DNA of 64,000 nt from Acidimicrobiia bacterium (GTDB lineage: Bacteria; Actinomycetota; Acidimicrobiia; Spongiisociales; UBA5794). Shown here piece after piece: positions 1-64,000 of this stretch. Under the pieces are notes generated by a model. It had not been told where the DNA came from. It searched no databases and saw only the letters and a list, made by a program, of their open reading frames with translations. The stretch spans positions 71,144 through 135,143 of the forward strand of contig JALSQW010000056.1 of NCBI GenBank assembly GCA_026985095.1, in the 5' to 3' direction. Positions within the stretch are counted from its first letter, which is position 1; each line of letters begins with the position of its first letter. Both the position numbers and the translations under genes were made by a program.

Positions 1-288
1 CGCGGCATGGCCGAAGCGGACGATCCCGGCGCGGGTCCCGAGCGCGCCGTCGAACGCCTCCCCGAGGGCGATGGCGGTGTCCTCGACGGTGTGGTGCTCG
101 TCGATGTGGAGGTCGCCGACGGTTCGCGCCTCGAGGTCGAACAGGCCGTGCATGGCCATCGATGTCAGGAGATGGTCGAACATGCCGACCCCGGTGGCGA
201 CCTGGGCTCGGCCCGAGCCGTCGAGTGACAGCACGATCTGGACGTCGGTCTCGGTGGTGGTGCGTTGGATCGTGGCCGATCGGGCCAT
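1..288 (-). CDS. hisB: Imidazoleglycerol-phosphate dehydratase HisB, N-terminal part (gene runs off the window)
   Basis: The first 96 codons are present and the gene continues beyond base 1. The protein starts [18 protein letters not shown], the usual HisB opening, and contains [12 protein letters not shown] and [16 protein letters not shown]; the histidine/glutamate clusters of these motifs bind the manganese ions in the family. The enzyme dehydrates imidazole glycerol phosphate to imidazole acetol phosphate. Its ATG (288-286) overlaps the TGA of hisC in an ATGA junction, so translation is probably coupled. It is the last his gene visible in this operon; hisH or hisF could follow outside the window. 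Confidence 0.93.
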
Positions 289-1337
289 CACAGAACCTCC
301 TCGAGGGTGGCGAGAAGCCGGTCGTCCTCGCCGGGTGAACGGACGGTGAACCGGAGATGATCGGCGAGGGGCCCGTCGGCCGGGAACCGCCGAACGACGA
401 GGCCCCTGGAGAAGAGGTGGTCGGCGATGGCACCGGCGGCGGACCCGACGTGACAGAGGAGGAAGTTGGCCGCCGACGGCAGGACGGTGAAGCCGACGCC
501 GGTCAGCGCGTCGGCCAGCCGTGCGCGCTCGGTGACCAGCCGGTGGACGTTGGCGGTCATCCGCTCGGGGTGGTCGAGCGCGTCGATGGCGAGGACCGAC
601 GACACCTCGGCGATGCTTCCGGGCGGGCGCACCGCGTCGAGGGTATCGACGAGGGCTTCCGCTCCCACCCCGAAACCGACGCGGGCCCCTGCCAGGCCGA
701 ATCCCTTGGACAGGGTATGGCAGACGAGGACGTCGTCATGGGCGGCGACGAGATCCGTCCAGCGGTCGCCGGCGATCTCGGCGTAGGCGGCGTCGAGGAT
801 CGTCACGCCCGCGGTGGCGTTCACGATCGTCTCGACGGTCTCGAGGTCGAGGCGCTCGCCGGTGGGGTTGTTGGGGACGCACAGCCAGACCACATCGGCG
901 TCGGCGGCCGCTTCCACGAGGGCGTCGACGGGCTGGGCGAACGACGGGCCGGCGGCCGGGATCTCGAGGTGGGCGGCCCCGACCTGCGCGGCGGCGATCC
1001 GGTACAGCGGGTAGGTGGGAGCGGAGGTGACGGACCGGCGCGACGGGCCGAGGAAGGCTCGCGCGGCGAGGAGGATGATCTCGTCCACGCCGGCTCCGGG
1101 GGCGATGTTGGACGGTTCGACGCCCACGTAGCGGGCCGCCGCCTCGCGGAGGGGGAGGTAGTTGGCCCCGGGGTACTCGTTGAGGCGTCGGGCAGCGGCG
1201 GCGGCTGGCGCGGCGGCCCAGTCGGGCGGGTACGGGGACGTGTTGTGGTCGAAGCGAACGATCGCCGACTCGGGGATCCCGAGGTCTCGGGCGATGTCCC
1301 GGGTCGTGGGCTGCCATCGGTAGCGGGGAACGCTCAT
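288..1337 (-). CDS. hisC: Histidinol-phosphate aminotransferase
   Basis: A 349-residue fold-type I PLP aminotransferase that converts imidazole acetol phosphate to histidinol phosphate with glutamate as amino donor. Visible motifs are VPNNPTG (substrate and PLP contacts), an Asp followed by Ala-Tyr-Ala-Glu, and [17 protein letters not shown], which holds the PLP-binding lysine. The start MSVPRYRW was chosen because its ATG overlaps the hisD stop (ATGA) and family homology begins immediately; longer reading in this frame lies inside hisD. Related aminotransferases share the fold, but its place between hisD and hisB makes HisC the clear choice. Confidence 0.93.
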
Positions 1338-2629
1338 CGCGGCGCCAACCGCATGTCGACACATGCCGCGTGGGCGGTGAGCCCTTCGGCCTGGGCGAGG
1401 GTGCGGATCGTCGGGGCGAGACCTTGCAGTCCTTCCCGGGTGAGGTGCTGGAGCTGGCGCCATGATCCGAAGTCCTCGGTCGCCAGGGGTCCGTAGGCGG
1501 CGGCGAGACCGCCGGTGGGAAGGATGTGGTTGGCGCCTGTGGCGTAGTCGCCGGCTGACTCGGGGGTCCAATGACCGAGGAAGACGGATCCGGCCGATGG
1601 GACGAGCCGAGCATCGGCATCGGGGTCCGCGCTGTGGATGGTCAGGTGCTCGGGTGCCCAGGCGTCGACGAATGCCAAGGCGTCCCGATGGTCGGTGGCG
1701 ACGACGACCATGCCATGGTCGGCGAGGGCGGCGGCGACGATATCGGCCCGCTTCAGGTCCTGGAGTTGCCGCGAGACCGCCTCGACGACCGCCTCGGCGA
1801 CGTCGGGGTCGGCGGTGACGAGCACCACGGTGGAGTCGGGGCCGTGCTCGGCCTGGCAGAGGAGGTCGGCGGCGGCGACCTCGGGGTCGGCGGTGGCGTC
1901 CACGACGATGGCGGCCTCGCTCGGTCCGGCGGGCAGGTCGACCCCGACGACGCCGTAGACAGCCAGCTTGGCTGCGGTCACCCAGGTTCCTCCAGGGCCG
2001 ACGATCTTGTCGACGGGCGCGATCGTCTCGGTCCCGTAGGCGAGGGCGCCGATCGCCTGTGCGCCGCCGGTGGCGTGCACCTCGTCGAGGCCGAGCCGAT
2101 GCGCGGCGGCCATCACGGTGGCGTCGAGGCGCCCGTCGGGTCCCGGTGGGCTGATGACGACGATCGACCCGACGCCGGCGACCTGCGCCGGGATGGCGGC
2201 CATCAGCAGCGACGAGGGATACGCGGCGAGTCCGCCGGGTACGTAGAGCCCGACCCTGCGCAGCGGCGTCCAGCGGCGGACGACCGTCACCCCGGGGGAC
2301 GGTTCGATGGTGACGTCGGTGGGTCGCTGCGACGCGTGGACGAGGCGGATGTTGGCGGCGGCCGTGTCGAGGGCGTCGAGCACGTCGGGAGCAACGGCGC
2401 GCTCGGCGGCAGCGAGGTCGGAGGGGTCGACGGTGAGGGGCGCGGCGGCCGGGACGCCGCCGAAGCGCACATCGAAGCCGCGCAAGGCTGCGTCTCCTCC
2501 GACGCGGACGGCTTCGACGATCTCGGCCGCGGCGACCCGGGTCGCGGTGTCGGGGACGGCCGACCGGCGGACGATGGCGGCCCGCTCGGCGGGGGAGAGA
2601 TCGGCCAGGGCGACGGTTCGGATCCTCAT
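1334..2629 (-). CDS. hisD: Histidinol dehydrogenase
   Basis: A 431-residue enzyme of normal family length that oxidises histidinol to histidine in two NAD-dependent steps. Motifs include LPAGPSEAAIVVD, the CQAEHGPDS segment whose Gln and His are zinc ligands in known structures, and the catalytic Glu-His pair in AWAPEHLTIH. The ATG at 2629-2627 overlaps the TGA of hisG; the TGA overlaps the hisC start. The gene order hisG-hisD-hisC-hisB with 4-nt overlaps indicates one polycistronic message. Confidence 0.96.
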   Translation of the reverse strand: MRIRTVALADLSPAERAAIVRRSAVPDTATRVAAAEIVEAVRVGGDAALRGFDVRFGGVPAAAPLTVDPSDLAAAERAVAPDVLDALDTAAANIRLVHASQRPTDVTIEPSPGVTVVRRWTPLRRVGLYVPGGLAAYPSSLLMAAIPAQVAGVGSIVVISPPGPDGRLDATVMAAAHRLGLDEVHATGGAQAIGALAYGTETIAPVDKIVGPGGTWVTAAKLAVYGVVGVDLPAGPSEAAIVVDATADPEVAAADLLCQAEHGPDSTVVLVTADPDVAEAVVEAVSRQLQDLKRADIVAAALADHGMVVVATDHRDALAFVDAWAPEHLTIHSADPDADARLVPSAGSVFLGHWTPESAGDYATGANHILPTGGLAAAYGPLATEDFGSWRQLQHLTREGLQGLAPTIRTLAQAEGLTAHAACVDMRLAPR

Positions 2630-3468
2630 CGGATCATCTGCTCGATGGGGAGGACGAGGATCGCCGAGGCGCCGGCTGCTTCGAGCTCGGGGAGCACCGT
2701 CCACATCTCGTCCGCGTCGACGACCGAATGGACGGCGACCATCCCGTCGTGGGCGAGGGGGACGACGGTCGGAGCGTCGGCGCCGGGGATGATCTGCTCG
2801 ATGGCGTCGACGGCGGTCGCCGGTGCGTTCATCAGCACGTAGCGCTTCCTCCGGGCGGTGACGACGGCACGCACCATCGTCGCCAGCGGCGTACGTTCCC
2901 CGTCGGCGGACGAGATGAGCGCAGCCTGGGATTCGAGGATGGTCGCCACCGGCCGGAGGCCGTTCACCATCAGGGTGCTTCCGCTCGAGACGAGGTCGAC
3001 GATCGCGTCGGCGACGTCGAGCTTGGGGGCGACCTCCACCGAGCCGCGGAGGGGGATCGTGATGATCGGGATGTCCTTGTCGGCGAAGAACCCGGTCACG
3101 GTACGGGGGTGGGAGGTGGCCACACGCAGGTCCGCGAAGTCCTCGAGCGACTCGACCGGGGACGTCTCTTCCACAGCGGCGGTGAGGCGGCAGCGTCCGA
3201 ACCCGAGTTCGACGACGACGTCGGGGGCGAGCCCGGACTCGGCGACGAGGTCGAGTCCGGTGATCCCGAATTGGGCGACGTCGTCGTGGACGAGCTCGGG
3301 GATGTCGTCGGCGCGAACGAACAGGACCTCTACGGGCATGTTGCGGACGGGGACCGACAGGGAGCGGTCGGACGTCTCGAACACCAGCCCGGCCTGGCGG
3401 AGGAGGGCGACGGAGGGATCGGCGAGGCGGCCCTTGTTGGGGACGGCGATCCGAGTCCGGCCGCTCAT
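2626..3468 (-). CDS. hisG: ATP phosphoribosyltransferase, long form
   Basis: A 280-residue HisG, the committed step joining ATP and PRPP. The N-terminus MSGRTRIAVPNKGRL is typical, and the SGSTLMVNGL segment corresponds to the PRPP-binding loop. About 70 C-terminal residues (VLMNAPATAVDAIEQIIPG onward) match the regulatory HisG_C domain, so this is the self-sufficient long form that is feedback-inhibited by histidine and needs no HisZ. The start was chosen at the ATG overlapping the stop of the upstream TrpR-like gene (ATGA). Confidence 0.95.
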   Translation of the reverse strand: MSGRTRIAVPNKGRLADPSVALLRQAGLVFETSDRSLSVPVRNMPVEVLFVRADDIPELVHDDVAQFGITGLDLVAESGLAPDVVVELGFGRCRLTAAVEETSPVESLEDFADLRVATSHPRTVTGFFADKDIPIITIPLRGSVEVAPKLDVADAIVDLVSSGSTLMVNGLRPVATILESQAALISSADGERTPLATMVRAVVTARRKRYVLMNAPATAVDAIEQIIPGADAPTVVPLAHDGMVAVHSVVDADEMWTVLPELEAAGASAILVLPIEQMIR

Positions 3469-3779
3469 GGCGATGCTCCGATGCCGAGCCGGTCCAGGGT
3501 CTCGCGGTACCCGCCGGTGCCGTGTCGGAGCCAGTCGTTGATGCGGGTGATCGTGGCGGTCGAGACGCCGGTCGTGTCGTGGATGGCCCGGTAGGAACGG
3601 CCGGCGGCGAGCTGGCGGACCACGGCCCAGCGGGAGGCCATCTCTTCGAGTTCGCGTCGGGTACACAGGTCGCGGAGGAGACGTTCGGCTTCGTCGCGGT
3701 CCGAGCATGAGACGATGGCGTCCAGGAGGGCGTTGGCGTCCTCGTCGGAGGCCCAGTCTCTGGCCGTCGTGTTCGGCAT
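3465..3779 (-). CDS. TrpR-like (YerC/YecD family) transcriptional regulator
   Basis: A 104-residue helix-turn-helix protein of the TrpR/YerC-YecD family. The middle has the family pattern LCTRRELEEMASRWAVVRQL followed by the HTH segment SYRAIHDTTGVSTATITRIN. It is the first gene of the his operon, preceded by an AGGAG Shine-Dalgarno sequence, and its stop overlaps hisG. Family members are small DNA-binding repressors; control of the his genes and of itself is my inference from position. An inverted and tandem repeat just upstream (3791-3815) is a candidate operator. The ligand, if any, is unknown. Confidence 0.85.
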   Translation of the reverse strand: MPNTTARDWASDEDANALLDAIVSCSDRDEAERLLRDLCTRRELEEMASRWAVVRQLAAGRSYRAIHDTTGVSTATITRINDWLRHGTGGYRETLDRLGIGASP

Positions 3780-3790
3780 GGCGTCGCTCC

Positions 3791-3815
3791 TGCTAGCGTA
3801 TTAGCACATTAGCAC
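3791..3815. promoter_or_regulatory. Candidate operator/promoter between the his operon and hisA
   Basis: TGCTA (3791-3795) is the reverse complement of TAGCA at 3802-3806, which recurs at 3810-3814; ATTAGCAC is repeated back to back (3800-3807, 3808-3815). On the minus strand the same bases hold a -10-like TACGCT (3800-3795) in front of the regulator gene. The repeats therefore overlap the divergent promoters, as an autoregulatory operator would. Binding by the adjacent TrpR-like protein is inferred only. Confidence 0.5.
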
Positions 3816-3848
3816 ACTCTCACACCTGGTGACACCTCGGAGGAGCCC

Positions 3849-4565
3849 ATGCAGATCATCCCCGCCGTCGACGTCCTCGATGGGGCGGTCGTGCGCCTGC
3901 TGCGGGGCGACTTCGGTGCCGTCACCCGGTACGCCACCGACCCCGTGCACATCGGGTCGCGTTGGATCGAACGGGGTGCCACCCTCGTCCACGTCGTGGA
4001 CCTCGACGCCTCCCGAGGAGCCCCACCCGACCGGGCGCTGTGGGCCGGCCTCGGGCGAGCAGGGATCCCGTTCCAGATCGGCGGCGGGATCCGCAGCGAC
4101 GTCGTCGCCGGCGACGCCGTCGCCGCCGGAGCGCTCCGCGTCGTGGTCGGCACCGCAGCGCTGGAAACGAGCGACACCCTGGTCCGGATCGTCGACACCG
4201 TCGGTACGGACCGGGTCGTCGCCGCCATCGACGTGCGCGACGGGAGAGCGCACGGAGCCGGATGGCGAGACGAGGGCATCGCGCTCGATCGGGCGCTCGC
4301 CGCGGTCGTCGACGCCGGCGTCCCTCGGATCCTGGTCACCGGCATCGAACGCGACGGGGCGATGGTCGGGCCGGACCTGAACCTCCTCGCGCAGGTGCGA
4401 TCGCTCGCTCCCGGCCTCCGTCTCATCGCCAGCGGGGGCGTCGGCGACCTCGCGGATCTCGAGGCCCTGTCGGAGCTCGGCGTCGAGGGCGCCATCGTGG
4501 GGAGGGCCCTCTACGAAGGACGGATCGACCTGTCCGAGGCGATCGCCGTGGCGAGCGGCCGCTGA
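3849..4565 (+). CDS. hisA: HisA phosphoribosylformimino-AICAR-P isomerase
   Basis: A 238-residue (beta/alpha)8 barrel that performs the Amadori rearrangement of ProFAR to PRFAR. The catalytic aspartates are D8 (IIPAVDVLDG) and D128 (AAIDVRDG); phosphate-binding loops are IGGGIR and IASGGV. Actinobacterial PriA, which also replaces TrpF, usually has SGGIR at the first loop; GGGIR here argues for plain HisA, but bifunctionality cannot be excluded. The start is fixed by a strong CGGAGGAG Shine-Dalgarno. The gene stands alone, divergent from the his operon rather than next to hisH/hisF. Confidence 0.92.
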   Translation: MQIIPAVDVLDGAVVRLLRGDFGAVTRYATDPVHIGSRWIERGATLVHVVDLDASRGAPPDRALWAGLGRAGIPFQIGGGIRSDVVAGDAVAAGALRVVVGTAALETSDTLVRIVDTVGTDRVVAAIDVRDGRAHGAGWRDEGIALDRALAAVVDAGVPRILVTGIERDGAMVGPDLNLLAQVRSLAPGLRLIASGGVGDLADLEALSELGVEGAIVGRALYEGRIDLSEAIAVASGR

Positions 4566-4580
4566 GCGCTCCGGCGCTCA
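4563..4580. terminator. Hairpin spanning both convergent stop codons
   Basis: TGAGCGC-TCCG-GCGCTCA is a perfect 7-bp inverted repeat. Its left end is the TGA stop of hisA and its right end the TGA stop (minus strand) of the AAA ATPase gene. There is no T-run, so it may be a weak bidirectional or Rho-assisted terminator. Confidence 0.4.
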
Positions 4581-6572
4581 CGCCCCCTCGGAACGGTCTC
4601 GAAGGGCGCGCAGCGCATCGGCGATATCACTGCCGGAGACGGCGATCGACTCGGGATCGCGCCGCAGTGCCTGGAGGGCAGCCTCTCGCAGCAGGCCGGC
4701 GAGCTCCGCGAACGACAGCCCCTCGGTATCGGCGACCACACGGTCGAGGTCGATGTCTTCGGCGAAGGGCACGTCGCTGATCGAGAAGAACGCCGACCTC
4801 GCTTCGGCCCCGGGGAGACCGAGCCGGAGATGCACCTCGAGTCGGCCCGGGCGGAGAAGCGCCGGATCGACCAGATCGCGGCGGTTGGTGGCGCCGATGA
4901 CGAACACGTCACCCCGGTCGGCGACCCCGTCCATCTCCGTCAGCAGCGCGGCCACGACCGAATCGGTCACGGTGTTGGTCGAGTTGCCACGCACCGGAGC
5001 GAGGGCATCGATCTCGTCGAAGAACAAGATGGCCGGTGCCACCGCCTTCGCCCGGGCGAACACCTCGCGGACGGCGCGCTCGGACTCGCCCACCCATTTG
5101 TCGAGGAGCTCCGCGCCCTTGACCGGGAAGAACGCCGCTCCGGACTCGTGTGCCAAGGCTCGAACCACGTAGGTCTTGCCGGTACCGGGCGGCCCCCACA
5201 GCAGGAGGCCCTTGGGCGGCTCGATGCCGAGGCGTCGGAAACGCCTGGGATCGGTCATCTGCCAGATCACCGTCTCGGTCAGGCGTTGCTTGATGGTGTC
5301 GAGGTTCGCCACCCGATCGAACCCGTACGAGGGCATCTCCCCGAGCGACGTCGTGCCCAACGACGGCGGCGTGCCGTCGACCGCCCGCTCCAGGAGCTCC
5401 TGGGTGATCGGTGCCCCCGACGTCGCCACCAGCGCCGTCGCCTCGAGCACCGCCGCCATGATGTCGGCGCCGGAGAACCCGGCGGTGCGGGCCGACAGCC
5501 GGTCGAAGTCCAGGTTCCGCTGCGGCACCTGGGCGAGAGCCGCCTCGAAGAGGAGCGCTCGGCGTGCGGTGTCCGGCGGGGGGATCACAAGCCGCCGGGG
5601 AAGAAGGGGCGACGACGAGATCGCCGCGTTGAGGCGAGTCGCCGACGACACCCCCAGGACGCAGGCGATCCTGGGCCGATCCGCGACCGCATCGAGGAAC
5701 CAACGGAAGATCGCACCGGCCTGCGTCTCGAACATCCCGTCGCTGCCTGCGACCGAATCGACGTGGTCGAGGTAGATGATCGCCGGCGGCGGGGTCTCCT
5801 TGACCGAACGCTCCAGGAGTGTGAGGAGCCGATCGGGCTTGAACACCATGTCGAGCGGCACCTCGTGGACGGCGGCGCCGGCATCCCGAGCGGCGGCATC
5901 GACGAGCTCGGACCGTCCGCAACCGGCTGGACCTTCGACGATCACGCCCGCGACCTCGGGCAGCCCCCAGGTGGCGGGAAGCCGTCGAGCCGACGTCAAC
6001 AGGGAGAACCATCCGGTCAGGATCTCCCGCTCGGTTTCCAGTCCGGCCAGGAGCGCCTCCGCCGTCGTCGGGGCCTCCCCCGGCGGCGACGCGACATGGG
6101 TCACCGTCGCCGGTGGGTTCCGTCCCGCTTCGTGGACGATGGTCCCCGGACCGACGATCCCCGCCGGGGCCGGCTCCACCTCGGCGACGGTCAGCTCCGT
6201 CTCGGTGTCGTCGTCGGCGCCGTACGCGCCCTTGACGACCAGCCGGTCGCCGATCGTGACCGGACGTCCCTGCAGGGCACGGGTGAGGTGGCGGGCATCG
6301 AGCGGGCTCGTCGCTCCTCCCAGGACGACCCGTTGAGCCCGCGGCAGGATGGCCCGCCGCACGTCGACCGACTCGCCGACATCGAGGCCGGCGTTGATCA
6401 GCGTCCGCGGCCCGGCCAGCAGCGCGTTGGGGGACGGCACGTCGCCGGGAGCCACGACCGCATGCGTGTCTCCCAACGCGACGATCCCTCCCCCCGGGAG
6501 ACCCATGGCCACCAGCAAGGTGGCGTCCGCTCTGGCCGTCGGGTCCGTTCCCCGCTTGATGATGAACCGCAT
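4578..6572 (-). CDS. Cdc48/VAT-like tandem AAA+ ATPase with degenerate first ATPase domain
   Basis: A 664-residue protein resembling bacterial Cdc48-like ATPases, presumably a protein unfoldase or remodelling machine; substrates are unknown. Residues about 1-160 look like the Cdc48 N-domain. The first AAA domain has GPAGCGRS (214-221) in place of GxxxxGK[ST] and ends its Walker B in LDH instead of DE, so it has probably lost catalysis. The second domain is intact: Walker A GPPGTGKT (460-467), pore loop KWVG (492-495), Walker B ILFFDE (515-520), sensor GATNRRD and arginine finger LLRPGR. A TACCCT box 6 nt before the ATG suggests a leaderless transcript. It is convergent with hisA. Confidence 0.85.
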   Translation of the reverse strand: MRFIIKRGTDPTARADATLLVAMGLPGGGIVALGDTHAVVAPGDVPSPNALLAGPRTLINAGLDVGESVDVRRAILPRAQRVVLGGATSPLDARHLTRALQGRPVTIGDRLVVKGAYGADDDTETELTVAEVEPAPAGIVGPGTIVHEAGRNPPATVTHVASPPGEAPTTAEALLAGLETEREILTGWFSLLTSARRLPATWGLPEVAGVIVEGPAGCGRSELVDAAARDAGAAVHEVPLDMVFKPDRLLTLLERSVKETPPPAIIYLDHVDSVAGSDGMFETQAGAIFRWFLDAVADRPRIACVLGVSSATRLNAAISSSPLLPRRLVIPPPDTARRALLFEAALAQVPQRNLDFDRLSARTAGFSGADIMAAVLEATALVATSGAPITQELLERAVDGTPPSLGTTSLGEMPSYGFDRVANLDTIKQRLTETVIWQMTDPRRFRRLGIEPPKGLLLWGPPGTGKTYVVRALAHESGAAFFPVKGAELLDKWVGESERAVREVFARAKAVAPAILFFDEIDALAPVRGNSTNTVTDSVVAALLTEMDGVADRGDVFVIGATNRRDLVDPALLRPGRLEVHLRLGLPGAEARSAFFSISDVPFAEDIDLDRVVADTEGLSFAELAGLLREAALQALRRDPESIAVSGSDIADALRALRDRSEGA

Positions 6573-6578
6573 CCTGGA

Positions 6579-6584
6579 AGGGTA
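6579..6584 (-). promoter_or_regulatory. -10 box TACCCT, leaderless type
   Basis: TACCCT ends 6 nt before the ATG of the AAA ATPase gene, placing the expected transcript start at or next to the start codon. No Shine-Dalgarno is present. Confidence 0.5.
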
Positions 6585-6607
6585 GGGCGTCGGTCGGCGC
6601 CTCGGAG

Positions 6608-8245
6608 TCAGCTCGCCGCGGCCAACCGAGCCACCGGCGATGCCGGCATCGCGATCGGTCGGGTGCTCTCGATGATCTCGACACCGCTACGGTCGAGCCA
6701 ACGCCACATCAGGTCGGCTTCGGCCGCAGCGGATACGGTAGCGGGCACCTCGTCGACCTCGCCGGGGCGGTACTCGGGGAGCAGCGGTGCCGAGCCGCGG
6801 GCGCTCCATGCGGCCACGAACCGGCCGTCATCGACGACGATGCCGTCGCCGGCGGCGTCCTCGGCCCAGAGCCGTCCCGCCCCGGTCAACGCGCTCCAGG
6901 CCCGCCGCCGCTCCAACGCCCGGGCGAGGGCCCGATGGCGGTCCCGCACGTCGGCGGCCTCCTCGAAGCGTTGCATCCGGGCCAGCTTCGTCATCCGTTC
7001 CCGCAAGGGGGCCAGGAGGAGATCGGGTTCCTCGGTCACGCCGCGTCGCACGACGGCCACGACGGCCGCGTACTCGTCCTCGGTGATCGTCCCGTCACAC
7101 GGGCAGACGGCGACCCCGACCTGGGCGAAGCTGCATGCGGCGCTGCGGCGGGTGCCGGCACCCCGGCAGCGCCGGATCGGCGTGGCATCCCACAGTGCGA
7201 ACATCACCTGCTCGGCGGCCCGTCTCGAGCGGAACGGGCCCAGGTACGGGCCGTCGCCCCGACGAAGGGTCCTGACGATCGACAGGCGGGGGAACCGTTC
7301 GGAGGTGAGCTTCAGCCAATGGGTGGCTCGAGGAGGTCGAGATCGTCGGTTGTACCGAGGTCGATGGGCGGCGATGAGCCGTAGCTCGGTGATCTCGGCT
7401 TCGAGTTCGGTCTCGCACACGACATGATCGATGCGTTCGAGGTCGCGCAGCATCTGCGCGATGCTGCGCCGCCTGTCCCCGTAGAAGTACGAGCGGACCC
7501 GTGTCCGCAGGTCCTTGGCCTTGCCGACGTAGATCACGGTGCCGTCCGGGTCGACGAACTGGTACACGCCCGCTCGGCGCGGGAGCCCCTCGGTGAGCGC
7601 CAGCTTCGCGTAGGCGGCCGCGCCCCGCGCGGTCGGAAGCCGGAGCAGATCGTCCAGGTGGGTGACGCCGATCGAACCGGCTCTCGCCAGGAGCTCCCAG
7701 AACACGTGGGCGGTGGCGATCGCGTCGTCGAGGGCGCGGTGGGTGGGAGGGTGAGGAGCGCGGAAATGCGCCGAGAGCGTCCCGAGCTTCAGGTTCCTGA
7801 CCTCGCCACGCACGAGCCGTCGCGCCAGCGCCAGGGTGTCGACCGTCGGGTTGGGAAGGCGGCCGTAGCCGAGTCGTCGGGCCGCGGCCTGCAGGAACGA
7901 CATGTCGAACCGCACGTTGTGGCCGACGATGACGGCATCGCCGACGAACTCGAGGAACGAGGGCAACGCCTCGGCGATACGAGGGGCGTCGACGACCATC
8001 GCATGGGTGATGCCGGTGAGGACCGTGATGAAGGGAGGGATCTCGACGCCGGGGTCGACCAGGGTCTGGAACCGACCGACCTCCTCGCCGCCGACGAACT
8101 TGACCGCACCGATCTCGGTGATCTCGCACGAGGCCGCCGAACCGCCCGTGGTCTCCAGATCGAGCACACAGAACGGAACCTCCTGGAGCGCCGCCCCCAT
8201 GTCCTCGAAGCTCCGTTGCGCCACCGTCACCGTCTCACTCCGCAT
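6608..8245 (-). CDS. DEDD exonuclease fused to GIY-YIG endonuclease (epsilon/Cho-like)
   Basis: A 545-residue fusion. The N-terminal DnaQ-like exonuclease has D29 and E31 (VLDLETTG), D114 (HNVRFDMSFL), H169 and D173 (HRALDDA), i.e. a full DEDDh set. The GIY-YIG domain follows at about 223-300 (GVY 226-228, YVG 239-241), like the N-terminal half of UvrC or E. coli Cho. The C-terminal part has a cysteine-rich stretch and an RMQRFEEAADVRDRHRAL segment resembling a UVR motif. The fusion is a known actinobacterial family, probably acting in DNA repair; exact substrates are not established here. A consensus LexA box lies 50 bp upstream, pointing to SOS control. Confidence 0.88.
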   Translation of the reverse strand: MRSETVTVAQRSFEDMGAALQEVPFCVLDLETTGGSAASCEITEIGAVKFVGGEEVGRFQTLVDPGVEIPPFITVLTGITHAMVVDAPRIAEALPSFLEFVGDAVIVGHNVRFDMSFLQAAARRLGYGRLPNPTVDTLALARRLVRGEVRNLKLGTLSAHFRAPHPPTHRALDDAIATAHVFWELLARAGSIGVTHLDDLLRLPTARGAAAYAKLALTEGLPRRAGVYQFVDPDGTVIYVGKAKDLRTRVRSYFYGDRRRSIAQMLRDLERIDHVVCETELEAEITELRLIAAHRPRYNRRSRPPRATHWLKLTSERFPRLSIVRTLRRGDGPYLGPFRSRRAAEQVMFALWDATPIRRCRGAGTRRSAACSFAQVGVAVCPCDGTITEDEYAAVVAVVRRGVTEEPDLLLAPLRERMTKLARMQRFEEAADVRDRHRALARALERRRAWSALTGAGRLWAEDAAGDGIVVDDGRFVAAWSARGSAPLLPEYRPGEVDEVPATVSAAAEADLMWRWLDRSGVEIIESTRPIAMPASPVARLAAAS

Positions 8246-8294
8246 CTGGTCGGCATCGTCGGGATCTGCCCGGCGTGCGGGCCGACACCCTAGC

Positions 8295-8310
8295 CCGAAC
8301 GTACGTTCGG
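8295..8310. promoter_or_regulatory. SOS box (LexA operator)
   Basis: CCGAACGTACGTTCGG is a perfect 16-bp palindrome containing CGAAC-N4-GTTCG, the LexA binding consensus of actinobacteria and Bacillus. It lies in the 106-bp divergent region, 50 bp upstream of the exonuclease/GIY-YIG start and 42 bp upstream of the DsbA-fold gene. Regulation of the repair gene is the likelier target. Confidence 0.8.
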
Positions 8311-8339
8311 TCCAAGGATCCGGGCAACGAGGGGGGCGC

Positions 8340-8345
8340 TACGCT
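8340..8345 (+). promoter_or_regulatory. -10 box TACGCT, leaderless type
   Basis: TACGCT is followed after 6 nt by the ATG of the DsbA-fold gene, with no Shine-Dalgarno between them. Confidence 0.5.
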
Positions 8346-8351
8346 GCGCGG

Positions 8352-8888
8352 ATGGTCTTCTCGGGACGGGTCTACTTCGATTTCCTGTCACCCGACGTGT
8401 GGCGGTTCTACCGACTCCTGACCGCAGCCGCCCGCGAGGGCGTCGAGCTGCGACTCGCGTGGCGCTCGTTCGCTCCCGAGGGCGACCGATCGGGGCGGCT
8501 CGCCCTGGCCAGCTTCGAGGCGGTGCTCGACCTGGCCCCCGACCGCCATGGCCGGTACCTCCAGGCGATCCTCGCGATGCATCATCTGGACGGGTTCGTG
8601 GTGGACGACCCCGCCACCTGGCACGAGGCCGCCAAGGCCGCGGACGTGCCGTCGGACGTGGTGGACCGGGCCGACGCGTACCTCGAAGCGGTGGACATCT
8701 CGACGGCCCAAGCCCGGGAGCTCGGTGTGTGCCGCACCCCCGCGTTGTACCGCCACGGACCGGTGCTCGAGATCGAGCTCACCCCGGCGGCCTACCACGA
8801 CCCGGCGGTCGTCCATCGCCTCGAGACGATCGACCGGGTCATCGCCGACGACGGGCTGTGGGTCCTCAGGAAGCCGGAGTTGGAGTGA
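8352..8888 (+). CDS. DsbA-fold protein, 2-hydroxychromene-2-carboxylate isomerase-like
   Basis: A 178-residue thioredoxin-fold protein of the DsbA/HCCA-isomerase superfamily. The N-terminal FSGRVYFDFLSPDVWRFY has the position of the FDFxSP motif of HCCA isomerases and FrnE-like proteins and lacks a CxxC pair, so disulfide oxidoreductase activity is unlikely. The GVCRTPAL segment supplies the conserved cis-proline. A glutathione- or mycothiol-dependent isomerase or transferase is possible; no pathway context is visible. The end overlaps the convergent TrmH gene by 23 bp. The start follows a leaderless promoter. Confidence 0.75.
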   Translation: MVFSGRVYFDFLSPDVWRFYRLLTAAAREGVELRLAWRSFAPEGDRSGRLALASFEAVLDLAPDRHGRYLQAILAMHHLDGFVVDDPATWHEAAKAADVPSDVVDRADAYLEAVDISTAQARELGVCRTPALYRHGPVLEIELTPAAYHDPAVVHRLETIDRVIADDGLWVLRKPELE

Positions 8889-9669
8889 CCCGGCGCTGGC
8901 GGACCGCCTCGTAGAGGACCAGCGCAGCTGCGATCGACGCGTTGAGGGAGTCACCGGAGCCGACCATCGGGATGCGCACCTTCGTGCCGACCGTCCTCCA
9001 CGTCTCCGACACGCCTCGGTGCTCGGAGCCGACCACCACCGCGGTGGGGCCTCGCATGTCCACGTCCCAGTAGTCGATGGACGCCTCGGGCGTGGCGACC
9101 ACCACGGTGGTGTCACCGAGCCACCGGATCGTGTCCTCGGTCCGGGCGGTGGCCAGCGGGACGGTGAACAGTGATCCCTGGGACGCTCGCACCACGTTCG
9201 GGTTGAATGGATCGACGATCCCGTCGGCGGCGACGACGGCGGCGCCGACGCCTTCGGCGGTGCGGAGCATCGCTCCCAGGTTGCCCGGCTTCTCGATCCC
9301 TTCGGCGACGAGGACGAGGTCGCCGGCATCGATGGCCGCCAGATCGGTCGGGAACGCGACCGCCACCGAGAGGATCCCATCGGGCCTCTCCCTGGCGGAC
9401 AGCTTGGCGAACACCTTCGCCGAGACGGTGACCACCGGGATGCGATGGGCGGTGGCCGCGACGATCGGCTCGTCGGGCGGTGCGACCGCGGGGGCGACGA
9501 GGAGCCGCTCGATCTGGACCCCGGCCTCGATGGCCCGGAGGGTCTCCCGTGCGCCCTCCACCACGAACCTGCCGGTGGTCGACCGATGCCGCCGCCTTCG
9601 CAACGCGACGACCTCCTTGACCGTGGGATTCGATGCGCTGGTGATGGCGACGACGGCGTCGTCGGACAT
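8866..9669 (-). CDS. TrmH/SpoU family RNA methyltransferase
   Basis: A 267-residue SPOUT methyltransferase. The N-terminal part (ITSASNPTVKEVVALRRRRH onward) resembles the substrate-binding domain of the 23S rRNA 2'-O-methyltransferases. The catalytic domain has the three SpoU motifs: EGIEKPGNLGAMLRT, GSEHRGVS and IPMVGSGDSLNASIAAA, which form the trefoil knot and bind SAM. The target nucleotide cannot be read from sequence. The ATG at 9669 overlaps the stop of the upstream dehydrogenase gene; a GTG one codon earlier is an alternative. Confidence 0.9.
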   Translation of the reverse strand: MSDDAVVAITSASNPTVKEVVALRRRRHRSTTGRFVVEGARETLRAIEAGVQIERLLVAPAVAPPDEPIVAATAHRIPVVTVSAKVFAKLSARERPDGILSVAVAFPTDLAAIDAGDLVLVAEGIEKPGNLGAMLRTAEGVGAAVVAADGIVDPFNPNVVRASQGSLFTVPLATARTEDTIRWLGDTTVVVATPEASIDYWDVDMRGPTAVVVGSEHRGVSETWRTVGTKVRIPMVGSGDSLNASIAAALVLYEAVRQRRVTPTPAS

Positions 9670-10598
9670 CACCGGACCCCGAAGCGCAGCGGGATGTCGG
9701 TGGGCCGGTAGAAGCCCGGATCCAACTCCGAACAGCGCTGAAGGCCCCGCAGGACGTTGGCCACGGTCCCCTCGTCACCCGGGTAGCCGCCTTCGAAGCG
9801 GACGTCCAGGGGCGGCTCGCCGACGACCTGGACCCGGTCCACCGGTTCGGCGATCTTCCACGCCATCGTCAGCCGCAGCTCGATCGACCTCCCGTCCCCG
9901 GTGCTCAGCTCGGCGCGATGGTCGGCGCCGTGGACGACGCCGTCGACGACGATCGGCTCGATCCGCATCGAGACGTCGTGGTACGGCCACAGCAACCCGC
10001 GGGCCACGAGGCGGGCGGATGCGTCGAGGCCCTTGTGTCCGATCCGACCCGCCGCGAGCTCGTGAGCGAACTCCTCGGGGGTCAGTCCGTAGCCGGTCTT
10101 GCGGACCAACGACTCGCGTCGGGTCGAGCTGTCGACGCGGCGCGTCACCACGATCCGCGACACGTTGCGGGAGCCCGACGCGACGAGGAGCGGGACCCGG
10201 TCCATGATGAAGCCCGGGTTGGTGCCGGTGACCACGATGACCCGCCCGTTGGACCGAGCGCTCGTGTGCATCGCATCCCAGATGTGCCTGGGCGCCCACG
10301 CCAGCTCCTCACATGTGGTGACGACGTGATAGCCGCTGGAGACGAGGCGGACGATCTCGGGCGCGACCTTGTCGGCCCGGGACGAGAAGGCCACCAGGGC
10401 CCGTTCCGCGTTCCGTGCCGCCGGCAGGTCGACCGTGGTCGGGTAGGCGTCGGCGCCGGTCTCGGCCGTCAGCCGCGCCCGCGCCTCGGGCTGAGGGTCG
10501 ACGACCGCGGCCACCCGGTCGACGATGCCATCGTCGACCGCCGCTTGCGCGACCCACGACCCGATGGGGCCTGCTCCGACGATGATCAGTTCGGACAT
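9669..10598 (-). CDS. NAD(P)-binding dehydrogenase, DapB / 2,4-diaminopentanoate dehydrogenase-like
   Basis: About 309 residues. The N-terminal Rossmann motif LIIVGAGPIGSWVAQAA is followed by a DapB-like arrangement (ALVAFSSRADKVAPEI, VTTCEELAW) and VTGTNPGFIMDRVPLL, similar to the GxNPGF motif of 2,4-diaminopentanoate dehydrogenase and related DapB-fold enzymes. Dihydrodipicolinate reductase itself is smaller and carries a different histidine/lysine motif, so I do not call it DapB. The substrate is unknown. Start chosen at MSELIIVG, where the fold begins; an ATG three codons upstream (10607) is also possible. Confidence 0.7.
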   Translation of the reverse strand: MSELIIVGAGPIGSWVAQAAVDDGIVDRVAAVVDPQPEARARLTAETGADAYPTTVDLPAARNAERALVAFSSRADKVAPEIVRLVSSGYHVVTTCEELAWAPRHIWDAMHTSARSNGRVIVVTGTNPGFIMDRVPLLVASGSRNVSRIVVTRRVDSSTRRESLVRKTGYGLTPEEFAHELAAGRIGHKGLDASARLVARGLLWPYHDVSMRIEPIVVDGVVHGADHRAELSTGDGRSIELRLTMAWKIAEPVDRVQVVGEPPLDVRFEGGYPGDEGTVANVLRGLQRCSELDPGFYRPTDIPLRFGVR

Positions 10599-10638
10599 GG
10601 TTCCCATGATTGCGGGTCGTGTGGCAGCGACAAAACGC

Positions 10639-11382
10639 TCACGCGTCCGTCCCCGTCGCCGTGCCGGTCGACGGGACGGGTCGGCCGTCGGCGTCGGCTG
10701 CGTACAGGGTGCACACGACGCTCCGGTCGCCCGCTCGCCATCCCCGCCGATCCGGGACGTAGGTTCGGATGTAGTACGGCGAGTCCTCCCACGCCTCGTT
10801 GGTGTAGGTCGAGAACCGGTCGAGGCACCCTTGGAAGGCGGCGTCGAAGAGCTCGTCGTCTTCCGGGATCGGGTCGTCGGGACCGTAGGCGAGATCGACG
10901 ATGGCGAAGACCTCGAGGTCGTGGGGCTGTTCGCAGTCGACCGGTTCGAGGGCTGCGAACCCGCCGCCCGGGTCGCGAAGACAGGTCCCGGGCTGCGGGT
11001 CGGCGGTGATCGGCGATGTCGTCGGCGTCTCGTCGGTCCCCTCGACGTCGATGAGCTGGGTAGCGACGAGTCCAGAGCCGAGCAGAAGCAGGGCCACGAC
11101 GAAGGCCACGAGGGCCCGGCCGGGTGGCGCCGCCGCCGACGGCGCCGACGGCGGCGAGGGCGGCGGCGCGGTCACGAGCGGCTCGACCTCCAGGTGCTCG
11201 ACGCGAGGCGCGTGGCCGGGTGGGGTCGGCGCCTGGGGCGTCGGTCCATCGGCCGGCTCGGCTGCGGCCGGCTCGGAGGACGGGTCGGCTGCGTGCGGCT
11301 CGGAGGAGGGATCGCGGCGGGAGCGAGCCGCCTCGCGGGCGCGGCGGACCATCTCCTCGCTCGATTGGAAACGCTCAGCCAT
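10639..11382 (-). CDS. Membrane-anchored Septum_form domain protein
   Basis: A 247-residue protein: a charged cytoplasmic N-terminus (about 1-30), a Pro/Ala-rich linker, one transmembrane helix (RALVAFVVALLLLGSGLVAT, about residue 88-107) and an extracytoplasmic domain with paired cysteines in CLRDPGGGF, VDCEQPHDLEVF, FQGCLDRF and SVVCTLY. This cysteine and PHxxEVF pattern fits the actinobacterial septum formation domain (Septum_form). Its molecular role is not defined. A GGAGGA Shine-Dalgarno precedes the ATG and a TAGCCT -10-like box lies further upstream. Confidence 0.75.
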   Translation of the reverse strand: MAERFQSSEEMVRRAREAARSRRDPSSEPHAADPSSEPAAAEPADGPTPQAPTPPGHAPRVEHLEVEPLVTAPPPSPPSAPSAAAPPGRALVAFVVALLLLGSGLVATQLIDVEGTDETPTTSPITADPQPGTCLRDPGGGFAALEPVDCEQPHDLEVFAIVDLAYGPDDPIPEDDELFDAAFQGCLDRFSTYTNEAWEDSPYYIRTYVPDRRGWRAGDRSVVCTLYAADADGRPVPSTGTATGTDA

Positions 11383-11452
11383 CGTGTCCTCCGCAGCTCG
11401 GTTCGAGGCTACCCGGCTGCCGAGTCGGGACGTGGCCCATGATGCGGCGGCG

Positions 11453-12682
11453 TCAGGTGACGGCCGCCGGGGCGTCCGGATAGGCCTCGTGCCTGCCGGA
11501 TGCGACGACGTCCGCGGTCCGTTCGATGGCTGCCGCGACGTCCCGGTAGCGGTTGTACAACGGCGAGAAGCCGTACCGGACGATGCCGGGATGCCGGAAG
11601 TCGACGATCACGTTGCGGTCGCGGAGGGCTTGGACGATGGGCCACGCCGCGTCATGCCGGAGGGCGACATGGCCACCGCGCCGGTCGTCGTCGGTCGGGG
11701 TGACCATCTCGAATCCGAGCGCGGCGAGTCGCTGGTTGGCGAGTTCGATGAACCACGATGTCATGGTCCGGCTCTTGGCCCGGATGGCGTCGATGCCCGC
11801 ATCCGCGCACAGCGCGATGCCTTCGGCGGCGCCGATCATCGACACGATCGGGGCGGTGCCGGTGAGGAAGCGGCGGATGTCGGGAGCGGGCCGATAGCCG
11901 GCCTCGAAGGCGAACATGTCGTCGTGGCTCCACCAGCCGGCGATCGGTTGCGTGAGGGTTCCCTGCAGGTCCCTGCGCACGTACAGGAAGGCGGGTGACC
12001 CGGGGCCGCCGTTGAGGTACTTGTACGTGCATCCGACCGCCAGGTCGGCATCGGCGAGGTCGACCGGCACGATCCCGGCGGCATGGGAGAGGTCCCAGAG
12101 GACCCGCGCCCCAGCCTGGTGGGCGAGGGCGGTGATGCCGCGCAGGTCGGCGAGGGCACCGGATCGGTAGTTCACCAGCGACAGGCTGACGAGGCCCACA
12201 TGCTGGTCGAGGGCGTCGGCGATGTCGGTCACCGTCGGATCGGCCGGGACGTCACGGAGTCGCCCGCCGCGGCGGCGGGCCACTTCGTGGAGGATGTAGC
12301 GGTCCGACGGGAAGTTGTCGGCGTCGGTGACGATGTCGGGGCGAGACGGCTCGGCCCCGATCGCCGCCTCCGCCAGCTTGTACAGGTTCACCGAGGTCTG
12401 GTCGCAGAGTGCGACCTCGTCGGGACGCGCCCCGATCAGCGGGGCGAGCGCGGCGCCTGCTCGGGTTCCCAGGTCCAACCAGCGGTCCCAGGAGCGGACG
12501 AGGCCTCCGGCCCACTCGCGGTCGACCGTCTCGGCGATCGCCGTCCGTGTTCGGCGCGGCAGCGGCCCCAGCGAGTTGCCGTCCAGATAGACGAGGTCGG
12601 GATCGGGGATCGAGAACCGGCTTCGGAACCCGGACAGCGGGTCGGCGGCATCTCGGTCGGCGGCTGCAGCGGCGAGGTTCAC
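11453..12682 (-). CDS. kynU: Kynureninase
   Basis: A PLP enzyme that cleaves kynurenine to anthranilate and alanine. Recognisable features: LVYLDGNSLGPLPRRT near the N-terminus, DNFPSDRYIL, LWDLSHAAG, the PLP lysine in GCTYKYLNGGPGSPAF, and FRHPGIVRYGFSPLYNRYRDV at the C-terminus. Length of about 409 residues is normal. The GTG at 12682 is preferred because it clears the stop of the upstream metK-like gene by 11 nt; an ATG at 12757 would overlap it by 64 nt. No other kynurenine-pathway gene is nearby. Confidence 0.9.
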   Translation of the reverse strand: MNLAAAAADRDAADPLSGFRSRFSIPDPDLVYLDGNSLGPLPRRTRTAIAETVDREWAGGLVRSWDRWLDLGTRAGAALAPLIGARPDEVALCDQTSVNLYKLAEAAIGAEPSRPDIVTDADNFPSDRYILHEVARRRGGRLRDVPADPTVTDIADALDQHVGLVSLSLVNYRSGALADLRGITALAHQAGARVLWDLSHAAGIVPVDLADADLAVGCTYKYLNGGPGSPAFLYVRRDLQGTLTQPIAGWWSHDDMFAFEAGYRPAPDIRRFLTGTAPIVSMIGAAEGIALCADAGIDAIRAKSRTMTSWFIELANQRLAALGFEMVTPTDDDRRGGHVALRHDAAWPIVQALRDRNVIVDFRHPGIVRYGFSPLYNRYRDVAAAIERTADVVASGRHEAYPDAPAAVT

Positions 12683-12693
12683 ACCGAACCGGG

Positions 12694-13851
12694 TCAGTAC
12701 AGCTCGTAGGCGCCGGCGATCAACCGGTCGCGGACGCCCTTCCAGTCGTCGAAGCATTCGCCGACGATCGCCGCCACCGACGTGTCGGGGACGTCGCCGA
12801 CGACCTCGACGTGGGCGACCTGGGGCTCGGTGACGGGATGGCCGATCGCCGACAGCAGTCGGACGGTGGCTTCGGTCGCGGCGGTCTCGGCCAGGAGGCG
12901 GGTGGCGATGTCCTGTCCGATGGCGTGGTACGTCTTGCCCACGTGCGCGGCGGGGTTCTTCCCGGCCGCAGCTTCCAGACTCATCGGTCGGTACGGCGTG
13001 ATGAGGCCGCCGAACCGATTGCCTCGTCCCACCTGACCGTCATCGCCCGCCTCGGCCGAGGTGCCGCTCAAGGTCAGGTACGCGGATCCGTCCCGGTCGG
13101 CCTGGTTCACCTGGATCGTGACCGCATGTCCGAACACCTCGGAGACGAACGCGAACGCGTCCTCCTCGACCTGTTCGACGACCGCGTCGTACTCGTGGGC
13201 CGAACCGACGTCGCGGGCGAGGACCGGCGCGGCGATCGTGATGGTGACGTCGTCGCCGATGCGGGATCCCATGATCTTGATGTCGCGGCCGATCGGCACC
13301 TGGGCACGGTAGCCATCCGAGTTGAGATGGGTCTCGAGATCGTGGACGGCCGTCTCGAGGGGACTGCGGGGAAGCGACACCGCGGCGAAGGACGTGTCGT
13401 TGGCGAGGGGAGCGTCCGTGCCGTGGCCGGCCTTGACGACCGCGGCCAGATCCACCGCCGACTGATTGAGCCACAGCTCGACACTGAAGGCGTCGGGGTC
13501 CGCGTCCGGCAGGATGCCGAGCAACCGTTCCTTGTACTCCTTCGCCAGCTCGTCGGGGTCCGGGCCCCACGCCGTCGTCATGTCCGCCTTGCCGACCAGG
13601 ACGAGTCGGGAGGGCTTGACGTGTCGTCCCCCTCCGAAGTCGATGTCCACCGCTCCGGCCGCCAGGATCGCCTTGTCGACGTTGAAGTGCTGCACCTCGC
13701 CGGTGTGGGCCAGGTACTCGGTGGCCAGCTCGCGGGCGAGGTCTTCGGCCAGCGCGTCGCAGATCGTGTCGGGATGGCCGACCCCCTTGCGTTCGACGAA
13801 CTCGATGCGGGGAGCGAACGGCGGTCGGCTGGTGACCGAGAGATGATCCAT
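12694..13851 (-). CDS. S-adenosylmethionine synthetase, archaeal type
   Basis: A 385-residue protein of the archaeal AdoMet synthetase family (COG1812), not the bacterial MetK family. Diagnostic segments are EFVERKGVGHPDTICDALAE, HFNVDKAILAAG, KPSRLVLVGKADM, IKIMGSRIGDDVTITIA and GRGNRFGGLITPYRPMSLEA. The reaction is ATP plus methionine to SAM. Such enzymes occur sporadically in bacteria. Whether the genome also has a standard metK cannot be seen here. A TAGGAT box 8 nt before the ATG may be its promoter. Kynureninase follows 11 nt downstream. Confidence 0.9.
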   Translation of the reverse strand: MDHLSVTSRPPFAPRIEFVERKGVGHPDTICDALAEDLARELATEYLAHTGEVQHFNVDKAILAAGAVDIDFGGGRHVKPSRLVLVGKADMTTAWGPDPDELAKEYKERLLGILPDADPDAFSVELWLNQSAVDLAAVVKAGHGTDAPLANDTSFAAVSLPRSPLETAVHDLETHLNSDGYRAQVPIGRDIKIMGSRIGDDVTITIAAPVLARDVGSAHEYDAVVEQVEEDAFAFVSEVFGHAVTIQVNQADRDGSAYLTLSGTSAEAGDDGQVGRGNRFGGLITPYRPMSLEAAAGKNPAAHVGKTYHAIGQDIATRLLAETAATEATVRLLSAIGHPVTEPQVAHVEVVGDVPDTSVAAIVGECFDDWKGVRDRLIAGAYELY

Positions 13852-13862
13852 GGTGGGGCATC

Positions 13863-15068
13863 CTACCGGTCGCGCGGTCGCCTCGGCGACGGTCGGGCGG
13901 GAAGGGAGCGCAGCGCCACCCGCAGGCTGCCCTTGGCTCCGGTGCGGAGGATGTTCGCCTCGTAGATCCGTCCCCCGATCCGGACGAAGACGTAGATCGT
14001 CGCCATCGTCATGACCAGGGTGAACGCCACCTCCCACGGTGCGGCGTCCCCCGCGGCCATCCGCACCGGCATCGCGATGGGTGACCAGATCGGGACGTAT
14101 GACACGTAGCGGAGCAGGTCGCTGCCGCCGGTGAGGGCGGTGACGGCGATCAGGTAGGGGATCATCACGATCATCGTCAGCGGGAACGCCGCGTTCTGCG
14201 CCTCCTCGGTGCGGGAGACGAGCGAGCCGGCAGCCGCGTAGGCGGTGGCGTACAGGGCATAGCCGAGGAGGAACCAGAGGATGACACTGCCGGCGATCGT
14301 CCCGATGACCGTCGGCACGCCGGTGGCACCGACGGCGATGGCGGCTCCGAAGCCGACGACCCCGACGACGAGCAGCTGGAGGATCCCCAAGGCGCCGATG
14401 CCGATGATCTTGCCGGCCAGGAGCCGGCGGGGGAGCACCGCACCGAGGACCAGTTCGACGACCCGGTTGGCCTTCTCCTCGACGACCCCCAGCAGGATCC
14501 ATTGCCCGTAGGTGACGATCGCGATGAACATGATGACCGACGCGAAGAAGGCGATGCCCTGGGCGGCGAGGTCGGGCGCACCGTCGCCGCCGATCCGCTC
14601 GACCGGCACGTCGGCGGCGGAGAGCAGGTCGGCCGCCTCCTGGGGGGTGAGGCCCAGTTCGGTCGCCCGTTCGGCCACCCGCTGGGCGGCGACGATCGAC
14701 GTGGCGGCGGCCAGGAACGACGACGGGGTCTCGGAGGTGGCGAGGACGGCGCCGTCGGTGACGACGAGGTCGACGGTGCCGTCCTCGAGGGCGGTTCTGG
14801 CGGCGGCCTCGTCGGGGAACGTCACTCCGTCGATAGTGGCTCCCGGTGGGGCGATCTCCTCGAGGGCGGCGACGAGGTCGGCGGGATCTTCCCCGACCAC
14901 CCCGACGGTGGCGGTCAGACCGGCGACGTCACCGAAGAACGTCGGGGCGACGACGACGCCGACCACGAGGAGCAGCGAGATGCCCGTGGAGATCTGGAAC
15001 GCCCGCGAGCGGAGCCGTTCCATGAAGTCGCGCCGGGCGATCAGACGGACGGTCCTCAGCGGGCTCAC
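13863..15068 (-). CDS. ABC-2 type permease (NatB-like)
   Basis: A 401-residue membrane protein: one N-terminal helix (FQISTGISLLLVVGVVVAPT), a large extracytoplasmic region of about 150 residues, then roughly five helices starting at FFASVIMFIAIVTYGQW. The EEKANRVVELVLGAV segment is typical of NatB/ABC-2 permeases. It pairs with the upstream ATPase as an exporter; sodium export or drug export is possible but the substrate is unknown. The GTG start overlaps the ATPase stop (GTGA), showing translational coupling. Confidence 0.87.
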   Translation of the reverse strand: MSPLRTVRLIARRDFMERLRSRAFQISTGISLLLVVGVVVAPTFFGDVAGLTATVGVVGEDPADLVAALEEIAPPGATIDGVTFPDEAAARTALEDGTVDLVVTDGAVLATSETPSSFLAAATSIVAAQRVAERATELGLTPQEAADLLSAADVPVERIGGDGAPDLAAQGIAFFASVIMFIAIVTYGQWILLGVVEEKANRVVELVLGAVLPRRLLAGKIIGIGALGILQLLVVGVVGFGAAIAVGATGVPTVIGTIAGSVILWFLLGYALYATAYAAAGSLVSRTEEAQNAAFPLTMIVMIPYLIAVTALTGGSDLLRYVSYVPIWSPIAMPVRMAAGDAAPWEVAFTLVMTMATIYVFVRIGGRIYEANILRTGAKGSLRVALRSLPARPSPRRPRDR

Positions 15069-15952
15069 GTTGCGACCGCTTCCCGGAAGATCTCCGACAG
15101 CGACGGCGGCTCGAAGGAGAGCCGTCGGACCGTTCCGGCCACTGCGGCGGCGTCGACGATGCGTTGGAGGTCGACGTCGACGTCGGTCAGGAGCCGAACC
15201 CGGTCGCCGTCGACGTGGACCGGCTCGACATGGTCGAGGCCGGTCCACCACGCGCCTCCGCCGACCACCTCGGCGTCGATGTAGCGTCGTCGTGACGCTG
15301 CTCGGAGCTCGGTGATGCGTCCGTCGAGGACGACCCGGCCGTGATCGATGATGACGGCCCGTTCGCACAGGTCCTCGACGAGGTCGAGCTGATGGCTGGA
15401 GAACAGCACGGCGGTGCCCGCCGCGGCTCGTTCGGCGAGGAGTCCGGCGAGGCTCTCCACCCCGATCGGGTCGAGTCCGGCGAACGGTTCGTCGAGGACG
15501 AGGAGCTCGGGGTCGTGGACGAGGGCGGCGGCGAGCTGGGCTCGCTGTTGGTTCCCGTGCGACAGCTCCTCGACCTTGGCGTTGGTGCGTTCGCTGAGGC
15601 CGAGCTCGCCCAGCCATCGAGCCGTGGCGTCTCGGGCGCGACCGGCGGGCATGCCGTGGAGCTCGGCGAACCAGGCGATCTGCCGATCGATGGGCATCTT
15701 GGGGTACAGACCTCGTTCCTCGGGCATGTACCCGAAGCGGAGACGCACGTCGGGCGTGATCGATGCTCCGTCCCAGGTGACGGTTCCCGAGTCGGGTCGA
15801 ACCAGCCCGAAGATCGTCCGCATCGTCGTCGTCTTGCCCGCCCCGTTGGGTCCGAGGAAACCCACCATCTCGCCGCGTTCGATCGTGAAGCTGCAGCCGT
15901 CGAGGGCGACGACGTCGCCGTAGGTCTTGGAGAGGTCGGTGAGGCGGAGCAT
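15065..15952 (-). CDS. ABC transporter ATP-binding protein (NatA-like)
   Basis: A 295-residue ABC ATPase. Walker A is GPNGAGKTT, the signature is LSHGNQQRAQLA, Walker B is LLVLDEPFAGLD and the switch histidine is in FSSHQLDLV. The FGYMPEERGLYPKM segment is typical of the NatA/DrrA-type exporter subfamily. The protein forms a transporter with the permease encoded immediately downstream. A TAGCAT box ends 7 nt before the ATG. Confidence 0.92.
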   Translation of the reverse strand: MLRLTDLSKTYGDVVALDGCSFTIERGEMVGFLGPNGAGKTTTMRTIFGLVRPDSGTVTWDGASITPDVRLRFGYMPEERGLYPKMPIDRQIAWFAELHGMPAGRARDATARWLGELGLSERTNAKVEELSHGNQQRAQLAAALVHDPELLVLDEPFAGLDPIGVESLAGLLAERAAAGTAVLFSSHQLDLVEDLCERAVIIDHGRVVLDGRITELRAASRRRYIDAEVVGGGAWWTGLDHVEPVHVDGDRVRLLTDVDVDLQRIVDAAAVAGTVRRLSFEPPSLSEIFREAVAT

Positions 15953-15959
15953 CGGTCCG

Positions 15960-15965
15960 ATGCTA
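15960..15965 (-). promoter_or_regulatory. -10 box TAGCAT, leaderless type
   Basis: TAGCAT ends 7 nt before the ATG of the NatA-like gene; no Shine-Dalgarno is visible. Confidence 0.5.
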
Positions 15966-15976
15966 CGGGGTCGTGG

Positions 15977-16570
15977 TCACCATCGGTCGCGGTGGATCTG
16001 ATCGGTGCGTCGGCCGCGTCCCAAGGACCCGGAGCGACGGTCGGGAGCCGGGTGGCCGACGGTGACGATCCCGATCGGTTCGGTGTCGTCGGGTACGCCG
16101 AGGAGCTCGCGCAGACCGGGGATCGAATGGACACCGAGGAAGCCGGCGGCGAGTCCTTCGTCGACGGCGGCGAGCAGGACGAGCATGAGCACGGCTCCGG
16201 CGTCGACCCACCAGTACGGGACATCCCAGCCGTCTTCGCCGGCCATCGGTCCGTCGGGTCCGCCCTTGTCGGCAGCGGCGTAGCGGCGGAGATAGGCGGC
16301 TTTGGACGTGCATACGACGATGTGAACCGGGGCTCGGGAGATCCACGGATCGAACCCGTTGGCGACGTAGTCGGCTTCCCCGGCCAGCGCCGCGATGCGT
16401 CGGCGGGTGTCGGGGTCGGTGACGACGACCAGGTCCTGACCTTGGGTGAAGCCGGCGCTGGGGGCTCGCAGGGCAGCGGCGACGATCCGGTCGACGGCGG
16501 CCGGATCGATCGGATCGTCGGTGGTGTTGCGCACCATCCGCCGTCGCCGGACGACCTCCGAGAACTCCAT
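15977..16570 (-). CDS. Nitroreductase family protein
   Basis: A 197-residue FMN-dependent nitroreductase-fold protein. The N-terminal SEVVRRRRMVRNTTDDPI carries the Arg cluster that usually contacts FMN phosphate, and LRAPSAGFTQGQDLVVVTD, WWVDAGAVLMLVLLAAVDEG and IVTVGHP are the remaining family landmarks. These enzymes reduce nitro groups, quinones or flavins; the physiological substrate is not evident. A TAGCAT box lies 8 nt before the ATG. The upstream 160 bp consist of a tandem repeat array. Confidence 0.85.
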   Translation of the reverse strand: MEFSEVVRRRRMVRNTTDDPIDPAAVDRIVAAALRAPSAGFTQGQDLVVVTDPDTRRRIAALAGEADYVANGFDPWISRAPVHIVVCTSKAAYLRRYAAADKGGPDGPMAGEDGWDVPYWWVDAGAVLMLVLLAAVDEGLAAGFLGVHSIPGLRELLGVPDDTEPIGIVTVGHPAPDRRSGSLGRGRRTDQIHRDRW

Positions 16571-16596
16571 GGGCGCCGATGCTAGGTCCGTCTCGC

Positions 16597-16738
16597 GAAC
16601 CCTGGGTTGTGGACCCCCCTGGAGGGGTGTGGTGAACCCTGGGTTGTGGACCCCCCTGGAGGGGTGTGGTGAACCCTGGGTTGGTGAGCCCCCTTCAGGG
16701 GTGTGGTGAACCCTGGGTTGGTGAGCCCCGTCAGAGGG
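16597..16738. repeat. Tandem 37-bp repeat array 1 (downstream of pntB)
   Basis: Three full units start at 16597, 16634 and 16671 (period exactly 37 bp), and a fourth, truncated unit starts at 16708 and runs into the last codons of pntB. Each unit begins with the palindrome GAACCCTGGGTT(G) and contains a second one, CCCC-TGGA-GGGG (or TTCA in its middle), then GTGTGGT. Units 1 and 2 are identical; units 3 and 4 differ by a few bases. There are no spacers, so this is not CRISPR. The same unit recurs at 19572. Confidence 0.9.
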
Positions 16739-18095
16739 CTTCGAGAGCGGCGAGGATGTTCTCCAGGCCGGCCTTCGCGTCCGAGAAGAGCATCATCGTC
16801 TTGTCGAGATAGAACAGCGGGTTGTCGATGCCGGCGAAGCCGGGGGAGAGGCTCCGCTTGATGACCACCACGGTCCGGGCCTTGTCCACCTCGAGGATCG
16901 GCATCCCGTAGATCGGACTGTTCGGGTCGTCCCGCGCCGAGGGGTTGACCACATCGTTGGCACCCACGACGAGGGCTACGTCGGTCATCGGGAACCTCGG
17001 ATTGGCATGGTCCAGATCGAGAAGCTGATCGTACGGCACGTCGGCTTCGGCGAGGAGCACGTTCATGTGTCCCGGCATCCGTCCCGCCACCGGGTGGATC
17101 GCGTACTCGACGGTCACGCCCCGCTCTTCGAGGGCATTGGCGAGGTCCCGGACGGCATGCTGAGCCTGGGCGACGGCGAGTCCATACCCGGGCACCACCA
17201 TCACCCGCTCGGCGTACGCCAGGGAGATGGCGACGTCCTCGGGCGTGGCCCGGTTGACGGGCTGTTCGCTCATCTCGGTCCCCGAGGTGCCGCCTCCGAA
17301 CCCCGAGAACAGGACGTTGGCCAGTGAGCGGTTCATCGCCTCGGACATCTGGACCGTGAGGATCAGCCCCGCTGCTCCCACGAGTGCTCCGCCGATGATC
17401 AGTGCCTGGTTCCCGATCACGAAGCCCGCCATCGCCGCGGCGACGCCCGACAGGGAGTTCAGCAACGAGATGACGACGGGCATGTCGGCGCCGCCGATGG
17501 GGATGACGCCGGTCACGCCGAGAACGAACGCCAGGGCGGTGAGGACCCAGTAGGCGAGTGCGTCACCGCTGACCACCGCCCAGACGCCCACCGCGACGGT
17601 GGCGGCACCGACGGCGGCGTTGAACCATGGCCCGCCTGGAAGCGCCACGGGGCGTCCCGAGATCAGGCCTTGGAGCTTGGCGTAAGCCACGAAGCTGCCC
17701 GAGAACGTGATCGTGCCGACGAGTAGCGACAGGACCACCACGACGGCGATCTCGGTGGTGAAGATCGACGGGTCCCGCACGACCTCCATGGCGGCGACCA
17801 GCGCCGACGCGCCGCCGCCGAAGCCGTTGAAGGCAGCCACGAGCTGAGGCATGGCGGTCATCTGGACCTTGAGGGCGAGCCACGCGCCGGCGGCGCCGCC
17901 GACGACCAGGCCGGCGATGACGACCCCCCAGGCGACTCGAGGTTCGTCGTAGATGTCGGCGACCGTGACGATCACCGCGACGAACATGCCGACGGCGGCG
18001 AGCTGGTTGCCCCGTCGGGCCGTGCGCGGCGACCCCAAGCCTCGAAGCCCGAGGATGAACAGGACCGCTGCGAGGAGGTACAAGAGGGTGATCAC
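16731..18095 (-). CDS. pntB: Proton-translocating NAD(P) transhydrogenase beta subunit
   Basis: A 454-residue subunit. About the first 270 residues form around nine hydrophobic helices (from LYLLAAVLFILGLRGLG to AGLILTVQMSE), and the rest is the NADP(H)-binding domain dIII with VPGYGLAVAQAQHAV, HPVAGRMPGHMNVLLAEA, LVVGANDVVNP and VIKRSLSPGFAGIDNPLF. The enzyme couples hydride transfer between NADH and NADP+ to proton movement, mainly supplying NADPH. The GTG start overlaps the stop of the small alpha-2 gene. The 3' end overlaps a repeat array. Confidence 0.95.
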   Translation of the reverse strand: MITLLYLLAAVLFILGLRGLGSPRTARRGNQLAAVGMFVAVIVTVADIYDEPRVAWGVVIAGLVVGGAAGAWLALKVQMTAMPQLVAAFNGFGGGASALVAAMEVVRDPSIFTTEIAVVVVLSLLVGTITFSGSFVAYAKLQGLISGRPVALPGGPWFNAAVGAATVAVGVWAVVSGDALAYWVLTALAFVLGVTGVIPIGGADMPVVISLLNSLSGVAAAMAGFVIGNQALIIGGALVGAAGLILTVQMSEAMNRSLANVLFSGFGGGTSGTEMSEQPVNRATPEDVAISLAYAERVMVVPGYGLAVAQAQHAVRDLANALEERGVTVEYAIHPVAGRMPGHMNVLLAEADVPYDQLLDLDHANPRFPMTDVALVVGANDVVNPSARDDPNSPIYGMPILEVDKARTVVVIKRSLSPGFAGIDNPLFYLDKTMMLFSDAKAGLENILAALEAL

Positions 18096-18388
18096 TTCCC
18101 GCCTCCCGGCTTCTTCTTGAACATCTCCAACATCCGGTCGGTGACGAGGAAGCCGCCGACGACGTTGATGGTGGCGAAGGCGACGGCGAGGAAACCCAGC
18201 ACCACCGCCGCGTTGCCCTTGTCGAGGGCGGCGGCCGTGACGGCGCCGACGATGGTGATGCCGGAGATGGCGTTGGCGCCCGACATGAGTGGGGTGTGCA
18301 AGGTGGGCGGCACCTTGGAGATGACCTCGAAGCCGACGAATGCGGCGAGGACGAACACGACGATGCCCTGGATGAACAGGTCGCTCAC
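18092..18388 (-). CDS. pntAB: NAD(P) transhydrogenase alpha subunit 2 (membrane part)
   Basis: A 98-residue membrane protein with three helices (FIQGIVVFVLAAFVGFEVI, ANAISGITIVGAVTAAAL, AAVVLGFLAVAFATINVVGG), corresponding to the membrane segment of the split alpha subunit; VPPTLHTPLMSGANAISGI is the characteristic motif. Starts and ends in 4-nt GTGA overlaps with its neighbours, so the three pnt genes are translationally coupled. Confidence 0.95.
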   Translation of the reverse strand: MSDLFIQGIVVFVLAAFVGFEVISKVPPTLHTPLMSGANAISGITIVGAVTAAALDKGNAAVVLGFLAVAFATINVVGGFLVTDRMLEMFKKKPGGGK

Positions 18389-19524
18389 GACGATGCCTCC
18401 TCGAGTCCCATGGCCGAGCGGGTGCGAGGATGGACCACGGTGCCGTCCTTGACGATCGTGGCGGGCCCCACGACCTCGTCGTCGAGGGAGACCGCCGCGT
18501 CGCCGTCTTCGGTGATCATCCGGGTCACGAGCGCTTGCAGGTTCCTCGCGTACATGCGGCTGGCGTCGGCAGCGACGCGGCTGGGCAGGTCGATGGGTCC
18601 GTGGATGCGTACCCCGCCGATGTCGACCGTCTCGTCGGGGCGTGACCCGGCGACGTTCCCGCCGCTGGAGGCGGCCATGTCGACGACGACGGCACCGGGC
18701 CGCATCCGTGCGACGACCTCCGCCGGGACGAGCAACGGTGCGGGCCGTCCGGGGATCTGCGCGGTGGTGATCACGATGTCCGCGTCGGCGACGTAGTCGG
18801 CCAGGATCTCCTGCTGCTTGCGTTGGGTCTCGGCGTCGACTTCTTTGGCGTAGCCGCCCTCGTCGCCTTCCTGGGTGGGGGCTTCGACGAACTTGGCCCC
18901 GAGGGATTCGACCTGTTCCTTGGTCTCCGGGCGGATGTCGTAGGCGTGGACGATGGCTCCCAGGCGGCGTGCGGTAGCGATCGCCATGAGGCCGGCGACG
19001 CCGACGCCGAGGACGAGGACCTTGGATGGCGGGATCGTCCCGGCGGCGGTTACGAGCATCGGAAGGAACCGAGGCGAGTCGTCGGCGGCCATGAGCACGG
19101 CGGCGTACCCACCGACGGTGGCTTGCGACGAGAGGGCGTCCATCGATTGGGCGAGGGTGGTGCGAGGGATCGCCTCCATCGCGACGGTGTCGATCCGGCG
19201 AGCGGCCACGGCTTCGACCAGTGCGGTGTCGACGAACGGGTCGAGGAACGACACGAGGATCGAGCCCTCGTCGATGAGCTGGATCTCGTCGCGGGTGGGG
19301 GGACCGACGCGGAGGACCAGGTCTGCGCCATGGGCGGATGCGGCATCAGGGGCGATGGTGGCGCCGGCCTCCTCGAAGGCGGCATCGGGGAACCCGGCGG
19401 CCTCGCCGGCCCCGGTTTCGACGACCACCTCCCAGTCGTGTTCGAGGTAGTTCTTGACGGTGGCAGGAACGGCGGCGACGCGCCGTTCGCGGGCGCCGCG
19501 TTCCTTGGGGATTCCGACACGCAT
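18385..19524 (-). CDS. pntAA: NAD(P) transhydrogenase alpha subunit 1 (NAD-binding domain)
   Basis: A 379-residue dI domain: MRVGIPKERGARERRVAAVP at the start, RTTLAQSMDALSSQATVGGY in the middle, the NAD-binding Rossmann motif VLVLGVGVAGLMAIATARRLG and the VEAPTQEGDEGGYAKEVDAE loop. It exchanges hydride with NAD(H) at the cytoplasmic face. First gene of the pnt operon; a TAGCGT box ends 7 nt before the ATG. Array 2 of the tandem repeat lies further upstream. Confidence 0.95.
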   Translation of the reverse strand: MRVGIPKERGARERRVAAVPATVKNYLEHDWEVVVETGAGEAAGFPDAAFEEAGATIAPDAASAHGADLVLRVGPPTRDEIQLIDEGSILVSFLDPFVDTALVEAVAARRIDTVAMEAIPRTTLAQSMDALSSQATVGGYAAVLMAADDSPRFLPMLVTAAGTIPPSKVLVLGVGVAGLMAIATARRLGAIVHAYDIRPETKEQVESLGAKFVEAPTQEGDEGGYAKEVDAETQRKQQEILADYVADADIVITTAQIPGRPAPLLVPAEVVARMRPGAVVVDMAASSGGNVAGSRPDETVDIGGVRIHGPIDLPSRVAADASRMYARNLQALVTRMITEDGDAAVSLDDEVVGPATIVKDGTVVHPRTRSAMGLEEASS

Positions 19525-19531
19525 GACCGGA

Positions 19532-19537
19532 ACGCTA
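19532..19537 (-). promoter_or_regulatory. -10 box TAGCGT, leaderless type
   Basis: TAGCGT ends 7 nt before the ATG of the first pnt gene; the likely transcript start is the ATG itself. The tandem repeat array begins about 35 bp further upstream, so it could influence this promoter. Confidence 0.5.
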
Positions 19538-19571
19538 GGACGTCGCGCCCCTCAGATGGAAATCGGACGGC

Positions 19572-19701
19572 GAACCCTGGGTTGGGAGCCCCCTGGAGGG
19601 GTGTGGTGAACCCTGGGTTGGGGAGCCCCCTTCAGGGGTGTGGTGAACCCTGGGTTGGGGTGCCCCCTGGAGGGGTGTGGTGAACCCTGGGTTCGCGGTC
19701 A
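19572..19701. repeat. Tandem 36-37 bp repeat array 2 (between dapA-like gene and pntAA)
   Basis: Units start at 19572 (36 bp), 19608 (37 bp) and 19645 (37 bp), followed by a truncated fourth unit at 19682 that keeps only GAACCCTGGGTT and merges into the stop codon of the dapA-like gene (19699-19701). The core is the same as in array 1: AACCC-T-GGGTT, then CCCC-TGGA-GGGG or CCCC-TTCA-GGGG, then TGTGGT. Both arrays end on the 3' end of a minus-strand gene with the same polarity. Confidence 0.9.
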
Positions 19702-20553
19702 GGGGAGACCGGCGGCACGGACGGCGGCGGCGATGACGGAGCGGTCGTCGTCGGTGATCGGCCGGAGGGGGCGGCGAACCTGGCCGGGCTCGAGCCCGGC
19801 GGATTGCGCTGCGGCCTTCGTCCCCGGGATCCCGTGGCGCTCGACGACCGTCGTCAACGCGGTGAGGTCGTCCTGGCCGACGCCGGTCGCGAGGATGCGC
19901 TCCAAGAGGGAGAAGGCGTAGTTGGCGCTGGCGGTGATGGCGCCATAGGCACCGAGGTGGAGGGACTCTGCGACCGCCCGCGAGGCGCCGCAGTAGAGCA
20001 CGAACCCACCGTCGATGAGCTCGCGCAGAGGCGGGATGCGGGAGACGTCGCCTCCGGAGTCCTTCATCCCGACGACGTTGGGATGGTCGGCCACCTCGAT
20101 GACCGTCTCGGTCGGCAGCTCGTAGCCGGTGACCGGGGGAACGGTGTACACCAGCACCGGCAGCGGGGAGGCGTCGGCGACGTCGAGGAAGTGGCCGGCG
20201 ACGAGCTCGTGGCGACCTCGGACGAGGGACGTCGGGGTCATGACGAGCACCGCGTCGGCTCGGGCGACGACGGCCTCGGCGATCTGCTCCATCGCCACCC
20301 GGGTCGACTCCCCCGAGACTCCGCACAGGAGGAACGCCTCGTTCCCCAGTTCGTCTCGGGCCAGATCGACCAGCGCGCGGCGCTCGTCGGGTTCGAGGTA
20401 CGGGCCCTCACCGGTGGAACCGCCGATGAGGAAGCCGGTGACACCACGGTCGAACAGGATCCGCAGGTTGCGGCGGAAGGCGACCGGGTCGATGCCGCCG
20501 TTCTCGTCGAACGGCGTGATGAGCGCCGGCAGGATCCTCGGTGGCGTCCGCAT
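19699..20553 (-). CDS. Dihydrodipicolinate synthase / N-acetylneuraminate lyase family protein
   Basis: A 284-residue class I aldolase-type barrel. GGSTGEGPYL replaces the GTTGE phosphate/carboxylate loop of true DapA, the catalytic Tyr is in LVYTVPPVTGYELP, and the Schiff-base lysine is in NVVGMKDSGGD. The substitution in the GTTGE loop makes another 2-keto acid lyase in the superfamily as likely as DapA, so no symbol is given. No lysine-pathway genes adjoin. A TAACGT box lies 7 nt before the ATG. Confidence 0.8.
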   Translation of the reverse strand: MRTPPRILPALITPFDENGGIDPVAFRRNLRILFDRGVTGFLIGGSTGEGPYLEPDERRALVDLARDELGNEAFLLCGVSGESTRVAMEQIAEAVVARADAVLVMTPTSLVRGRHELVAGHFLDVADASPLPVLVYTVPPVTGYELPTETVIEVADHPNVVGMKDSGGDVSRIPPLRELIDGGFVLYCGASRAVAESLHLGAYGAITASANYAFSLLERILATGVGQDDLTALTTVVERHGIPGTKAAAQSAGLEPGQVRRPLRPITDDDRSVIAAAVRAAGLP

Positions 20554-20560
20554 GCAGGCG

Positions 20561-20566
20561 ACGTTA
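20561..20566 (-). promoter_or_regulatory. -10 box TAACGT, leaderless type
   Basis: TAACGT ends 7 nt before the ATG of the DapA-like gene. Confidence 0.45.
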
Positions 20567-20598
20567 GCGGCGACGACTCGACGGAGACGTCCGCGTCC

Positions 20599-21015
20599 TC
20601 AAGCACCGTTCGCCGCCCACCCGGTCCAGCGGGTGACGGTGATGTCGACGACGGGGCCGGCCGGAGGACGCTCGCGGTACTGCCGGTAGCGGGCGGCGAG
20701 CTGGTCGGCGGCGCGGCGTATGCCGGGTCCCTTCTCGACGACCGTCGCCACGCCGTCGGCCCTGACCCACCACAGCCTCGACCAGTCGTCGTCGTCCCAG
20801 TGGTCGACGAGGAGCGCCACGCGGGGATCGGAGCGGATGTCGTCGAGACGCGCCAGGGCCCGGGTCGTCTTGGGTTTGTGGTCGACGGCGGTGACGATCC
20901 GGTCGCCGACGACGGCGAAGGTGATCGGCACGATCCGCGGACCGGCCACGCCCCTGGTGGCGAGGCGGGCCACGCGGGCGCCGGCGAAGCGGCGGCGGGC
21001 TTCGGGGGTCTCCAC
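20599..21015 (-). CDS. PPOX-class, probably F420-dependent oxidoreductase
   Basis: A 138-residue split-barrel flavin/deazaflavin-binding protein. ARVARLATRGVAGPRIVPITF, TAVDHKPKTTRALARLDDIR and VALLVDHWDDDDWSRLWWVRADG match the actinobacterial PPOX-class F420-dependent family (TIGR03668-like) that includes the pattern DxKPK near the cofactor. The substrate is unknown. It begins with GTG, 6 nt after a TAGCGT box. Confidence 0.8.
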   Translation of the reverse strand: METPEARRRFAGARVARLATRGVAGPRIVPITFAVVGDRIVTAVDHKPKTTRALARLDDIRSDPRVALLVDHWDDDDWSRLWWVRADGVATVVEKGPGIRRAADQLAARYRQYRERPPAGPVVDITVTRWTGWAANGA

Positions 21016-21021
21016 GGTCCG

Positions 21022-21027
21022 ACGCTA
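21022..21027 (-). promoter_or_regulatory. -10 box TAGCGT, leaderless type
   Basis: TAGCGT ends 6 nt before the GTG start of the PPOX-fold gene; no Shine-Dalgarno is present. Confidence 0.45.
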
Positions 21028-21091
21028 CCGCGCAAGTCGCGGCCTGTGGTGACGACAGGGGGGACCGTACGCCTCACGAAAGGAGCCGCGC

Positions 21092-22690
21092 GTGCGTCTC
21101 GCCGGACCGGCCATCACCGCCGTGGGCATCACGGCGGTCTTCGGCATCGCCGTTGCGCTGCCCATCTGGGGATGGCCGATCGCGGTCGCCGGCGCGTTCG
21201 TCGTCGTCCTCGGCATCCGCGACGTCGTACAGCGACGTCACGCCATCATCCGCAATTACCCGGTCGTCGGGCACTTCCGGTACCTTCTCGAGTCCATCGG
21301 CCCCGAGCTTCGTCAGTACATCGTCACCGACAACGACGCAGAACGGCCGTTCTCGCGCGATCAGCGGCGATGGATCTACGCGACCGCCAAGGAGGAGAAC
21401 GATCTGTTCGGGTTCGGTACCGACAACGACGTCCTCGCCGGGTCCGGCTACCTGGTGATCCGCCACTCCGCGTTCCCGGCCCCGCCGCCGCCCCCGTCGA
21501 GCCCCGCCGGCAGCGATCTCCACCTCGTCCCGTTGGCCAAGGTCCTGGGAGCCGTGCGGGGCCGAGCGGGCGCGTTCCGCCCTGAGTCGGTCGTCAACAT
21601 CTCGTCGATGAGCTACGGCTCGCTGTCGGGTGCGGCCATCACCGCACTCAACGAAGGCGCCCGAACCGCCCACGTCCTCCACGGAACCGGAGAGGGAGGG
21701 ATCAGCCCCTATCACGATCGGGGCGGCGACCTCATCTGGCAGCTCGGCACCGCCTACTTCGGTGCCCGCGACGACGAGGGGAACTTCAGCCTCGACCGGT
21801 TCCTCACGAACGTCGATCGCCATCGCGTCAAGGCCATCGAGATCAAGCTCTCCCAAGGGGCCAAACCGGGGCTGGGTGGCATGCTGCCCGGTACCAAGGT
21901 GACCCCCGAGATCGCCGCGATCCGTCACATCCCCGTCGGGGAGGACTGCAAGTCCCCCGCTCGTCACACCGCGTTCTCCAACGTCGACGAGATGCTGGAG
22001 TTCGTCGAGCTCCTCGCCGGCGAGTCCGGCCTGCCGGTCGGGATCAAGTCGGCGGTCGGACAGATGGCGTTCTGGGACGAACTCGCGGAACGGATGGCGA
22101 CCGAGGACCGTGGGGTCGACTTCATCACGATCGACGGCGGTGAGGGCGGCACCGGCGCCGCGCCGATGGTCTTCGCCGACCACATGTCGCTGCCGTTCCT
22201 GCAAGGCTTCACGTCGGTCTACCGGGTCTTCGCCGAGCGAGGCATCCACAACGACGTCGTCTGGTTCGGATCGGGGAGGCTCGGGCTCCCCGATCGGGCC
22301 GTGTTGGCGTTCGCCCTCGGGGTCGACGGCGTCAACGTCGCTCGGGAGGCGATGCTGGCCTTGGGCTGCATCCAGGCCCAGAAATGCCACACGGGTCATT
22401 GCCCCGTCGGGGTGGCGACCCAATCGCGGTGGCTCGAGCGCGGCCTCGACCCGACGCTCAAGTCGGTCCGCGTCGCCAACTACCTCATCGGCTTGCGCAA
22501 GGAGCTGCTCCGGGTGGCCAACGCGGTCGGCGTCGAGCATCCCGCCGAGATCGTCGCCGAGCATCTGGACCTCCTCGACGATGACGTCGGCTCGGTCTCG
22601 GTGGTCGAGCGGTTCTCCTACAAGCCGGACTGGGGTATCCCCACGATGGAGCAGCTCGCTGCCGTCGAGGGGGCGCTCCTCGGGAGCTGA
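21092..22690 (+). CDS. FMN-binding glutamate-synthase-like protein with N-terminal membrane anchor
   Basis: A 532-residue protein. Residues about 5-45 form one or two hydrophobic helices. The rest is the FMN barrel of glutamate synthase: NISSMSYGSLSGAAITALNEG, HGTGEGGISPYH, EIKLSQGAKPGLGGMLPG, DFITIDGGEGGTGAAP, and CIQAQKCHTGHCPVGVATQ, whose three cysteines ligate the 3Fe-4S cluster in GltS. It lacks the glutaminase domain and resembles membrane-linked FMN-binding glutamate synthase family proteins of unknown electron acceptor. GTG start with an AAAGGAG Shine-Dalgarno. Confidence 0.87.
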   Translation: MRLAGPAITAVGITAVFGIAVALPIWGWPIAVAGAFVVVLGIRDVVQRRHAIIRNYPVVGHFRYLLESIGPELRQYIVTDNDAERPFSRDQRRWIYATAKEENDLFGFGTDNDVLAGSGYLVIRHSAFPAPPPPPSSPAGSDLHLVPLAKVLGAVRGRAGAFRPESVVNISSMSYGSLSGAAITALNEGARTAHVLHGTGEGGISPYHDRGGDLIWQLGTAYFGARDDEGNFSLDRFLTNVDRHRVKAIEIKLSQGAKPGLGGMLPGTKVTPEIAAIRHIPVGEDCKSPARHTAFSNVDEMLEFVELLAGESGLPVGIKSAVGQMAFWDELAERMATEDRGVDFITIDGGEGGTGAAPMVFADHMSLPFLQGFTSVYRVFAERGIHNDVVWFGSGRLGLPDRAVLAFALGVDGVNVAREAMLALGCIQAQKCHTGHCPVGVATQSRWLERGLDPTLKSVRVANYLIGLRKELLRVANAVGVEHPAEIVAEHLDLLDDDVGSVSVVERFSYKPDWGIPTMEQLAAVEGALLGS

Positions 22691-22780
22691 CCGCGGACCG
22701 ACGGCGATCTGCGACGGCTCCCACCGGGGGCTGTCCGTCGGAGACGACGGACCCGCTGGCGGTGGAAGCGAAGGTCGCGC

Positions 22781-22890
22781 TCATGGGTCGTTCGAACCAG
22801 CGACCCGATCGCCCGTCTCCGCGAGTCGGAGGGCGCCGACGCTGCCGCCGGTCCCGAGCCGATGACGACGACGTCGGGGCGGGGGGTCAT
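22781..22890 (-). pseudogene. Frameshifted N-terminal fragment of an FAD-dependent (GMC-type) oxidoreductase
   Basis: The frame opening at 22890 reads MTPRPDVVVIGSG, then a one-base loss near 22853 shifts the continuation TGGSVGALRLAETGDRV into the next frame. Joined, they give the dinucleotide-binding motif GSGTGGSVGALRLAE found at the start of GMC and cholesterol-oxidase-like flavoproteins. The repaired frame ends at a TGA a few residues later and the remaining several hundred residues are missing. This is a decayed gene remnant; the rest of 22691-22940 holds nothing I recognise. Confidence 0.6.
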
Positions 22891-22940
22891 CGTGCGAGCG
22901 TGGCGAACCCGCCGGGGGCCGGTGATCGGGAGGTGCTCGC

Positions 22941-23627
22941 TCAGGAGCTCCGGGCGGGTCGCCCGTCGGGGACCTTCGGGACGAGCCGGTACCGGAACGT
23001 GACGCAGCCCGGGTCCCCGTCGTCGCAGTAGTAGGAGTCGAACTGGACGAGCGCGTCGAGCTCACCGCCCGTTCGGACGAGGTAGGCGTTCGGCTTGACG
23101 CTCACGACATGACGGACGAACGAGTACGAGTACCAGCGGCCGATCGCCGGGTTCTCGGGCTCATCTCGGTCGTCGCCACCGAACCGGTCGGTTTCGAACG
23201 CCGCCGCCGGCGGTAGGGCCGCGTCTTCGAGGGCGATCTCGCCCAGATCGAAGGCGCCGCCCGGGCCGGCGGGGTTCGTCACGCCCGAGTTCGTGAGGAT
23301 CTTGGTGCGACGGAACGCCAGGTCCCAGCCCGGGGAGGTGAGATCGTCCTCGATCACCTCGCCTCGTTCGAAGTCGAAGAGGACCCATTCCTCCCGGCTG
23401 GTCGCATCGATCGTGACCCGGACCCATCGATCGCCCGACGCGACGCCCGCCGCGTATCCCGCCGGCTTCGGCTGCAGCTCACCCCACACGAAGACGGCGA
23501 CCAGCACCAGGATGAGGGCGGCCGGTACCGCCACGAGCCAGGTTCGCACCCGCCGGCGTCGCCGGCGACCCGAGGATCGGTGGGGGGCGGCACGCTCGCT
23601 CGTCGCCGTGGGAGGTTCGGTCGGCAT
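22941..23627 (-). CDS. HmuY-family protein, membrane anchored
   Basis: A 228-residue protein with a basic N-terminus (RRRRRRVRT, about 20-30), a transmembrane anchor or uncleaved signal (WLVAVPAALILVLVAVFVWG) and an extracytoplasmic domain with the HmuY-like pattern WVLFDFERGEVIED, PGWDLAFRRTKILTNSG and AYLVRTGGELDALVQFDSYY. HmuY of Bacteroidetes binds haem, but the haem-ligand residues cannot be confirmed here, so the function is open. A GGAGAC Shine-Dalgarno supports the start. Two cysteines near the end (YYCDDGDPGCV) could form a disulfide. Confidence 0.7.
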   Translation of the reverse strand: MPTEPPTATSERAAPHRSSGRRRRRRVRTWLVAVPAALILVLVAVFVWGELQPKPAGYAAGVASGDRWVRVTIDATSREEWVLFDFERGEVIEDDLTSPGWDLAFRRTKILTNSGVTNPAGPGGAFDLGEIALEDAALPPAAAFETDRFGGDDRDEPENPAIGRWYSYSFVRHVVSVKPNAYLVRTGGELDALVQFDSYYCDDGDPGCVTFRYRLVPKVPDGRPARSS

Positions 23628-23727
23628 CGGTCGTCTCCTCGCTCTGGGCAATGCTGCGTCGACGGTGCGGCGGATCGATAGGGTCCGACGGCCTGAGGTG
23701 GAGATCGGTCGGCTACGACGAGGCTCC

Positions 23728-25179
23728 TCAGGCGTTGTAGGAGCCCGAGGTCGTGTCGCCGCCGTGGCCGGTCCAGTCGGTATGGAAGAACTCGCCGCGG
23801 GGACGATCCGTGCGCTCGTACGTATGGGCGCCGAAGTAGTCGCGTTGGGCCTGGATGAGGTTCGCCGGGAGCCGTTCGGATCGGTAGCCGTCGTAGAAGG
23901 CGAGGGCCGAGGCGTAGGCCGGGGTGGGGAGCCCGGCGACGGCGGCGTGCGCGACGGTGCGTCGCCACCCGGGCGCGGCGGTCGCCACCGCGTCGGCGAA
24001 GAACGGGGCGAGGAGCAGGTTCTCGAGGTCCGGGTGGTTCCGGTAGGCGGCCATGATGTCGGAGATGAAGCGCGAACGGATGATGCATCCTGCTCGCCAC
24101 AGGGAGGCCACCGTTCCGAGGTCGAGATCCCATCCGTGTTCCTGCGATGCCGCACGCAGCAGCATGAAGCCCTGGGCGTAGGACAGGATCTTCGATCCGT
24201 AGAGGGCGTCGTGGAGGTCGAGGAGGACCTGCTCCCGGTCGTGGAGGATGGTCCCATCGGGGCCTCCAAGGACGGCGGCGGCCATCGTCCGTTGGGTCTT
24301 CAACGCCGACAGGATGCGGGCGTAGACGGCTTCGGCGATCAGCGAGACGGGCTGCGCCTGCTCCATGGAGGCGATGACCGTCCACCGGCCGGTGCCCTTC
24401 TGACCGGCGACGTCGAGGATGTGATCGACCAGCGGCGTCCCGTCGGCGTCCTCGGTCGCCAGGATGTCGGCGGTGATGTCGATCAGGTACGAGTCGAGGG
24501 TTCCGCGGCCCCACTGTGCGAAGACGGGATGCATCTCGCCGGCCGACATCGACAGGCCGCGGCACATGACGTCATAGGCCTCGGCGATGACCTGCATGTC
24601 GCCGTATTCGATGCCATTGTGGACCATCTTGACGTAGTGCCCGGCGCCGTCGGGTCCGAGCCACTCGCAGCACGGCGAGCCGTCGTCGGCCTTCGCGGCG
24701 ATGTCCTTGAAGAGATGTTCGATGTGCGGCCACGCCTCGTTCGACCCTCCAGGCATGATCGACGGGCCGTGGCGCGCCCCTTCCTCACCGCCCGAGATGC
24801 CCATGCCGACGAAACGGAGCCCCTTGGCTTCCAGGTCGCGGGTGCGCCGGATCGTGTCGGTGTACAGCGAGTTGCCGCCGTCGATGATGATGTCGCCGGG
24901 TTCCAGGAGGGGCTCGAGCGCTTCGATCTGGGCGTCGACCGGAGCGCCGGCGCGGATCATCACCATGACGATGCGAGGTCGCTTCAGCGCCTGTACGAGC
25001 TCTTCGAGGCTGTGGGCGCCGACGATGCGCCGGCCTGCGCCCTCCTCGGCGACGAACCGGTCCACCTTGTCGACGGTGCGGTTGAAGACCGCCACCGTGT
25101 ACCCGTGGTCGTCCATGTTCAACACGAGGTTGCTGCCCATCACCCCGAGGCCGATGAGGCCGATGTCCGCGCTCGCCAT
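23728..25179 (-). CDS. gnd: 6-phosphogluconate dehydrogenase, decarboxylating
   Basis: A 483-residue enzyme, the standard length for the long (NADP-dependent) form of the pentose phosphate pathway. The Rossmann motif is IGLIGLGVMGSNLVLNM, NADP contacts follow in FNRTVDKVD, the substrate segment is IISGG-like GMGISGGEEGARHGPSIMPG, the catalytic lysine is in HYVKMVHNGIEYGDMQ, and the C-terminal tail FFHTDWTGHGGDTTSGSYNA closes the partner's active site in the dimer. Converts 6-phosphogluconate to ribulose 5-phosphate plus CO2 and NADPH. It has a TAGCGT leaderless-type promoter. Confidence 0.96.
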   Translation of the reverse strand: MASADIGLIGLGVMGSNLVLNMDDHGYTVAVFNRTVDKVDRFVAEEGAGRRIVGAHSLEELVQALKRPRIVMVMIRAGAPVDAQIEALEPLLEPGDIIIDGGNSLYTDTIRRTRDLEAKGLRFVGMGISGGEEGARHGPSIMPGGSNEAWPHIEHLFKDIAAKADDGSPCCEWLGPDGAGHYVKMVHNGIEYGDMQVIAEAYDVMCRGLSMSAGEMHPVFAQWGRGTLDSYLIDITADILATEDADGTPLVDHILDVAGQKGTGRWTVIASMEQAQPVSLIAEAVYARILSALKTQRTMAAAVLGGPDGTILHDREQVLLDLHDALYGSKILSYAQGFMLLRAASQEHGWDLDLGTVASLWRAGCIIRSRFISDIMAAYRNHPDLENLLLAPFFADAVATAAPGWRRTVAHAAVAGLPTPAYASALAFYDGYRSERLPANLIQAQRDYFGAHTYERTDRPRGEFFHTDWTGHGGDTTSGSYNA

Positions 25180-25186
25180 GGGCGCG

Positions 25187-25192
25187 ACGCTA
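25187..25192 (-). promoter_or_regulatory. -10 box TAGCGT, leaderless type
   Basis: TAGCGT ends 7 nt before the ATG of gnd. The remaining 135 bp up to the M1 peptidase stop codon show no gene and no clear terminator. Confidence 0.5.
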
Positions 25193-25327
25193 GCGCCTCC
25201 CACCCCGATGGAAGACGGCATCACCCGTGTGCCGCCGGGTCGTCGGCCCCTCGGGCACCGCGAGGCGCGAAGTTCCGGGCCCATTCGCAGGGGTCGGAGG
25301 ACGCGGGGCGGGGCTCCGGGGGGAGGG

Positions 25328-26839
25328 CTAGCCGGGGATCTGGTCGTCGTAGAGCCAGGTGTCGAACAGGACCGACAGGTCGCGGTCGGACAGCTCCTCG
25401 GCGACCGCGACGAAGTCGGCGGTCGTGACGTTGCCGTAGGCGTAACGAGCCGTGTAGGCGCGGAGGATCTCGAAGAACACGTCATCGCCCACCTCGTCCC
25501 GGAGCGCCACCAGCGTCAAGGCCCCCCGCTGATAGACGCCTCCGGCGAAGAGGTTCGATGGCGACGGCGATCCCGGAGGGCCGAGACCGGAGCTGCGCGC
25601 CTGGCCGATGCGCCGGCGGATCTCGTCGCGATACGCCGTTTCGCCGCCTTCGTGTTCGATCCACAGCAGCTCGGCGAAGGTGGCGAACCCCTCATTGAGC
25701 CAGATGTCCTCCCACCAGCGCGGGGTGAGCGAGTCGCCGAACCACTGATGGGCCAGCTCATGGATGAGCACGAGCTCGAGGATCGGGGCGTCCGCCAGCT
25801 CGGTGTCGAACAGGGACAGGGTCTGGTTCTCCAAGGCCGCGCCGAAGCCGTCGACGAACGCCACCCCGTATTCATCGAAGGGGTAGGGACCGAACAGGTC
25901 CGAGAGCACACCGATCATCTCGGCGGTGCGGTCGAGGGCTATCGGGGGATCGTCGGCCATGTCGTCGGGCAGGATGTGGCGCACGTCGATGCCCGTCGCT
26001 GCCCATGCCGCCTCGTCGCGCACGACGGCGTACCGATCGGAGACGACGACGGTCGCCAGGTAGGTGGCCATCGGGTCGTCCTCCTCCCACACGAAGGTCG
26101 TCGTGCCGATGTCGTCGATCTGATCGACCAGAGACCCGTTGGCGGCGGCGATGGTGCCGGCGGGGACCGTCACCGAGATGGAGAACGTCGCCTTGTCGGA
26201 GGGATGGTCGTTCGACGGGAACCAGCGGTGGGCGCCGTCGGGCTCGGCGACGACGTACCGCACCCCCGAGGGGCCCTCGTACCATCCGACCGCGACGGGC
26301 AGCGCGCGCGACTCGGCGGCGGACGCCACTGGCGAGTACTCGACCTCGGTGACGAAGCTGGCCCCGGCCGTGAGTGCCGCCGGCGGCGTGACGACGAGCT
26401 CCTCGCCGTCGTGGTCCCAGCCTGCGTCGACGCCGTCGACCCGGACGGCGTCGACGGTCGGCTGATCGTCCGGCGTGGCGCTCGTCGACCCGAAGTCGAG
26501 GGAGAAGCGGTCGAGGTCGGCGGTGGCGACGGCCGTCACCGTCGTGAACCCCACGATGGTCCCGTCGTCGAGGAGCGTCAGCTCGATGTCGTAGCGGGTG
26601 ACGTCGTAGCCGCCGTTCCCGAGGGCCGGGTAGAAGGGGTCACCGATGGATGTGAGGGTCTCGTCGGGACTCGCCGGACGCGTCGTCGGTGGCGAGGCGG
26701 TCGTCGGTGGCGAGGCGGTCGTCGGTGGTTGGGCGATCGTCGTGGTTGCCTCGGTGGTGGTGGTCGGCCCCGACGTGGAGCCGGTGCACGCGGCGACGAC
26801 CGAGGCGAGGACGATCATGGACGCTCCGAGACGACGCAT
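25328..26839 (-). CDS. M1-family zinc metallopeptidase lipoprotein
   Basis: A 503-residue exported aminopeptidase-like protein. The N-terminus MRRLGASMIVLASVVAAC is a lipoprotein signal with the lipobox cysteine at 18, followed by a Thr/Pro linker with repeated PPTTAS. The catalytic domain has the zinc motif HELAHQWFGD with the third ligand in LNEGFATFAE, and GAALENQT, a variant of the GAMEN exopeptidase motif with Leu for Met. The C-terminal helical extension of large M1 enzymes is mostly absent. It probably degrades peptides at the cell surface. It lies 37 bp downstream of leuB but has no pathway link to it. Confidence 0.88.
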   Translation of the reverse strand: MRRLGASMIVLASVVAACTGSTSGPTTTTEATTTIAQPPTTASPPTTASPPTTRPASPDETLTSIGDPFYPALGNGGYDVTRYDIELTLLDDGTIVGFTTVTAVATADLDRFSLDFGSTSATPDDQPTVDAVRVDGVDAGWDHDGEELVVTPPAALTAGASFVTEVEYSPVASAAESRALPVAVGWYEGPSGVRYVVAEPDGAHRWFPSNDHPSDKATFSISVTVPAGTIAAANGSLVDQIDDIGTTTFVWEEDDPMATYLATVVVSDRYAVVRDEAAWAATGIDVRHILPDDMADDPPIALDRTAEMIGVLSDLFGPYPFDEYGVAFVDGFGAALENQTLSLFDTELADAPILELVLIHELAHQWFGDSLTPRWWEDIWLNEGFATFAELLWIEHEGGETAYRDEIRRRIGQARSSGLGPPGSPSPSNLFAGGVYQRGALTLVALRDEVGDDVFFEILRAYTARYAYGNVTTADFVAVAEELSDRDLSVLFDTWLYDDQIPG

Positions 26840-26876
26840 TCCGTCAGTACACCAGCGTCGCCGGGTCACGGCGAGC

Positions 26877-27944
26877 TCAGGCGACGGCGTCGGCCACGGC
26901 CCGGCCCATCTCGGTCGTCCCGACGGCCGGACCCCCGGCGGCGATGTCGGCGGTGCGCAGCCCCGCCGACAGCACTCGATCGACCGCCCGTTCCACGAGG
27001 TCGGCCTCTCGAGGTAGGTCCAACGAGTGACGCAACGCCATGGCCGCCGACAGGATGGTCGCCAGCGGGTTGGCCAGGTCCCGTCCGGCGATGTCGGGTG
27101 CCGAGCCGTGAACCGGCTCGTACAGTCCCGGAACCTCCGACCCGAGGGAAGCCGACGGAAGGAGCCCGAGCGATCCCGGAAGCGTGGAGGCCTCGTCGGT
27201 GAGGATGTCGCCGAACAGGTTGCCCGTGACCACCACGTCGAAGTCGCGGGGTCGGGACACGACGTACATCGCCATCGCATCCACCAGCACGTGTTCGAGC
27301 TCGACGGTGGGGAACTCCTCTTCCACCACCCGTTCCACCGTCGCCCGCCACAATCGGGAGACCGCCAGGACGTTCGCTTTGTCCACCGAGGTGAGGCGAC
27401 CCTTCCGGCGGGCCGCTGCCGCAGCCGCGACCCGGACGATCCGTTCGATCTCGGGCACCGAGTAGGTCATCGAGTCCCCCACGACCGTGCCGTCGTCGGA
27501 GACGATCGTGTCGCCGAAGTAGATGCCGCCGGTCAGCTCCCGGATGAACAGGATGTCGACGCCGGCAACCCGTTCGGGTCGGAGCGGCGAGGCGTCGACG
27601 AAGGCGTCCCTGACGGTGATCGGACGGAGGTTGGCGAACAGTCCCAAGCCCTTGCGGATCCCCAACAGCCCATCCTCGGGTCGGGTCTTGGCCGTCGGGT
27701 CGTCCCATCGGGGACCACCGACGGCGCCGAGGATGATGGCGTCGGCCTGGCGGCACGCCTCGAGCGTCGAGGCGGGAAGCGCATCTCCGGTCTCGTCGAG
27801 GGCGATCCCTCCGATGAGATGCTCCTCGAAGGTGAACCGGTGGCCGCCGTGGGTCGCGATCGCCTCGAGGACCCGGCGGGCTTCGCGGACCACCTCCGGG
27901 CCGATCCCGTCGCCAGGGAGCAGGACGATCCGAGCGTCGGTCAC
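26877..27944 (-). CDS. leuB: 3-isopropylmalate dehydrogenase
   Basis: A 355-residue enzyme that oxidatively decarboxylates 3-isopropylmalate in leucine synthesis. Motifs: [14 protein letters not shown] at the N-terminus, [43 protein letters not shown] and the NAD-binding [20 protein letters not shown]. The GTG start overlaps the leuA stop (GTGA). Last enzyme gene of the ilv-leu operon; leuC and leuD are not in the window. Confidence 0.95.
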
Positions 27945-29479
27945 CGATCCTCCTCGAGCACGGACGATGCCCGGTCGGCGGCGACCTTGTTCAGTGCCGC
28001 CACGAACGCCCGGGCGGAGCCCTCGACGACGTCGGTGGAGACGCCCCGGCCCGAATAGGTCGTGGCACCCGTCCTGATGATCACGTTCACCTCGGCCATC
28101 GCGTCGGCTCCCGACGTCAACGGACTGACGCGGTAGTCGACGAGCTCGGCCGTGATCTCCAAGGCATCTTGGATCGCCACGAAGGCGGCGTTCACCATGC
28201 CGTCGCCGCTGGAGGTCGCGTGGAGCTCCTCTCCGCCTCGCGAGATCGCCACTTTCGCCTCCGGGACCTCGTCGCTGCCTCCCTCGACGTGGATCGAGAT
28301 GAGCTCGGCGACGTCGTACCGGGCGGTCGTCTCCTCCCCGATGATGGCGCGGAGCCCCTCCTCGGTGATCTCGCCCTTCCGGTCGGCGAGCTCCTTGAAC
28401 CGTTCGAAGGCTCGCTGGAAGTCCACGTCCTCGAGGACGATGCCCATCTTGTCGAGGGCATCGGCGAAGGCAGCCCGCCCCGAATGCTTGCCGAGCACCA
28501 GCATCGAGCGGTGACCGATCGACTCGGGGTCCATGATCTCGTAGGTCTCGCGGGCTCGGAGGACGCCGTGTTGGTGGATGCCCGACTCGTGGGCGAAGGC
28601 GTTCCGTCCGACGACCGCCTTGTTGTACTGGACCGGGTAGCCGGTGAGGCGGGACACGAGCCGCGACGTCTCGAAGATCTCGGTCGTGTCGGCGCCGATC
28701 TCGACGCCGAAGAAGTCCTGGCGGGTCCTCACCGCCATGATGATCTCCTCGGTCGAGGTGTTCCCTGCCCGCTCCCCGATGCCGTTGATCGCCCCTTCGA
28801 TCTGGCGGGCTCCGGCCTGGATCGCCGACAGGGAGTTCGCCACGGCGAGGCCGAGATCGTTGTGGCAGTGCGTCGAGATGATGACGTCTTCGTTGTCGCC
28901 CCGGACCTCGGCGTACACGCGTTCCATCAGCGCCACGAAGTCGGCGGGGAGGGCATAGCCGACCGTGTCGGGGATGTTGATCGTGGTCGCTCCCGCTTCG
29001 ACCGCCAGACGGCAAGCCTCGATGACGAAGTCCGGGTCCGAGCGCGTCGCGTCCTGGGGGGAGAACTCGACGTCGTCGGAGTATCGACGAGCCCGCGCCA
29101 CACCTTCCTGGATGGATGCGAGCACCTCGGCCGGGGTCATCCGCAGCATCTGCTCCATGTGGATGGGGGATGTGGAGTTGAACACGTGGATCCGGCTGTG
29201 GGCTGCCGGTGCGAGCGCCTCGGCGGCGGCATCGATGTCGTCGGGATGGGTTCGGGCCAGGCTGGCGATGACCGGCCCTTCGACCTCCGAGGCGATGCGG
29301 TGGACCGCCTCGAAGTCGCCGGGCGACGACGCGGCGAATCCCGCCTCGATGACGTCGACCTTCAAGCGGGCGAGCTGAGAGGCGATGGCGACCTTGTCGT
29401 CGGGTGACAAGGCGATGCCGGGGGCCTGTTCCCCGTCGCGAAGGGTGGTGTCGAAGATGATGAGACGGTCGGCGGTCAT
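27941..29479 (-). CDS. leuA: 2-isopropylmalate synthase
   Basis: A 512-residue enzyme, the first committed step of leucine synthesis (acetyl-CoA plus 2-ketoisovalerate). The N-terminal barrel has [30 protein letters not shown] and the metal-binding [14 protein letters not shown], with [12 protein letters not shown]; the C-terminal regulatory domain (about 370-512) is the leucine-binding LeuA_dimer part. This is the shorter bacterial LeuA type rather than the 600-residue-plus actinobacterial type. AAGGAG Shine-Dalgarno upstream. The 116-bp gap to ilvC holds a short ORF and hairpin that may control it. Confidence 0.95.
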
Positions 29480-29529
29480 GGTGTGAGCTCCTTGGTGACG
29501 TCGGGCGCGAACGAACGGTCCGGTGGGCG

Positions 29530-29557
29530 CCGGGTCGCCCTAGAGGGGTCGACCCGG
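29530..29557 (-). promoter_or_regulatory. Hairpin in front of leuA, possible attenuator
   Basis: CCGGGTCG-CCC-TAGAG-GGG-T-CGACCCGG forms an 11-bp stem with one bulged base and a 5-nt loop. On the transcribed strand the loop and stem hold the TAG stop codon of the 19-codon ORF. There is no T-run, so it is not an obvious intrinsic terminator by itself. Confidence 0.5.
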
Positions 29558-29599
29558 CTCGGTAAGGACCAGGCCCGACGTCGGGGAGATCTGGGTCAT
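29540..29599 (-). CDS. Short ORF (19 aa) coupled to ilvC, candidate leuA leader peptide
   Basis: The frame reads [19 protein letters not shown] and stops. Its ATG (29599-29597) overlaps the ilvC TGA as ATGA, so ribosomes finishing ilvC could re-initiate on it. It contains Leu-Val-Leu and a final Leu but no long run of leucine codons. The stop codon falls inside a strong hairpin (29530-29557), and leuA starts 60 bp further on. A role as leader peptide is my inference; chance occurrence is possible. Confidence 0.4.
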
Positions 29600-30609
29600 A
29601 CGTCGTCCTCGGGGGTCTTGTCGGCGAGGAACGGCATCATCTCGCGGAGGCGTCGTCCGACCTTCTCGACGTCGTGGTCGGCCATCTCGGCTCGCGCTCG
29701 CTTCAGGTTGGGGGCGCCGGCGGTGTACTCGGTCATCCATTCCTTGGCGAACTCGCCGGACTGGATCTCGGCGAGGATGCGGCGCATCTCGGCTCTGGTG
29801 CGGTCGTCGACGATCCGAGGCCCGCGGGTGACGTCGCCGTACTCGGCGGTGTCCGACACCGAGTGGCGCATCCACGAGATGCCGCCTTCGAAGAGGAGGT
29901 CGACGATGAGCTTCAGTTCGTGGAGGACCTCGAAGTAGGCCATCTCGGCGGGGTATCCGGCTTCGACGAGGGTCTCGAACGCGGCCTGGATGAGGGAATC
30001 GACCCCGCCGCACAAGATGACCTGCTCCCCGAAGAGGTCGGTCTCGGTCTCGTCTGCGAAGGTCGTCTCGATGACCCCGGCCCGGGTGCCGCCGATCCCG
30101 TACGCGTAGGAGAGGCCAAGGGCCTTGGCCTCTCCGGTGGCGTCCTGATGGACCGCGAGCAGGCTCGGTACGCCGCTGCCTTCGACGTACTGGCGGCGGA
30201 CCAGGTGTCCGGGTCCCTTGGGAGCGACCATCACCACGTCGACGGTGTCGGGCGGGGTGATGTAGCCGAAGTGGACACCGAAGCCGTGAGCGAAGAACAA
30301 CGCGTCGCCGGGTTCCAACCGGGGGCGGATCACCTCGTCGTAGAGCTGCGGCTGGATCTGGTCGGGGACGAGCATCATGATCACGTCGGCCCATTCGGCG
30401 GCGGTGGCCGGGTCGACGACCTTGAGCCCGGCGTCGGAGGCCATCCGCGTCCGTCGGGATCCTTCGCGGAGTCCGACGATGACGTCGACACCGGAGTCCT
30501 TGAGGTTCATGGCGTGGGCGTGGCCCTGGCTGCCGAAACCGATGACGGCCACCTTGCGGCGGGCGATCAATGACGGATCGGCGTCGGCGTCGTAGTAGAT
30601 CGTGGTCAT
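29596..30609 (-). CDS. ilvC: Ketol-acid reductoisomerase, class I
   Basis: A 337-residue enzyme converting acetolactate to dihydroxyisovalerate. Rossmann motif [17 protein letters not shown]; the coenzyme loop [15 protein letters not shown] has Ser-Arg-Arg, consistent with NADPH preference; metal ligands lie in [19 protein letters not shown] and in [12 protein letters not shown]. Length fits class I. Sits 21 bp downstream of ilvN in the same operon. Confidence 0.96.
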
Positions 30610-30630
30610 CGGGGGAGCGGTCCTCCTGTG

Positions 30631-31137
30631 TCAGGCCGTCCGGAGACGGGATCGTTTCGTCGTGGTCTTGAGATCCTTGGCCATGGCGATGCGCCCCGAC
30701 TTGACCAGGCTGGTGATGCCGTAGGTCCGCATCAACTCGAGGAAGTCGTTGAGTGCCGACGGTTCGCCTGCGACCTCGAACGTGACGGTCGACGCGCCGA
30801 CGTCGACGACCTTCGCCGCGAAGAGGTTGGCGGCGTCGAGGAGCTCGCCGCGTCGGGCAGCTTCGGCGTTCACCCTGACCAGCATGATCTCCCGCTCCAC
30901 GGTCTCGGTGGGATCGAGTTCGGTGACCTTCACCGTATGGACGAGCTTGTAGAGCTGCTTGACGATCTGCTCCATCTCCGGTCCGTCGACGACGACCGTC
31001 ATCCGCGACAGGCGGGGGTCCTCGGTCGGTCCGACCGTCAGGGAGTGGATGTTGAACCCGCGGCGGGCGAACATCGACGAGATCCGCGCCAGCACCCCCG
31101 GCTTGTTCTCCACGGTGACCGAGATGACGTGCTTCAT
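30631..31137 (-). CDS. ilvN: Acetolactate synthase small (regulatory) subunit
   Basis: A 168-residue regulatory subunit. The N-terminal ACT domain ([40 protein letters not shown]) binds valine in the family; the C-terminal half (about 80-160) interacts with and activates the catalytic subunit. The ATG overlaps the ilvB TGA, ensuring stoichiometric synthesis. Confidence 0.95.
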
Positions 31138-32852
31138 GTCAGGTCCTCCGGCCCCAGCACGACGTGGTCGTTGGACCCCCCGGCCGGGATCATCGGGAAC
31201 ACCATCGCTTCGGGATCGCACTTGAACTCGACGACGACGGGGCGGTCGTTGATCGCCAGGGCCTTCTCCAGTGTCGGGACGACCTCGGCAGGGGTCTCGG
31301 CCCGCAACCCGACGCATCCCATCGCTTCGGCGAGCTTGACGTAGTCGGGGGTGTGGTCGGTGAGGTCGACCGCCGAGTACCGCTCGCCGTAGAAGAGCTT
31401 CTGCCACTGTCGGACCATTCCCAGCGACGTGTTGTTCATGACCGCGATCTTGACGGGGATCCCGTCGATGGCGGCGGTGATGAGCTCCTGGGACGTCATC
31501 TGGAAACAGCCGTCGCCGTCGATGGCGAACACCGTCTCGTCGGGCATGCCGACCTTGGCGCCGATCGCGGCGGGAACGGCGTACCCCATCGTTCCGAGTC
31601 CTCCCGAGTTGATCCACGTCCGTGGGCGTTCGAAACCCCAGAACTGGGAGGCCCACATCTGATGTTGACCGACCCCGGCGACGATGATGGCGTCGCCTCC
31701 CGTGAGACGGTGGAGCTGCTCGATGACGTACTGCTGTTGGATGGGGCCGTCGGGGTCCTGGTGGTAGGTGAGGGGATGTTCCTGTTGCCAGGCGGCGAGC
31801 TGGGAGAACCAGGGCTCCCGGTCCGGCGGCTCGGTGCCGTCGAGGAGGGAGGCCATGGTTTCGATGAGCTGCTCGAGGACGGTACGGGCGTCACCCACGA
31901 TCGGCACGTTCGCCTCCCGCACCTTGCCGATCTCGGCGGGGTCGACGTCGACGTGGATCACCTGGGCGTCGGGGGCGAAGGTCGTCACGTCGCCGGTCAC
32001 CCGGTCATCGAAGCGGGCTCCGATCGTGATCAACAGGTCCGATCGCTGCATCGCGGTGATCGCGGTGTAGTTGCCGTGCATGCCGGGCATCCCCAAGGCC
32101 AGAGGATGGGAGTCGGGGATCGCTCCCCGGGCCATCAACGTGGTGACCACCGGGACATTGGCCTGTTCGGCGAAGTGGCGGAGCGCCTCGGAGGCTCCGG
32201 CCTTGATGATGCCTCCGCCGGCGTACAGGACCGGCCGTCGGGATCGGTGGATCAGCTCGACGGCCGCTTTGACCTGCTTGGGGTGGCCCTTGACCGACGG
32301 CTTGTAGCCCGGGAGGTCGATCTCGCCCGGGCGATGCCATGGAATGGTGGCGTTGAGGATGTCCTTGGGGATGTCCACCAGCACCGGTCCGGGCCGACCG
32401 GTGCCGGCCAGGTGGAACGCTTCGGCGATGACGTCGGGCAGCTCGTCGACGCGGGTCACCAGGTAGTTGTGCTTGGTGCACGGCATCGAGATGCCCCAGG
32501 TGTGGGCCTCCTGGAAGGCGTCCATGCCGATGGCCTTGGTCGCCACCTGGCCGGTGATGGCGACCACCGGCACCGAATCCATGTAGGCGTCCTGGAGGGG
32601 GGTGATGAGGTTCGTCGCTCCGGGGCCCGACGTGGCGACACACACGCCGACCTTGCCGGTGGCGTGGGCGTATCCCGAGGCCATGTGCCCTGCACCTTGT
32701 TCGTGTCGGGCCAGGACGTGGCGGATCGGGCTGTCGAGGATCGGATCGTACGCGGGCAGGATGGCGCCGCCGGGAACGCCGAAGACCACGTCGACCCCGG
32801 CATGTTCGAGGGCTCTGATCAGGGCCTGGGCTCCGGTGAGTGTCTCTGCCAT
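31134..32852 (-). CDS. ilvB: Acetolactate synthase large (catalytic) subunit
   Basis: A 572-residue ThDP enzyme that condenses two pyruvates to acetolactate, or pyruvate with 2-ketobutyrate. The N-terminal domain has the ThDP-activating Glu in [17 protein letters not shown]; the ThDP/Mg motif is [19 protein letters not shown] with the [12 protein letters not shown] continuation. Start [11 protein letters not shown] chosen since homology begins there and the upstream frame passes through a terminator hairpin. Expression is probably set by the attenuator at 32895-32983. Confidence 0.96.
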
Positions 32853-32894
32853 GGTCGCTCCGGTTCGCTGGGTCGGGGTGTCTGGTCGGGTACG

Positions 32895-32921
32895 AAAAAA
32901 CCCTCCGGGGGTACGGAGGGT
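32895..32921 (-). terminator. Intrinsic terminator of the ilvB attenuator
   Basis: On the transcribed strand ACCCTCCG-TACCCC-CGGAGGGT forms an 8-bp stem directly followed by TTTTTT (32900-32895), a canonical Rho-independent terminator. It lies between the leader peptide and the ilvB start (43 bp before the ATG), so it must be read through for ilvB expression. Confidence 0.9.
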
Positions 32922-32923
32922 CG

Positions 32924-32948
32924 GGCGCATACGGGGTCCGTATGCGCC
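32924..32948 (-). promoter_or_regulatory. Pause hairpin of the ilvB attenuator
   Basis: GGCGCATACGG and CCGTATGCGCC form a perfect 11-bp stem with a 3-nt loop. The stem begins at the last base of the leader peptide stop codon and ends 2 nt before the terminator stem. A ribosome at the leader's end would occlude it, the arrangement expected of a ribosome-mediated attenuator. Confidence 0.8.
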
Positions 32949-32983
32949 TACATGAGGATGAGTACGAAGCTGGTAGTGGTCAT
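32948..32983 (-). CDS. ilvB leader peptide [11 protein letters not shown]
   Basis: An 11-codon ORF on the minus strand reading [11 protein letters not shown] then TAG. Four successive codons specify the three branched-chain amino acids, the end products of the operon. It is preceded by a promoter (33016-33043) and followed by a hairpin and intrinsic terminator before ilvB. Ribosome stalling on the Val/Leu/Ile codons when charged tRNA is scarce should favour read-through. Leader peptides of this kind precede ilvB in other actinobacteria. Confidence 0.85.
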
Positions 32984-33015
32984 CGGTTCGTCCGTCGTCT
33001 CCGGGTCGTGCGGCG

Positions 33016-33043
33016 AGTATGCCACGGTGCCACCGTCTGTCAA
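33016..33043 (-). promoter_or_regulatory. Promoter of the ilv-leu operon
   Basis: A perfect -35 TTGACA (33043-33038) is separated by 16 bp from CATACT (33021-33016), a 4-of-6 match to TATAAT. The expected transcript start is about 25 nt upstream of the leader peptide ATG. Confidence 0.7.
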
Positions 33044-33122
33044 GACGGCGGCCGGAAGGCTCCCTTCGGTACTACCTTCGGTGTGCCTTCTCCCGTACGT
33101 TTCGACGATCGAGAGGATCACC

Positions 33123-34391
33123 ATGAGCGGTTTCGGCCGGGCGTTGCAAGAGGTCCTCGCCGGCGCCATCGCGGCCGGTCGCGCGACGTTACGTGACCTG
33201 CGGGAGGACGGATCGCTGCCGGACACCCGCAAGGACTTCCCCGCCTCCGGTGACATGCCTCCGAGGTTGGAGGCCGTGGCTCAGCGGACCGGGAAGCGGC
33301 TGCCTCCGCCGCTGGCGTCGACGTTGCTCGGTGAGATCGACCGGAACGAGTCGTTCCGAGCGTTGGTGCTCGACACGTGGATCGAGCGAGGTGGCGACGA
33401 CCCGATCGTCGACGCCTTCCTGCGGCGGCCGGAAGGGTGGTGGGCGACGATCGTCGACGCGGTCGGCGAGCGGGTCGAGGCCGCGGCCGAGGCCGAACTC
33501 GACCGGGAACGCCGCCGGGTCGCCGACCTCGAGGGGAAGGTCCGCGAGGGCAAGGACCGTCTCCGTCGCAAGGACGACCTGCTGGCCTCGGCCGAACGGG
33601 CTCAGCGTGACCGGGTCGAGGCGGCCACCGGAGCGACCAAGGCGGCGCTGGCGAGGGAGACCGACCGCGTGGCCCGCCTCGAGAAGGAACTCGCGGTCGC
33701 CGCCGAGACCTTGGCGGCCGCCGAGGCCGAGAGCGAGGCGCTGCGCCTTCGGCTGGCCGAACTGACCGATCAGGCCCGTCGTCTGCGTTCCGAACGCGCC
33801 GAGGCCCTTCGGGTGGCATCGACCGGAGCGACGACGGAGGCGATCCCTCGTGAGCCCCGAGAGCTCGCCCGCTTCCTCGACCGTCTCTCGGACGCGACGG
33901 CTCCGTACCGGGCGCCCGGAGCAAGCAGCGAACCAGACGGCTCCGAGTCCCCGGGGCCGTTGCGGCTGCCGCCGGGGATCTCTCCCGACTCGGCCGAGGC
34001 GATCGACGCGTTGATCGGATCGCCGGGACGGTTCCGAGTCGTGATCGACGGGCACAACCTGCTGGGGTGGTGGTCGCCGGACGACCTCGGCGACCCGTCG
34101 AGGCGGAAGCGGCTGGTCGACCGGCTCGGACGGTTCCGACGTTCCCTCGGCCGTCCGGTCGAGGTGGTGTTCGACTCGTCGCTCCACGGTGGAAGGGAAA
34201 CGCTGGTCTCCGACGGTGTCGTCGTCAGGTTCGCGCCGCACGACTCGACGGCGGACGACGAGATCGCGGCGATCGCCGGGCACGGGTACGTGGTCGTCTC
34301 CAACGACCGGGAGGTCCGTGAACGGGCGGAGGACGCCGGAGCGCTGGTGGTGTGGGCGGACGCGTTGGCGAGGTGGCTCGATCGGTCGTGA
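33123..34391 (+). CDS. NYN-domain (YacP-like) RNase family protein with coiled coil
   Basis: A 422-residue protein in three parts: an N-terminal helical region (about 1-110), a long charged coiled coil (about 115-235, e.g. DLEGKVREGKDRLRRKDDLL) and a C-terminal NYN/PIN-like domain starting at FRVVIDGHNLLGWW with acidic residues in VEVVFDSS and the STADDEIAAI and VVVSNDREVRERA motifs. NYN domains are metal-dependent ribonucleases; the coiled coil suggests oligomerisation or RNA/ribosome association. Target unknown. Divergent from the ilv operon. Confidence 0.82.
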   Translation: MSGFGRALQEVLAGAIAAGRATLRDLREDGSLPDTRKDFPASGDMPPRLEAVAQRTGKRLPPPLASTLLGEIDRNESFRALVLDTWIERGGDDPIVDAFLRRPEGWWATIVDAVGERVEAAAEAELDRERRRVADLEGKVREGKDRLRRKDDLLASAERAQRDRVEAATGATKAALARETDRVARLEKELAVAAETLAAAEAESEALRLRLAELTDQARRLRSERAEALRVASTGATTEAIPREPRELARFLDRLSDATAPYRAPGASSEPDGSESPGPLRLPPGISPDSAEAIDALIGSPGRFRVVIDGHNLLGWWSPDDLGDPSRRKRLVDRLGRFRRSLGRPVEVVFDSSLHGGRETLVSDGVVVRFAPHDSTADDEIAAIAGHGYVVVSNDREVRERAEDAGALVVWADALARWLDRS

Positions 34392-34433
34392 GACGCTCAA
34401 CCGCGGCCGTGTCCTTGCCGATGCTCCCTGCAC

Positions 34434-36209
34434 ATGGGAACCACTGCAGTTCATGCCGGAAGGGGCCTTCGCGGGCCTGTCGTCCGTCGCTGGCATGCGA
34501 TCCGGCTAATCGCATCGGGTGTCGGTGGGACATTGGGGTTGATCGTCGCGCTCGTCGAGCGGGACCCGGTGATCGGGACGGCGGCGGCTGCCGGGATCGT
34601 CCCTGCGGTCGACTCGGCCCGCTACCTCTTCGGGGCGGCGGGCTCGGTCGACCGGTCGATCGTGATCGACATCGTCGTGGCCGGGGCCGCCACGGCGGTG
34701 ATCCGTCCGGCTTGGCCGTCGCTGGTCCTGGCCGTCGTCTACTACGTGGCGCTGATCAGCGCCCTGCGCCCCCCGTCGGACGCCAAGCGGCTCGCGCCGT
34801 TGGGGGCGGCGATGCTCGCCATGGCCGTGGTGTCGCGGCTGGTGTTCCCCCGGGCGGAGCCGCTCGTGATCGGCGACGTGATCCTCACCGTCGGGTTCGG
34901 ACTGCTCGCACTGCTCGCCGTCGTCTACCTCGGTGCGGCGGTCGAGCGCCTCGCGGCGGCCGACGCTGCGGCGCTCGCCGCGCTCGACGAGCGTCTCCGT
35001 TTCGAGCACGCCATCGCGCTGTGCTCGCGGGCGCTGCTCCGCAACGACGACGTCGGGATCCGTCAGGCGATGGAGGCATTGCTGGAAGCCACCCGCGCCC
35101 ATCAGGTCTTCGTCGATCTCACCGAGGAGCACCCGACCTTGGGGACATGCGCCCGGTTCGTCCACGAGGTGCTGGCCCGCGGATACGAGGATCGATCCAC
35201 CGCGGACGTGTTCGTCGATCCGGAGACGGGATCGCCGATGACGGGACTGTTCCCGTACTCGGTGCTCCCCGACGAGCTCACTCGGCTCGCCGACGGCCGA
35301 CCGGTCGTCGTCGACGCGGAGGGACTTCCGGCGGGTCCGGGGAGGGACCTGTACCTGGCGGGTGGGGTGGCCACCGAGCTGAACCTGCCGATCCTCGTCG
35401 ACGGGACCTGGTTCGGTTGTCTCGGGTTCGGCCATTTCGACGAGCCCTACCACTGGGACACCACGCAGATCGAGTTCCTCCGAACGGCCGCCGACATGTT
35501 CGGTGCGTTCTACGAGCGGACGATGGATCGGGAACGGCTCATGGATCTCGTCGACGCCAAGGACGAGCTGATCGCCAGCGTCAGTCATGAGCTGCGCACG
35601 CCCCTCAGCGTGATCATGGGCCTCGGTGTCGAGCTACGCGATCGGGGCGACGAGTTCTCGCCGGAGGAGCGGGACCATCTGATCGGGCTCATCGCGACCC
35701 AGAGCGAGGAGATGGGTGACCTCATCGAGGATCTCCTGACGGCGGCGGCGAGCGAGCGAGGCGACGTCTCGTTGGTCCCCGAGCTCGTGCCGGTGGGGTC
35801 GGTCCTCGACGAGCTCCTGGCCAGGGCGATCGTCAAGGAACGGTCCTTGACCGTGGACGACGACGGAGCCAAGGCGTGGGTCGACCCGGTGCGTTTGCGG
35901 CAGATCCTCCGCAACCTGCTGACGAACGCGTGCCGCTACGGCGGTCCGCGCATCGACGTCCGCATCCGGGCGGAGGGGGAGCGCACGATCGTGGAGGTGA
36001 TCGACGACGGCGAAGGGATCCCCGATGGTCTCACCGACGAGGCGTTCCGGGCGTTCGGGAGGGCGCATCGCCGTTCGACGCAGACCCAGTCGGTGGGTCT
36101 GGGGTTGGCCGTGTCCATGCGTCTCGCCGAGTCGATGGAAGGCAGCCTCCGGTACCTGCGACGCGACGGCGCGACGGTCTTTCGCGTCGAGTTGCCTGCC
36201 CATCCGTAG
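34434..36209 (+). CDS. Membrane sensor histidine kinase with GAF-like domain
   Basis: A 591-residue kinase. Residues about 22-170 contain four to five hydrophobic helices; a GAF-like sensor region follows (about 190-365, with LNLPILVDGTWFGCLGFGHFD). The dimerisation domain has the phosphoacceptor H385 in ASVSHELRTPLSV. The ATPase domain has the N box RQILRNLLTNACRYG, G1 IDDGEGIP and G2 VGLGLAVS. No response regulator is adjacent, so it is an orphan whose partner lies elsewhere. Signal unknown. Confidence 0.88.
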   Translation: MGTTAVHAGRGLRGPVVRRWHAIRLIASGVGGTLGLIVALVERDPVIGTAAAAGIVPAVDSARYLFGAAGSVDRSIVIDIVVAGAATAVIRPAWPSLVLAVVYYVALISALRPPSDAKRLAPLGAAMLAMAVVSRLVFPRAEPLVIGDVILTVGFGLLALLAVVYLGAAVERLAAADAAALAALDERLRFEHAIALCSRALLRNDDVGIRQAMEALLEATRAHQVFVDLTEEHPTLGTCARFVHEVLARGYEDRSTADVFVDPETGSPMTGLFPYSVLPDELTRLADGRPVVVDAEGLPAGPGRDLYLAGGVATELNLPILVDGTWFGCLGFGHFDEPYHWDTTQIEFLRTAADMFGAFYERTMDRERLMDLVDAKDELIASVSHELRTPLSVIMGLGVELRDRGDEFSPEERDHLIGLIATQSEEMGDLIEDLLTAAASERGDVSLVPELVPVGSVLDELLARAIVKERSLTVDDDGAKAWVDPVRLRQILRNLLTNACRYGGPRIDVRIRAEGERTIVEVIDDGEGIPDGLTDEAFRAFGRAHRRSTQTQSVGLGLAVSMRLAESMEGSLRYLRRDGATVFRVELPAHP

Positions 36210-36260
36210 GAGCCCGTCGGCGGACGTCCGCCTCGCGGTCCTCGGCCGCCGATTCCTGTC

Positions 36261-36275
36261 GTACCCGGCGGGTAC
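36261..36275. promoter_or_regulatory. Inverted repeat GTACCC-GGC-GGGTAC
   Basis: A 6-bp perfect inverted repeat with 3-nt spacer in the 122-bp gap before the small Cys-rich gene. It could be an operator, or a small transcript hairpin; there is no T-run. Function unassigned. Confidence 0.3.
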
Positions 36276-36331
36276 GTTGCGTCCAGGCAACGGGCCGATG
36301 GCGCGGCGGAGCATGGACGAGGAGGAACGCG

Positions 36332-36550
36332 ATGATCATCGACTGTGACACGTGCTCGATGGACGGCACGTCGGCATGCGACGACTGCGTCGTCGGTGGG
36401 CTGCTCTCGGGCCGCTTCGGCCCGCTCAGGCTCGACGACTCCGAACACGAGGCACTCCAGAACCTCGCCGAGGCCGGGCTAGTGGCTCCACTCCGGCTCG
36501 TGCCGGTGGAAGGGCGCCATCGGCGACCGCGGCGCGACGCCGCCGGATGA
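36332..36550 (+). CDS. Small cysteine-rich conserved protein
   Basis: A 72-residue protein that opens MIIDCDTCSMDGTSACDDC: two CxxC pairs in the first 19 residues, suited to binding zinc or an Fe-S cluster, followed by a short helical region (HEALQNLAEAGLVAPLRLV) and a basic tail. It resembles small conserved actinobacterial proteins of unknown function. A strong GAGGAGGA Shine-Dalgarno fixes the start. It lies upstream of the QueG-like gene. Confidence 0.72.
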   Translation: MIIDCDTCSMDGTSACDDCVVGGLLSGRFGPLRLDDSEHEALQNLAEAGLVAPLRLVPVEGRHRRPRRDAAG

Positions 36551-36584
36551 GCGCCGACCGCGGGAGTGATGCGCCGCGGTCCCG

Positions 36585-36590
36585 TAGCCT
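36585..36590 (+). promoter_or_regulatory. -10 box TAGCCT, leaderless type
   Basis: TAGCCT is followed after 6 nt (GAGGAG) by the ATG. The purine stretch touches the ATG directly, too close to act as a Shine-Dalgarno. Confidence 0.45.
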
Positions 36591-36596
36591 GAGGAG

Positions 36597-37712
36597 ATGG
36601 AACCCGCCTCGCCGATCCGGACGGGTCGTACGCTCGACCTGGGCATGCTCCGACGCGACATCGGGGACGTCGGGCCGGTCACGATCGGCGCGACCGACAT
36701 CGCGCCGTTCCCCGAGGCCCGTGGAGCCCTCGAGGACCGTCGATCCCGAGGGTTCCACGGCGGCATGGGGTTCACCTTCCGCGATCCCGACACGGCCGCC
36801 GACCCCACCCGGACCTACCCATGGGCGCGTTCGATCGTCGCCGTCGCCTACGCCTACGGCGCCGCGCCGCGCCGGGCCGACACCGGCCCCGTGGTCGCCC
36901 GATTCGCGCGGCCCGACGCCTACCGAGGGCTCCGGTCCGCGCTCGATCGCGTCGTCGCGGTCCTCCGCGGTCACGGGTACCGGGCCGAGCCGGTGGCGGA
37001 CTCGTCCCACCTGGTGGACCGGGCGGTGGCGGTGCGGGCGGGCATCGCCTGGTGGGGGAAGAGCTCGATGGTCCTGGTCCCCGGCGCGGGTCCTTGGGTG
37101 CTCCTCGGCGCGGTGGTCACCGACGCCGAGGTTCCCCCGTCACGGCCATCGGCGCGGTCATGCGGGTCGTGTACCGCGTGCATCCCCGCCTGTCCGACCG
37201 GCGCCATCGTCGCGCCGGGGATCCTGGACGCCCGCCGATGCCTCTCGGCGGTGCTGCAACGACCCGGCGTCATCCCCCGTCCCCTACGAGTTGCGGTCGG
37301 AGCGCGGCTCTACGGATGCGACGACTGTCTCGACGCGTGCCCACCCGGCCGGCCGGCGTCGGCGGGTGCCGAACCGAGCGACCCGATCGATCTGATCGAG
37401 ATCCTCGGCGCCGACGACGCCGACCTCCTCGCCCGCTTCTCGCACTGGTACCTGCCGGGGAGGAACCCCCGCTACGTTCGCCGCAACGCCCTCGTGGTCG
37501 CCGGCAACATCGCCGGGCAGGAGGCGCTCGCCGTCGTCGCGGGCTTCCTCGGTCATCCCGACCCGCTCTTGCGCATCCACGCCGCGTGGGCGACGGGGCG
37601 GATCGGAGGGCGGCGAGGCCTCGCCGCCCTCCGATCCGCTCTGGCAGGGGAGAGCGACGACGAGGTCCGAGCCGAGCTCGCATCGGCCATCGCCATGGCG
37701 CCCGGTCCCTGA
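36597..37712 (+). CDS. Epoxyqueuosine reductase (QueG)-like iron-sulfur protein
   Basis: A 371-residue protein with the QueG architecture: N-terminal cobalamin-binding region, a ferredoxin-like domain and C-terminal HEAT-like repeats (about 300-365). The first cluster motif is C189-x2-C192-x2-C195-x3-C199-P, the second C241-x2-C244-x3-C248-P. The WWGKSSMVLVPGAGPWVLLGAV segment is also typical. The conserved DxGPxxER stretch reads DSSHLVDRA, keeping the Asp (135) but not the Pro and Glu. QueG reduces epoxyqueuosine to queuosine in tRNA; other queuosine genes are not in the window. Confidence 0.83.
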   Translation: MEPASPIRTGRTLDLGMLRRDIGDVGPVTIGATDIAPFPEARGALEDRRSRGFHGGMGFTFRDPDTAADPTRTYPWARSIVAVAYAYGAAPRRADTGPVVARFARPDAYRGLRSALDRVVAVLRGHGYRAEPVADSSHLVDRAVAVRAGIAWWGKSSMVLVPGAGPWVLLGAVVTDAEVPPSRPSARSCGSCTACIPACPTGAIVAPGILDARRCLSAVLQRPGVIPRPLRVAVGARLYGCDDCLDACPPGRPASAGAEPSDPIDLIEILGADDADLLARFSHWYLPGRNPRYVRRNALVVAGNIAGQEALAVVAGFLGHPDPLLRIHAAWATGRIGGRRGLAALRSALAGESDDEVRAELASAIAMAPGP

Positions 37713-37745
37713 CGTCTGCTCCACCGACCGACGGAGGCGGTCCTC

Positions 37746-37751
37746 TACGCT
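37746..37751 (+). promoter_or_regulatory. -10 box TACGCT, leaderless type
   Basis: TACGCT ends 7 nt before the ATG of the zinc-ribbon gene; no Shine-Dalgarno. Confidence 0.5.
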
Positions 37752-37758
37752 GGGACCG

Positions 37759-38379
37759 ATGGTGGAGCTCGAGGCATGTCCCCACTGCGGGGCCAGGAAC
37801 CCCGCCGACGCCGAGTGGTGCGGTCAGTGCTACATGCGTCTCGACCTGGACGAACCGGCCCGCGGCGAGGACGCCTCCGCCACCGGTCCAGACCGGCACG
37901 CAGAGACCCGCCGCGACGAACCGTCCGGCGCCGTCGTCACCTGGTCCTGCCCGACCTGCGCAGAGACGGTACCGGTCGATGTCGACCGCTGCCCGATCTG
38001 CGGGACCTCGCTGGTCGAAGCCTTCGTCGTCGCCCATCCCCGGCCCGGGCGTCGAGAGGCGCTCGTGGCGTCCGTGCTGCCCGGGTACGGTCTGGTTCGG
38101 GTCGGTCTCGCCGGGCAAGGCACGATCCTCGGGATGCTGTCCTTGTTCGGGCTCCTGGGCGGCCTCGCCCTCGTCGCCGTCGGCCGAAGCGTCGGGTGGG
38201 TGATGGTCGGAACCGGCATGGGCGTCGCCGTCGGCGCCGCGCGGGACGCCGTCGCCGAAGCCGACGGGAGAACCGCCTGGACACGGCGACCGGCGGCGGT
38301 CACCCTCGTCGCCGTCGTCGTGGTCGGCCTGGCCGCGGCTACCATCGCCATCGCCGCGATCGGAGCGCGATCCCCGTGA
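37759..38379 (+). CDS. Double zinc-ribbon membrane protein
   Basis: A 206-residue protein with two zinc ribbons: CPHCGARNPADAEWCGQC (residues 7-24) and CPTCAETVPVDVDRCPIC (about 64-81). The C-terminal half has three hydrophobic helices (ILGMLSLFGLLGGLALVAVG, WVMVGTGMGVAVGAA, AAVTLVAVVVVGLAAATIAI). I do not recognise a specific family; such proteins are common in actinobacteria. Its TGA overlaps the next GTG, so the two genes form a unit. Confidence 0.7.
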   Translation: MVELEACPHCGARNPADAEWCGQCYMRLDLDEPARGEDASATGPDRHAETRRDEPSGAVVTWSCPTCAETVPVDVDRCPICGTSLVEAFVVAHPRPGRREALVASVLPGYGLVRVGLAGQGTILGMLSLFGLLGGLALVAVGRSVGWVMVGTGMGVAVGAARDAVAEADGRTAWTRRPAAVTLVAVVVVGLAAATIAIAAIGARSP

Positions 38380-38690
38380 CCATCCTCTACGCCATGACCC
38401 TGTCGCTCGGCCTCATCGGTGTGGTCGGCTGGATCGTTCTGTCCACCGTCTCGGCCACCGTTCGGGGGTGGGCTTCGGCCGATCCCGAGATCAGGTTCGG
38501 GAAGACGGGTCGGACGATGGTCGCCGCCTTGGTCGGATCCGGCATGGGGGGACTGTCCGCCACGTTCGCCGGCTGGCCGGACCCCGCGTCCATCGGCGGC
38601 GCCGTCGCCGGCGCGGTCGGCCTCGGGATCGCCTCGCACCTCCTCGGCCCCACCGGCCGACCACCGGCGGGGATCGACGTCGAACCATGA
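38376..38690 (+). CDS. Small membrane protein, unknown function
   Basis: A 104-residue protein starting with GTG overlapping the upstream stop (GTGA). It has an N-terminal helix (MTLSLGLIGVVGWIVLSTV), a middle segment, and glycine-rich hydrophobic stretches (MVAALVGSGMGGLSATF, AVAGAVGLGIASHLLG). No family recognised. Probably co-translated with the zinc-ribbon protein and the phosphoesterase that follows after 22 bp. Confidence 0.65.
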   Translation: MTILYAMTLSLGLIGVVGWIVLSTVSATVRGWASADPEIRFGKTGRTMVAALVGSGMGGLSATFAGWPDPASIGGAVAGAVGLGIASHLLGPTGRPPAGIDVEP

Positions 38691-38712
38691 CCACGCCCGG
38701 TCGAGGCCGCTG

Positions 38713-39465
38713 ATGTGGCTCGTGTCCGACGTGCACGGTGCGGTCCGGGCGCTGCGGCGAGTCGCCGACCGCGGCGGACCGCTGTTGGTCCTGGGCGACC
38801 TCATCAACTTCATCGACTACCGGACCAACGAGGGCATCGTCGCCGACGTCTCGGGGAAGCAACTCGTGGACCGCTTCGTACGGCTCCGGTCCGAAGGGCG
38901 CCACGACGAGGCGCGGGAACTGTGGCAGCACCACACCCTTGGCCGCGAGGAAGAGATGCGCCGCGCCTACGAGATCGCCATCGAGCAGGCCTACGTCGAG
39001 ATCTGCGCCGCGCTCGAGGGATGCGCTGCCTACGTGACGTTCGGCAACGTCGACCGGCCCGACCTCCTGCGCGCCCATCTGCCGTCGACCGCTCGGTTCG
39101 TCGACGCCGAGGTCGTCGAGATCGACGGACACACGGTCGGATTCGCCGGAGGCGGGGTCACCTCCATCGGGACGCCGGGCGAGGTCTCCGACGACGAGAT
39201 GGCCGCCAAGCTCGACGCGCTGGGTGATGTCGAGATCCTCTGCACCCACGTCGCCCCCGCCGTCGACGCGCTGTCCACCGACGTCATCGGCGGCCGACAG
39301 AAGGGCTCGGAACCCGTCCTCGCGTACCTCATCGATCGGCGCCCCAAACTCCATTTCTTCGGCGATATCCACCAGCCGCGAGCCACCACGTGGCGGATCG
39401 GCCCCACCACGTCGCACAACGTGGGGTACTTCCGGGCCACGGGACGGGCGGTCCGCTACGGATAG
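38713..39465 (+). CDS. Metallophosphoesterase (YfcE/MJ0936-like)
   Basis: A 250-residue calcineurin-like phosphoesterase. Metal-binding motifs in order: SDVHG (D-x-H), VLGDLINF (GD), TFGNVDRPD (GNxD variant of GNHD), CTHVAP and FFGDIHQP (G-D-x-H). The substrate is not predictable; small members cleave cyclic or di-phosphoesters. Its TAG stop adjoins the methyltransferase gene whose start is unclear. Confidence 0.82.
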   Translation: MWLVSDVHGAVRALRRVADRGGPLLVLGDLINFIDYRTNEGIVADVSGKQLVDRFVRLRSEGRHDEARELWQHHTLGREEEMRRAYEIAIEQAYVEICAALEGCAAYVTFGNVDRPDLLRAHLPSTARFVDAEVVEIDGHTVGFAGGGVTSIGTPGEVSDDEMAAKLDALGDVEILCTHVAPAVDALSTDVIGGRQKGSEPVLAYLIDRRPKLHFFGDIHQPRATTWRIGPTTSHNVGYFRATGRAVRYG

Positions 39466-39469
39466 CGGT

Positions 39470-40186
39470 GTCGACCTCGAAGCGCTCGCCGCCGCCTACG
39501 ACCGGCGACCCACCTCCGCCGCGTCGCTGGAACGCGCACGCGTCGCAGCCGCCTCTCTCGCCCCCGACGCGTGGGCCCTCGACGTCGGAGCCGGACGGGG
39601 CCTGCACGCCGGGGTCTGGTCCGGCCTGGGCGTGCGGGCCATCGCCCTCGATCCGTCGGCGGGGATGCTCGCCCATGCCCGGAAGGTCCGCGGCGTCGCC
39701 GTCCTGCGCGGCGTCGCCGAGGCGCTCCCGTTCCGCGACCGGAGCCTCGATCTCGTCTTCTTCCATCTGTCGCTGCATCACACCCGCTGGAAGGTCGCTC
39801 TGGCCGAGGCCGTCCGAGTCCGCCGGAGGGGAGGGAGGATCGAGGTGTGGACCTTCGGAGAGGCCCACCACGCCACGAGCTTCCTCGGTGCCATGTTCCC
39901 CGAGGTCGCCGCGCTGGATCGGCTCCGGTTCCCGGCGCCGGACCGCATCGCGGCCACCCTCGAGGCGTCGGGCCTGGCGGTGTCGACCGAGACCGTCGTC
40001 GAACCGGTGGAGCGTTCCGTCGCCTTCTGGGAGGAAGGGATCCGAGGCCGGTTCGTCAGTACCCTCCAGGCCCTCGACGACGCACGGATCGAGGCCGCGC
40101 TCGACGCGTTCCGACGCCGGCATCCCCATCCCGACGAGGTCATCGCGTCGACCCTGACCTTCGAGAGACTCGTCGCCCGAGACTGA
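39470..40186 (+). CDS. SAM-dependent methyltransferase (start unresolved)
   Basis: About 238 residues of a class I methyltransferase: SAM-binding LDVGAGRGLHAGVW, LDPSAGMLAHARK, then EALPFRDRSLDLVFFHLSLHH and RRGGRIEVWTF. Coding similarity begins at about 39470, yet no ATG, GTG or TTG exists in this frame between the upstream gene's stop and about 39640. A GTG directly after the upstream TAG (39468) is in another frame; a single missing base there would join it to the coding frame. Start coordinate is therefore where the homology begins, not a start codon. Substrate unknown. Confidence 0.7.
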   Translation, partial: VDLEALAAAYDRRPTSAASLERARVAAASLAPDAWALDVGAGRGLHAGVWSGLGVRAIALDPSAGMLAHARKVRGVAVLRGVAEALPFRDRSLDLVFFHLSLHHTRWKVALAEAVRVRRRGGRIEVWTFGEAHHATSFLGAMFPEVAALDRLRFPAPDRIAATLEASGLAVSTETVVEPVERSVAFWEEGIRGRFVSTLQALDDARIEAALDAFRRRHPHPDEVIASTLTFERLVARD

Positions 40187-40222
40187 TACCCTTCCCCGGG
40201 TACGCGAAGAACGGGAGTCGGC

Positions 40223-40660
40223 ATGGAAGGGACGGTCCAGCGGATCGAAGTGGCGGCGCCGCCGCAGCAGGTCTACGAGGTGGCCCTCGACCTCGAGAGC
40301 TATCCCGAATGGGCAGGAGGCGTCAAGGAGGTCACGATCCTCGAGGAGGACGAACACGGCAGACCCCACAAGGCCGAGTTCGACGTCGACGCCATGATCA
40401 AGGAGATCTCCTACACCCTCGTGTACGACTACGACCACGACTCCGGTTTCTCGTGGTCCGCCATCCCCAACGAAGACCTCAATGCTCTGGAAGGGAGCTA
40501 TGAGTTCATCGAACTCGACGACGGGAACACCGAGGTCGTCTACGCCCTCCGCGTGGACCCGGCGTTCAAGGTCCCCGGCTTCCTCCGTCGCCAGGCAGAG
40601 AAGCAGATCGTCGGCACCGCACTGCGCGGCCTCAAGAAGCGGGCGGAAGCAACCTCCTGA
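40223..40660 (+). CDS. SRPBCC-fold (polyketide cyclase/StAR-like) protein
   Basis: A 145-residue START/Bet v1-like hydrophobic-cavity protein: VQRIEVAAPPQQVYEVALDLESYPEWAGGVKEV is the typical N-terminus, and RRQAEKQIVGTALRGLKKRAE the C-terminal helix. It likely binds a lipid or small hydrophobic ligand. Its TGA overlaps the ATG of the ArsA-like gene; this SRPBCC-ArsA-ROK association recurs in actinobacteria, but the common role is unknown. Confidence 0.8.
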   Translation: MEGTVQRIEVAAPPQQVYEVALDLESYPEWAGGVKEVTILEEDEHGRPHKAEFDVDAMIKEISYTLVYDYDHDSGFSWSAIPNEDLNALEGSYEFIELDDGNTEVVYALRVDPAFKVPGFLRRQAEKQIVGTALRGLKKRAEATS

Positions 40661-41850
40661 TGCGCGTCATCCTCGTGACCGGCAAAGGCGGCGTCGGCAA
40701 GACCACCGTCTCGGCCGCCACGGCCCTCAGGTCGGCGGACCTCGGCAAGCGCACCCTCGTCATGTCCACCGACCCCGCCCACTCCCTCGCCGACGCCTTC
40801 CAGGTCGACCTCGGCGACCAGCCGTCCCCGGTCGTCGCCAACCTCCACGCCCAGCAGATCGACGCCCAACAACGCCTCGAGGAATCCTGGGGCGCCGTCC
40901 GCGATCACCTCACCGACATCTTCGACTGGTCCGGTCTCAAGGGGATCGAGGCGGAGGAGCTGACGGTCTTCCCCGGGATGGACGAGCTGTTCAGCCTCGC
41001 CTCCGTCCGCGACCACGTTCGATCCGGCGAGTACGACGCCATCATCGTCGACTGCGCGCCGACCGCCGAGACGCTGCGCCTCCTCAGCCTTCCCGAAGTG
41101 ATGTCGTGGTACATGGAGAAGATGTTCCCCGTCGGTCGCAGGATGGCCAAGGTGGTCCGGCCCGTCCTGTCACGGGTGTCATCGATGCCGATGGCCGACG
41201 ACGAGGTCTTCGCCGCCGTCGCCCGCTTTTACGAACGGCTCGACGGGATCCGAGAGATCCTGTCGGACCCGGACACGACCACTGCCCGGTTGGTGATGAA
41301 CCCGGAGAAGATGGTGATCTCCGAGGCCCGCCGCACCTTCACCTACCTGGGGTTGTTCGGCTACACGGTCGACTCGGCCATCGTCAACCGCGTCCTCCCC
41401 GAACGGGTGACCGATCCGTACTTCCGGCGATGGCGGGAGATCCAGCAAGGGCATCTCGAAACCGTTCGCGAGGGGTTCTCCGGCGTCGACATCTCGACGT
41501 TGCGGCTCTTCGACGAGGAGATGGTCGGGATCGACCGACTCCGTGTCGTCGGCGAAGAGCTCTTCGGTGAACGCGACCCCACCGAGCGGTTCGCCACCGC
41601 CCGCCCGTTCCGTGTGGAGGACGTGGAAGGCGACGAAGCCGACGTGGCGCTCGTCGTGTCGGTCCCCTTCGCCGAAGCGACCGAGGTCGACGTGCTGCGT
41701 CACGACGACGAGCTCTTCATCACCGTCGGGCCGTACCGGCGATCCATGATGCTCCCCGACTCGCTGAAACGGCGTGAGGTCCTCAAGGCCAAGCTCACCG
41801 GTGGGGAGCTCAGGGTCGTCTTCGGGATCGCCGAGGGGAAGCGACCATGA
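40660..41850 (+). CDS. ArsA/Get3-family ATPase with C-terminal Hsp20-like domain
   Basis: A 396-residue P-loop ATPase. The deviant Walker A is TGKGGVGKTT (signature lysine at the second G-K), switch I STDPAHSLADAF and the A-loop DCAPTAETLRLLSLP follow. The last about 80 residues (DVALVVSVPFAEATEVDVLRH onward) form the alpha-crystallin-like ArsA_HSP20 domain. It lacks the cysteines of arsenite-pump ArsA, so it is closer to Get3-like chaperone ATPases; client unknown. Couples to SRPBCC upstream (TGATG) and to the ROK gene downstream (ATGA). Confidence 0.88.
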   Translation: MRVILVTGKGGVGKTTVSAATALRSADLGKRTLVMSTDPAHSLADAFQVDLGDQPSPVVANLHAQQIDAQQRLEESWGAVRDHLTDIFDWSGLKGIEAEELTVFPGMDELFSLASVRDHVRSGEYDAIIVDCAPTAETLRLLSLPEVMSWYMEKMFPVGRRMAKVVRPVLSRVSSMPMADDEVFAAVARFYERLDGIREILSDPDTTTARLVMNPEKMVISEARRTFTYLGLFGYTVDSAIVNRVLPERVTDPYFRRWREIQQGHLETVREGFSGVDISTLRLFDEEMVGIDRLRVVGEELFGERDPTERFATARPFRVEDVEGDEADVALVVSVPFAEATEVDVLRHDDELFITVGPYRRSMMLPDSLKRREVLKAKLTGGELRVVFGIAEGKRP

Positions 41851-42785
41851 CCACGACCGTCGGGATCGACATCGGAGGAACCAAGGTCCTCGCCGTGCGG
41901 ATCGTCGACGGTGAGGTCGTCGCCCGGGAACGATCCAGCACCCCGCGCACTCCCGACGGTACCGAGCAGGCCATCGTCGACGCCGTCGGATCGGTACGCA
42001 CCGAGGAGGTCGTCGCGGTGGGTCTCGGGATCGCCGGTCTCGTGCGGTGGCCCGACGGCTCGTTCGCGTGGGGGCCACACGTGGCAGGGACCGACGTCCC
42101 GCTGCGCAGCGACCTCGAAGGCAGACTCGGTCTTCCGGTCGTCGTGGACAACGACGCCAACGTCGCTGCCCTCGCCGAGCACCGGCTGGGGGCCGCCCGC
42201 GGCTACCGCAACGTCCTCCTCATCACGCTGGGCACCGGGATCGGAGGCGGCATCATCCTCGACGACCACATCTTCCGCGGCGAGTCGTTCGCGGGGGAGT
42301 GGGGTCACATGCTGTACGACCCCCACGGGATCCTCTGCGACTGCGGCAAGCGCGGATGCTGGGAGACGGTTGCCTCCGGTCCCGCCTTGGTGCGACTGGC
42401 GAAGGAGGTGATCTCGTTGAACCCGGACAGTTCGTTCGCGGCCCGATTCGTCGACAGCCCGATCGTCGGGGAAGCCATCACCGCCGCCGCCGACGCCGGC
42501 GACGAGATCGCTCGCGGTCTCGTCGCACAGGTCGGTGCCCACCTCGGTCGGGGGATCTGCAGCCTCATCGCGATCATGGATCCCGACGCCATCGTCATCG
42601 GCGGCGGGTTGGGATCGGTCGGGGAATCCATCGTGGCCCCCGCACGCCGGGTCGCCGCCGACTGCCTCCACGGTGGCGCCCACCGGATGTTGCCCCCCAT
42701 CCTCGTCGCCCAGCTCGGCCCCGACGCCGGGGCGGTCGGTGCTGCACTCCTCGCCGCCGACCGGCACCACGGGCTCGTCACCTGA
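41847..42785 (+). CDS. ROK-family sugar kinase, probable glucokinase
   Basis: A 312-residue ROK kinase. The ATP-phosphate motif is VGIDIGGTKVLAVRI, the sugar-binding region VVVDNDANVAALAEH contains the catalytic Asp, LGTGIGGGIILD is the second phosphate loop, EWGHM the sugar-contacting Glu-His, and CDCGKRGCWE the ROK zinc site. No N-terminal HTH, so it is a kinase, not a repressor. Glucose is the likely substrate, as in actinobacterial GlkA homologues, but other hexoses are possible. Confidence 0.88.
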   Translation: MTTTVGIDIGGTKVLAVRIVDGEVVARERSSTPRTPDGTEQAIVDAVGSVRTEEVVAVGLGIAGLVRWPDGSFAWGPHVAGTDVPLRSDLEGRLGLPVVVDNDANVAALAEHRLGAARGYRNVLLITLGTGIGGGIILDDHIFRGESFAGEWGHMLYDPHGILCDCGKRGCWETVASGPALVRLAKEVISLNPDSSFAARFVDSPIVGEAITAAADAGDEIARGLVAQVGAHLGRGICSLIAIMDPDAIVIGGGLGSVGESIVAPARRVAADCLHGGAHRMLPPILVAQLGPDAGAVGAALLAADRHHGLVT

Positions 42786-42788
42786 GAG

Positions 42789-43235
42789 ATGCCCGACCCG
42801 ACCGTGGCCCGCTCGTTCGATCACGTCGCCGCCGACGAGGTCGAGGTCCTGGGTCGCTCGGCGCTGGCCCCGCGACGGTCGGCTCGCGACATCCTCACCG
42901 AGATCGTCCTGCTCCTCCCCAACGTCGCCCGGCTCGTGTACCGGCTCCTCCGGGATCGTCGGACCCCGATCAGGCGCAAGGTGCTGGCGGCAGGGATCCT
43001 CGTCTACGTCGTCTCGCCGATCGACGTGATCCCCGATCTCATCCCCGGCCTCGGTTTCCTCGACGACGCGATCCTGGCCACCGTCGCTCTCCACGTCCTC
43101 GCTCGGGGCGTCGGCCGCGGCGAGCTGCTGGACCTCTGGGACGGTTCCGAAGACGCCCTCGACCTGGTCCTGGCCGTCTTCGACTGGGGCATGGATCTGG
43201 TGCCCGAGCCGGTCCGGTCGTTCCTGGCGAGATGA
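42789..43235 (+). CDS. YkvA-like (DUF1232) membrane protein
   Basis: A 148-residue protein. The DUF1232 core is [20 protein letters not shown] followed by [21 protein letters not shown], with the characteristic SPxDxIPD motif between helices. The N-terminal 55 residues are soluble and basic toward the membrane. Function unknown. Starts 3 bp after the ROK kinase stop, so likely the last gene of this operon. Confidence 0.82.
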
Positions 43236-43284
43236 TCGACCCCGTTCGAGTCGCCGGACCCATCGAGGGGGATCGTCCGAGCAC

Positions 43285-43290
43285 TACCCT
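43285..43290 (+). promoter_or_regulatory. -10 box TACCCT, leaderless type
   Basis: TACCCT ends 6 nt before the ATG of the aminotransferase gene; no Shine-Dalgarno. Confidence 0.5.
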
Positions 43291-43296
43291 GCGGCC

Positions 43297-44466
43297 ATGA
43301 ACTTCCACAGGGTCGACAATCTCCCCCCGTACGTCTTCGCCGAGGTCAACCGGAGGAAGCTGGAGGCTCGCCGAGCCGGGGTCGACGTGATCGATCTCGG
43401 GTTCGGCAACCCGGACATCCCGACCCCCGAGCCGGTGGTCGACAAGCTGGTGGAGGCGGCCAGGAACCCCCGCAACCACCGCTACTCGTCCTCCCGGGGG
43501 ATCCCCAACCTCCGCAAGGCCGTCGCGTCTCGCTACGCCAGGGTCTACGGTGTGGATCTCGATCCCGAGACCGAGGTGATCACCACCATCGGCGCCAAGG
43601 AAGGCCTCTCGCACCTCATGTGGGTCCTGGTGCAACCCGGTGACGTGGCCCTGGTCCCCGAACCGTCGTATCCGATCCACATCTACGCCCCGATCCTGGC
43701 GGGAGCCGAGGTCCGGACCGTCGAGATGTCCACCGACGCCGACTTCTTCTCCCGCCTCACCGAGTCCTTCGCCCGCTCGTGGCCCAAGCCCAGGGTCATC
43801 GTGACGTCGTTCCCCCACAACCCGACGACCGCGACCGTCGACGAGGAGTTCTTCGAGCGGCTCGTCGCCTTCGCCAAGCTCAACGACGTGATGCTCGTGC
43901 ACGATTTCGCCTACGCCGACATCGCCTTCGACGGCTACCGGCCACCGAGCCTCCTGCAGGTCCCCGGTGCCAAGGACGTCGGCGTCGAGCTCTACACCTT
44001 GTCCAAGAGCCACTCGATGGCGGGCTGGCGGGTCGGTTTCGTCGTCGGGAACCCCGAGATGGTCGATGCCCTCGCCCAGCTCAAGTCGTATCTCGACTAC
44101 GGCACCTTCCAGCCGATCCAGATCGCCGCCATCATCGCCCTCAACGAGTGCGACGACGCCGTGCCTCAGATCAACGACATCTACCGGAAGCGACGCGACG
44201 TGCTGGTCGATGGCCTGAACCGGGCGGGGTGGACGGTCCAGAAGCCGAAAGGCACGATGTTCGTCTGGGCCCCCATCCCCGACGCGTTCTCCCACATGGA
44301 CTCGCTGGCGTTCGCGCTCCACCTCCTCGACACCGCCAAGGTGGCGGTCAGTCCCGGTATCGGCTTCGGTCCGTCCGGGGAAGGGTTCGTCCGGTTCGCG
44401 CTGGTCGAGAACGCACAGCGGATCGCCCAAGCGGTGCGGGGGATCCGGCAAGCCCTCGGGGGATGA
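43297..44466 (+). CDS. Class I/II aminotransferase, probable alanine transaminase (AlaC-like)
   Basis: A 389-residue PLP enzyme. [19 protein letters not shown] and [19 protein letters not shown] are at the N-terminus, [12 protein letters not shown] is the substrate loop, [13 protein letters not shown] holds the conserved Asp and Tyr, and the PLP lysine is in [17 protein letters not shown]. The pattern is closest to AlaC/glutamate-pyruvate aminotransferases; LL-diaminopimelate aminotransferase is an alternative within the same subfamily. Single gene, convergent with the phosphorylase. Confidence 0.83.
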
Positions 44467-44509
44467 GGTCGCACGTTCGTCCGGGTGGCGACCGTCGAGC
44501 CGTGCGGAC

Positions 44510-46654
44510 TCAGGCCCCTTCGGATCCGGTGCCCGTCGCCAGCGGACAGTACGCCTTGTCGAAGTACTCGATCACCATGCGATGCGACGAGAAGCCCGCC
44601 AGGGCCGTCACGATCGCCTCCTTGGCCATCTCGACCCAGCCCTGGGGCACGCCGGCCGCGTCGCGGTCGTAGAAGCGGGGTACCACCTCGTGTTCGATGA
44701 CGTCGTAGAGCTTCGAGGCGTCGGCGGCGTCGGGAGCGTCGTCTTCGATGCCCCAACCGTTCTTGCCGTTGAACCCCTCGATCCACCACCCGTCCAGGAT
44801 GCTGACGTTGAGCCCGCCGTTGGCCGCCGACTTCATCCCCGAGGTACCGGACGCCTCCAACGGCGGACGCGGGTTGTTCAGCCACGCGTCGGCGCCCGTC
44901 ACGAGGGAATGCGCCAGCTGCATGTCGTAGTTCTCGACGAAGAAGACATGGCCGACGAACCCGTCCGTCTGGGAGATCTCGACGATCTCCTTGATCAGGC
45001 GCTGACCGTCCCGGTCGGCGGGATGGGCCTTGCCGGCGAAGATGATCTGAACCGGACGCGCCGGGTCCGTCAGGATGCGGCGGATCCGGTCCCGATCCGA
45101 GAAGACGAGCCCGGCTCGCTTGTAGGTCGCGAACCGCCGTGCGAACACGAACGTGAGCCGGTCTTCGGGGAGCTGGTCGTCCACCCAGCGGAGACGGTCG
45201 GGACTGGCGCCGTGGCGGGCGAACTCGTCCCGCAGCCGAGCCCTGATCCTGCGCAACATGAGCGCCTTCTGCGAGCGATGGACGCTCCACAGGTCCTTGG
45301 CGGGAACGTCGCGGATCGCCTCCCACCCGTCGGGGGAGCCGAGGCGCTCCGCCCAGTCGGCGCCGACCGTGCGTTCGAGCAAGCGGACGGTGTTGCGACC
45401 CAGCCAGGTCTCGGGGTGCATCCCGTTGGTGATCGCTTCGGCGGTGCCGCCGATCAAACTGCCCCACTGCTGGGTCACCACCTCGCCGTGGCGCTTCGAC
45501 ACCCCGTTGGTGATCGCCGACATGCGGATCGCCAGCGCGCCGAGGTCGAACCGGTCGGGGCCCTGCACGTGGGAGGTCGCGAGGCGATTGCGCAGGTCAC
45601 GATCCACCTCCGGCACCGTGGCCGAGAGGTACTTGTCGACGACCTCCATGTCGTACACCTCGTTGCCCGCGGCGACCGGGGTGTGCAAGGTGAACAGCGT
45701 CGACCGCTTCACCCGGTCGATCGCCGCGTCGACGTCACCGTCGGTTCGCAGCTCGCCGCCGAGGCGCTCGATGAGGCTCAACGCGGCGTGGCCTTCGTTG
45801 ACGTGCCAGACCGCAGGGGCGATCCCGAGCGCCTCCAGGATACGGACACCGCCCACCCCCAGGACCGCCTCTTGGCAGAACCGCATCTCCCGGCCTCGGA
45901 CGTACAGGATGTGGGTGATCGGACGATCGTCGGGGTCGTTCTCGGGGACGTCGGTGTCGAGGAGCAGCACCGGCACGCGGCCCACATCGAGTCGCCATGC
46001 CCCGACCGCCACCTCCCGGCCGTGCAGCTCGACCTGTACGCGAAGGGGCAGACCGGTGACCGGATCGAGGACCTCACGGATCGGGCGTCGGGTCGGCTCG
46101 ATCCAGTTGTAGGTGTGCTGCTGCCAGCCGTCGGGATCGACCGCCTGCTGGAAGTAGCCGCGCCGGTAGAACACGCCGATGCCGATGATCGGGATCCCGA
46201 GGTCCGAGGCGGTCTTCATGTGATCACCCGCCAGGATCCCGAGCCCTCCCGAATAGAACCTGAGCTTGTGATGGATGCCGTACTCCGCGCAGAGGTACGC
46301 GACCGGCTCGGTCGGTCGGCGGTCGGGGCTGCAGTTGCGGGTGTACCAGGTGTCGGCGCCCGTCAGGTACGCGTCGAACCGAGCGAGCGTGTCGGCGTAC
46401 AGGTCGCCGAAGTCGGGGTCGTCCGCCAGGGCTTCCCAGGTGCTGCCCGGCACCATGTGGAGCAGGCTCAGCGGGTTCCGGTTCCTCGCCCACTCACCCG
46501 GACTCAGCCGCGCCCACAGATCCGATGCCCCGACGTCCCACGACCACCACATGTTGTACGCCAGGTCGTAGAGCCGATGGAAGGCCCGGGGGATCGGCAG
46601 CGGGGTCTTCGGCCCCGCCGGGATCCGAGACAGCAGTGGACCGTGATCGGGCAC
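44510..46654 (-). CDS. glgP: Alpha-glucan (glycogen/maltodextrin) phosphorylase
   Basis: A 714-residue GT35 phosphorylase of the shorter TIGR02094-type family, about 100 residues less than the classical enzymes. N-terminal DLAYNMWWSWDVGASDLWARL, YLCAEYGIHHKLRFYSGGLGILAGDH, WHVNEGHAALSLIERL, FARRFATYKRAGL and the PLP-binding EASGTSGMKSAANGGLNVS are all present. It releases glucose 1-phosphate from glycogen or maltodextrin. GTG start with a GAGGA Shine-Dalgarno. No other glycogen gene is nearby. Confidence 0.92.
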   Translation of the reverse strand: MPDHGPLLSRIPAGPKTPLPIPRAFHRLYDLAYNMWWSWDVGASDLWARLSPGEWARNRNPLSLLHMVPGSTWEALADDPDFGDLYADTLARFDAYLTGADTWYTRNCSPDRRPTEPVAYLCAEYGIHHKLRFYSGGLGILAGDHMKTASDLGIPIIGIGVFYRRGYFQQAVDPDGWQQHTYNWIEPTRRPIREVLDPVTGLPLRVQVELHGREVAVGAWRLDVGRVPVLLLDTDVPENDPDDRPITHILYVRGREMRFCQEAVLGVGGVRILEALGIAPAVWHVNEGHAALSLIERLGGELRTDGDVDAAIDRVKRSTLFTLHTPVAAGNEVYDMEVVDKYLSATVPEVDRDLRNRLATSHVQGPDRFDLGALAIRMSAITNGVSKRHGEVVTQQWGSLIGGTAEAITNGMHPETWLGRNTVRLLERTVGADWAERLGSPDGWEAIRDVPAKDLWSVHRSQKALMLRRIRARLRDEFARHGASPDRLRWVDDQLPEDRLTFVFARRFATYKRAGLVFSDRDRIRRILTDPARPVQIIFAGKAHPADRDGQRLIKEIVEISQTDGFVGHVFFVENYDMQLAHSLVTGADAWLNNPRPPLEASGTSGMKSAANGGLNVSILDGWWIEGFNGKNGWGIEDDAPDAADASKLYDVIEHEVVPRFYDRDAAGVPQGWVEMAKEAIVTALAGFSSHRMVIEYFDKAYCPLATGTGSEGA

Positions 46655-46694
46655 GTTGGATCCTCATCGGTGGTCGTGTGGTGATGCCCGAGCG

Positions 46695-46704
46695 AGGCTA
46701 GTCT
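46695..46704. promoter_or_regulatory. Overlapping divergent -10 boxes between glgP and fabD
   Basis: AGGCTAGTCT reads TAGTCT (46699-46704) on the plus strand and TAGCCT (46700-46695) on the minus strand, sharing the TA pair. The sites are 41 bp upstream of glgP and 118 bp upstream of fabD. No good -35 boxes were found, so this is a weak prediction. Confidence 0.35.
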
Positions 46705-46821
46705 GCTCCCGCACCATCGACGGCTTCGTCCCGTCCGTCGGTCCGATCTGAAACCCCGACCCCGCCGGCGCGGTCACATCGGCGACCACCACGTGATCGT
46801 CACCGAACCCAGGAACTCCCC

Positions 46822-47754
46822 ATGACCCGACCCTTCGCCATCCTCTTCCCCGGCCAAGGCAGCCAAGCCGTCGGCATGGGCGCCCAGGTCATGGCTGCCC
46901 GACCCGACCTGGTGGGTCGGCACGCGGACGGGATCTTGGGGTGGAGCCTCCGCGAGGTCGTCGAGGAGGGCCCCGAAGAGGCCCTCACCGCCACCGACCG
47001 GGCCCAACCGGCGTTGTACGCCATCGCGTACGCCATCTGGGAGGAGCTCGATGCCGCGGTCGGCCGTCGTCCGGCGGCCGCTGCCGGTCATTCCCTCGGC
47101 GAGTACACGGCGCTGTCGGCTGCCGGCGCCCTGTCGTTCGACGAAGGACTGGCGCTGGTGGCCGAACGGGGCAGGGCCATGGCCGAAGCCGCCGCCATCG
47201 AACCGTCGGGCATGGCTGCACTCATCGGTGTCGACGCCGAGACCGCCGAAGGGATCGTCGCCGAGCGGCGTGCCACCGACGGACGCTTGTGGGTCGCGAA
47301 CGTCAACGCTCCCGGGCAGGTCGTCGTCGCCGGCGCTCGCCCCGACGTCGACTGGCTCGTCGAGCACGGCCGTGAACTCGGGATCCGGCGGGTCGTGCCG
47401 CTCAAGGTCGCGGGCGCCTTCCATACCCCGATGATGCGGCCTGCCGCCGACCGGCTGACCAGGGCGCTCGATGCGGTGACGTTCGCTGTGCCCGCCTTCG
47501 ACGTCTACGCCAACGTGACCGCGCGACCGATGGTCGATCCCGCCGCGCAGCTGGCGGAACAGCTCGTCGCTCCCGTGCGTTTCAGCGAAACGGTGCAGCA
47601 CATGGCCGACGCCGGCATCGACGTGTTCGTCCACGTCGGACCCGGGGACGTCACCGCCGGGCTCGTCAGGCGGACCGTCCCGGGTGCGACGACGATCGTC
47701 GTGTCCGACCTGGACGACATTCCTGCAGCCGCCGACGCGCTGTCCGTACAATGA
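46822..47754 (+). CDS. fabD: Malonyl-CoA:ACP transacylase
   Basis: A 310-residue acyltransferase that loads malonyl onto acyl carrier protein. FLFPGQGSQ-like AILFPGQGSQAVGMG opens it, the nucleophile serine is in AGHSLGEYTAL, and the catalytic histidine in GAFHTPMM; VNAPGQVVVAG is also conserved. First gene of the type II fatty acid synthesis operon. Its TGA overlaps an ATG (47751) in the fabH frame. Confidence 0.96.
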   Translation: MTRPFAILFPGQGSQAVGMGAQVMAARPDLVGRHADGILGWSLREVVEEGPEEALTATDRAQPALYAIAYAIWEELDAAVGRRPAAAAGHSLGEYTALSAAGALSFDEGLALVAERGRAMAEAAAIEPSGMAALIGVDAETAEGIVAERRATDGRLWVANVNAPGQVVVAGARPDVDWLVEHGRELGIRRVVPLKVAGAFHTPMMRPAADRLTRALDAVTFAVPAFDVYANVTARPMVDPAAQLAEQLVAPVRFSETVQHMADAGIDVFVHVGPGDVTAGLVRRTVPGATTIVVSDLDDIPAAADALSVQ

Positions 47755-47780
47755 ACGAGCACCACCAGGGAGGGTTCGCG

Positions 47781-48869
47781 ATGGACAGGGCAACGATCAC
47801 GGGTTGGGGCCACTGCGTGCCGCCGTCGGTCATCACCAACGACGACCTCGCTTCCGTGATGGACACGAGCGATGAGTGGATCACGAGCCGCAGTGGGATC
47901 AAGGAGCGCCGGATCAGCCACGTCGAGAACTCCGACATGGCGGTCGTGGCCGGTGCCCGCGCGCTGGCCGCCGCCGGATTGGAACCCGACGACATCGACT
48001 TCCTCATCGTGGCGACCTGCACCGGAGACCGGCAGATCCCATCGACCGCATGCCTGGTCCAGGCCAAACTCGGTACGGCCAAGGCGGCCGCCGTGGACAT
48101 CAACGCCGGTTGCACCGGGTTCGTCTACGGCCTCAACCTCGCCAACGGCGTCATCGCCGCCGGGACGGCTCGACGGGTGCTGCTCATCGGTGTGGAGAAG
48201 ATCTCGGCCTATCTGGACTTCGACGAACGGTCGACCGCGGTGCTGTTCGGCGACGGTGCGGGCGCCGTCGTGCTGGAACCGGCGGTCGGCGACGAAGGGA
48301 TCCGATCGATGACGGTCGGATCGGACGGTACCTTGGCCGATGCCCTCACCGCGACGGGCGCCGGCACCGAGTACATCGGACGTCCCGAACCGCTCCGCAT
48401 CGTCATGGACGGTCGGGAGATCTTCCGCAACGCGGTCGTTCAGATGGGCGAGGCCGCCCTCCGCGCCGTCAAGGACGCCGACCTCGATCTTGCGGACGTG
48501 GATCTGCTGATCCCTCACCAGGCCAACATCCGGATCATCGACTCCATCGTGCGGCGCCTCGACCTGGACGAATCGAAGGTCTTCACGAACCTGCACCGGT
48601 ACGGCAACACGTCGGCGGCGAGCATCCCCATCGCACTGAGCGAGGCCCTGGACGAGGGGCGCATCACGCCGGGTTCGGTGGTACTCCTCGTCGCGTTCGG
48701 CGCCGGCCTCACCTGGGGAGCCACGGCCATCCGTTGGGGCGACCGGGTGCAGCCGCTGCGCGAGAGCGACGCCGCACTACCGCCCACCGAACTGACCGGC
48801 CTCGAGCTGCTGATCGCCGAGCAGCGGAAGAAGAAGGCCGAAGATCGCGCCCGGGCCTCGGTGTTGTGA
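47781..48869 (+). CDS. fabH: 3-oxoacyl-ACP synthase III
   Basis: A 362-residue KAS III that starts fatty acid chains from acyl-CoA. The catalytic triad is Cys in DINAGCTGFVYG, His in LIPHQANIR and Asn in HRYGNTSAAS. The start at 47781 follows a GGGAGG Shine-Dalgarno; an ATG at 47751 overlapping the fabD stop would add ten residues. An unusual C-terminal extension of about 40 residues (after TAIRWG) ends in the charged AEQRKKKAEDRARASVL. Confidence 0.94.
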   Translation: MDRATITGWGHCVPPSVITNDDLASVMDTSDEWITSRSGIKERRISHVENSDMAVVAGARALAAAGLEPDDIDFLIVATCTGDRQIPSTACLVQAKLGTAKAAAVDINAGCTGFVYGLNLANGVIAAGTARRVLLIGVEKISAYLDFDERSTAVLFGDGAGAVVLEPAVGDEGIRSMTVGSDGTLADALTATGAGTEYIGRPEPLRIVMDGREIFRNAVVQMGEAALRAVKDADLDLADVDLLIPHQANIRIIDSIVRRLDLDESKVFTNLHRYGNTSAASIPIALSEALDEGRITPGSVVLLVAFGAGLTWGATAIRWGDRVQPLRESDAALPPTELTGLELLIAEQRKKKAEDRARASVL

Positions 48870-49600
48870 GCAAGGTCGCCCTCGTCACCGGAGGATCGCG
48901 TGGGATCGGTCGCGCCATCGCCGAGCACCTCGGAACACGCGGCTACGAGGTGGCGGTGAACTTCGCCGCCAACGGCGCAGCCGCTGCCGAGGTGGTGTCC
49001 GCCATCGAGAGCTACGGCGGTCGGGCGATCGCGGTCCAGGCGGACGTCGGAGACGCCGATGCGGTCGCCACCATGATGTCGACCATCGCCGAGGAGCTCG
49101 GCCCGCCATCGGTGCTGGTCAACAACGCCGGGATCACGAGAGACGATCTCATCCTCCGGATGGACGTCGACGAATGGGACGAGGTCATCCAGACCAACCT
49201 GCGGTCCGTCTACCTGTGCACCAAAGCCGCGTTGCGGGGCATGCTGCGTGCCCGGTGGGGACGCATCATCTCGATCGGCTCGGTGTCGGGGATCTCCGGG
49301 AACCCCGGGCAGGCCAACTACTCAGCGTCGAAGGCGGGCATCATCGGGTTCACGAAGGCGATCGCCAAAGAGGTCGGTTCCCGTGGGATCACCGCCAACG
49401 TCGTCGCCCCCGGGTTCATCGAGACCGACATGACCGCGGCGCTCGGCGACGAGACCGCCGCCGCGGTGACCAGCCAGATCGCCGTCGGGCGTCTCGGGCG
49501 CCCCGAAGAGGTGGCGTCCGCGGTTGGCTATCTTGCCTCCGACGACGCCGCCTACATCACCGGCCAGACGATCGTCGTCGACGGTGGCCTGGCGTTGTAG
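48866..49600 (+). CDS. fabG: 3-oxoacyl-ACP reductase
   Basis: A 244-residue SDR enzyme reducing 3-ketoacyl-ACP with NADPH. Cofactor motif VTGGSRGIGRAIAEHL, structural NNAG, catalytic Ser in SIGSVSG, Tyr-x3-Lys in YSASKAG, and the C-terminal GQTIVVDGGLAL. The GTG start overlaps the fabH TGA. Position between fabH and acpP makes the FabG assignment safe despite the size of the SDR family. Confidence 0.94.
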   Translation: MSKVALVTGGSRGIGRAIAEHLGTRGYEVAVNFAANGAAAAEVVSAIESYGGRAIAVQADVGDADAVATMMSTIAEELGPPSVLVNNAGITRDDLILRMDVDEWDEVIQTNLRSVYLCTKAALRGMLRARWGRIISIGSVSGISGNPGQANYSASKAGIIGFTKAIAKEVGSRGITANVVAPGFIETDMTAALGDETAAAVTSQIAVGRLGRPEEVASAVGYLASDDAAYITGQTIVVDGGLAL

Positions 49601-49680
49601 GAAACGGTCGCCGCGACCCGATATGACGGAACCGAACGTCCACGCCCCGGCGAGGACATGAGAGGGAGGAGACCCCACCA

Positions 49681-49926
49681 ATGGAACGCTCACAGATCGA
49701 GGCGAAGCTCGTCGATCTCCTCGTGGAGGAGCTGGGCATCGATCGGGACAAGATCACGATGGAGGCATCGTTCGAGGAGGACCTCGAGGTCGACTCCCTC
49801 GGGGTCGTCGAGTTGCTCATGGCGCTGGAGGACAACTTCGACGTCAAGATCCCCGACGAGGAAGCGGAACAGATCGGGACCGTCGGCGAGGCCGTCGACC
49901 TGGTGGAACAGAAACTCAACGCTTGA
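49681..49926 (+). CDS. acpP: Acyl carrier protein
   Basis: An 81-residue acidic four-helix protein. The phosphopantetheine attachment serine is S39 in the DSL motif (EVDSLGVVELLMALED). It carries growing acyl chains in fatty acid synthesis. A GGGAGGAG Shine-Dalgarno precedes the ATG. The 80-bp gap after fabG includes a short GGTCG/CGACC inverted repeat and a TATGAC sequence that could be an internal promoter, as ACP is needed in excess. Confidence 0.96.
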   Translation: MERSQIEAKLVDLLVEELGIDRDKITMEASFEEDLEVDSLGVVELLMALEDNFDVKIPDEEAEQIGTVGEAVDLVEQKLNA

Positions 49927-49937
49927 GGAGTGGCACC

Positions 49938-51185
49938 GTGAGGAACCGACGCGTCGTCGTCACCGGACTCGGGACGGTCAACCCGCTCGGAACGACCGTC
50001 GACGGGTACTGGAAGAACCTGCTCGGCGGGGTCTCCGGCATCCGTCCCATCACCGCGATCGACGTGTCCGACATGCCGACACGCATCGGCGGCACCGTCG
50101 TCGATTTCGACGTGGAGGCCTACCTGCCGAAGCGCCAGGCACGGCGGATGGACCCCTTCGCCCAGTTCTTCTGGGCGGCGGCGCGGGACGCCCTCGACGA
50201 CGCCGGGCTGTCCTTCGCCGAGGACGACCCCCGGGCGCTGCGGGCGGGCGTCGCGGTCGGGACCGGGATCGGAGGGATGCAGACGATCCAGGACGAGATG
50301 GACGTCCTGTTCCACACCGGCCCTCATCGGATCAGTCCGTTCGGGATCCCCAAGATCATCTCCAACATGGCGGGAGGGGTGGTGTCCATCGATTTCCACC
50401 TCTACGGGCCCAACACGTGCGCCGTCACGGCCTGCGCGGCGTCCGCCAACGCCATCGGCGACGCCGCCGAGACCATCCGCCGAGGCGCTGCCGACGTGAT
50501 GGTCGCCGGCGGTACGGAAGCTCCCCTGACCCGGTTCGCCATGGCCGGGTTCTCCCAGGCGCGGGCCATGAGCACCCGCAACGACGAGCCGGAACGGGCC
50601 AGCAGGCCCTTCGACCTCGAACGGGACGGCTTCGTCATGGCCGAAGGGGCCGGGGCGCTGGTCCTCGAGGAACGGGAGGCAGCCCTGGAGCGAGGAGCCG
50701 AGATCTACGCCGAGGTCCTCGGCTACGGCATGTCGGCCGACGGGTACCACATCACCCTGCCCCGTCCGGGTGGCGCAGGCGCCGCCCGTGCCATGCAGGC
50801 AGCCCTCGACGATGCCGGGATCGAACCGAAGGACATCGACTACATCAACGCCCACGGCACCTCGACGCAGGCCAACGACTCGACCGAGACCCTCGCCATC
50901 AAGACGGTGTTCGGCGACGAGGCCTACCGGATCCCCGTGTCGTCCACGAAATCGATGACCGGTCACCTCCTCGGCGGAGCCGGTGCCGTCGAAGCCATCG
51001 CGTCGATCCTGGCGCTTCGAGACGGCATCGTGCCTCCGACGATCAACTACGAGATCCCCGACCCGGAGTGCGACCTCGACTACGTGCCGAACGAGGCGCG
51101 GGAGGTCGAGGTGGCCAGGGTCATGTCGAACTCGTTCGGGTTCGGAGGCCACAACGTGTCGTTGGTGTTCGGCCGGAGCTCGTGA
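49938..51185 (+). CDS. fabF: 3-oxoacyl-ACP synthase II
   Basis: A 415-residue KAS II elongation enzyme. VVVTGLGTVNPLG opens it; the nucleophile Cys is in VTACAASANAIG, the two catalytic histidines in INAHGTSTQANDSTE and KSMTGHLLGGAG, and SNSFGFGGHN closes the family pattern. The GTG at 49938 sits 7 nt after a GAGGAG Shine-Dalgarno, better than the TTG at 49923 that overlaps acpP. Last gene of the fab operon. Confidence 0.95.
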   Translation: MRNRRVVVTGLGTVNPLGTTVDGYWKNLLGGVSGIRPITAIDVSDMPTRIGGTVVDFDVEAYLPKRQARRMDPFAQFFWAAARDALDDAGLSFAEDDPRALRAGVAVGTGIGGMQTIQDEMDVLFHTGPHRISPFGIPKIISNMAGGVVSIDFHLYGPNTCAVTACAASANAIGDAAETIRRGAADVMVAGGTEAPLTRFAMAGFSQARAMSTRNDEPERASRPFDLERDGFVMAEGAGALVLEEREAALERGAEIYAEVLGYGMSADGYHITLPRPGGAGAARAMQAALDDAGIEPKDIDYINAHGTSTQANDSTETLAIKTVFGDEAYRIPVSSTKSMTGHLLGGAGAVEAIASILALRDGIVPPTINYEIPDPECDLDYVPNEAREVEVARVMSNSFGFGGHNVSLVFGRSS

Positions 51186-51215
51186 GCTCGCCGCTGCCGC
51201 CTCGACGGCCGAGCC

Positions 51216-51623
51216 TCAGTCGCAGTCGCCCTCCGGGCCGCATCCGGTGATCTTCGTCGGGCGGTTCTTCGCCCGCGCTTCGTGGTACTCGTCGAACGAG
51301 CGTGCCACGAGGGCGACGACGAGGCCGACACCGACGAAGGCGCCGACTCCCGTCACGATCCCCGACGTCACCTCGAGCGCGGCGCAGGTCCCTGGCAGGC
51401 ACAACACCCGCACGATGGCCGACCCGATCAGCGCCCCGATGGCCGTGCCGACGAGCACGGAGACGGCCACTCCCGGTCGGACCGCCGCCCTCACCGTGCC
51501 ATAGGCGAGCGTCGCTCCGGTCGCCCCGGCGATGACGGCCCCGGTCGACCCCGCCACATCGGCCCCGTACCAGGCGAACGCGACGGCACCGACGAGGATG
51601 ACCGCGGCGTCGGCGGCCCTCAT
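51216..51623 (-). CDS. Membrane protein of unknown function
   Basis: A 135-residue protein with four predicted helices (ADAAVILVGAVAFAWYGA, GAVIAGATGATLAYGTV, VAVSVLVGTAIGALIGSAIV, GIVTGVGAFVGVGLVVALVA) and a charged C-terminal tail ending in CGPEGDCD. No family recognised. Its ATG overlaps the stop of the upstream membrane gene (ATGA), so the two are probably made together. Convergent with fabF. Confidence 0.65.
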   Translation of the reverse strand: MRAADAAVILVGAVAFAWYGADVAGSTGAVIAGATGATLAYGTVRAAVRPGVAVSVLVGTAIGALIGSAIVRVLCLPGTCAALEVTSGIVTGVGAFVGVGLVVALVARSFDEYHEARAKNRPTKITGCGPEGDCD

Positions 51624-52339
51624 CGGACCGCCTCGGGTCCGGGACCCGTACGCGGCGGTCGCGGTGCCGGCGCCGGAGGCGCGGGGATCACCATCCGCAT
51701 CGGTTCCCGTCGCCATGCCAGCGAGGTCACCACGGCGACGCCGGCGAGCAACACGACGGCTCCGGGCATCGGTGTGACGACCGCCGCCCACAGACCGACG
51801 GCCGGGACGACCAGACGCGCAGCCCACAAGCCGGCGACCCAACCGCGGAGATACGCGAGGCCCGAGGCGACGGCTGCGGCGGCGAGACCGAAGTGCGCCG
51901 GCCCCAGTCCCGCTGGGGCGGCCGCACCGGCGAGGGGAACGAGACCGACGAGCCCGACGAGCAGGGCGAAGGGCACCGGGCCGGGGCCCACGGCGGACGG
52001 TCGACGGCGGAGCCAGATGCGGAGCCACGGTCCGGCCAGGCCGACGGTGGCGACGAAGGTCACGGTGAGGGCCAGGACCGTGACCGGGCCGAACCCGCCG
52101 ACGACGGCGACGCCGGCTCCGGCTCCGGCTACACCGAACCCGATCAGGCGTCCCCACGGCGCATGGATGAGGGCGATGCCGACCGAGGCCAAGATCCCGA
52201 AGACGATGAACCCGACGGCCACGAACGCACCCGACGAAGGAGCGAGCACGTCGGAGTCGAACAGCACCGCAGCCGCCCAGACGATGCCGGTGATCCCGAC
52301 GACGGTCGCGATCAGGAGAGGGATCTCGTGTCTGGACAT
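51620..52339 (-). CDS. Multi-helix membrane protein of unknown function
   Basis: A 239-residue protein, almost entirely hydrophobic, with about seven to eight helices, e.g. IPLLIATVVGITGIVWAAAV and GFIVFGILASVGIALIH, and a proline-rich C-terminus (PAPPAPAPRPPRTGPGP). No family or function recognised. It lies 18 bp downstream of the cupredoxin-like gene, suggesting a common transcript. Confidence 0.65.
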   Translation of the reverse strand: MSRHEIPLLIATVVGITGIVWAAAVLFDSDVLAPSSGAFVAVGFIVFGILASVGIALIHAPWGRLIGFGVAGAGAGVAVVGGFGPVTVLALTVTFVATVGLAGPWLRIWLRRRPSAVGPGPVPFALLVGLVGLVPLAGAAAPAGLGPAHFGLAAAAVASGLAYLRGWVAGLWAARLVVPAVGLWAAVVTPMPGAVVLLAGVAVVTSLAWRREPMRMVIPAPPAPAPRPPRTGPGPEAVR

Positions 52340-52357
52340 GCGGTCACCGCCGGGCCG

Positions 52358-52798
52358 TCACTGGTCGGGCCGGGTGTCCACCGATCCGGGGATGCGCTGG
52401 GCGCCGACCTCGGCGAAGTAGCGGTAGATGCCGGGCTCGAGGGTGCTGAAGTCGAACTGGAACCGGTCACCCTTCTCCAGCGGTGGGCTCTCGAACTCGC
52501 CCTTTCGACCTTGGATCACGTACGTCTGGTCGTCCTCGTTGACCCACTCGACGATCCACACTTCGTTGAGATCCATCTGCAGGTTCGAGGGCCGGAACGA
52601 ACCGTTGTCGATCCGGACCACGACCACCCCTTCCGGGGGCGGCTCGGTGGTGCTGGTCGTCGTCGGCTTGCGGTTGCTCTCCAGCGCGGCTTCCGACGGG
52701 CCACTGCGGATCGTGAGGCCGATCACGGCGAAGATGACGAAGGCGCCTACGACGATCAGCGCCGCCGAGACTGCGTTCCGTTTCACGATCCTTCTCAC
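52358..52798 (-). CDS. Membrane-anchored cupredoxin-like protein
   Basis: A 146-residue protein: one N-terminal anchor (SAALIVVGAVVIF-like, residues about 11-28), a Thr/Pro linker and a beta-rich domain (GVVVVRIDNGSFRPSNLQMDLNEVWIVEWVNEDDQTY, FDFSTLEPGIYRYFAEV) with cupredoxin-like spacing. The usual His/Cys/Met copper ligands are not evident, so copper binding is doubtful. GTG start with CGGAG close upstream and a TACACT -10-like box further back. Confidence 0.62.
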   Translation of the reverse strand: MRRIVKRNAVSAALIVVGAFVIFAVIGLTIRSGPSEAALESNRKPTTTSTTEPPPEGVVVVRIDNGSFRPSNLQMDLNEVWIVEWVNEDDQTYVIQGRKGEFESPPLEKGDRFQFDFSTLEPGIYRYFAEVGAQRIPGSVDTRPDQ

Positions 52799-52826
52799 CT
52801 CCGTTCCGGAGGCAGTGTAGGCGACC

Positions 52827-53471
52827 TCATCTCGCTGTCGGCGGGAAGGTCGCTCCCTGATCCGGATCCCATCGTTCCGTCTCGACCCACCGTGGTTCCG
52901 ATGTCGGCTCGAGGCGGATCACCGTCCCGTGGGCGGGTTTGTCGTGGTGGAGGAGCCCGAGGGGACGCCTGGTGAGGTGGAGGCGGACGGCTTGCACCGG
53001 ATCCTGATGGGAGACGAACACCACCGGACCGGTCGTGCCCTCGACGTGCCGGGCGACCGCGGCCGCCATGCGGTCGGCGAGCTCGGGCAAGGACTCGGGA
53101 GCGAACGGGAGCTCGACGGGATGTTCCAGGTAGGCCTCCAGCTCTCCAGGGAAGCGTTCCGGGAGCGACTCCCACCGGACGCCCGCCCAGCGCCGGGCGA
53201 GCGACCACTCGGTGAGGGCGGGCTCGATGATCGGATCGAGGCCGAGTCGGGTCGCCAGCGGGCGCGCGGTCTCGACCGCGCGCTGCAGGGGAGAGGTGAC
53301 GACGGCTCCGATCGGTCGATCGGCGAGGTGTCCGGCGAGCGCCTGGGCCTGTCGATGGCCGAGGGAGCTCAACCCGAACCCGGGGAGATCGGCGTACACC
53401 ACATGGTCGGGATTGTCGACCTCACCATGGCGGACGAGGTACACGGCGGGAGAGGGGTGGCCGAGGGACAT
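52827..53471 (-). CDS. Histidine phosphatase family protein
   Basis: A 214-residue phosphoglycerate-mutase-like phosphatase. The phosphohistidine is in VYLVRHGEVDNPD, the conserved Arg in SPLQRAVETARPLA and the second His in VVFVSHQDPVQAVRLH. The substrate is not evident. Its start codon is only 32 bp from that of dinB on the other strand, with a TACCCT box 8 nt before the ATG. Confidence 0.87.
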   Translation of the reverse strand: MSLGHPSPAVYLVRHGEVDNPDHVVYADLPGFGLSSLGHRQAQALAGHLADRPIGAVVTSPLQRAVETARPLATRLGLDPIIEPALTEWSLARRWAGVRWESLPERFPGELEAYLEHPVELPFAPESLPELADRMAAAVARHVEGTTGPVVFVSHQDPVQAVRLHLTRRPLGLLHHDKPAHGTVIRLEPTSEPRWVETERWDPDQGATFPPTAR

Positions 53472-53479
53472 CGGTGCGG

Positions 53480-53496
53480 AGGGTACCGGCTACGGT
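53480..53496. promoter_or_regulatory. Back-to-back leaderless promoters for the phosphatase and dinB
   Basis: Minus-strand TACCCT (53485-53480) ends 8 nt before the phosphatase ATG; plus-strand TACGGT (53491-53496) ends 7 nt before the dinB GTG. Both fit into the 32-bp gap and no Shine-Dalgarno is present. No LexA box is seen here. Confidence 0.5.
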
Positions 53497-53503
53497 GGTC
53501 CTC

Positions 53504-54697
53504 GTGAGCGGGTTCACCGAACACATCCTCCACGTCGACATGGACGCGTTCTTCGTCGAGGTCGAACGTCTCGACGATCCATCTCTTCGCGGCGTGCCGG
53601 TCGTTGTCGGGGGTCTCGGTCGTCGCGGTGTCGTCGCGTCCGCGAGCTACGAAGCCCGAGCCCGGGGTGTGCGTTCGGCGATGCCGATCGGTGAAGCTCG
53701 ACGGCTGTGCCCGACCGCGCGTTTCGTCGCCCCTTCCCATCGTCGCTACCGAGAGGTGTCGGGGCAGGTGTTCGAGATCCTCCGCTCGTTCTCGCCTGCG
53801 GTCGAGGGCATCTCGATCGACGAGGCCTTCCTCGATGTCGCCGGGCTGCGACTGCTGTGGCCCGACGCGGTGACCGTCGGCGCCGAGATCCGCGCCGCGG
53901 TCCGGTCCAGGATCGGGATCCCGGCATCGGTCGGATGCGCCACCACCAAGTTCATCGCCAAGTTGGCGTCGGCGAGGGCGAAACCCGACGGGCTCCTCGT
54001 CGTCGAAGCAGGCACCGAGTTGAGGTTCCTCCATCCCCTGCCGGTGACCGACCTGTGGGGTGTCGGGGCGGCCACGCAGGCCGCGCTCGCGTCGCTGGGC
54101 ATCCGCACCATCGGCGACGTGGCGAACACGCCCGTCGAGACCCTCGTGCGGACCCTGGGGTCGGCAGTGGGGACCCACCTTCACGATCTCGCCAACGGTC
54201 GGGACCCCCGGGAGGTGGGAGCGGGTCCGGGGACCCGGTCGGTGTCGGTCGAGGAGACCTTCACCGACGACATCGTGGCCCGCGACGATCTGGAACGAGA
54301 GCTCGTGCGGCTGTGCGACCGGCTCGAAGGGCGTCTCCGTCGGGCTGGGATGCGGGGCCGTACGGTCACGCTCAAGGTTCGGTTCTCGAACTTCGCTACC
54401 GTCACCCGATCGGCCACCGTGGACGGTGACGTGGGGTACCGGTCGGAACTGTGGTCGGTCGTGCGGGGCCTCCTCGACCGGGCCCGTGTCGGGGGTCGCG
54501 CCGTGCGGCTCCTCGGCGTCGGGGTGTCGGGGCTCGGGGCCGACACCGGTGCCCGGCGGCTCCGGCTCGGCGGCGAACGTGCCGACGCCGCAGCGCGGGC
54601 CGCGGCCTCGGTCAAGGAGCGCTTCGGAGAGGACGCGATCGTTCCGGCCCGCCTCGTGGAGCCCCCTCCCGACACCGAGGGCCGTCGCCTGCGCTGA
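53504..54697 (+). CDS. dinB: DNA polymerase IV (Y family)
   Basis: A 397-residue translesion polymerase. Catalytic carboxylates lie in HVDMDAFFVEVE and SIDEAFLDVAG; the steric-gate region is the FF pair of the first motif. ASVGCATTKFIAKLASARAKPDG and the helix-hairpin-helix LWGVGAATQAALASLGIRTIGD follow, then the little-finger domain. The C-terminus lacks an obvious QLxLF clamp-binding peptide. The GTG at 53504 matches the start of homology and a leaderless promoter; GTGs at 53495 and 53474 are less likely. Confidence 0.93.
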   Translation: MSGFTEHILHVDMDAFFVEVERLDDPSLRGVPVVVGGLGRRGVVASASYEARARGVRSAMPIGEARRLCPTARFVAPSHRRYREVSGQVFEILRSFSPAVEGISIDEAFLDVAGLRLLWPDAVTVGAEIRAAVRSRIGIPASVGCATTKFIAKLASARAKPDGLLVVEAGTELRFLHPLPVTDLWGVGAATQAALASLGIRTIGDVANTPVETLVRTLGSAVGTHLHDLANGRDPREVGAGPGTRSVSVEETFTDDIVARDDLERELVRLCDRLEGRLRRAGMRGRTVTLKVRFSNFATVTRSATVDGDVGYRSELWSVVRGLLDRARVGGRAVRLLGVGVSGLGADTGARRLRLGGERADAAARAAASVKERFGEDAIVPARLVEPPPDTEGRRLR

Positions 54698-54754
54698 CGG
54701 ACGTGCTCGGTATACTGGCGTCGCGGAAGCGACTCGACGGAGCAAGGAACGGCG

Positions 54755-55096
54755 ATGCCGCTCGACGACCGAGAGCAGAGGATCCTCGAAGAGATCGAAC
54801 GACATCTCTACGAGGAAGACCCGCGCCTGGCTCACACCGTGGCCAAGGCCTCCTTCGGTAAGAAGGAACGGACGAGGCAGCGCATCGCCGTCGTCGTGTT
54901 CCTCGTCGGCCTCGTCGTCATGTTCGGTTCGTTCACCACCTGGCCGATCGTCGCGGGCCTCGGCTTCGTGGCGATGGTCGCGTCGGCCGGATCGATCGCC
55001 ATGTCGATCAAGGCCGGCCGCGGCGACACCAGCGAGAACGCCGGGATCGAGGGATGGCTCGACCGGCTCCGAGAACGCTGGCGCCGCGACGGCTAG
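54755..55096 (+). CDS. DUF3040 membrane protein
   Basis: A 113-residue actinobacterial DUF3040 protein: soluble N-terminus MPLDDREQRILEEIERHLYEEDPRLA, the typical family opening, followed by two helices (IAVVVFLVGLVVMFGSF, WPIVAGLGFVAMVASAGSIA) and a charged tail with WLDRLRERW. Function unknown; in actinobacteria such genes often sit near mraZ and dinB. A TATACT -10 box (in GGTATACTGG) and a GGAGCAAGGA Shine-Dalgarno lie upstream. Confidence 0.88.
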   Translation: MPLDDREQRILEEIERHLYEEDPRLAHTVAKASFGKKERTRQRIAVVVFLVGLVVMFGSFTTWPIVAGLGFVAMVASAGSIAMSIKAGRGDTSENAGIEGWLDRLRERWRRDG

Positions 55097-55169
55097 AGTC
55101 GCCTGGCTCCGCGAAGCCGAGAGGGAAGGTCCGTGGCGTACTCGACGCTGCGGTGACGATGGGAGGATC

Positions 55170-55664
55170 GTGTTGGAGGGGTTCACCGCTCAGCAGACGT
55201 CGACGTTGACCGGATGCACCCCGCATCAGCTGCGCTACTGGGACAAGGTGGGTCTCCTCAAGCCGTCGTTGCAGCGCACCGGCGGCCGCCCCGGCAAACG
55301 CCGTCTCTACTCGTTCCGGGACCTCGTCGCGTTGCGGGTCATCAAGAGTCTGCTGGACAATGGCATGTCCGTCCAGCGGGTCCGGCGTGCGTGGGATTAC
55401 CTCCGTCGAACGGCCGACATCGATGCCCATCTGGCCGACGTCCGGCTCGTCACCGACGGTCAGTCCATCTTCGTGGTCGCTCGTGACGATGAGGAGCTCC
55501 TCGACGCCCTGCGCCAGGGGCAACTCGCGTTCTTCGTCGCGATCAACGAGATCGCCAAGACCGTCGAAGAGGACGTGAGTCGCTTCGAACTCGATCGAGA
55601 GCGGTTCCTCGAGCTCCTCCGTCGGGTGGAAGAGGACATCGAGGAGGAGGCGGCGACCGGCTGA
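55170..55664 (+). CDS. MerR-family transcriptional regulator
   Basis: A 164-residue regulator. The winged HTH begins at FTAQQTSTLTGCTPHQLRYWDKVGLLKPS, the hallmark MerR N-terminus, and continues with YSFRDLVALRVIKSLLDNGMSVQRVR. The C-terminal half (about 90-164) is a sensor/dimer region with coiled-coil potential and no cysteine ligands, so it is not a metal sensor of the classical type. Start is GTG 55170 (or TTG 55173), behind a GGGAGG Shine-Dalgarno. Target genes unknown. Confidence 0.87.
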   Translation: MLEGFTAQQTSTLTGCTPHQLRYWDKVGLLKPSLQRTGGRPGKRRLYSFRDLVALRVIKSLLDNGMSVQRVRRAWDYLRRTADIDAHLADVRLVTDGQSIFVVARDDEELLDALRQGQLAFFVAINEIAKTVEEDVSRFELDRERFLELLRRVEEDIEEEAATG

Positions 55665-55698
55665 CGAGGCGCACGTCGCCGACCGGGATCGGCCTCCG

Positions 55699-58074
55699 TC
55701 AGGACCGCCGGAACGGGTTGCGGACCCGGACCCGGTACCAGGCGAGGACCCGACGGCCCACCGGATAGCGGCCGACGAGGCGATCGATCGCACGACGGTA
55801 CGATGTCGTCGCCTCCAGCCTCCGCCGATCGTCGACGGCGACGTTCCCGTAGATCGCATCGGAGTAGATCGAGGCCAGCGGCACGAGCGTCTCGTCGAAC
55901 GACCGGGCCGCTTCGATCGGTGTCAGCGACGGCGCCGGAGGTTCCCCCAGATCCTCGAGACGGGCGATGATGTCCTCCCATGCGGCGGTGATGTCGCCCG
56001 AACGAAGTCGGCGCATCCGCCGCCGTCGGCGCAGCCACTTCAGCCCGGGGATCATCCCGACCACCAGGGCCGCCGCCCCGGTGGCGGCGAGGAGCCACAG
56101 GATCCACGTCCGGTCCGGGCCCGACGTCTCCGAGTCGCCGCCGCCGAGGACGACGAGACGTTCGGTGTCGTTGCTCCGATCGATGATCGGCGGTGCCGCG
56201 CCGGCGGTCTCCACCGGGGCCCGCTCCGGCTCCTCGATCTGGTCGAGGTAGGCGGTGAGGTCGAACCCGAGCTGCTGGTTGATCTGCTCGTAGGTGATCG
56301 GGTTGACGCCATCGGATCGCGGTGTCGGATCGAACCGCACCCAGCCCTGGGTGGGCATCCACAGCTCCACCCACGAATGGGCGTTGTTGTCCAAGACGAC
56401 GACCTGATCGTCGCCGATCCGCCGGCCCGGAGTGAAGCCGAGGACGACCCGCGACGGGATGCCCAAGGTGCGGGCCATCAACGCCATCGAGGTGGCGAAC
56501 TGCTCGCAGTATCCCCGCCGGTAGTCGGGGTTCTCGGGTGAGTCGTCGAACAACCACTCGGCGACGGTATCGCTGTCGTGGCCCGGTGTGGTCGTGACGT
56601 CGTACACGAACCCCCCGGAGGACCGGAACCACTTCTCGAGCGCCAGGCCCTTCTCGAAGGGGGTGACGAGCAGAGCGGTGAGCTCCTCGGCCTTGGCCGC
56701 GATCGCGGGGTCGAGGTCGTCGGGGAGGTCGACGAACCGGCTCCGGTTGGGGAGCTCCCGTTCGACGAGATCGGCGGCGGGAGGTGGGACGACCTCCTCG
56801 CCGTCCGCGGCGGCGGCGAACAACGGAGACAACGTCCCGTCGGCTTGGGTGGCGAGGACGTTGAGGTCGTAGCGGGGCACGTCGGCGACGACCCGGAACC
56901 GATCGCCGGTCACGGTCCGACCGCCGTCGTAGACGAGCGACCCGTCGTCGCGGCGGACCCGCACGTTGCCGGCGAGCTGATCGTCGTCGGTCGAGAACTC
57001 GATGGGACTGTACGGCGCGGGGAGCCAATCCATGGTCAAGCCGAGGATCTCGACGTCGACCACGGCGGTGGCGGTCGGCCCGGCGAACACGTACGGGTCC
57101 GCCTCCCACGGTCGCTCGTCGAGCGGGAAGATCTTCGGGTCGTTGGCGAACCAGCGACCGTCCTCGAACGTGTCGAGCGTCAGGAGACGGAAGTAGACCT
57201 CCGACGGGTCGACCTCGCCATCGATGGTGGCCGTGAACAACGGGATCCCGTTCTGGGAGACGAGGCCCTTCTGGATCTCCACGAACGGGTTGTAGGCGAC
57301 GCTGCCGAAGAACTCGCCGGTCAAGCCCGACGGGGTCCGCCACGAGACGACACCGTCGCGGGGGACGGTGCCCGACAGGAACGACGCGGCGGCGACCGCC
57401 CCGAGGATCGATACGCCCACGACGACGACCGACGCCGTCGACGGCCGCGACGACATGCGGCGATGGGAACCACCGGCGCGGGCCATCGAGCCGACGCCCT
57501 GGCCCCGCTCGTCGACGTTGACCGCGACCGCCGTCGCCGCCACCAGACCGACGAAGGCCGCCAGGGTCGTGGCGCTCGTCGTTGCCCGGTCGATGGTGGC
57601 GAACTGGACCGTCAGGATCAACGGCGGGACGAGACCAACGAACGGATGCCCATCGGTGAGGCCCCACACGAGCAAGGCACCGGCGAGCCAGAACAAGCCG
57701 GCGAGGATGACCACCAGGCCGGGGAGGGGCACCACCGGCTCGACGCCGTTGCGCACCAGATCCACCGATCGAGCCACCTCGGCCCACAGGCTGGCCAGAC
57801 CGGAGGGCTTCGGGAGCAAGAGCACCGATCCGTCGGGGTCGACGTATCCCACCGCTGCGGCGACGAACACCCCCACGTTCGCCGCCAGGGCCAGCCACGC
57901 CGAGTTGCGGGAGACGGTGACGAGCCACGTCAGGGCGACGCCGAGCAACAGCGCAGCGAGCACGACCAGTTGCCACGGCAGACCGGTCGTGGAGTCCTTG
58001 ACGAGCCGACCCAACAGAACGAACGCGAACGCGAGGGAGCCGAAGCCCGCTAGCCAGCTGTAGCGGTAGACCAT
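55699..58074 (-). CDS. TgpA-like membrane transglutaminase (DUF3488/transglutaminase)
   Basis: A 791-residue protein: about six N-terminal helices (1-215), a large extracytoplasmic transglutaminase-like domain with the triad Cys in GYCEQFATSMALMAR, His in NNAHSWVELW and Asp in WVRFDPTPR, one more helix (WILWLLAATGAAALVVGMIP) and a cytoplasmic C-terminal domain. It forms a conserved operon with DUF58 and MoxR proteins. The biochemical role in actinobacteria is not established; protease or crosslinking activity at the envelope is possible. Start overlaps the DUF58 gene by 25 bp. Confidence 0.87.
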   Translation of the reverse strand: MVYRYSWLAGFGSLAFAFVLLGRLVKDSTTGLPWQLVVLAALLLGVALTWLVTVSRNSAWLALAANVGVFVAAAVGYVDPDGSVLLLPKPSGLASLWAEVARSVDLVRNGVEPVVPLPGLVVILAGLFWLAGALLVWGLTDGHPFVGLVPPLILTVQFATIDRATTSATTLAAFVGLVAATAVAVNVDERGQGVGSMARAGGSHRRMSSRPSTASVVVVGVSILGAVAAASFLSGTVPRDGVVSWRTPSGLTGEFFGSVAYNPFVEIQKGLVSQNGIPLFTATIDGEVDPSEVYFRLLTLDTFEDGRWFANDPKIFPLDERPWEADPYVFAGPTATAVVDVEILGLTMDWLPAPYSPIEFSTDDDQLAGNVRVRRDDGSLVYDGGRTVTGDRFRVVADVPRYDLNVLATQADGTLSPLFAAAADGEEVVPPPAADLVERELPNRSRFVDLPDDLDPAIAAKAEELTALLVTPFEKGLALEKWFRSSGGFVYDVTTTPGHDSDTVAEWLFDDSPENPDYRRGYCEQFATSMALMARTLGIPSRVVLGFTPGRRIGDDQVVVLDNNAHSWVELWMPTQGWVRFDPTPRSDGVNPITYEQINQQLGFDLTAYLDQIEEPERAPVETAGAAPPIIDRSNDTERLVVLGGGDSETSGPDRTWILWLLAATGAAALVVGMIPGLKWLRRRRRMRRLRSGDITAAWEDIIARLEDLGEPPAPSLTPIEAARSFDETLVPLASIYSDAIYGNVAVDDRRRLEATTSYRRAIDRLVGRYPVGRRVLAWYRVRVRNPFRRS

Positions 58075-59237
58075 GCTCGCTCCATCGCGTTCCTCCACGG
58101 GCCCGTCCACGGTGTCTCGGGCGATCCGAGCACGGCGAGGACGCCGGCTCGTCCGAGGCGCAGTATCGCCTCGTTCTCGGCCTCCGCAACCGACATGACC
58201 AAGGTCCGATAGAAATCCCGTCCGAAGGTCCGGAACACCGCCAGGTCGGCATCGTCGGCGACACCGGTGACGAGCACCAAGATCCCGCCCGACGAACCTC
58301 CCTTGCGAAGCCGCGCCACGGTGGCCTCGAGGTCGAGGGCGGTCGCGGTCCGCACGGTGGCCAGCTCCTCCATCGCCAGGGCGTACCCGTCGGCCGACCC
58401 GACGGGGGTCCCCGGTCCCCGGCCGCCGGCCCACAGCCGCGGTGCGTAACCGGCGGCGTAGAGGTGCTTGATCACCGACGCCGTTCCGCGGACGGCGTGT
58501 TCGAAGGCTTCGTCGTTGCGGTAGGTGCCCCGCCGCGGATCGAGAACGACCAGGGCGCGGGATTGCCACGGGATCTCGAGTTGACGGATCATCAGTTCGT
58601 CGCGTTTGGCCGACGACGGCCAGTGGACCCTGCGCAGGTCGTCACCCTGCTGGTACTCACGCAACGTGAAGAAGTCCTCGCCGCTGGTTTGGCTGTACGA
58701 GGCGCGGGAGGTGTTCGCCGTCGGGTCCTGGCCGCGACCGATGGGGAGGCCATCGAGATCGTCGACCTTCGGGTAGACGACGAGACGATCTGGGGTCCCG
58801 ACGGCGCCTCCGGCTTGGGACAGCCCGAGGGGATCGCGGACCTGGATGTCGGCCGGCCCGATCGTGTAGATGCCGCGGGGACGGCATTGCACTTCGTAGC
58901 GGGCCACCATGGGGACGCCGGCGTCGATCCGGTGTGCGAAGAACTGCGCCGCTCCCAAAGGATGGACGGTGTCACGGAGCGTCGGCTGGTAGACCCGGCG
59001 GGCGGCGCTCACCTCCAGGGTGACGATGACCCGATCGCCGTCGTGGACCTGGGTGGGAACGATCGTGCGGTTCAACGCCACCCGTGGATCGATCCGACGG
59101 ACGTAGATCGTCCCCATCGCCACCGCGATGGTGAGGAAGGCGGCGCCCGCCAGCAGGAGACGTTCGCCGAACACGACCCACAGGACGACCAGCGCTGCTC
59201 CGGCTCCGAGCGCCGCCCAGCCCCTGGTCGTCGGCAT
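58050..59237 (-). CDS. DUF58 domain protein (MoxR-associated)
   Basis: A 395-residue protein with two N-terminal helices (GAALVVLWVVFGERLLLAGAA region), an immunoglobulin-like domain and the DUF58 motif YQQGDDLRRVHWPSSAKRDELMIRQ, followed by a von Willebrand A-like fold (RALVVLDPRRGTY). It typically acts with MoxR ATPases as a client or adaptor. The ATG overlaps the MoxR stop (ATGA). Confidence 0.9.
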   Translation of the reverse strand: MPTTRGWAALGAGAALVVLWVVFGERLLLAGAAFLTIAVAMGTIYVRRIDPRVALNRTIVPTQVHDGDRVIVTLEVSAARRVYQPTLRDTVHPLGAAQFFAHRIDAGVPMVARYEVQCRPRGIYTIGPADIQVRDPLGLSQAGGAVGTPDRLVVYPKVDDLDGLPIGRGQDPTANTSRASYSQTSGEDFFTLREYQQGDDLRRVHWPSSAKRDELMIRQLEIPWQSRALVVLDPRRGTYRNDEAFEHAVRGTASVIKHLYAAGYAPRLWAGGRGPGTPVGSADGYALAMEELATVRTATALDLEATVARLRKGGSSGGILVLVTGVADDADLAVFRTFGRDFYRTLVMSVAEAENEAILRLGRAGVLAVLGSPETPWTGPWRNAMERAWSTATAG

Positions 59238-60208
59238 CAGACGCCCGCCCTCGTGCCGGGTACCGGGACGGCCTGGGCGATCCCTTCGAGGACCTGGGAG
59301 ATCGTGACGCCGCGCATCTGCGCCTCCGGGCGGAGGATGAGACGGTGGTTGAGAACCGGTTCGAGCATCGCCTTGACGTCGTCGGGGGCGACGTAGTCGC
59401 GGCCGGCGACGGCCGCACGGGTGCGGGCGGCACGCTGGAGGAACAGGGTCGCTCGGGGTGACGCCCCCAACAGGAGCTCGGGGTCGTTCCGGGTCGCCTC
59501 GGCGATGTCGATCAGGTACGACTTGACGACGTCGGCGACGTGGACTCTCGACGCCACCTCGGTCATGGTGACGACGTCGGCGGCGTGGACCACGGGGCGG
59601 AGATCGCTGAAGGACGATCGTCGCCCGTGGGCGTCGAGCATCTCCATCTCCTTCTCCCGCGACGGGTAGCCCATCGTGAGTCGCATCATGAACCGGTCGA
59701 GTTGGGCCTCGGGGAGGGGATAGGTCCCCTCGTGCTCGATCGGGTTCTGGGTGGCGATGACGATGAACGGCGACTCCAGCCGGTGGGTGATGCCGTCGAC
59801 GGTCACCTGCTGTTCCTCCATGGCTTCGAGGAGGGCCGCCTGGGTCTTCGGGCTGGCCCGGTTGATCTCGTCACCGAGGATCACGTTGGCGAAGACGGGA
59901 CCGGGCCGGAACACGAACCGCTGGGCCTCCCGGTCCCACACCGACACGCCGGTGACATCGGACGGCAGGAGATCGGGGGTGAACTGGATGCGCTGGAACG
60001 TGCAGTCGATCGATCTGGCCAGGGACTTGGCGAGGAGGGTCTTGCCGACGCCGGGGACGTCTTCGATGAGGGCGTGGCCCGCGGACAGGAGGCAGATGGT
60101 GATCAGTTCGACGGTGTCGTGCTTGCCCTGGATGGCCTGCTCGATGTTCTCGGTGATCGCCGTGAAACGTCGGCCGAACCATGACAGCTCATCGGAGGTG
60201 ACCGGCAC
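59237..60208 (-). CDS. MoxR-family AAA+ ATPase
   Basis: A 323-residue AAA+ ATPase. Walker A EDVPGVGKTLLAKSLA, Walker B VILGDEINRASPKTQAALLEAMEE, sensor 1 ATQNPIEHEGTYPLPEAQLDRF and sensor 2 GASPRATLFLQRAAR are all intact. MoxR proteins are chaperone-like ATPases assembling or activating partner complexes with VWA/DUF58 proteins. GTG start behind AAAGGA; first gene of the operon with DUF58 and the transglutaminase. Confidence 0.92.
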   Translation of the reverse strand: MPVTSDELSWFGRRFTAITENIEQAIQGKHDTVELITICLLSAGHALIEDVPGVGKTLLAKSLARSIDCTFQRIQFTPDLLPSDVTGVSVWDREAQRFVFRPGPVFANVILGDEINRASPKTQAALLEAMEEQQVTVDGITHRLESPFIVIATQNPIEHEGTYPLPEAQLDRFMMRLTMGYPSREKEMEMLDAHGRRSSFSDLRPVVHAADVVTMTEVASRVHVADVVKSYLIDIAEATRNDPELLLGASPRATLFLQRAARTRAAVAGRDYVAPDDVKAMLEPVLNHRLILRPEAQMRGVTISQVLEGIAQAVPVPGTRAGV

Positions 60209-60298
60209 GCAGGGTCCTTTCGCTGGTGGTGGGGATGACCTTACCCTGGCGTCGGGGTTGCGTTCCCGGGTCCAGGCCGAGCGGCGGAGGATGGAGAG

Positions 60299-60556
60299 AT
60301 GCGGGTCGATCATGTCGAGACGGGAACGCTCCTGGCCGTCCTGAGGCATCCGTCGCTGTGGCTCGAAGCGCTGTCGGTGGCCCGGTCCTTGGCGCCGCGC
60401 CGGTGGTGGTCGAGACCGCCGTTCCTTCCGCTTCCCGATCCCGAGGTGCTCGCCTGGCGGACGACGACGGCCTACGGAGCGGAGCGACCGATTGCCTCCG
60501 AGGACCTCGTGGCGTATCTTCGGTGGCGGAAACGGCAACGCCGGACCCGGGGGTAG
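60299..60556 (+). CDS. Small conserved actinobacterial protein
   Basis: An 85-residue basic protein. The pattern LAVLRHPSLWLEALSVARSL, followed by WWSRPPFLPLPDPEVLAWR and a C-terminal LVAYLRWRKRQRR, looks like a small conserved family often seen in actinobacteria; no function is known to me. A GGAGAG sequence lies directly before the ATG. Probably co-transcribed with the next gene, 18 bp downstream. Confidence 0.65.
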   Translation: MRVDHVETGTLLAVLRHPSLWLEALSVARSLAPRRWWSRPPFLPLPDPEVLAWRTTTAYGAERPIASEDLVAYLRWRKRQRRTRG

Positions 60557-60574
60557 CGGGGGAAGGAGCGGCCG

Positions 60575-61288
60575 ATGTCGTCGCTGCGCGAGGACATCAT
60601 GCGCGTGCCAGGGGTGCGATCCGTCGAGATCGACGGTACCGACGACGCGCCCACCGGCGTCCGCGTCACCCTCGGTTCGGATGTCGATCCGGCGTCGGCG
60701 AGGTCACGGATCGTGGCCGTGCTCGAGGCCCGTGGCATCTCCACCGCCGGTTCCGGAGGTCCTCCCACCATCACGCCGGAGCGCACGGCATCGCCTGGAT
60801 CCCGCTCCGTCGAGGTGGCGGCAGCCGAGCAGGCAGACGATCGCGAAGCGTCGCCCGATCTCCCGGTCGCGGAGGGCTCACCTGTCCGTGATGCGCAGAG
60901 ATCGGCCGCGGAGGCGTATCGGGAGAACGGCCGTGATCCGCTGGCGTCGGTGGCGATCGTCGAAGCGAGTGATGGGGTGGCCGTCGAGGTTCGGACCGTG
61001 GCTGGACGGTCTCGATCGGCCCGCGCCCTGCCGGGCGACCTGGACGGGGCCGTCGCGCGGGCCGTCGCCGGCGCCGTCGACGACGCGGCTCCGGTGCCGG
61101 TGGTCGTGGCGGTCGAAGATCGGCTGGTCGGCGACACCCCCGTGATCACGGTGGTCCTCGACACCGAGCGGGGCCGGGTCGCCGGGTCGGCGGTGGTCGG
61201 GTCGGGGCGGGCCTATGCGCTGGGTCTGGCGGTTTGGGCTGCGCTCGTCCCCGGGTCGCCGGATCGGGGCGGCAGGCCGCCGGGTTGA
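60575..61288 (+). CDS. Hypothetical protein with two similar halves
   Basis: A 237-residue protein of no recognised family. The N-terminal 60 residues (REDIMRVPGVRSVEIDGTDD, GVRVTLGSDVDPASARSRIV) have a ferredoxin-like or BON-like feel, then an acidic linker, then about 100 residues of alternating beta strands with repeated VxVEVRTVAGRSRSARALP and PVVVAVEDRLVGDTPVITVVL. The 3' 76 bp overlap the convergent recombinase-like gene, so both proteins use the same DNA. Confidence 0.5.
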   Translation: MSSLREDIMRVPGVRSVEIDGTDDAPTGVRVTLGSDVDPASARSRIVAVLEARGISTAGSGGPPTITPERTASPGSRSVEVAAAEQADDREASPDLPVAEGSPVRDAQRSAAEAYRENGRDPLASVAIVEASDGVAVEVRTVAGRSRSARALPGDLDGAVARAVAGAVDDAAPVPVVVAVEDRLVGDTPVITVVLDTERGRVAGSAVVGSGRAYALGLAVWAALVPGSPDRGGRPPG

Positions 61289-61770
61289 TCCGTCACGAGC
61301 TCCACGACGACGTCGGGCTGGGGAAGCTCGGTCACCACCGCCGGTGGCGTCGTCCTGGCGAACTCGTCGAGGTACGCCCCGGCTCGGGCGAGGACGTCTC
61401 GCACCACCATCCGGGTCGCGTCGGCGGGGGGCTCCGCCAGGTCCTCCAGTTCCCGGACGTCGGTCGAGATGACGGCGACGCCCCACGATCGGATGTCGTG
61501 GATCATGATCTCCTGGAGGACCTTGTCGGAGGACAAGACGGCGAGCTCTGCGACCACGACGGCCTCGGCATCGCCCGAGCGGACGATGTGCAGGAGGGCG
61601 CGGTAGCCCTCCCGTGAGGACGGCCCCGCCGGCTCTCGGGTGTCGCGGCAGACCGCGACGAGATGGTGACCGTGTTCGGCTACCCACCGTCTGATGCGTT
61701 CCCCCTGGGCGAACGCGGTCTCAGATTCCGCTAGCCCCTGGGACTCGCGTACGTACCCGACGACCCGCAC
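61213..61770 (-). CDS. Serine-recombinase-like N-terminal domain protein, probably inactive
   Basis: A 185-residue protein. VRVVGYVRESQGL keeps the Arg and Ser of the resolvase YxRVS motif, and GPSSREGYRALLHIVRSGDAEAVVVAELAVLSSD matches the region containing the catalytic ELSRLGRD, but both arginines are replaced (LAVLSSD). There is no DNA-binding HTH or zinc domain. It therefore looks like a domesticated, catalytically dead resolvase fold. Start chosen at GTG with GGAGGG just upstream; an ATG at 61824 is possible. Not part of a visible mobile element. Confidence 0.6.
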   Translation of the reverse strand: MRVVGYVRESQGLAESETAFAQGERIRRWVAEHGHHLVAVCRDTREPAGPSSREGYRALLHIVRSGDAEAVVVAELAVLSSDKVLQEIMIHDIRSWGVAVISTDVRELEDLAEPPADATRMVVRDVLARAGAYLDEFARTTPPAVVTELPQPDVVVELVTDQPGGLPPRSGDPGTSAAQTARPSA

Positions 61771-61909
61771 GAACCCTCCAGTCCACGATGCAGCGAGTAT
61801 CGCATCGGCACGGTGAGTGGTCAATCGTGCCGATTCCGCGGTCGAGCGAGAAGGCGGGAGCCGGCCTTCCCGGCAGCCCCTCGCCGGGTCTCCAGCGTGC
61901 CATCCGGTG

Positions 61910-61915
61910 TACGAT
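61910..61915 (+). promoter_or_regulatory. -10 box TACGAT, leaderless type
   Basis: TACGAT ends 7 nt before the ATG of the HNH gene; no Shine-Dalgarno. Confidence 0.5.
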
Positions 61916-61922
61916 TCCCGCC

Positions 61923-62417
61923 ATGGCCCGGGCTCTCATCCTGAACGCCACCTACGAGCCGCTGTCGGTCGTGCCGACCCGGCGGGCGATCGTGCTCGTC
62001 CTGAACGCCAAGGCCGACGTCGTGGAGACGAACGGGGCAGTGTGGCGTTCCGAGCACATGGAGATCCCGTCACCGTCGGTCATCCGGCTCCGCAACTTCG
62101 TCGCGGTGCCCTACGCGCGGCGAGTGCCGCTGAACCGCCGCGCGGTGTTCCTCCGCGACGACTACACCTGTCAGTACTGCGGGGCGAGAGCCGAGAACGT
62201 CGACCACGTCGTCCCCAAGACCCAGGGTGGCCGTCACGAATGGCTCAACGTCGTCGCTGCGTGCCGGCGGTGCAACTCCAAGAAGGGTGGCCGGACGCCT
62301 TCCCAGGCGGGGCTGCGTCTGCGTCGGTCACCTCGCGAGCCGGATCGTCACGCGTGGGTCGCCGTCGCCCTCGGGTCCGACCCGGACGTCGCCTGGGAGC
62401 CCTACCTGGCGTCGTGA
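61923..62417 (+). CDS. HNH endonuclease family protein
   Basis: A 164-residue protein. The N-terminal 75 residues (LILNATYEPLSVVPTRRAIVLVLNAKADVVE) precede a C-terminal HNH domain: zinc cysteines in CQYCG and CRRCNSKKGG, the metal-binding DHVVPKTQGG and NVVAAC. This RNA/DNA-independent chromosomal type is widespread in actinobacteria and cyanobacteria; its role is unknown. No toxin partner or mobile element is adjacent. Confidence 0.88.
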   Translation: MARALILNATYEPLSVVPTRRAIVLVLNAKADVVETNGAVWRSEHMEIPSPSVIRLRNFVAVPYARRVPLNRRAVFLRDDYTCQYCGARAENVDHVVPKTQGGRHEWLNVVAACRRCNSKKGGRTPSQAGLRLRRSPREPDRHAWVAVALGSDPDVAWEPYLAS

Positions 62418-62437
62418 GCCGGGATCACGGCGGCCGC

Positions 62438-63901
62438 TCAGGCGCCGTCGTCGACTCCGACCGCCTTCTCGAGGCAGACGCCTGCGGCCTCGGAGCCGGT
62501 CGATCCCTCGCCATGGATGGGCCGGTGACCGATGGAGAGCTTGGTGCAGAACCAACGCCCCGAATCACTCTCGGTGATCGCGTAGAAGGTGTTCGTGTCG
62601 ACGACCGCGTACGACACCACGCCGATCGACGTCGACGGCGGCGTCTCCGTGCCCGTTTCGACCCACTCGAGCTCCGGAGCGACGGCAGCGAAGTCGGCGG
62701 TCGTCTTGCCGATGAACGTCAGGTTGCCCCGGTCGTAGGTGAGGACCGCGGCGGCGACGGCGCTGCGGAGGAGCGAGCGAGCGACGAGATCGGTGTCCGG
62801 TGCCGGTGGGGTGGAGAACGCGGGCCCCGGCCCGAAGGCATACGGGAGCGGTGCTCCGACGCCACCGAGGTCGCAGAAGGAAGGGTCGACCCCGATCGAG
62901 GGGCGGACGCCTCCCAGGTCGAGCCACGTCGGGTCGCCCGCCGGCGGGTCGAGCCAGATGCCCGCGGGGAGGCGGGAGACGTCGACGAAACGGCCGTCGC
63001 GCGGGGCCGCCATGACGAAGGCGCGCCGAGTGGCGGTGCCGGGCGGGAGCAGCACTCCGGCGGCTCCCAGATAGCGGAAGTAGGGGTCGTCGCCCCCGAC
63101 GGCGGTCTCGGCGGCCGTGGCCGCGGCCGAGCCGTCCTTCCACTGCGCGATCGCGGGGACGTCGGGATACCTGAGCCCGGGCCAGACGTAGTCGGTCGCG
63201 GTCGAGGTGGTGACGTCGACCGCCAACGTGACGATGTGGGCCACCGGCTCGATGGTGGGGTCGCCGCACATGAGCGTCCCGATGCCGGTGGGACGGATAC
63301 GGACACCATCGTCCCACGGGATCTCATCGCCGAGGCGGATCGTCGTGACGTCCGGAACGATCGGCGTCGCCGGCGCCGGTGCGGTGCTCAGGGGCCAGGC
63401 GGCGGCGGCGATGGCGTCCCGTCGGAGCTCGAACCGTCCTTCGCTCGCGCTCGTCGGGACCTCGAATCCGAGGGTCCACCGGCTCCCGAGCCCGGCCTCG
63501 ACGGCGGTCACGTCCGCTCCTGGACGCGCACCATCGAGGGGATGGAGGAGGTCGACGTCGTGGGCGACGCCGTTGGCGTCGACGAACACGAGCCGGGCAC
63601 CGTCGGGGAACCGGCCTCGGTCGAGGTCGCCGATCACGATCGGGACGTCACCGAGGTTGCGGAACGCGACGTCGACGGTGACCCGGTCGTACCCGTCGCG
63701 GTCGCTGGAGCGGGTGATGCGCGCCGCGCCGACGGTGACGGCGTACCCCTCGGCGGTGAACGGTTCGCCCGCGGTGAGCACCGCCACCTCGTCGGTGGCT
63801 GCTGCGGTCTGGAGCTCGACGGAACCGGCGCCGGCCGAGCCGATCCCGGGAGACATGGCGAGGACGGACGCGGCGAGCACCGTTCCGATCAGCTTGCGCA
63901 C
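62438..63901 (-). CDS. Secreted protein of unknown function
   Basis: A 487-residue exported protein. The N-terminus VRKLIGTVLAASVLAMSPGIGSAGA is a Sec signal peptide with a likely cleavage after an Ala-x-Ala-type site. The next about 110 residues (YAVTVGAARITRSSDRDGYD, VTVDVAFRNLGDVPIVIGD) resemble extracellular beta-sandwich domains of the DUF4352 kind; the rest is unrecognised, with a few cysteines that may pair. A GGAGGAG Shine-Dalgarno fixes the GTG start. The last 99 bases of the window (63902-64000) contain only its upstream region. Confidence 0.62.
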   Translation of the reverse strand: MRKLIGTVLAASVLAMSPGIGSAGAGSVELQTAAATDEVAVLTAGEPFTAEGYAVTVGAARITRSSDRDGYDRVTVDVAFRNLGDVPIVIGDLDRGRFPDGARLVFVDANGVAHDVDLLHPLDGARPGADVTAVEAGLGSRWTLGFEVPTSASEGRFELRRDAIAAAAWPLSTAPAPATPIVPDVTTIRLGDEIPWDDGVRIRPTGIGTLMCGDPTIEPVAHIVTLAVDVTTSTATDYVWPGLRYPDVPAIAQWKDGSAAATAAETAVGGDDPYFRYLGAAGVLLPPGTATRRAFVMAAPRDGRFVDVSRLPAGIWLDPPAGDPTWLDLGGVRPSIGVDPSFCDLGGVGAPLPYAFGPGPAFSTPPAPDTDLVARSLLRSAVAAAVLTYDRGNLTFIGKTTADFAAVAPELEWVETGTETPPSTSIGVVSYAVVDTNTFYAITESDSGRWFCTKLSIGHRPIHGEGSTGSEAAGVCLEKAVGVDDGA

Positions 63902-64000
63902 GCGGCTCCTCCTTCGTTCATGTCCCCATCGGCACGCCACCGCCGTCGGTTGATGGGAATCCGAGCGGTGCGGGATGCGTCGGTGAGCGGCGCTCAGTTC

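Follow-up and report, generated by a model that had tools for sequence, protein, structure and literature searches.

The amino acid operons of enteric bacteria (trp, thr, leu, ilv and his) carry, before the first gene, a leader peptide with codons for the pathway product, followed by a terminator. Comparable arrangements have been described for ilvB of Actinomycetota. In Mycobacterium tuberculosis, the ilvB1NC leader has Leu-Val-Val-Ile control codons including GUA and a U-run terminator; this leader is translated, and a terminated RNA of ~120 nt is formed (PMC13236596). Replacement of LVVI by AAAA abolished induction, and disruption of the terminator mitigated the phenotype (PMC13236596). The Corynebacterium ilvBNC/ilvB-II motif similarly contains a uORF rich in branched-chain amino acid (BCAA) codons, with CUU and GUA as control codons (PMC10272879, PMC11857589). 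Candidate ilvB leaders, each with a short BCAA-codon ORF and a terminator, have also been listed for Corynebacterium, Mycobacterium and Streptomyces, and their exact mode of regulation was called unclear (PMC1262725). The same paper describes the LEU element of actinobacterial leuA, a pseudoknot in which leucine codons pair with the leuA Shine-Dalgarno site. It also cites work on Streptomyces coelicolor in which mutation of the ilvB leader codons reportedly had no effect, which argues against codon sensing in that species.

Acidimicrobiia are not in the genome list of that study (PMC1262725), and our literature search found no publication that treats Acidimicrobiia together with attenuation and a leader peptide, although this does not establish novelty. 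Here we describe a leader of this general build in front of ilvB in an Acidimicrobiia bacterium; in this class, such leaders also precede cimA, leuA, leuB and leuS.

Anatomy of the leader in front of ilvB

The window, that is, the whole stretch of 64,000 nucleotides analyzed here, contains the elements listed in Table 1. The first-pass annotation had described a TTGACA/CATACT promoter with a 16-bp spacer, an 11-codon leader ORF ending in Val-Leu-Ile-Leu-Met, an 11-bp hairpin starting at the leader stop codon and an intrinsic terminator with a six-T run before ilvB. The promoter was recovered to the base, the ORF was present where it had been placed, and both hairpins were found again, the first of them (hairpin 1) sharing its first base with the last base of TAG.

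Table 1. Window coordinates of the leader elements and of the genes behind them
Feature	Position	Strand	Description
Promoter	33016..33043	(-)	-35 TTGACA 33043-33038, 16-nt spacer, extended -10 TGG-CATACT 33021-33016
Leader ORF	32948..32983	(-)	11 codons plus stop; ATG at 32983, TAG ending at 32948
Control codons GTA CTC ATC CTC	32965-32954	(-)	inside the leader ORF
Hairpin 1	32924..32948	(-)	11 bp, 3-nt loop; arms GGCGCATACGG/CCGTATGCGCC, 32948-32938 paired with 32934-32924; proposed antiterminator
Intrinsic terminator	32895..32922	(-)	stem GACCCTCCG/CGGAGGGTT, 32922-32914 paired with 32907-32899; six-T run 32900-32895
ilvB	31134..32852	(-)	acetolactate synthase large subunit, NCBIfam NF005860; first gene of the operon
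ilvN	30631..31143	(-)	acetolactate synthase small subunit, NCBIfam NF008864
ilvC	29596..30609	(-)	ketol-acid reductoisomerase, NCBIfam NF004017
leuA	27941..29479	(-)	2-isopropylmalate synthase, NCBIfam TIGR00973
leuB	26877..27950 (upstream limit approximate)	(-)	3-isopropylmalate dehydrogenase, NCBIfam TIGR00169

The leader reads ATG ACC ACT ACC AGC TTC GTA CTC ATC CTC ATG TAG, and its start lies 32 nt past the -10 box. By inspection of the sequence, a strong Shine-Dalgarno site at normal spacing was absent from the leader, which counts against reading it as an attenuator. The promoter-like site and the terminator-like site were each unique in 900 bp (0.1 and 0.3 expected, respectively), hairpin 1 and the terminator stem were separated by 1 nt, and folding of the leader was 4.8 s.d. 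more stable than that of its shuffles. The window showed no match at the gathering score of Rfam covariance models, in a comparison that covered the ppGpp riboswitch, the T-box and the described leaders, and the leaders showed none at E up to 0.5.

All five genes scored above the curated NCBIfam cut-offs and, as judged from their spacing and strand, would be transcribed together. In the window, leuA and leuB follow ilvB, and a single leader carrying Val, Leu and Ile codons would serve them all. The 3' arm of hairpin 1 also holds an ATG in frame with ilvB (32930-32852, minus strand), and a start there would lengthen the protein by 26 residues. Translation of ilvB nevertheless appears to begin at the ATG at 32852, which is preceded by GGAG.

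Conservation of the leader and choice of its codons

Next, IlvB of the window was queried against 99 relatives, a named genome collection and 111 genomes of the phylum. The genomes analyzed were mostly MAGs, and the nearest IlvB relatives in the named collection came mostly from Acidimicrobiia MAGs. Of 190 distinct sequences upstream of ilvB, 140 had the order seen in the window, with a leader rich in Val, Leu and Ile followed by a hairpin and a terminator; in 130 of the 140, hairpin 1 began within the stop codon, at its first, second or third base. Among the order-level relatives, 76 of 78 had a promoter of the window type (67 with TTGACA, 48 with CATACT). Many of their leader start codons lay 9-13 nt past the -10 box, so those leaders would be leaderless or nearly leaderless. 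A covariance model built from ilvB leaders only (R1) matched 213 of 247 Acidimicrobiia genomes (182 of the 209 better ones), usually twice per genome.

The structure itself covaried. Changes on both sides were seen in seven of the eight modelled pairs of hairpin 1, and the whole-structure covariation score was 0.294 compared with 0.192 +/- 0.010 for shuffles, none of 500 reaching the observed value. When the partner strand of hairpin 1 was slid by 1-3 columns, pairing fell from 93% to ~40-50%. The gap between hairpin 1 and the terminator was 2.9 +/- 2.0 nt (range 0-8), while the distance from terminator to gene was 50 +/- 33 nt. Judged by its conservation in the class, the unit in the window is beyond chance.

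Two observations concern the distribution of the leader. A second IlvB paralogue in another genome (L082, G095:C66) was preceded by a separate leader with this layout, whose peptide ends LIIIH*. In family f8 of the window's order (G056, G063, G069, G076, G083, G088, G098 and others), IlvB was mostly missing at E up to 1e-100, as was the attenuator motif; these genomes are possibly BCAA auxotrophs.

We then analyzed the leader codons. In 30 genomes, GTA made up 29 of 38 leader Val codons (76%), compared with 68 of 1444 (4.7%) in ilvB itself (Fisher test, 6e-29). CTT and ATT were also enriched in the leaders. In the genes of the window, GTA accounted for 2 of 218 Val codons. The use of this rare codon points to sensing at the codon level by a particular tRNA, which agrees with the known choice of codons in attenuators.

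Most genomes carried a second copy of the leader. The window's own genome has it before cimA (L227, G000:C29:86452-86539, minus strand), with the leader MSASIIIIA* containing four ATC codons; cimA encodes citramalate synthase, the entry step to isoleucine. We tallied the six codons preceding the stop in 51 further, non-ilvB leaders, a sample rather than an exhaustive count, with one example gene of each kind identified by NCBIfam. The cimA leaders contained 87 Ile and about 2 Leu codons. In the leuA leaders (both protein forms), 54 Leu codons were counted, and Ile was not among the commonest residues. The leuB and leuB-ilvE leaders had 22 Ile and 18 Val, with Leu not among the commonest. In a single case, a leader ending RLLLT* preceded leuS, the leucyl-tRNA synthetase gene (L287, G018:C91:4555-4639). 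Since R1 was made from ilvB leaders only, the model did not favor this switch of codons.

A change of codons with the target gene is a natural experiment, and it provides the strongest evidence for a sensor role of the leader codons; on this comparison, we regard codon sensing as well supported. The first-pass annotation had named relatives that lose the Val-Leu-Ile-Leu codons while retaining the hairpins as the observation to look for. We found instead that the ilvB relatives keep Val/Leu codons, and that copies without them precede genes of a different product and carry the codons of that product. The conservation of the leader in related genomes, also raised there, was borne out by the counts given above. 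Its proposal of a BCAA attenuator is consistent with every comparative test, namely conservation of promoter, leader, hairpin and terminator as a unit, covariation, rare control codons and product-matched codons.

These data also bear on two explanations in which the leader peptide has no regulatory part. The first is that a protein or small molecule binds the unit formed by hairpin 1 and the terminator, the ORF being incidental. In its favor, primary sequence is partly retained in hairpin 1 (GCGCA/TGCGC), and leuA leaders repeatedly show CACATA loops; however, the codons change with the gene product while the hairpins stay, the stop codon is fixed within 3 nt of the hairpin, and Rfam families gave no match, so that we consider this very improbable. 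The second, a constitutive partial terminator lacking regulation, gives no reason for conserved rare control codons that match the pathway product, and we give it hardly any credence at all.

The loop of hairpin 1 in leuA leaders was CACATA or GCATA in 9 of 14 cases (L278, L284, L286, L289, L292, L303, L306, L309 and L313). Near the cimA leader of the window's genome, a weak match to the Rfam L31-Actinobacteria ribosomal protein leader was observed (L227:278-331, plus strand; E 0.052, below the gathering score).

A second model, R2, which lacked the leader codons, was run on six genomes. At E up to 2.4e-4, it found only ilvB, cimA, leuA and leuB sites, barring L330. This match (9.2e-6) and L335 (9e-4) resemble the ends of tRNA genes followed by a terminator. 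In the window's genome, R2 gave exactly two convincing sites, those of ilvB and cimA. Versions of the attenuator for Trp, His or Thr were not seen with R2 in the six genomes.

Search for a pairing antiterminator

In enteric leaders, an upstream segment pairs with the terminator when the ribosome stalls. The equilibrium probability of the terminator was tried as a measure of this switch; it was near 1 in most of the E. coli controls too and thus uninformative, so we used instead the sequestration of the terminator 5' arm by upstream sequence before the 3' arm is made, calculated for each ribosome position. Six E. coli leaders served as positive controls. With the ribosome on the control codons and on the stop, respectively, sequestration was 0.83 and 0.02 for trp, 0.99 and 0.00 for thr, 0.76 and 0.00 for leu, and 0.81 and 0.02 for ilvL. 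The his and ivbL leaders gave weaker signals in the same direction, with ~0.6 on the initial His codons of the former and 0.27-0.73 along the run of Val codons in the latter.

In contrast to the four clear controls (0.76-0.99), the window leader gave 0.03 at Val and 0.04 at the stop. Among 145 actinobacterial leaders with the ribosome on the first GTA, the median was 0.013 and the maximum 0.28, all values referring to pseudoknot-free folding. A minority of cimA, leuA and leuB copies reached 0.5-0.8, mostly on the last codon before a non-BCAA leader end. The mycobacterial-type LVVI/LVVL leaders (L187, L190 and L191) showed 0.00-0.09 at the first GTA and a 1-nt abutment of the two hairpins without overlap.

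A classical three-segment attenuator, in which a stalled ribosome lets a hidden antiterminator form by pairing with the terminator 5' arm, is the rule in enteric leaders and was evident in the E. coli controls; the values for the window and for the 145 leaders nevertheless make it improbable here. The first-pass annotation had found no clear alternative antiterminator pairing and had allowed for a switching mechanism other than the textbook enteric one. Both statements are upheld, the first for the relatives as well: the lack of an antiterminator in that reading mirrors the sequences and was no oversight. Its description of the attenuator as complete requires qualification. The promoter, leader, hairpin and terminator are present but a classical antiterminator was not found, and therefore the description holds only if hairpin 1 is itself the antiterminator.

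A proposed role for hairpin 1

The effect of a ribosome on hairpin 1 was calculated with a footprint of 26 nt, as in the M. tuberculosis study (PMC13236596). Across the leaders, a ribosome on the first GTA masked a median of 8% of the hairpin 1 pairs, and a ribosome on the stop masked 100%; in the window, the numbers were 0 and 11 of 11 pairs. The M. tuberculosis ilvB1NC leader behaves in the same way, its first hairpin being free with the ribosome on GUA and masked with the ribosome on the stop. The arrangement differs, however, since the mycobacterial-type ORF enters or passes through a longer first hairpin, whereas the window ORF stops where a short hairpin starts. The two M. tuberculosis structures were described as mutually exclusive (PMC13236596), although in the mycobacterial-type leaders examined here the first hairpin stands 1 nt from the terminator and has no bases in common with it. 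The C. glutamicum antiterminator and terminator share a boundary trinucleotide of 3 nt (PMC11857589), whereas the window hairpins abut without shared bases.

Hairpin 1 was taken as the antiterminator because of this footprint geometry, the 1-nt abutment and the M. tuberculosis and C. glutamicum data. We consider it reasonably probable that the region is a translation-dependent transcription attenuator of ilvB-ilvN-ilvC-leuA-leuB in which hairpin 1 antiterminates by abutment. Transcription would begin just past CATACT, and a ribosome trailing the polymerase would translate the 11-codon leader. When charged Val (GTA-reading), Leu or Ile tRNA is scarce, the ribosome would stall ~4-5 codons before the stop, with its leading edge just short of hairpin 1, which could then fold. 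Folded hairpin 1, 1 nt before the terminator stem, would block closure of the terminator in the polymerase exit channel, and the operon would be transcribed; the block would be exerted by abutment, the bases being separate from those of the terminator. When amino acids are plentiful, the ribosome would proceed to the stop and hide all of the hairpin 1 5' arm, leaving the terminator free to fold and end transcription.

The direction of regulation, with the roles of the stalled and the terminated ribosome, we infer from the experiments on the M. tuberculosis and C. glutamicum ilvB leaders. Abutment as the mode of action of hairpin 1, sufficient to block termination, is likewise what we infer. 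Because hairpin 1 and the terminator can coexist in equilibrium folding, the idea that abutment excludes the terminator is a hypothesis on polymerase geometry. Furthermore, some leaders have gaps of 6-8 nt, wider than a purely steric model would comfortably allow.

Alternatively, hairpin 1 may serve mainly to pause the polymerase so that the ribosome can catch up, with antitermination arising otherwise, for example by direct contact of ribosome and polymerase. Pause hairpins precede the terminators of enteric leaders, and the distance from the end of hairpin 1 to the point at which the terminator 5' arm is complete is roughly the length of the exit channel. Such a pause has been proposed in C. 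glutamicum (PMC11857589). However, pausing alone would leave unexplained why a stalled ribosome prevents termination, and the enteric pause hairpins have a separate antiterminator, which is absent here; we regard this explanation as unlikely, if less so than a hidden pairing antiterminator. The leader probably lets a ribosome sense BCAA and turn the operon on or off accordingly.

More tentatively, at somewhat below an even chance, we propose that the leaders form a class-wide family of BCAA attenuators in Acidimicrobiia, in which an abutting hairpin without shared bases antiterminates as a steric or kinetic obstacle rather than through exclusive pairings. Related leaders elsewhere in Actinomycetota probably belong to the same reading. 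The puzzle left in 2005 by actinobacterial ilvB leaders, which had leader peptides and terminators but no clear mode of action, would thereby become a testable model. The model draws on about 200 aligned examples before five kinds of target gene, and it predicts the amino acid sensed by each leader in Acidimicrobiia, a class for which our literature search found no study of attenuation.
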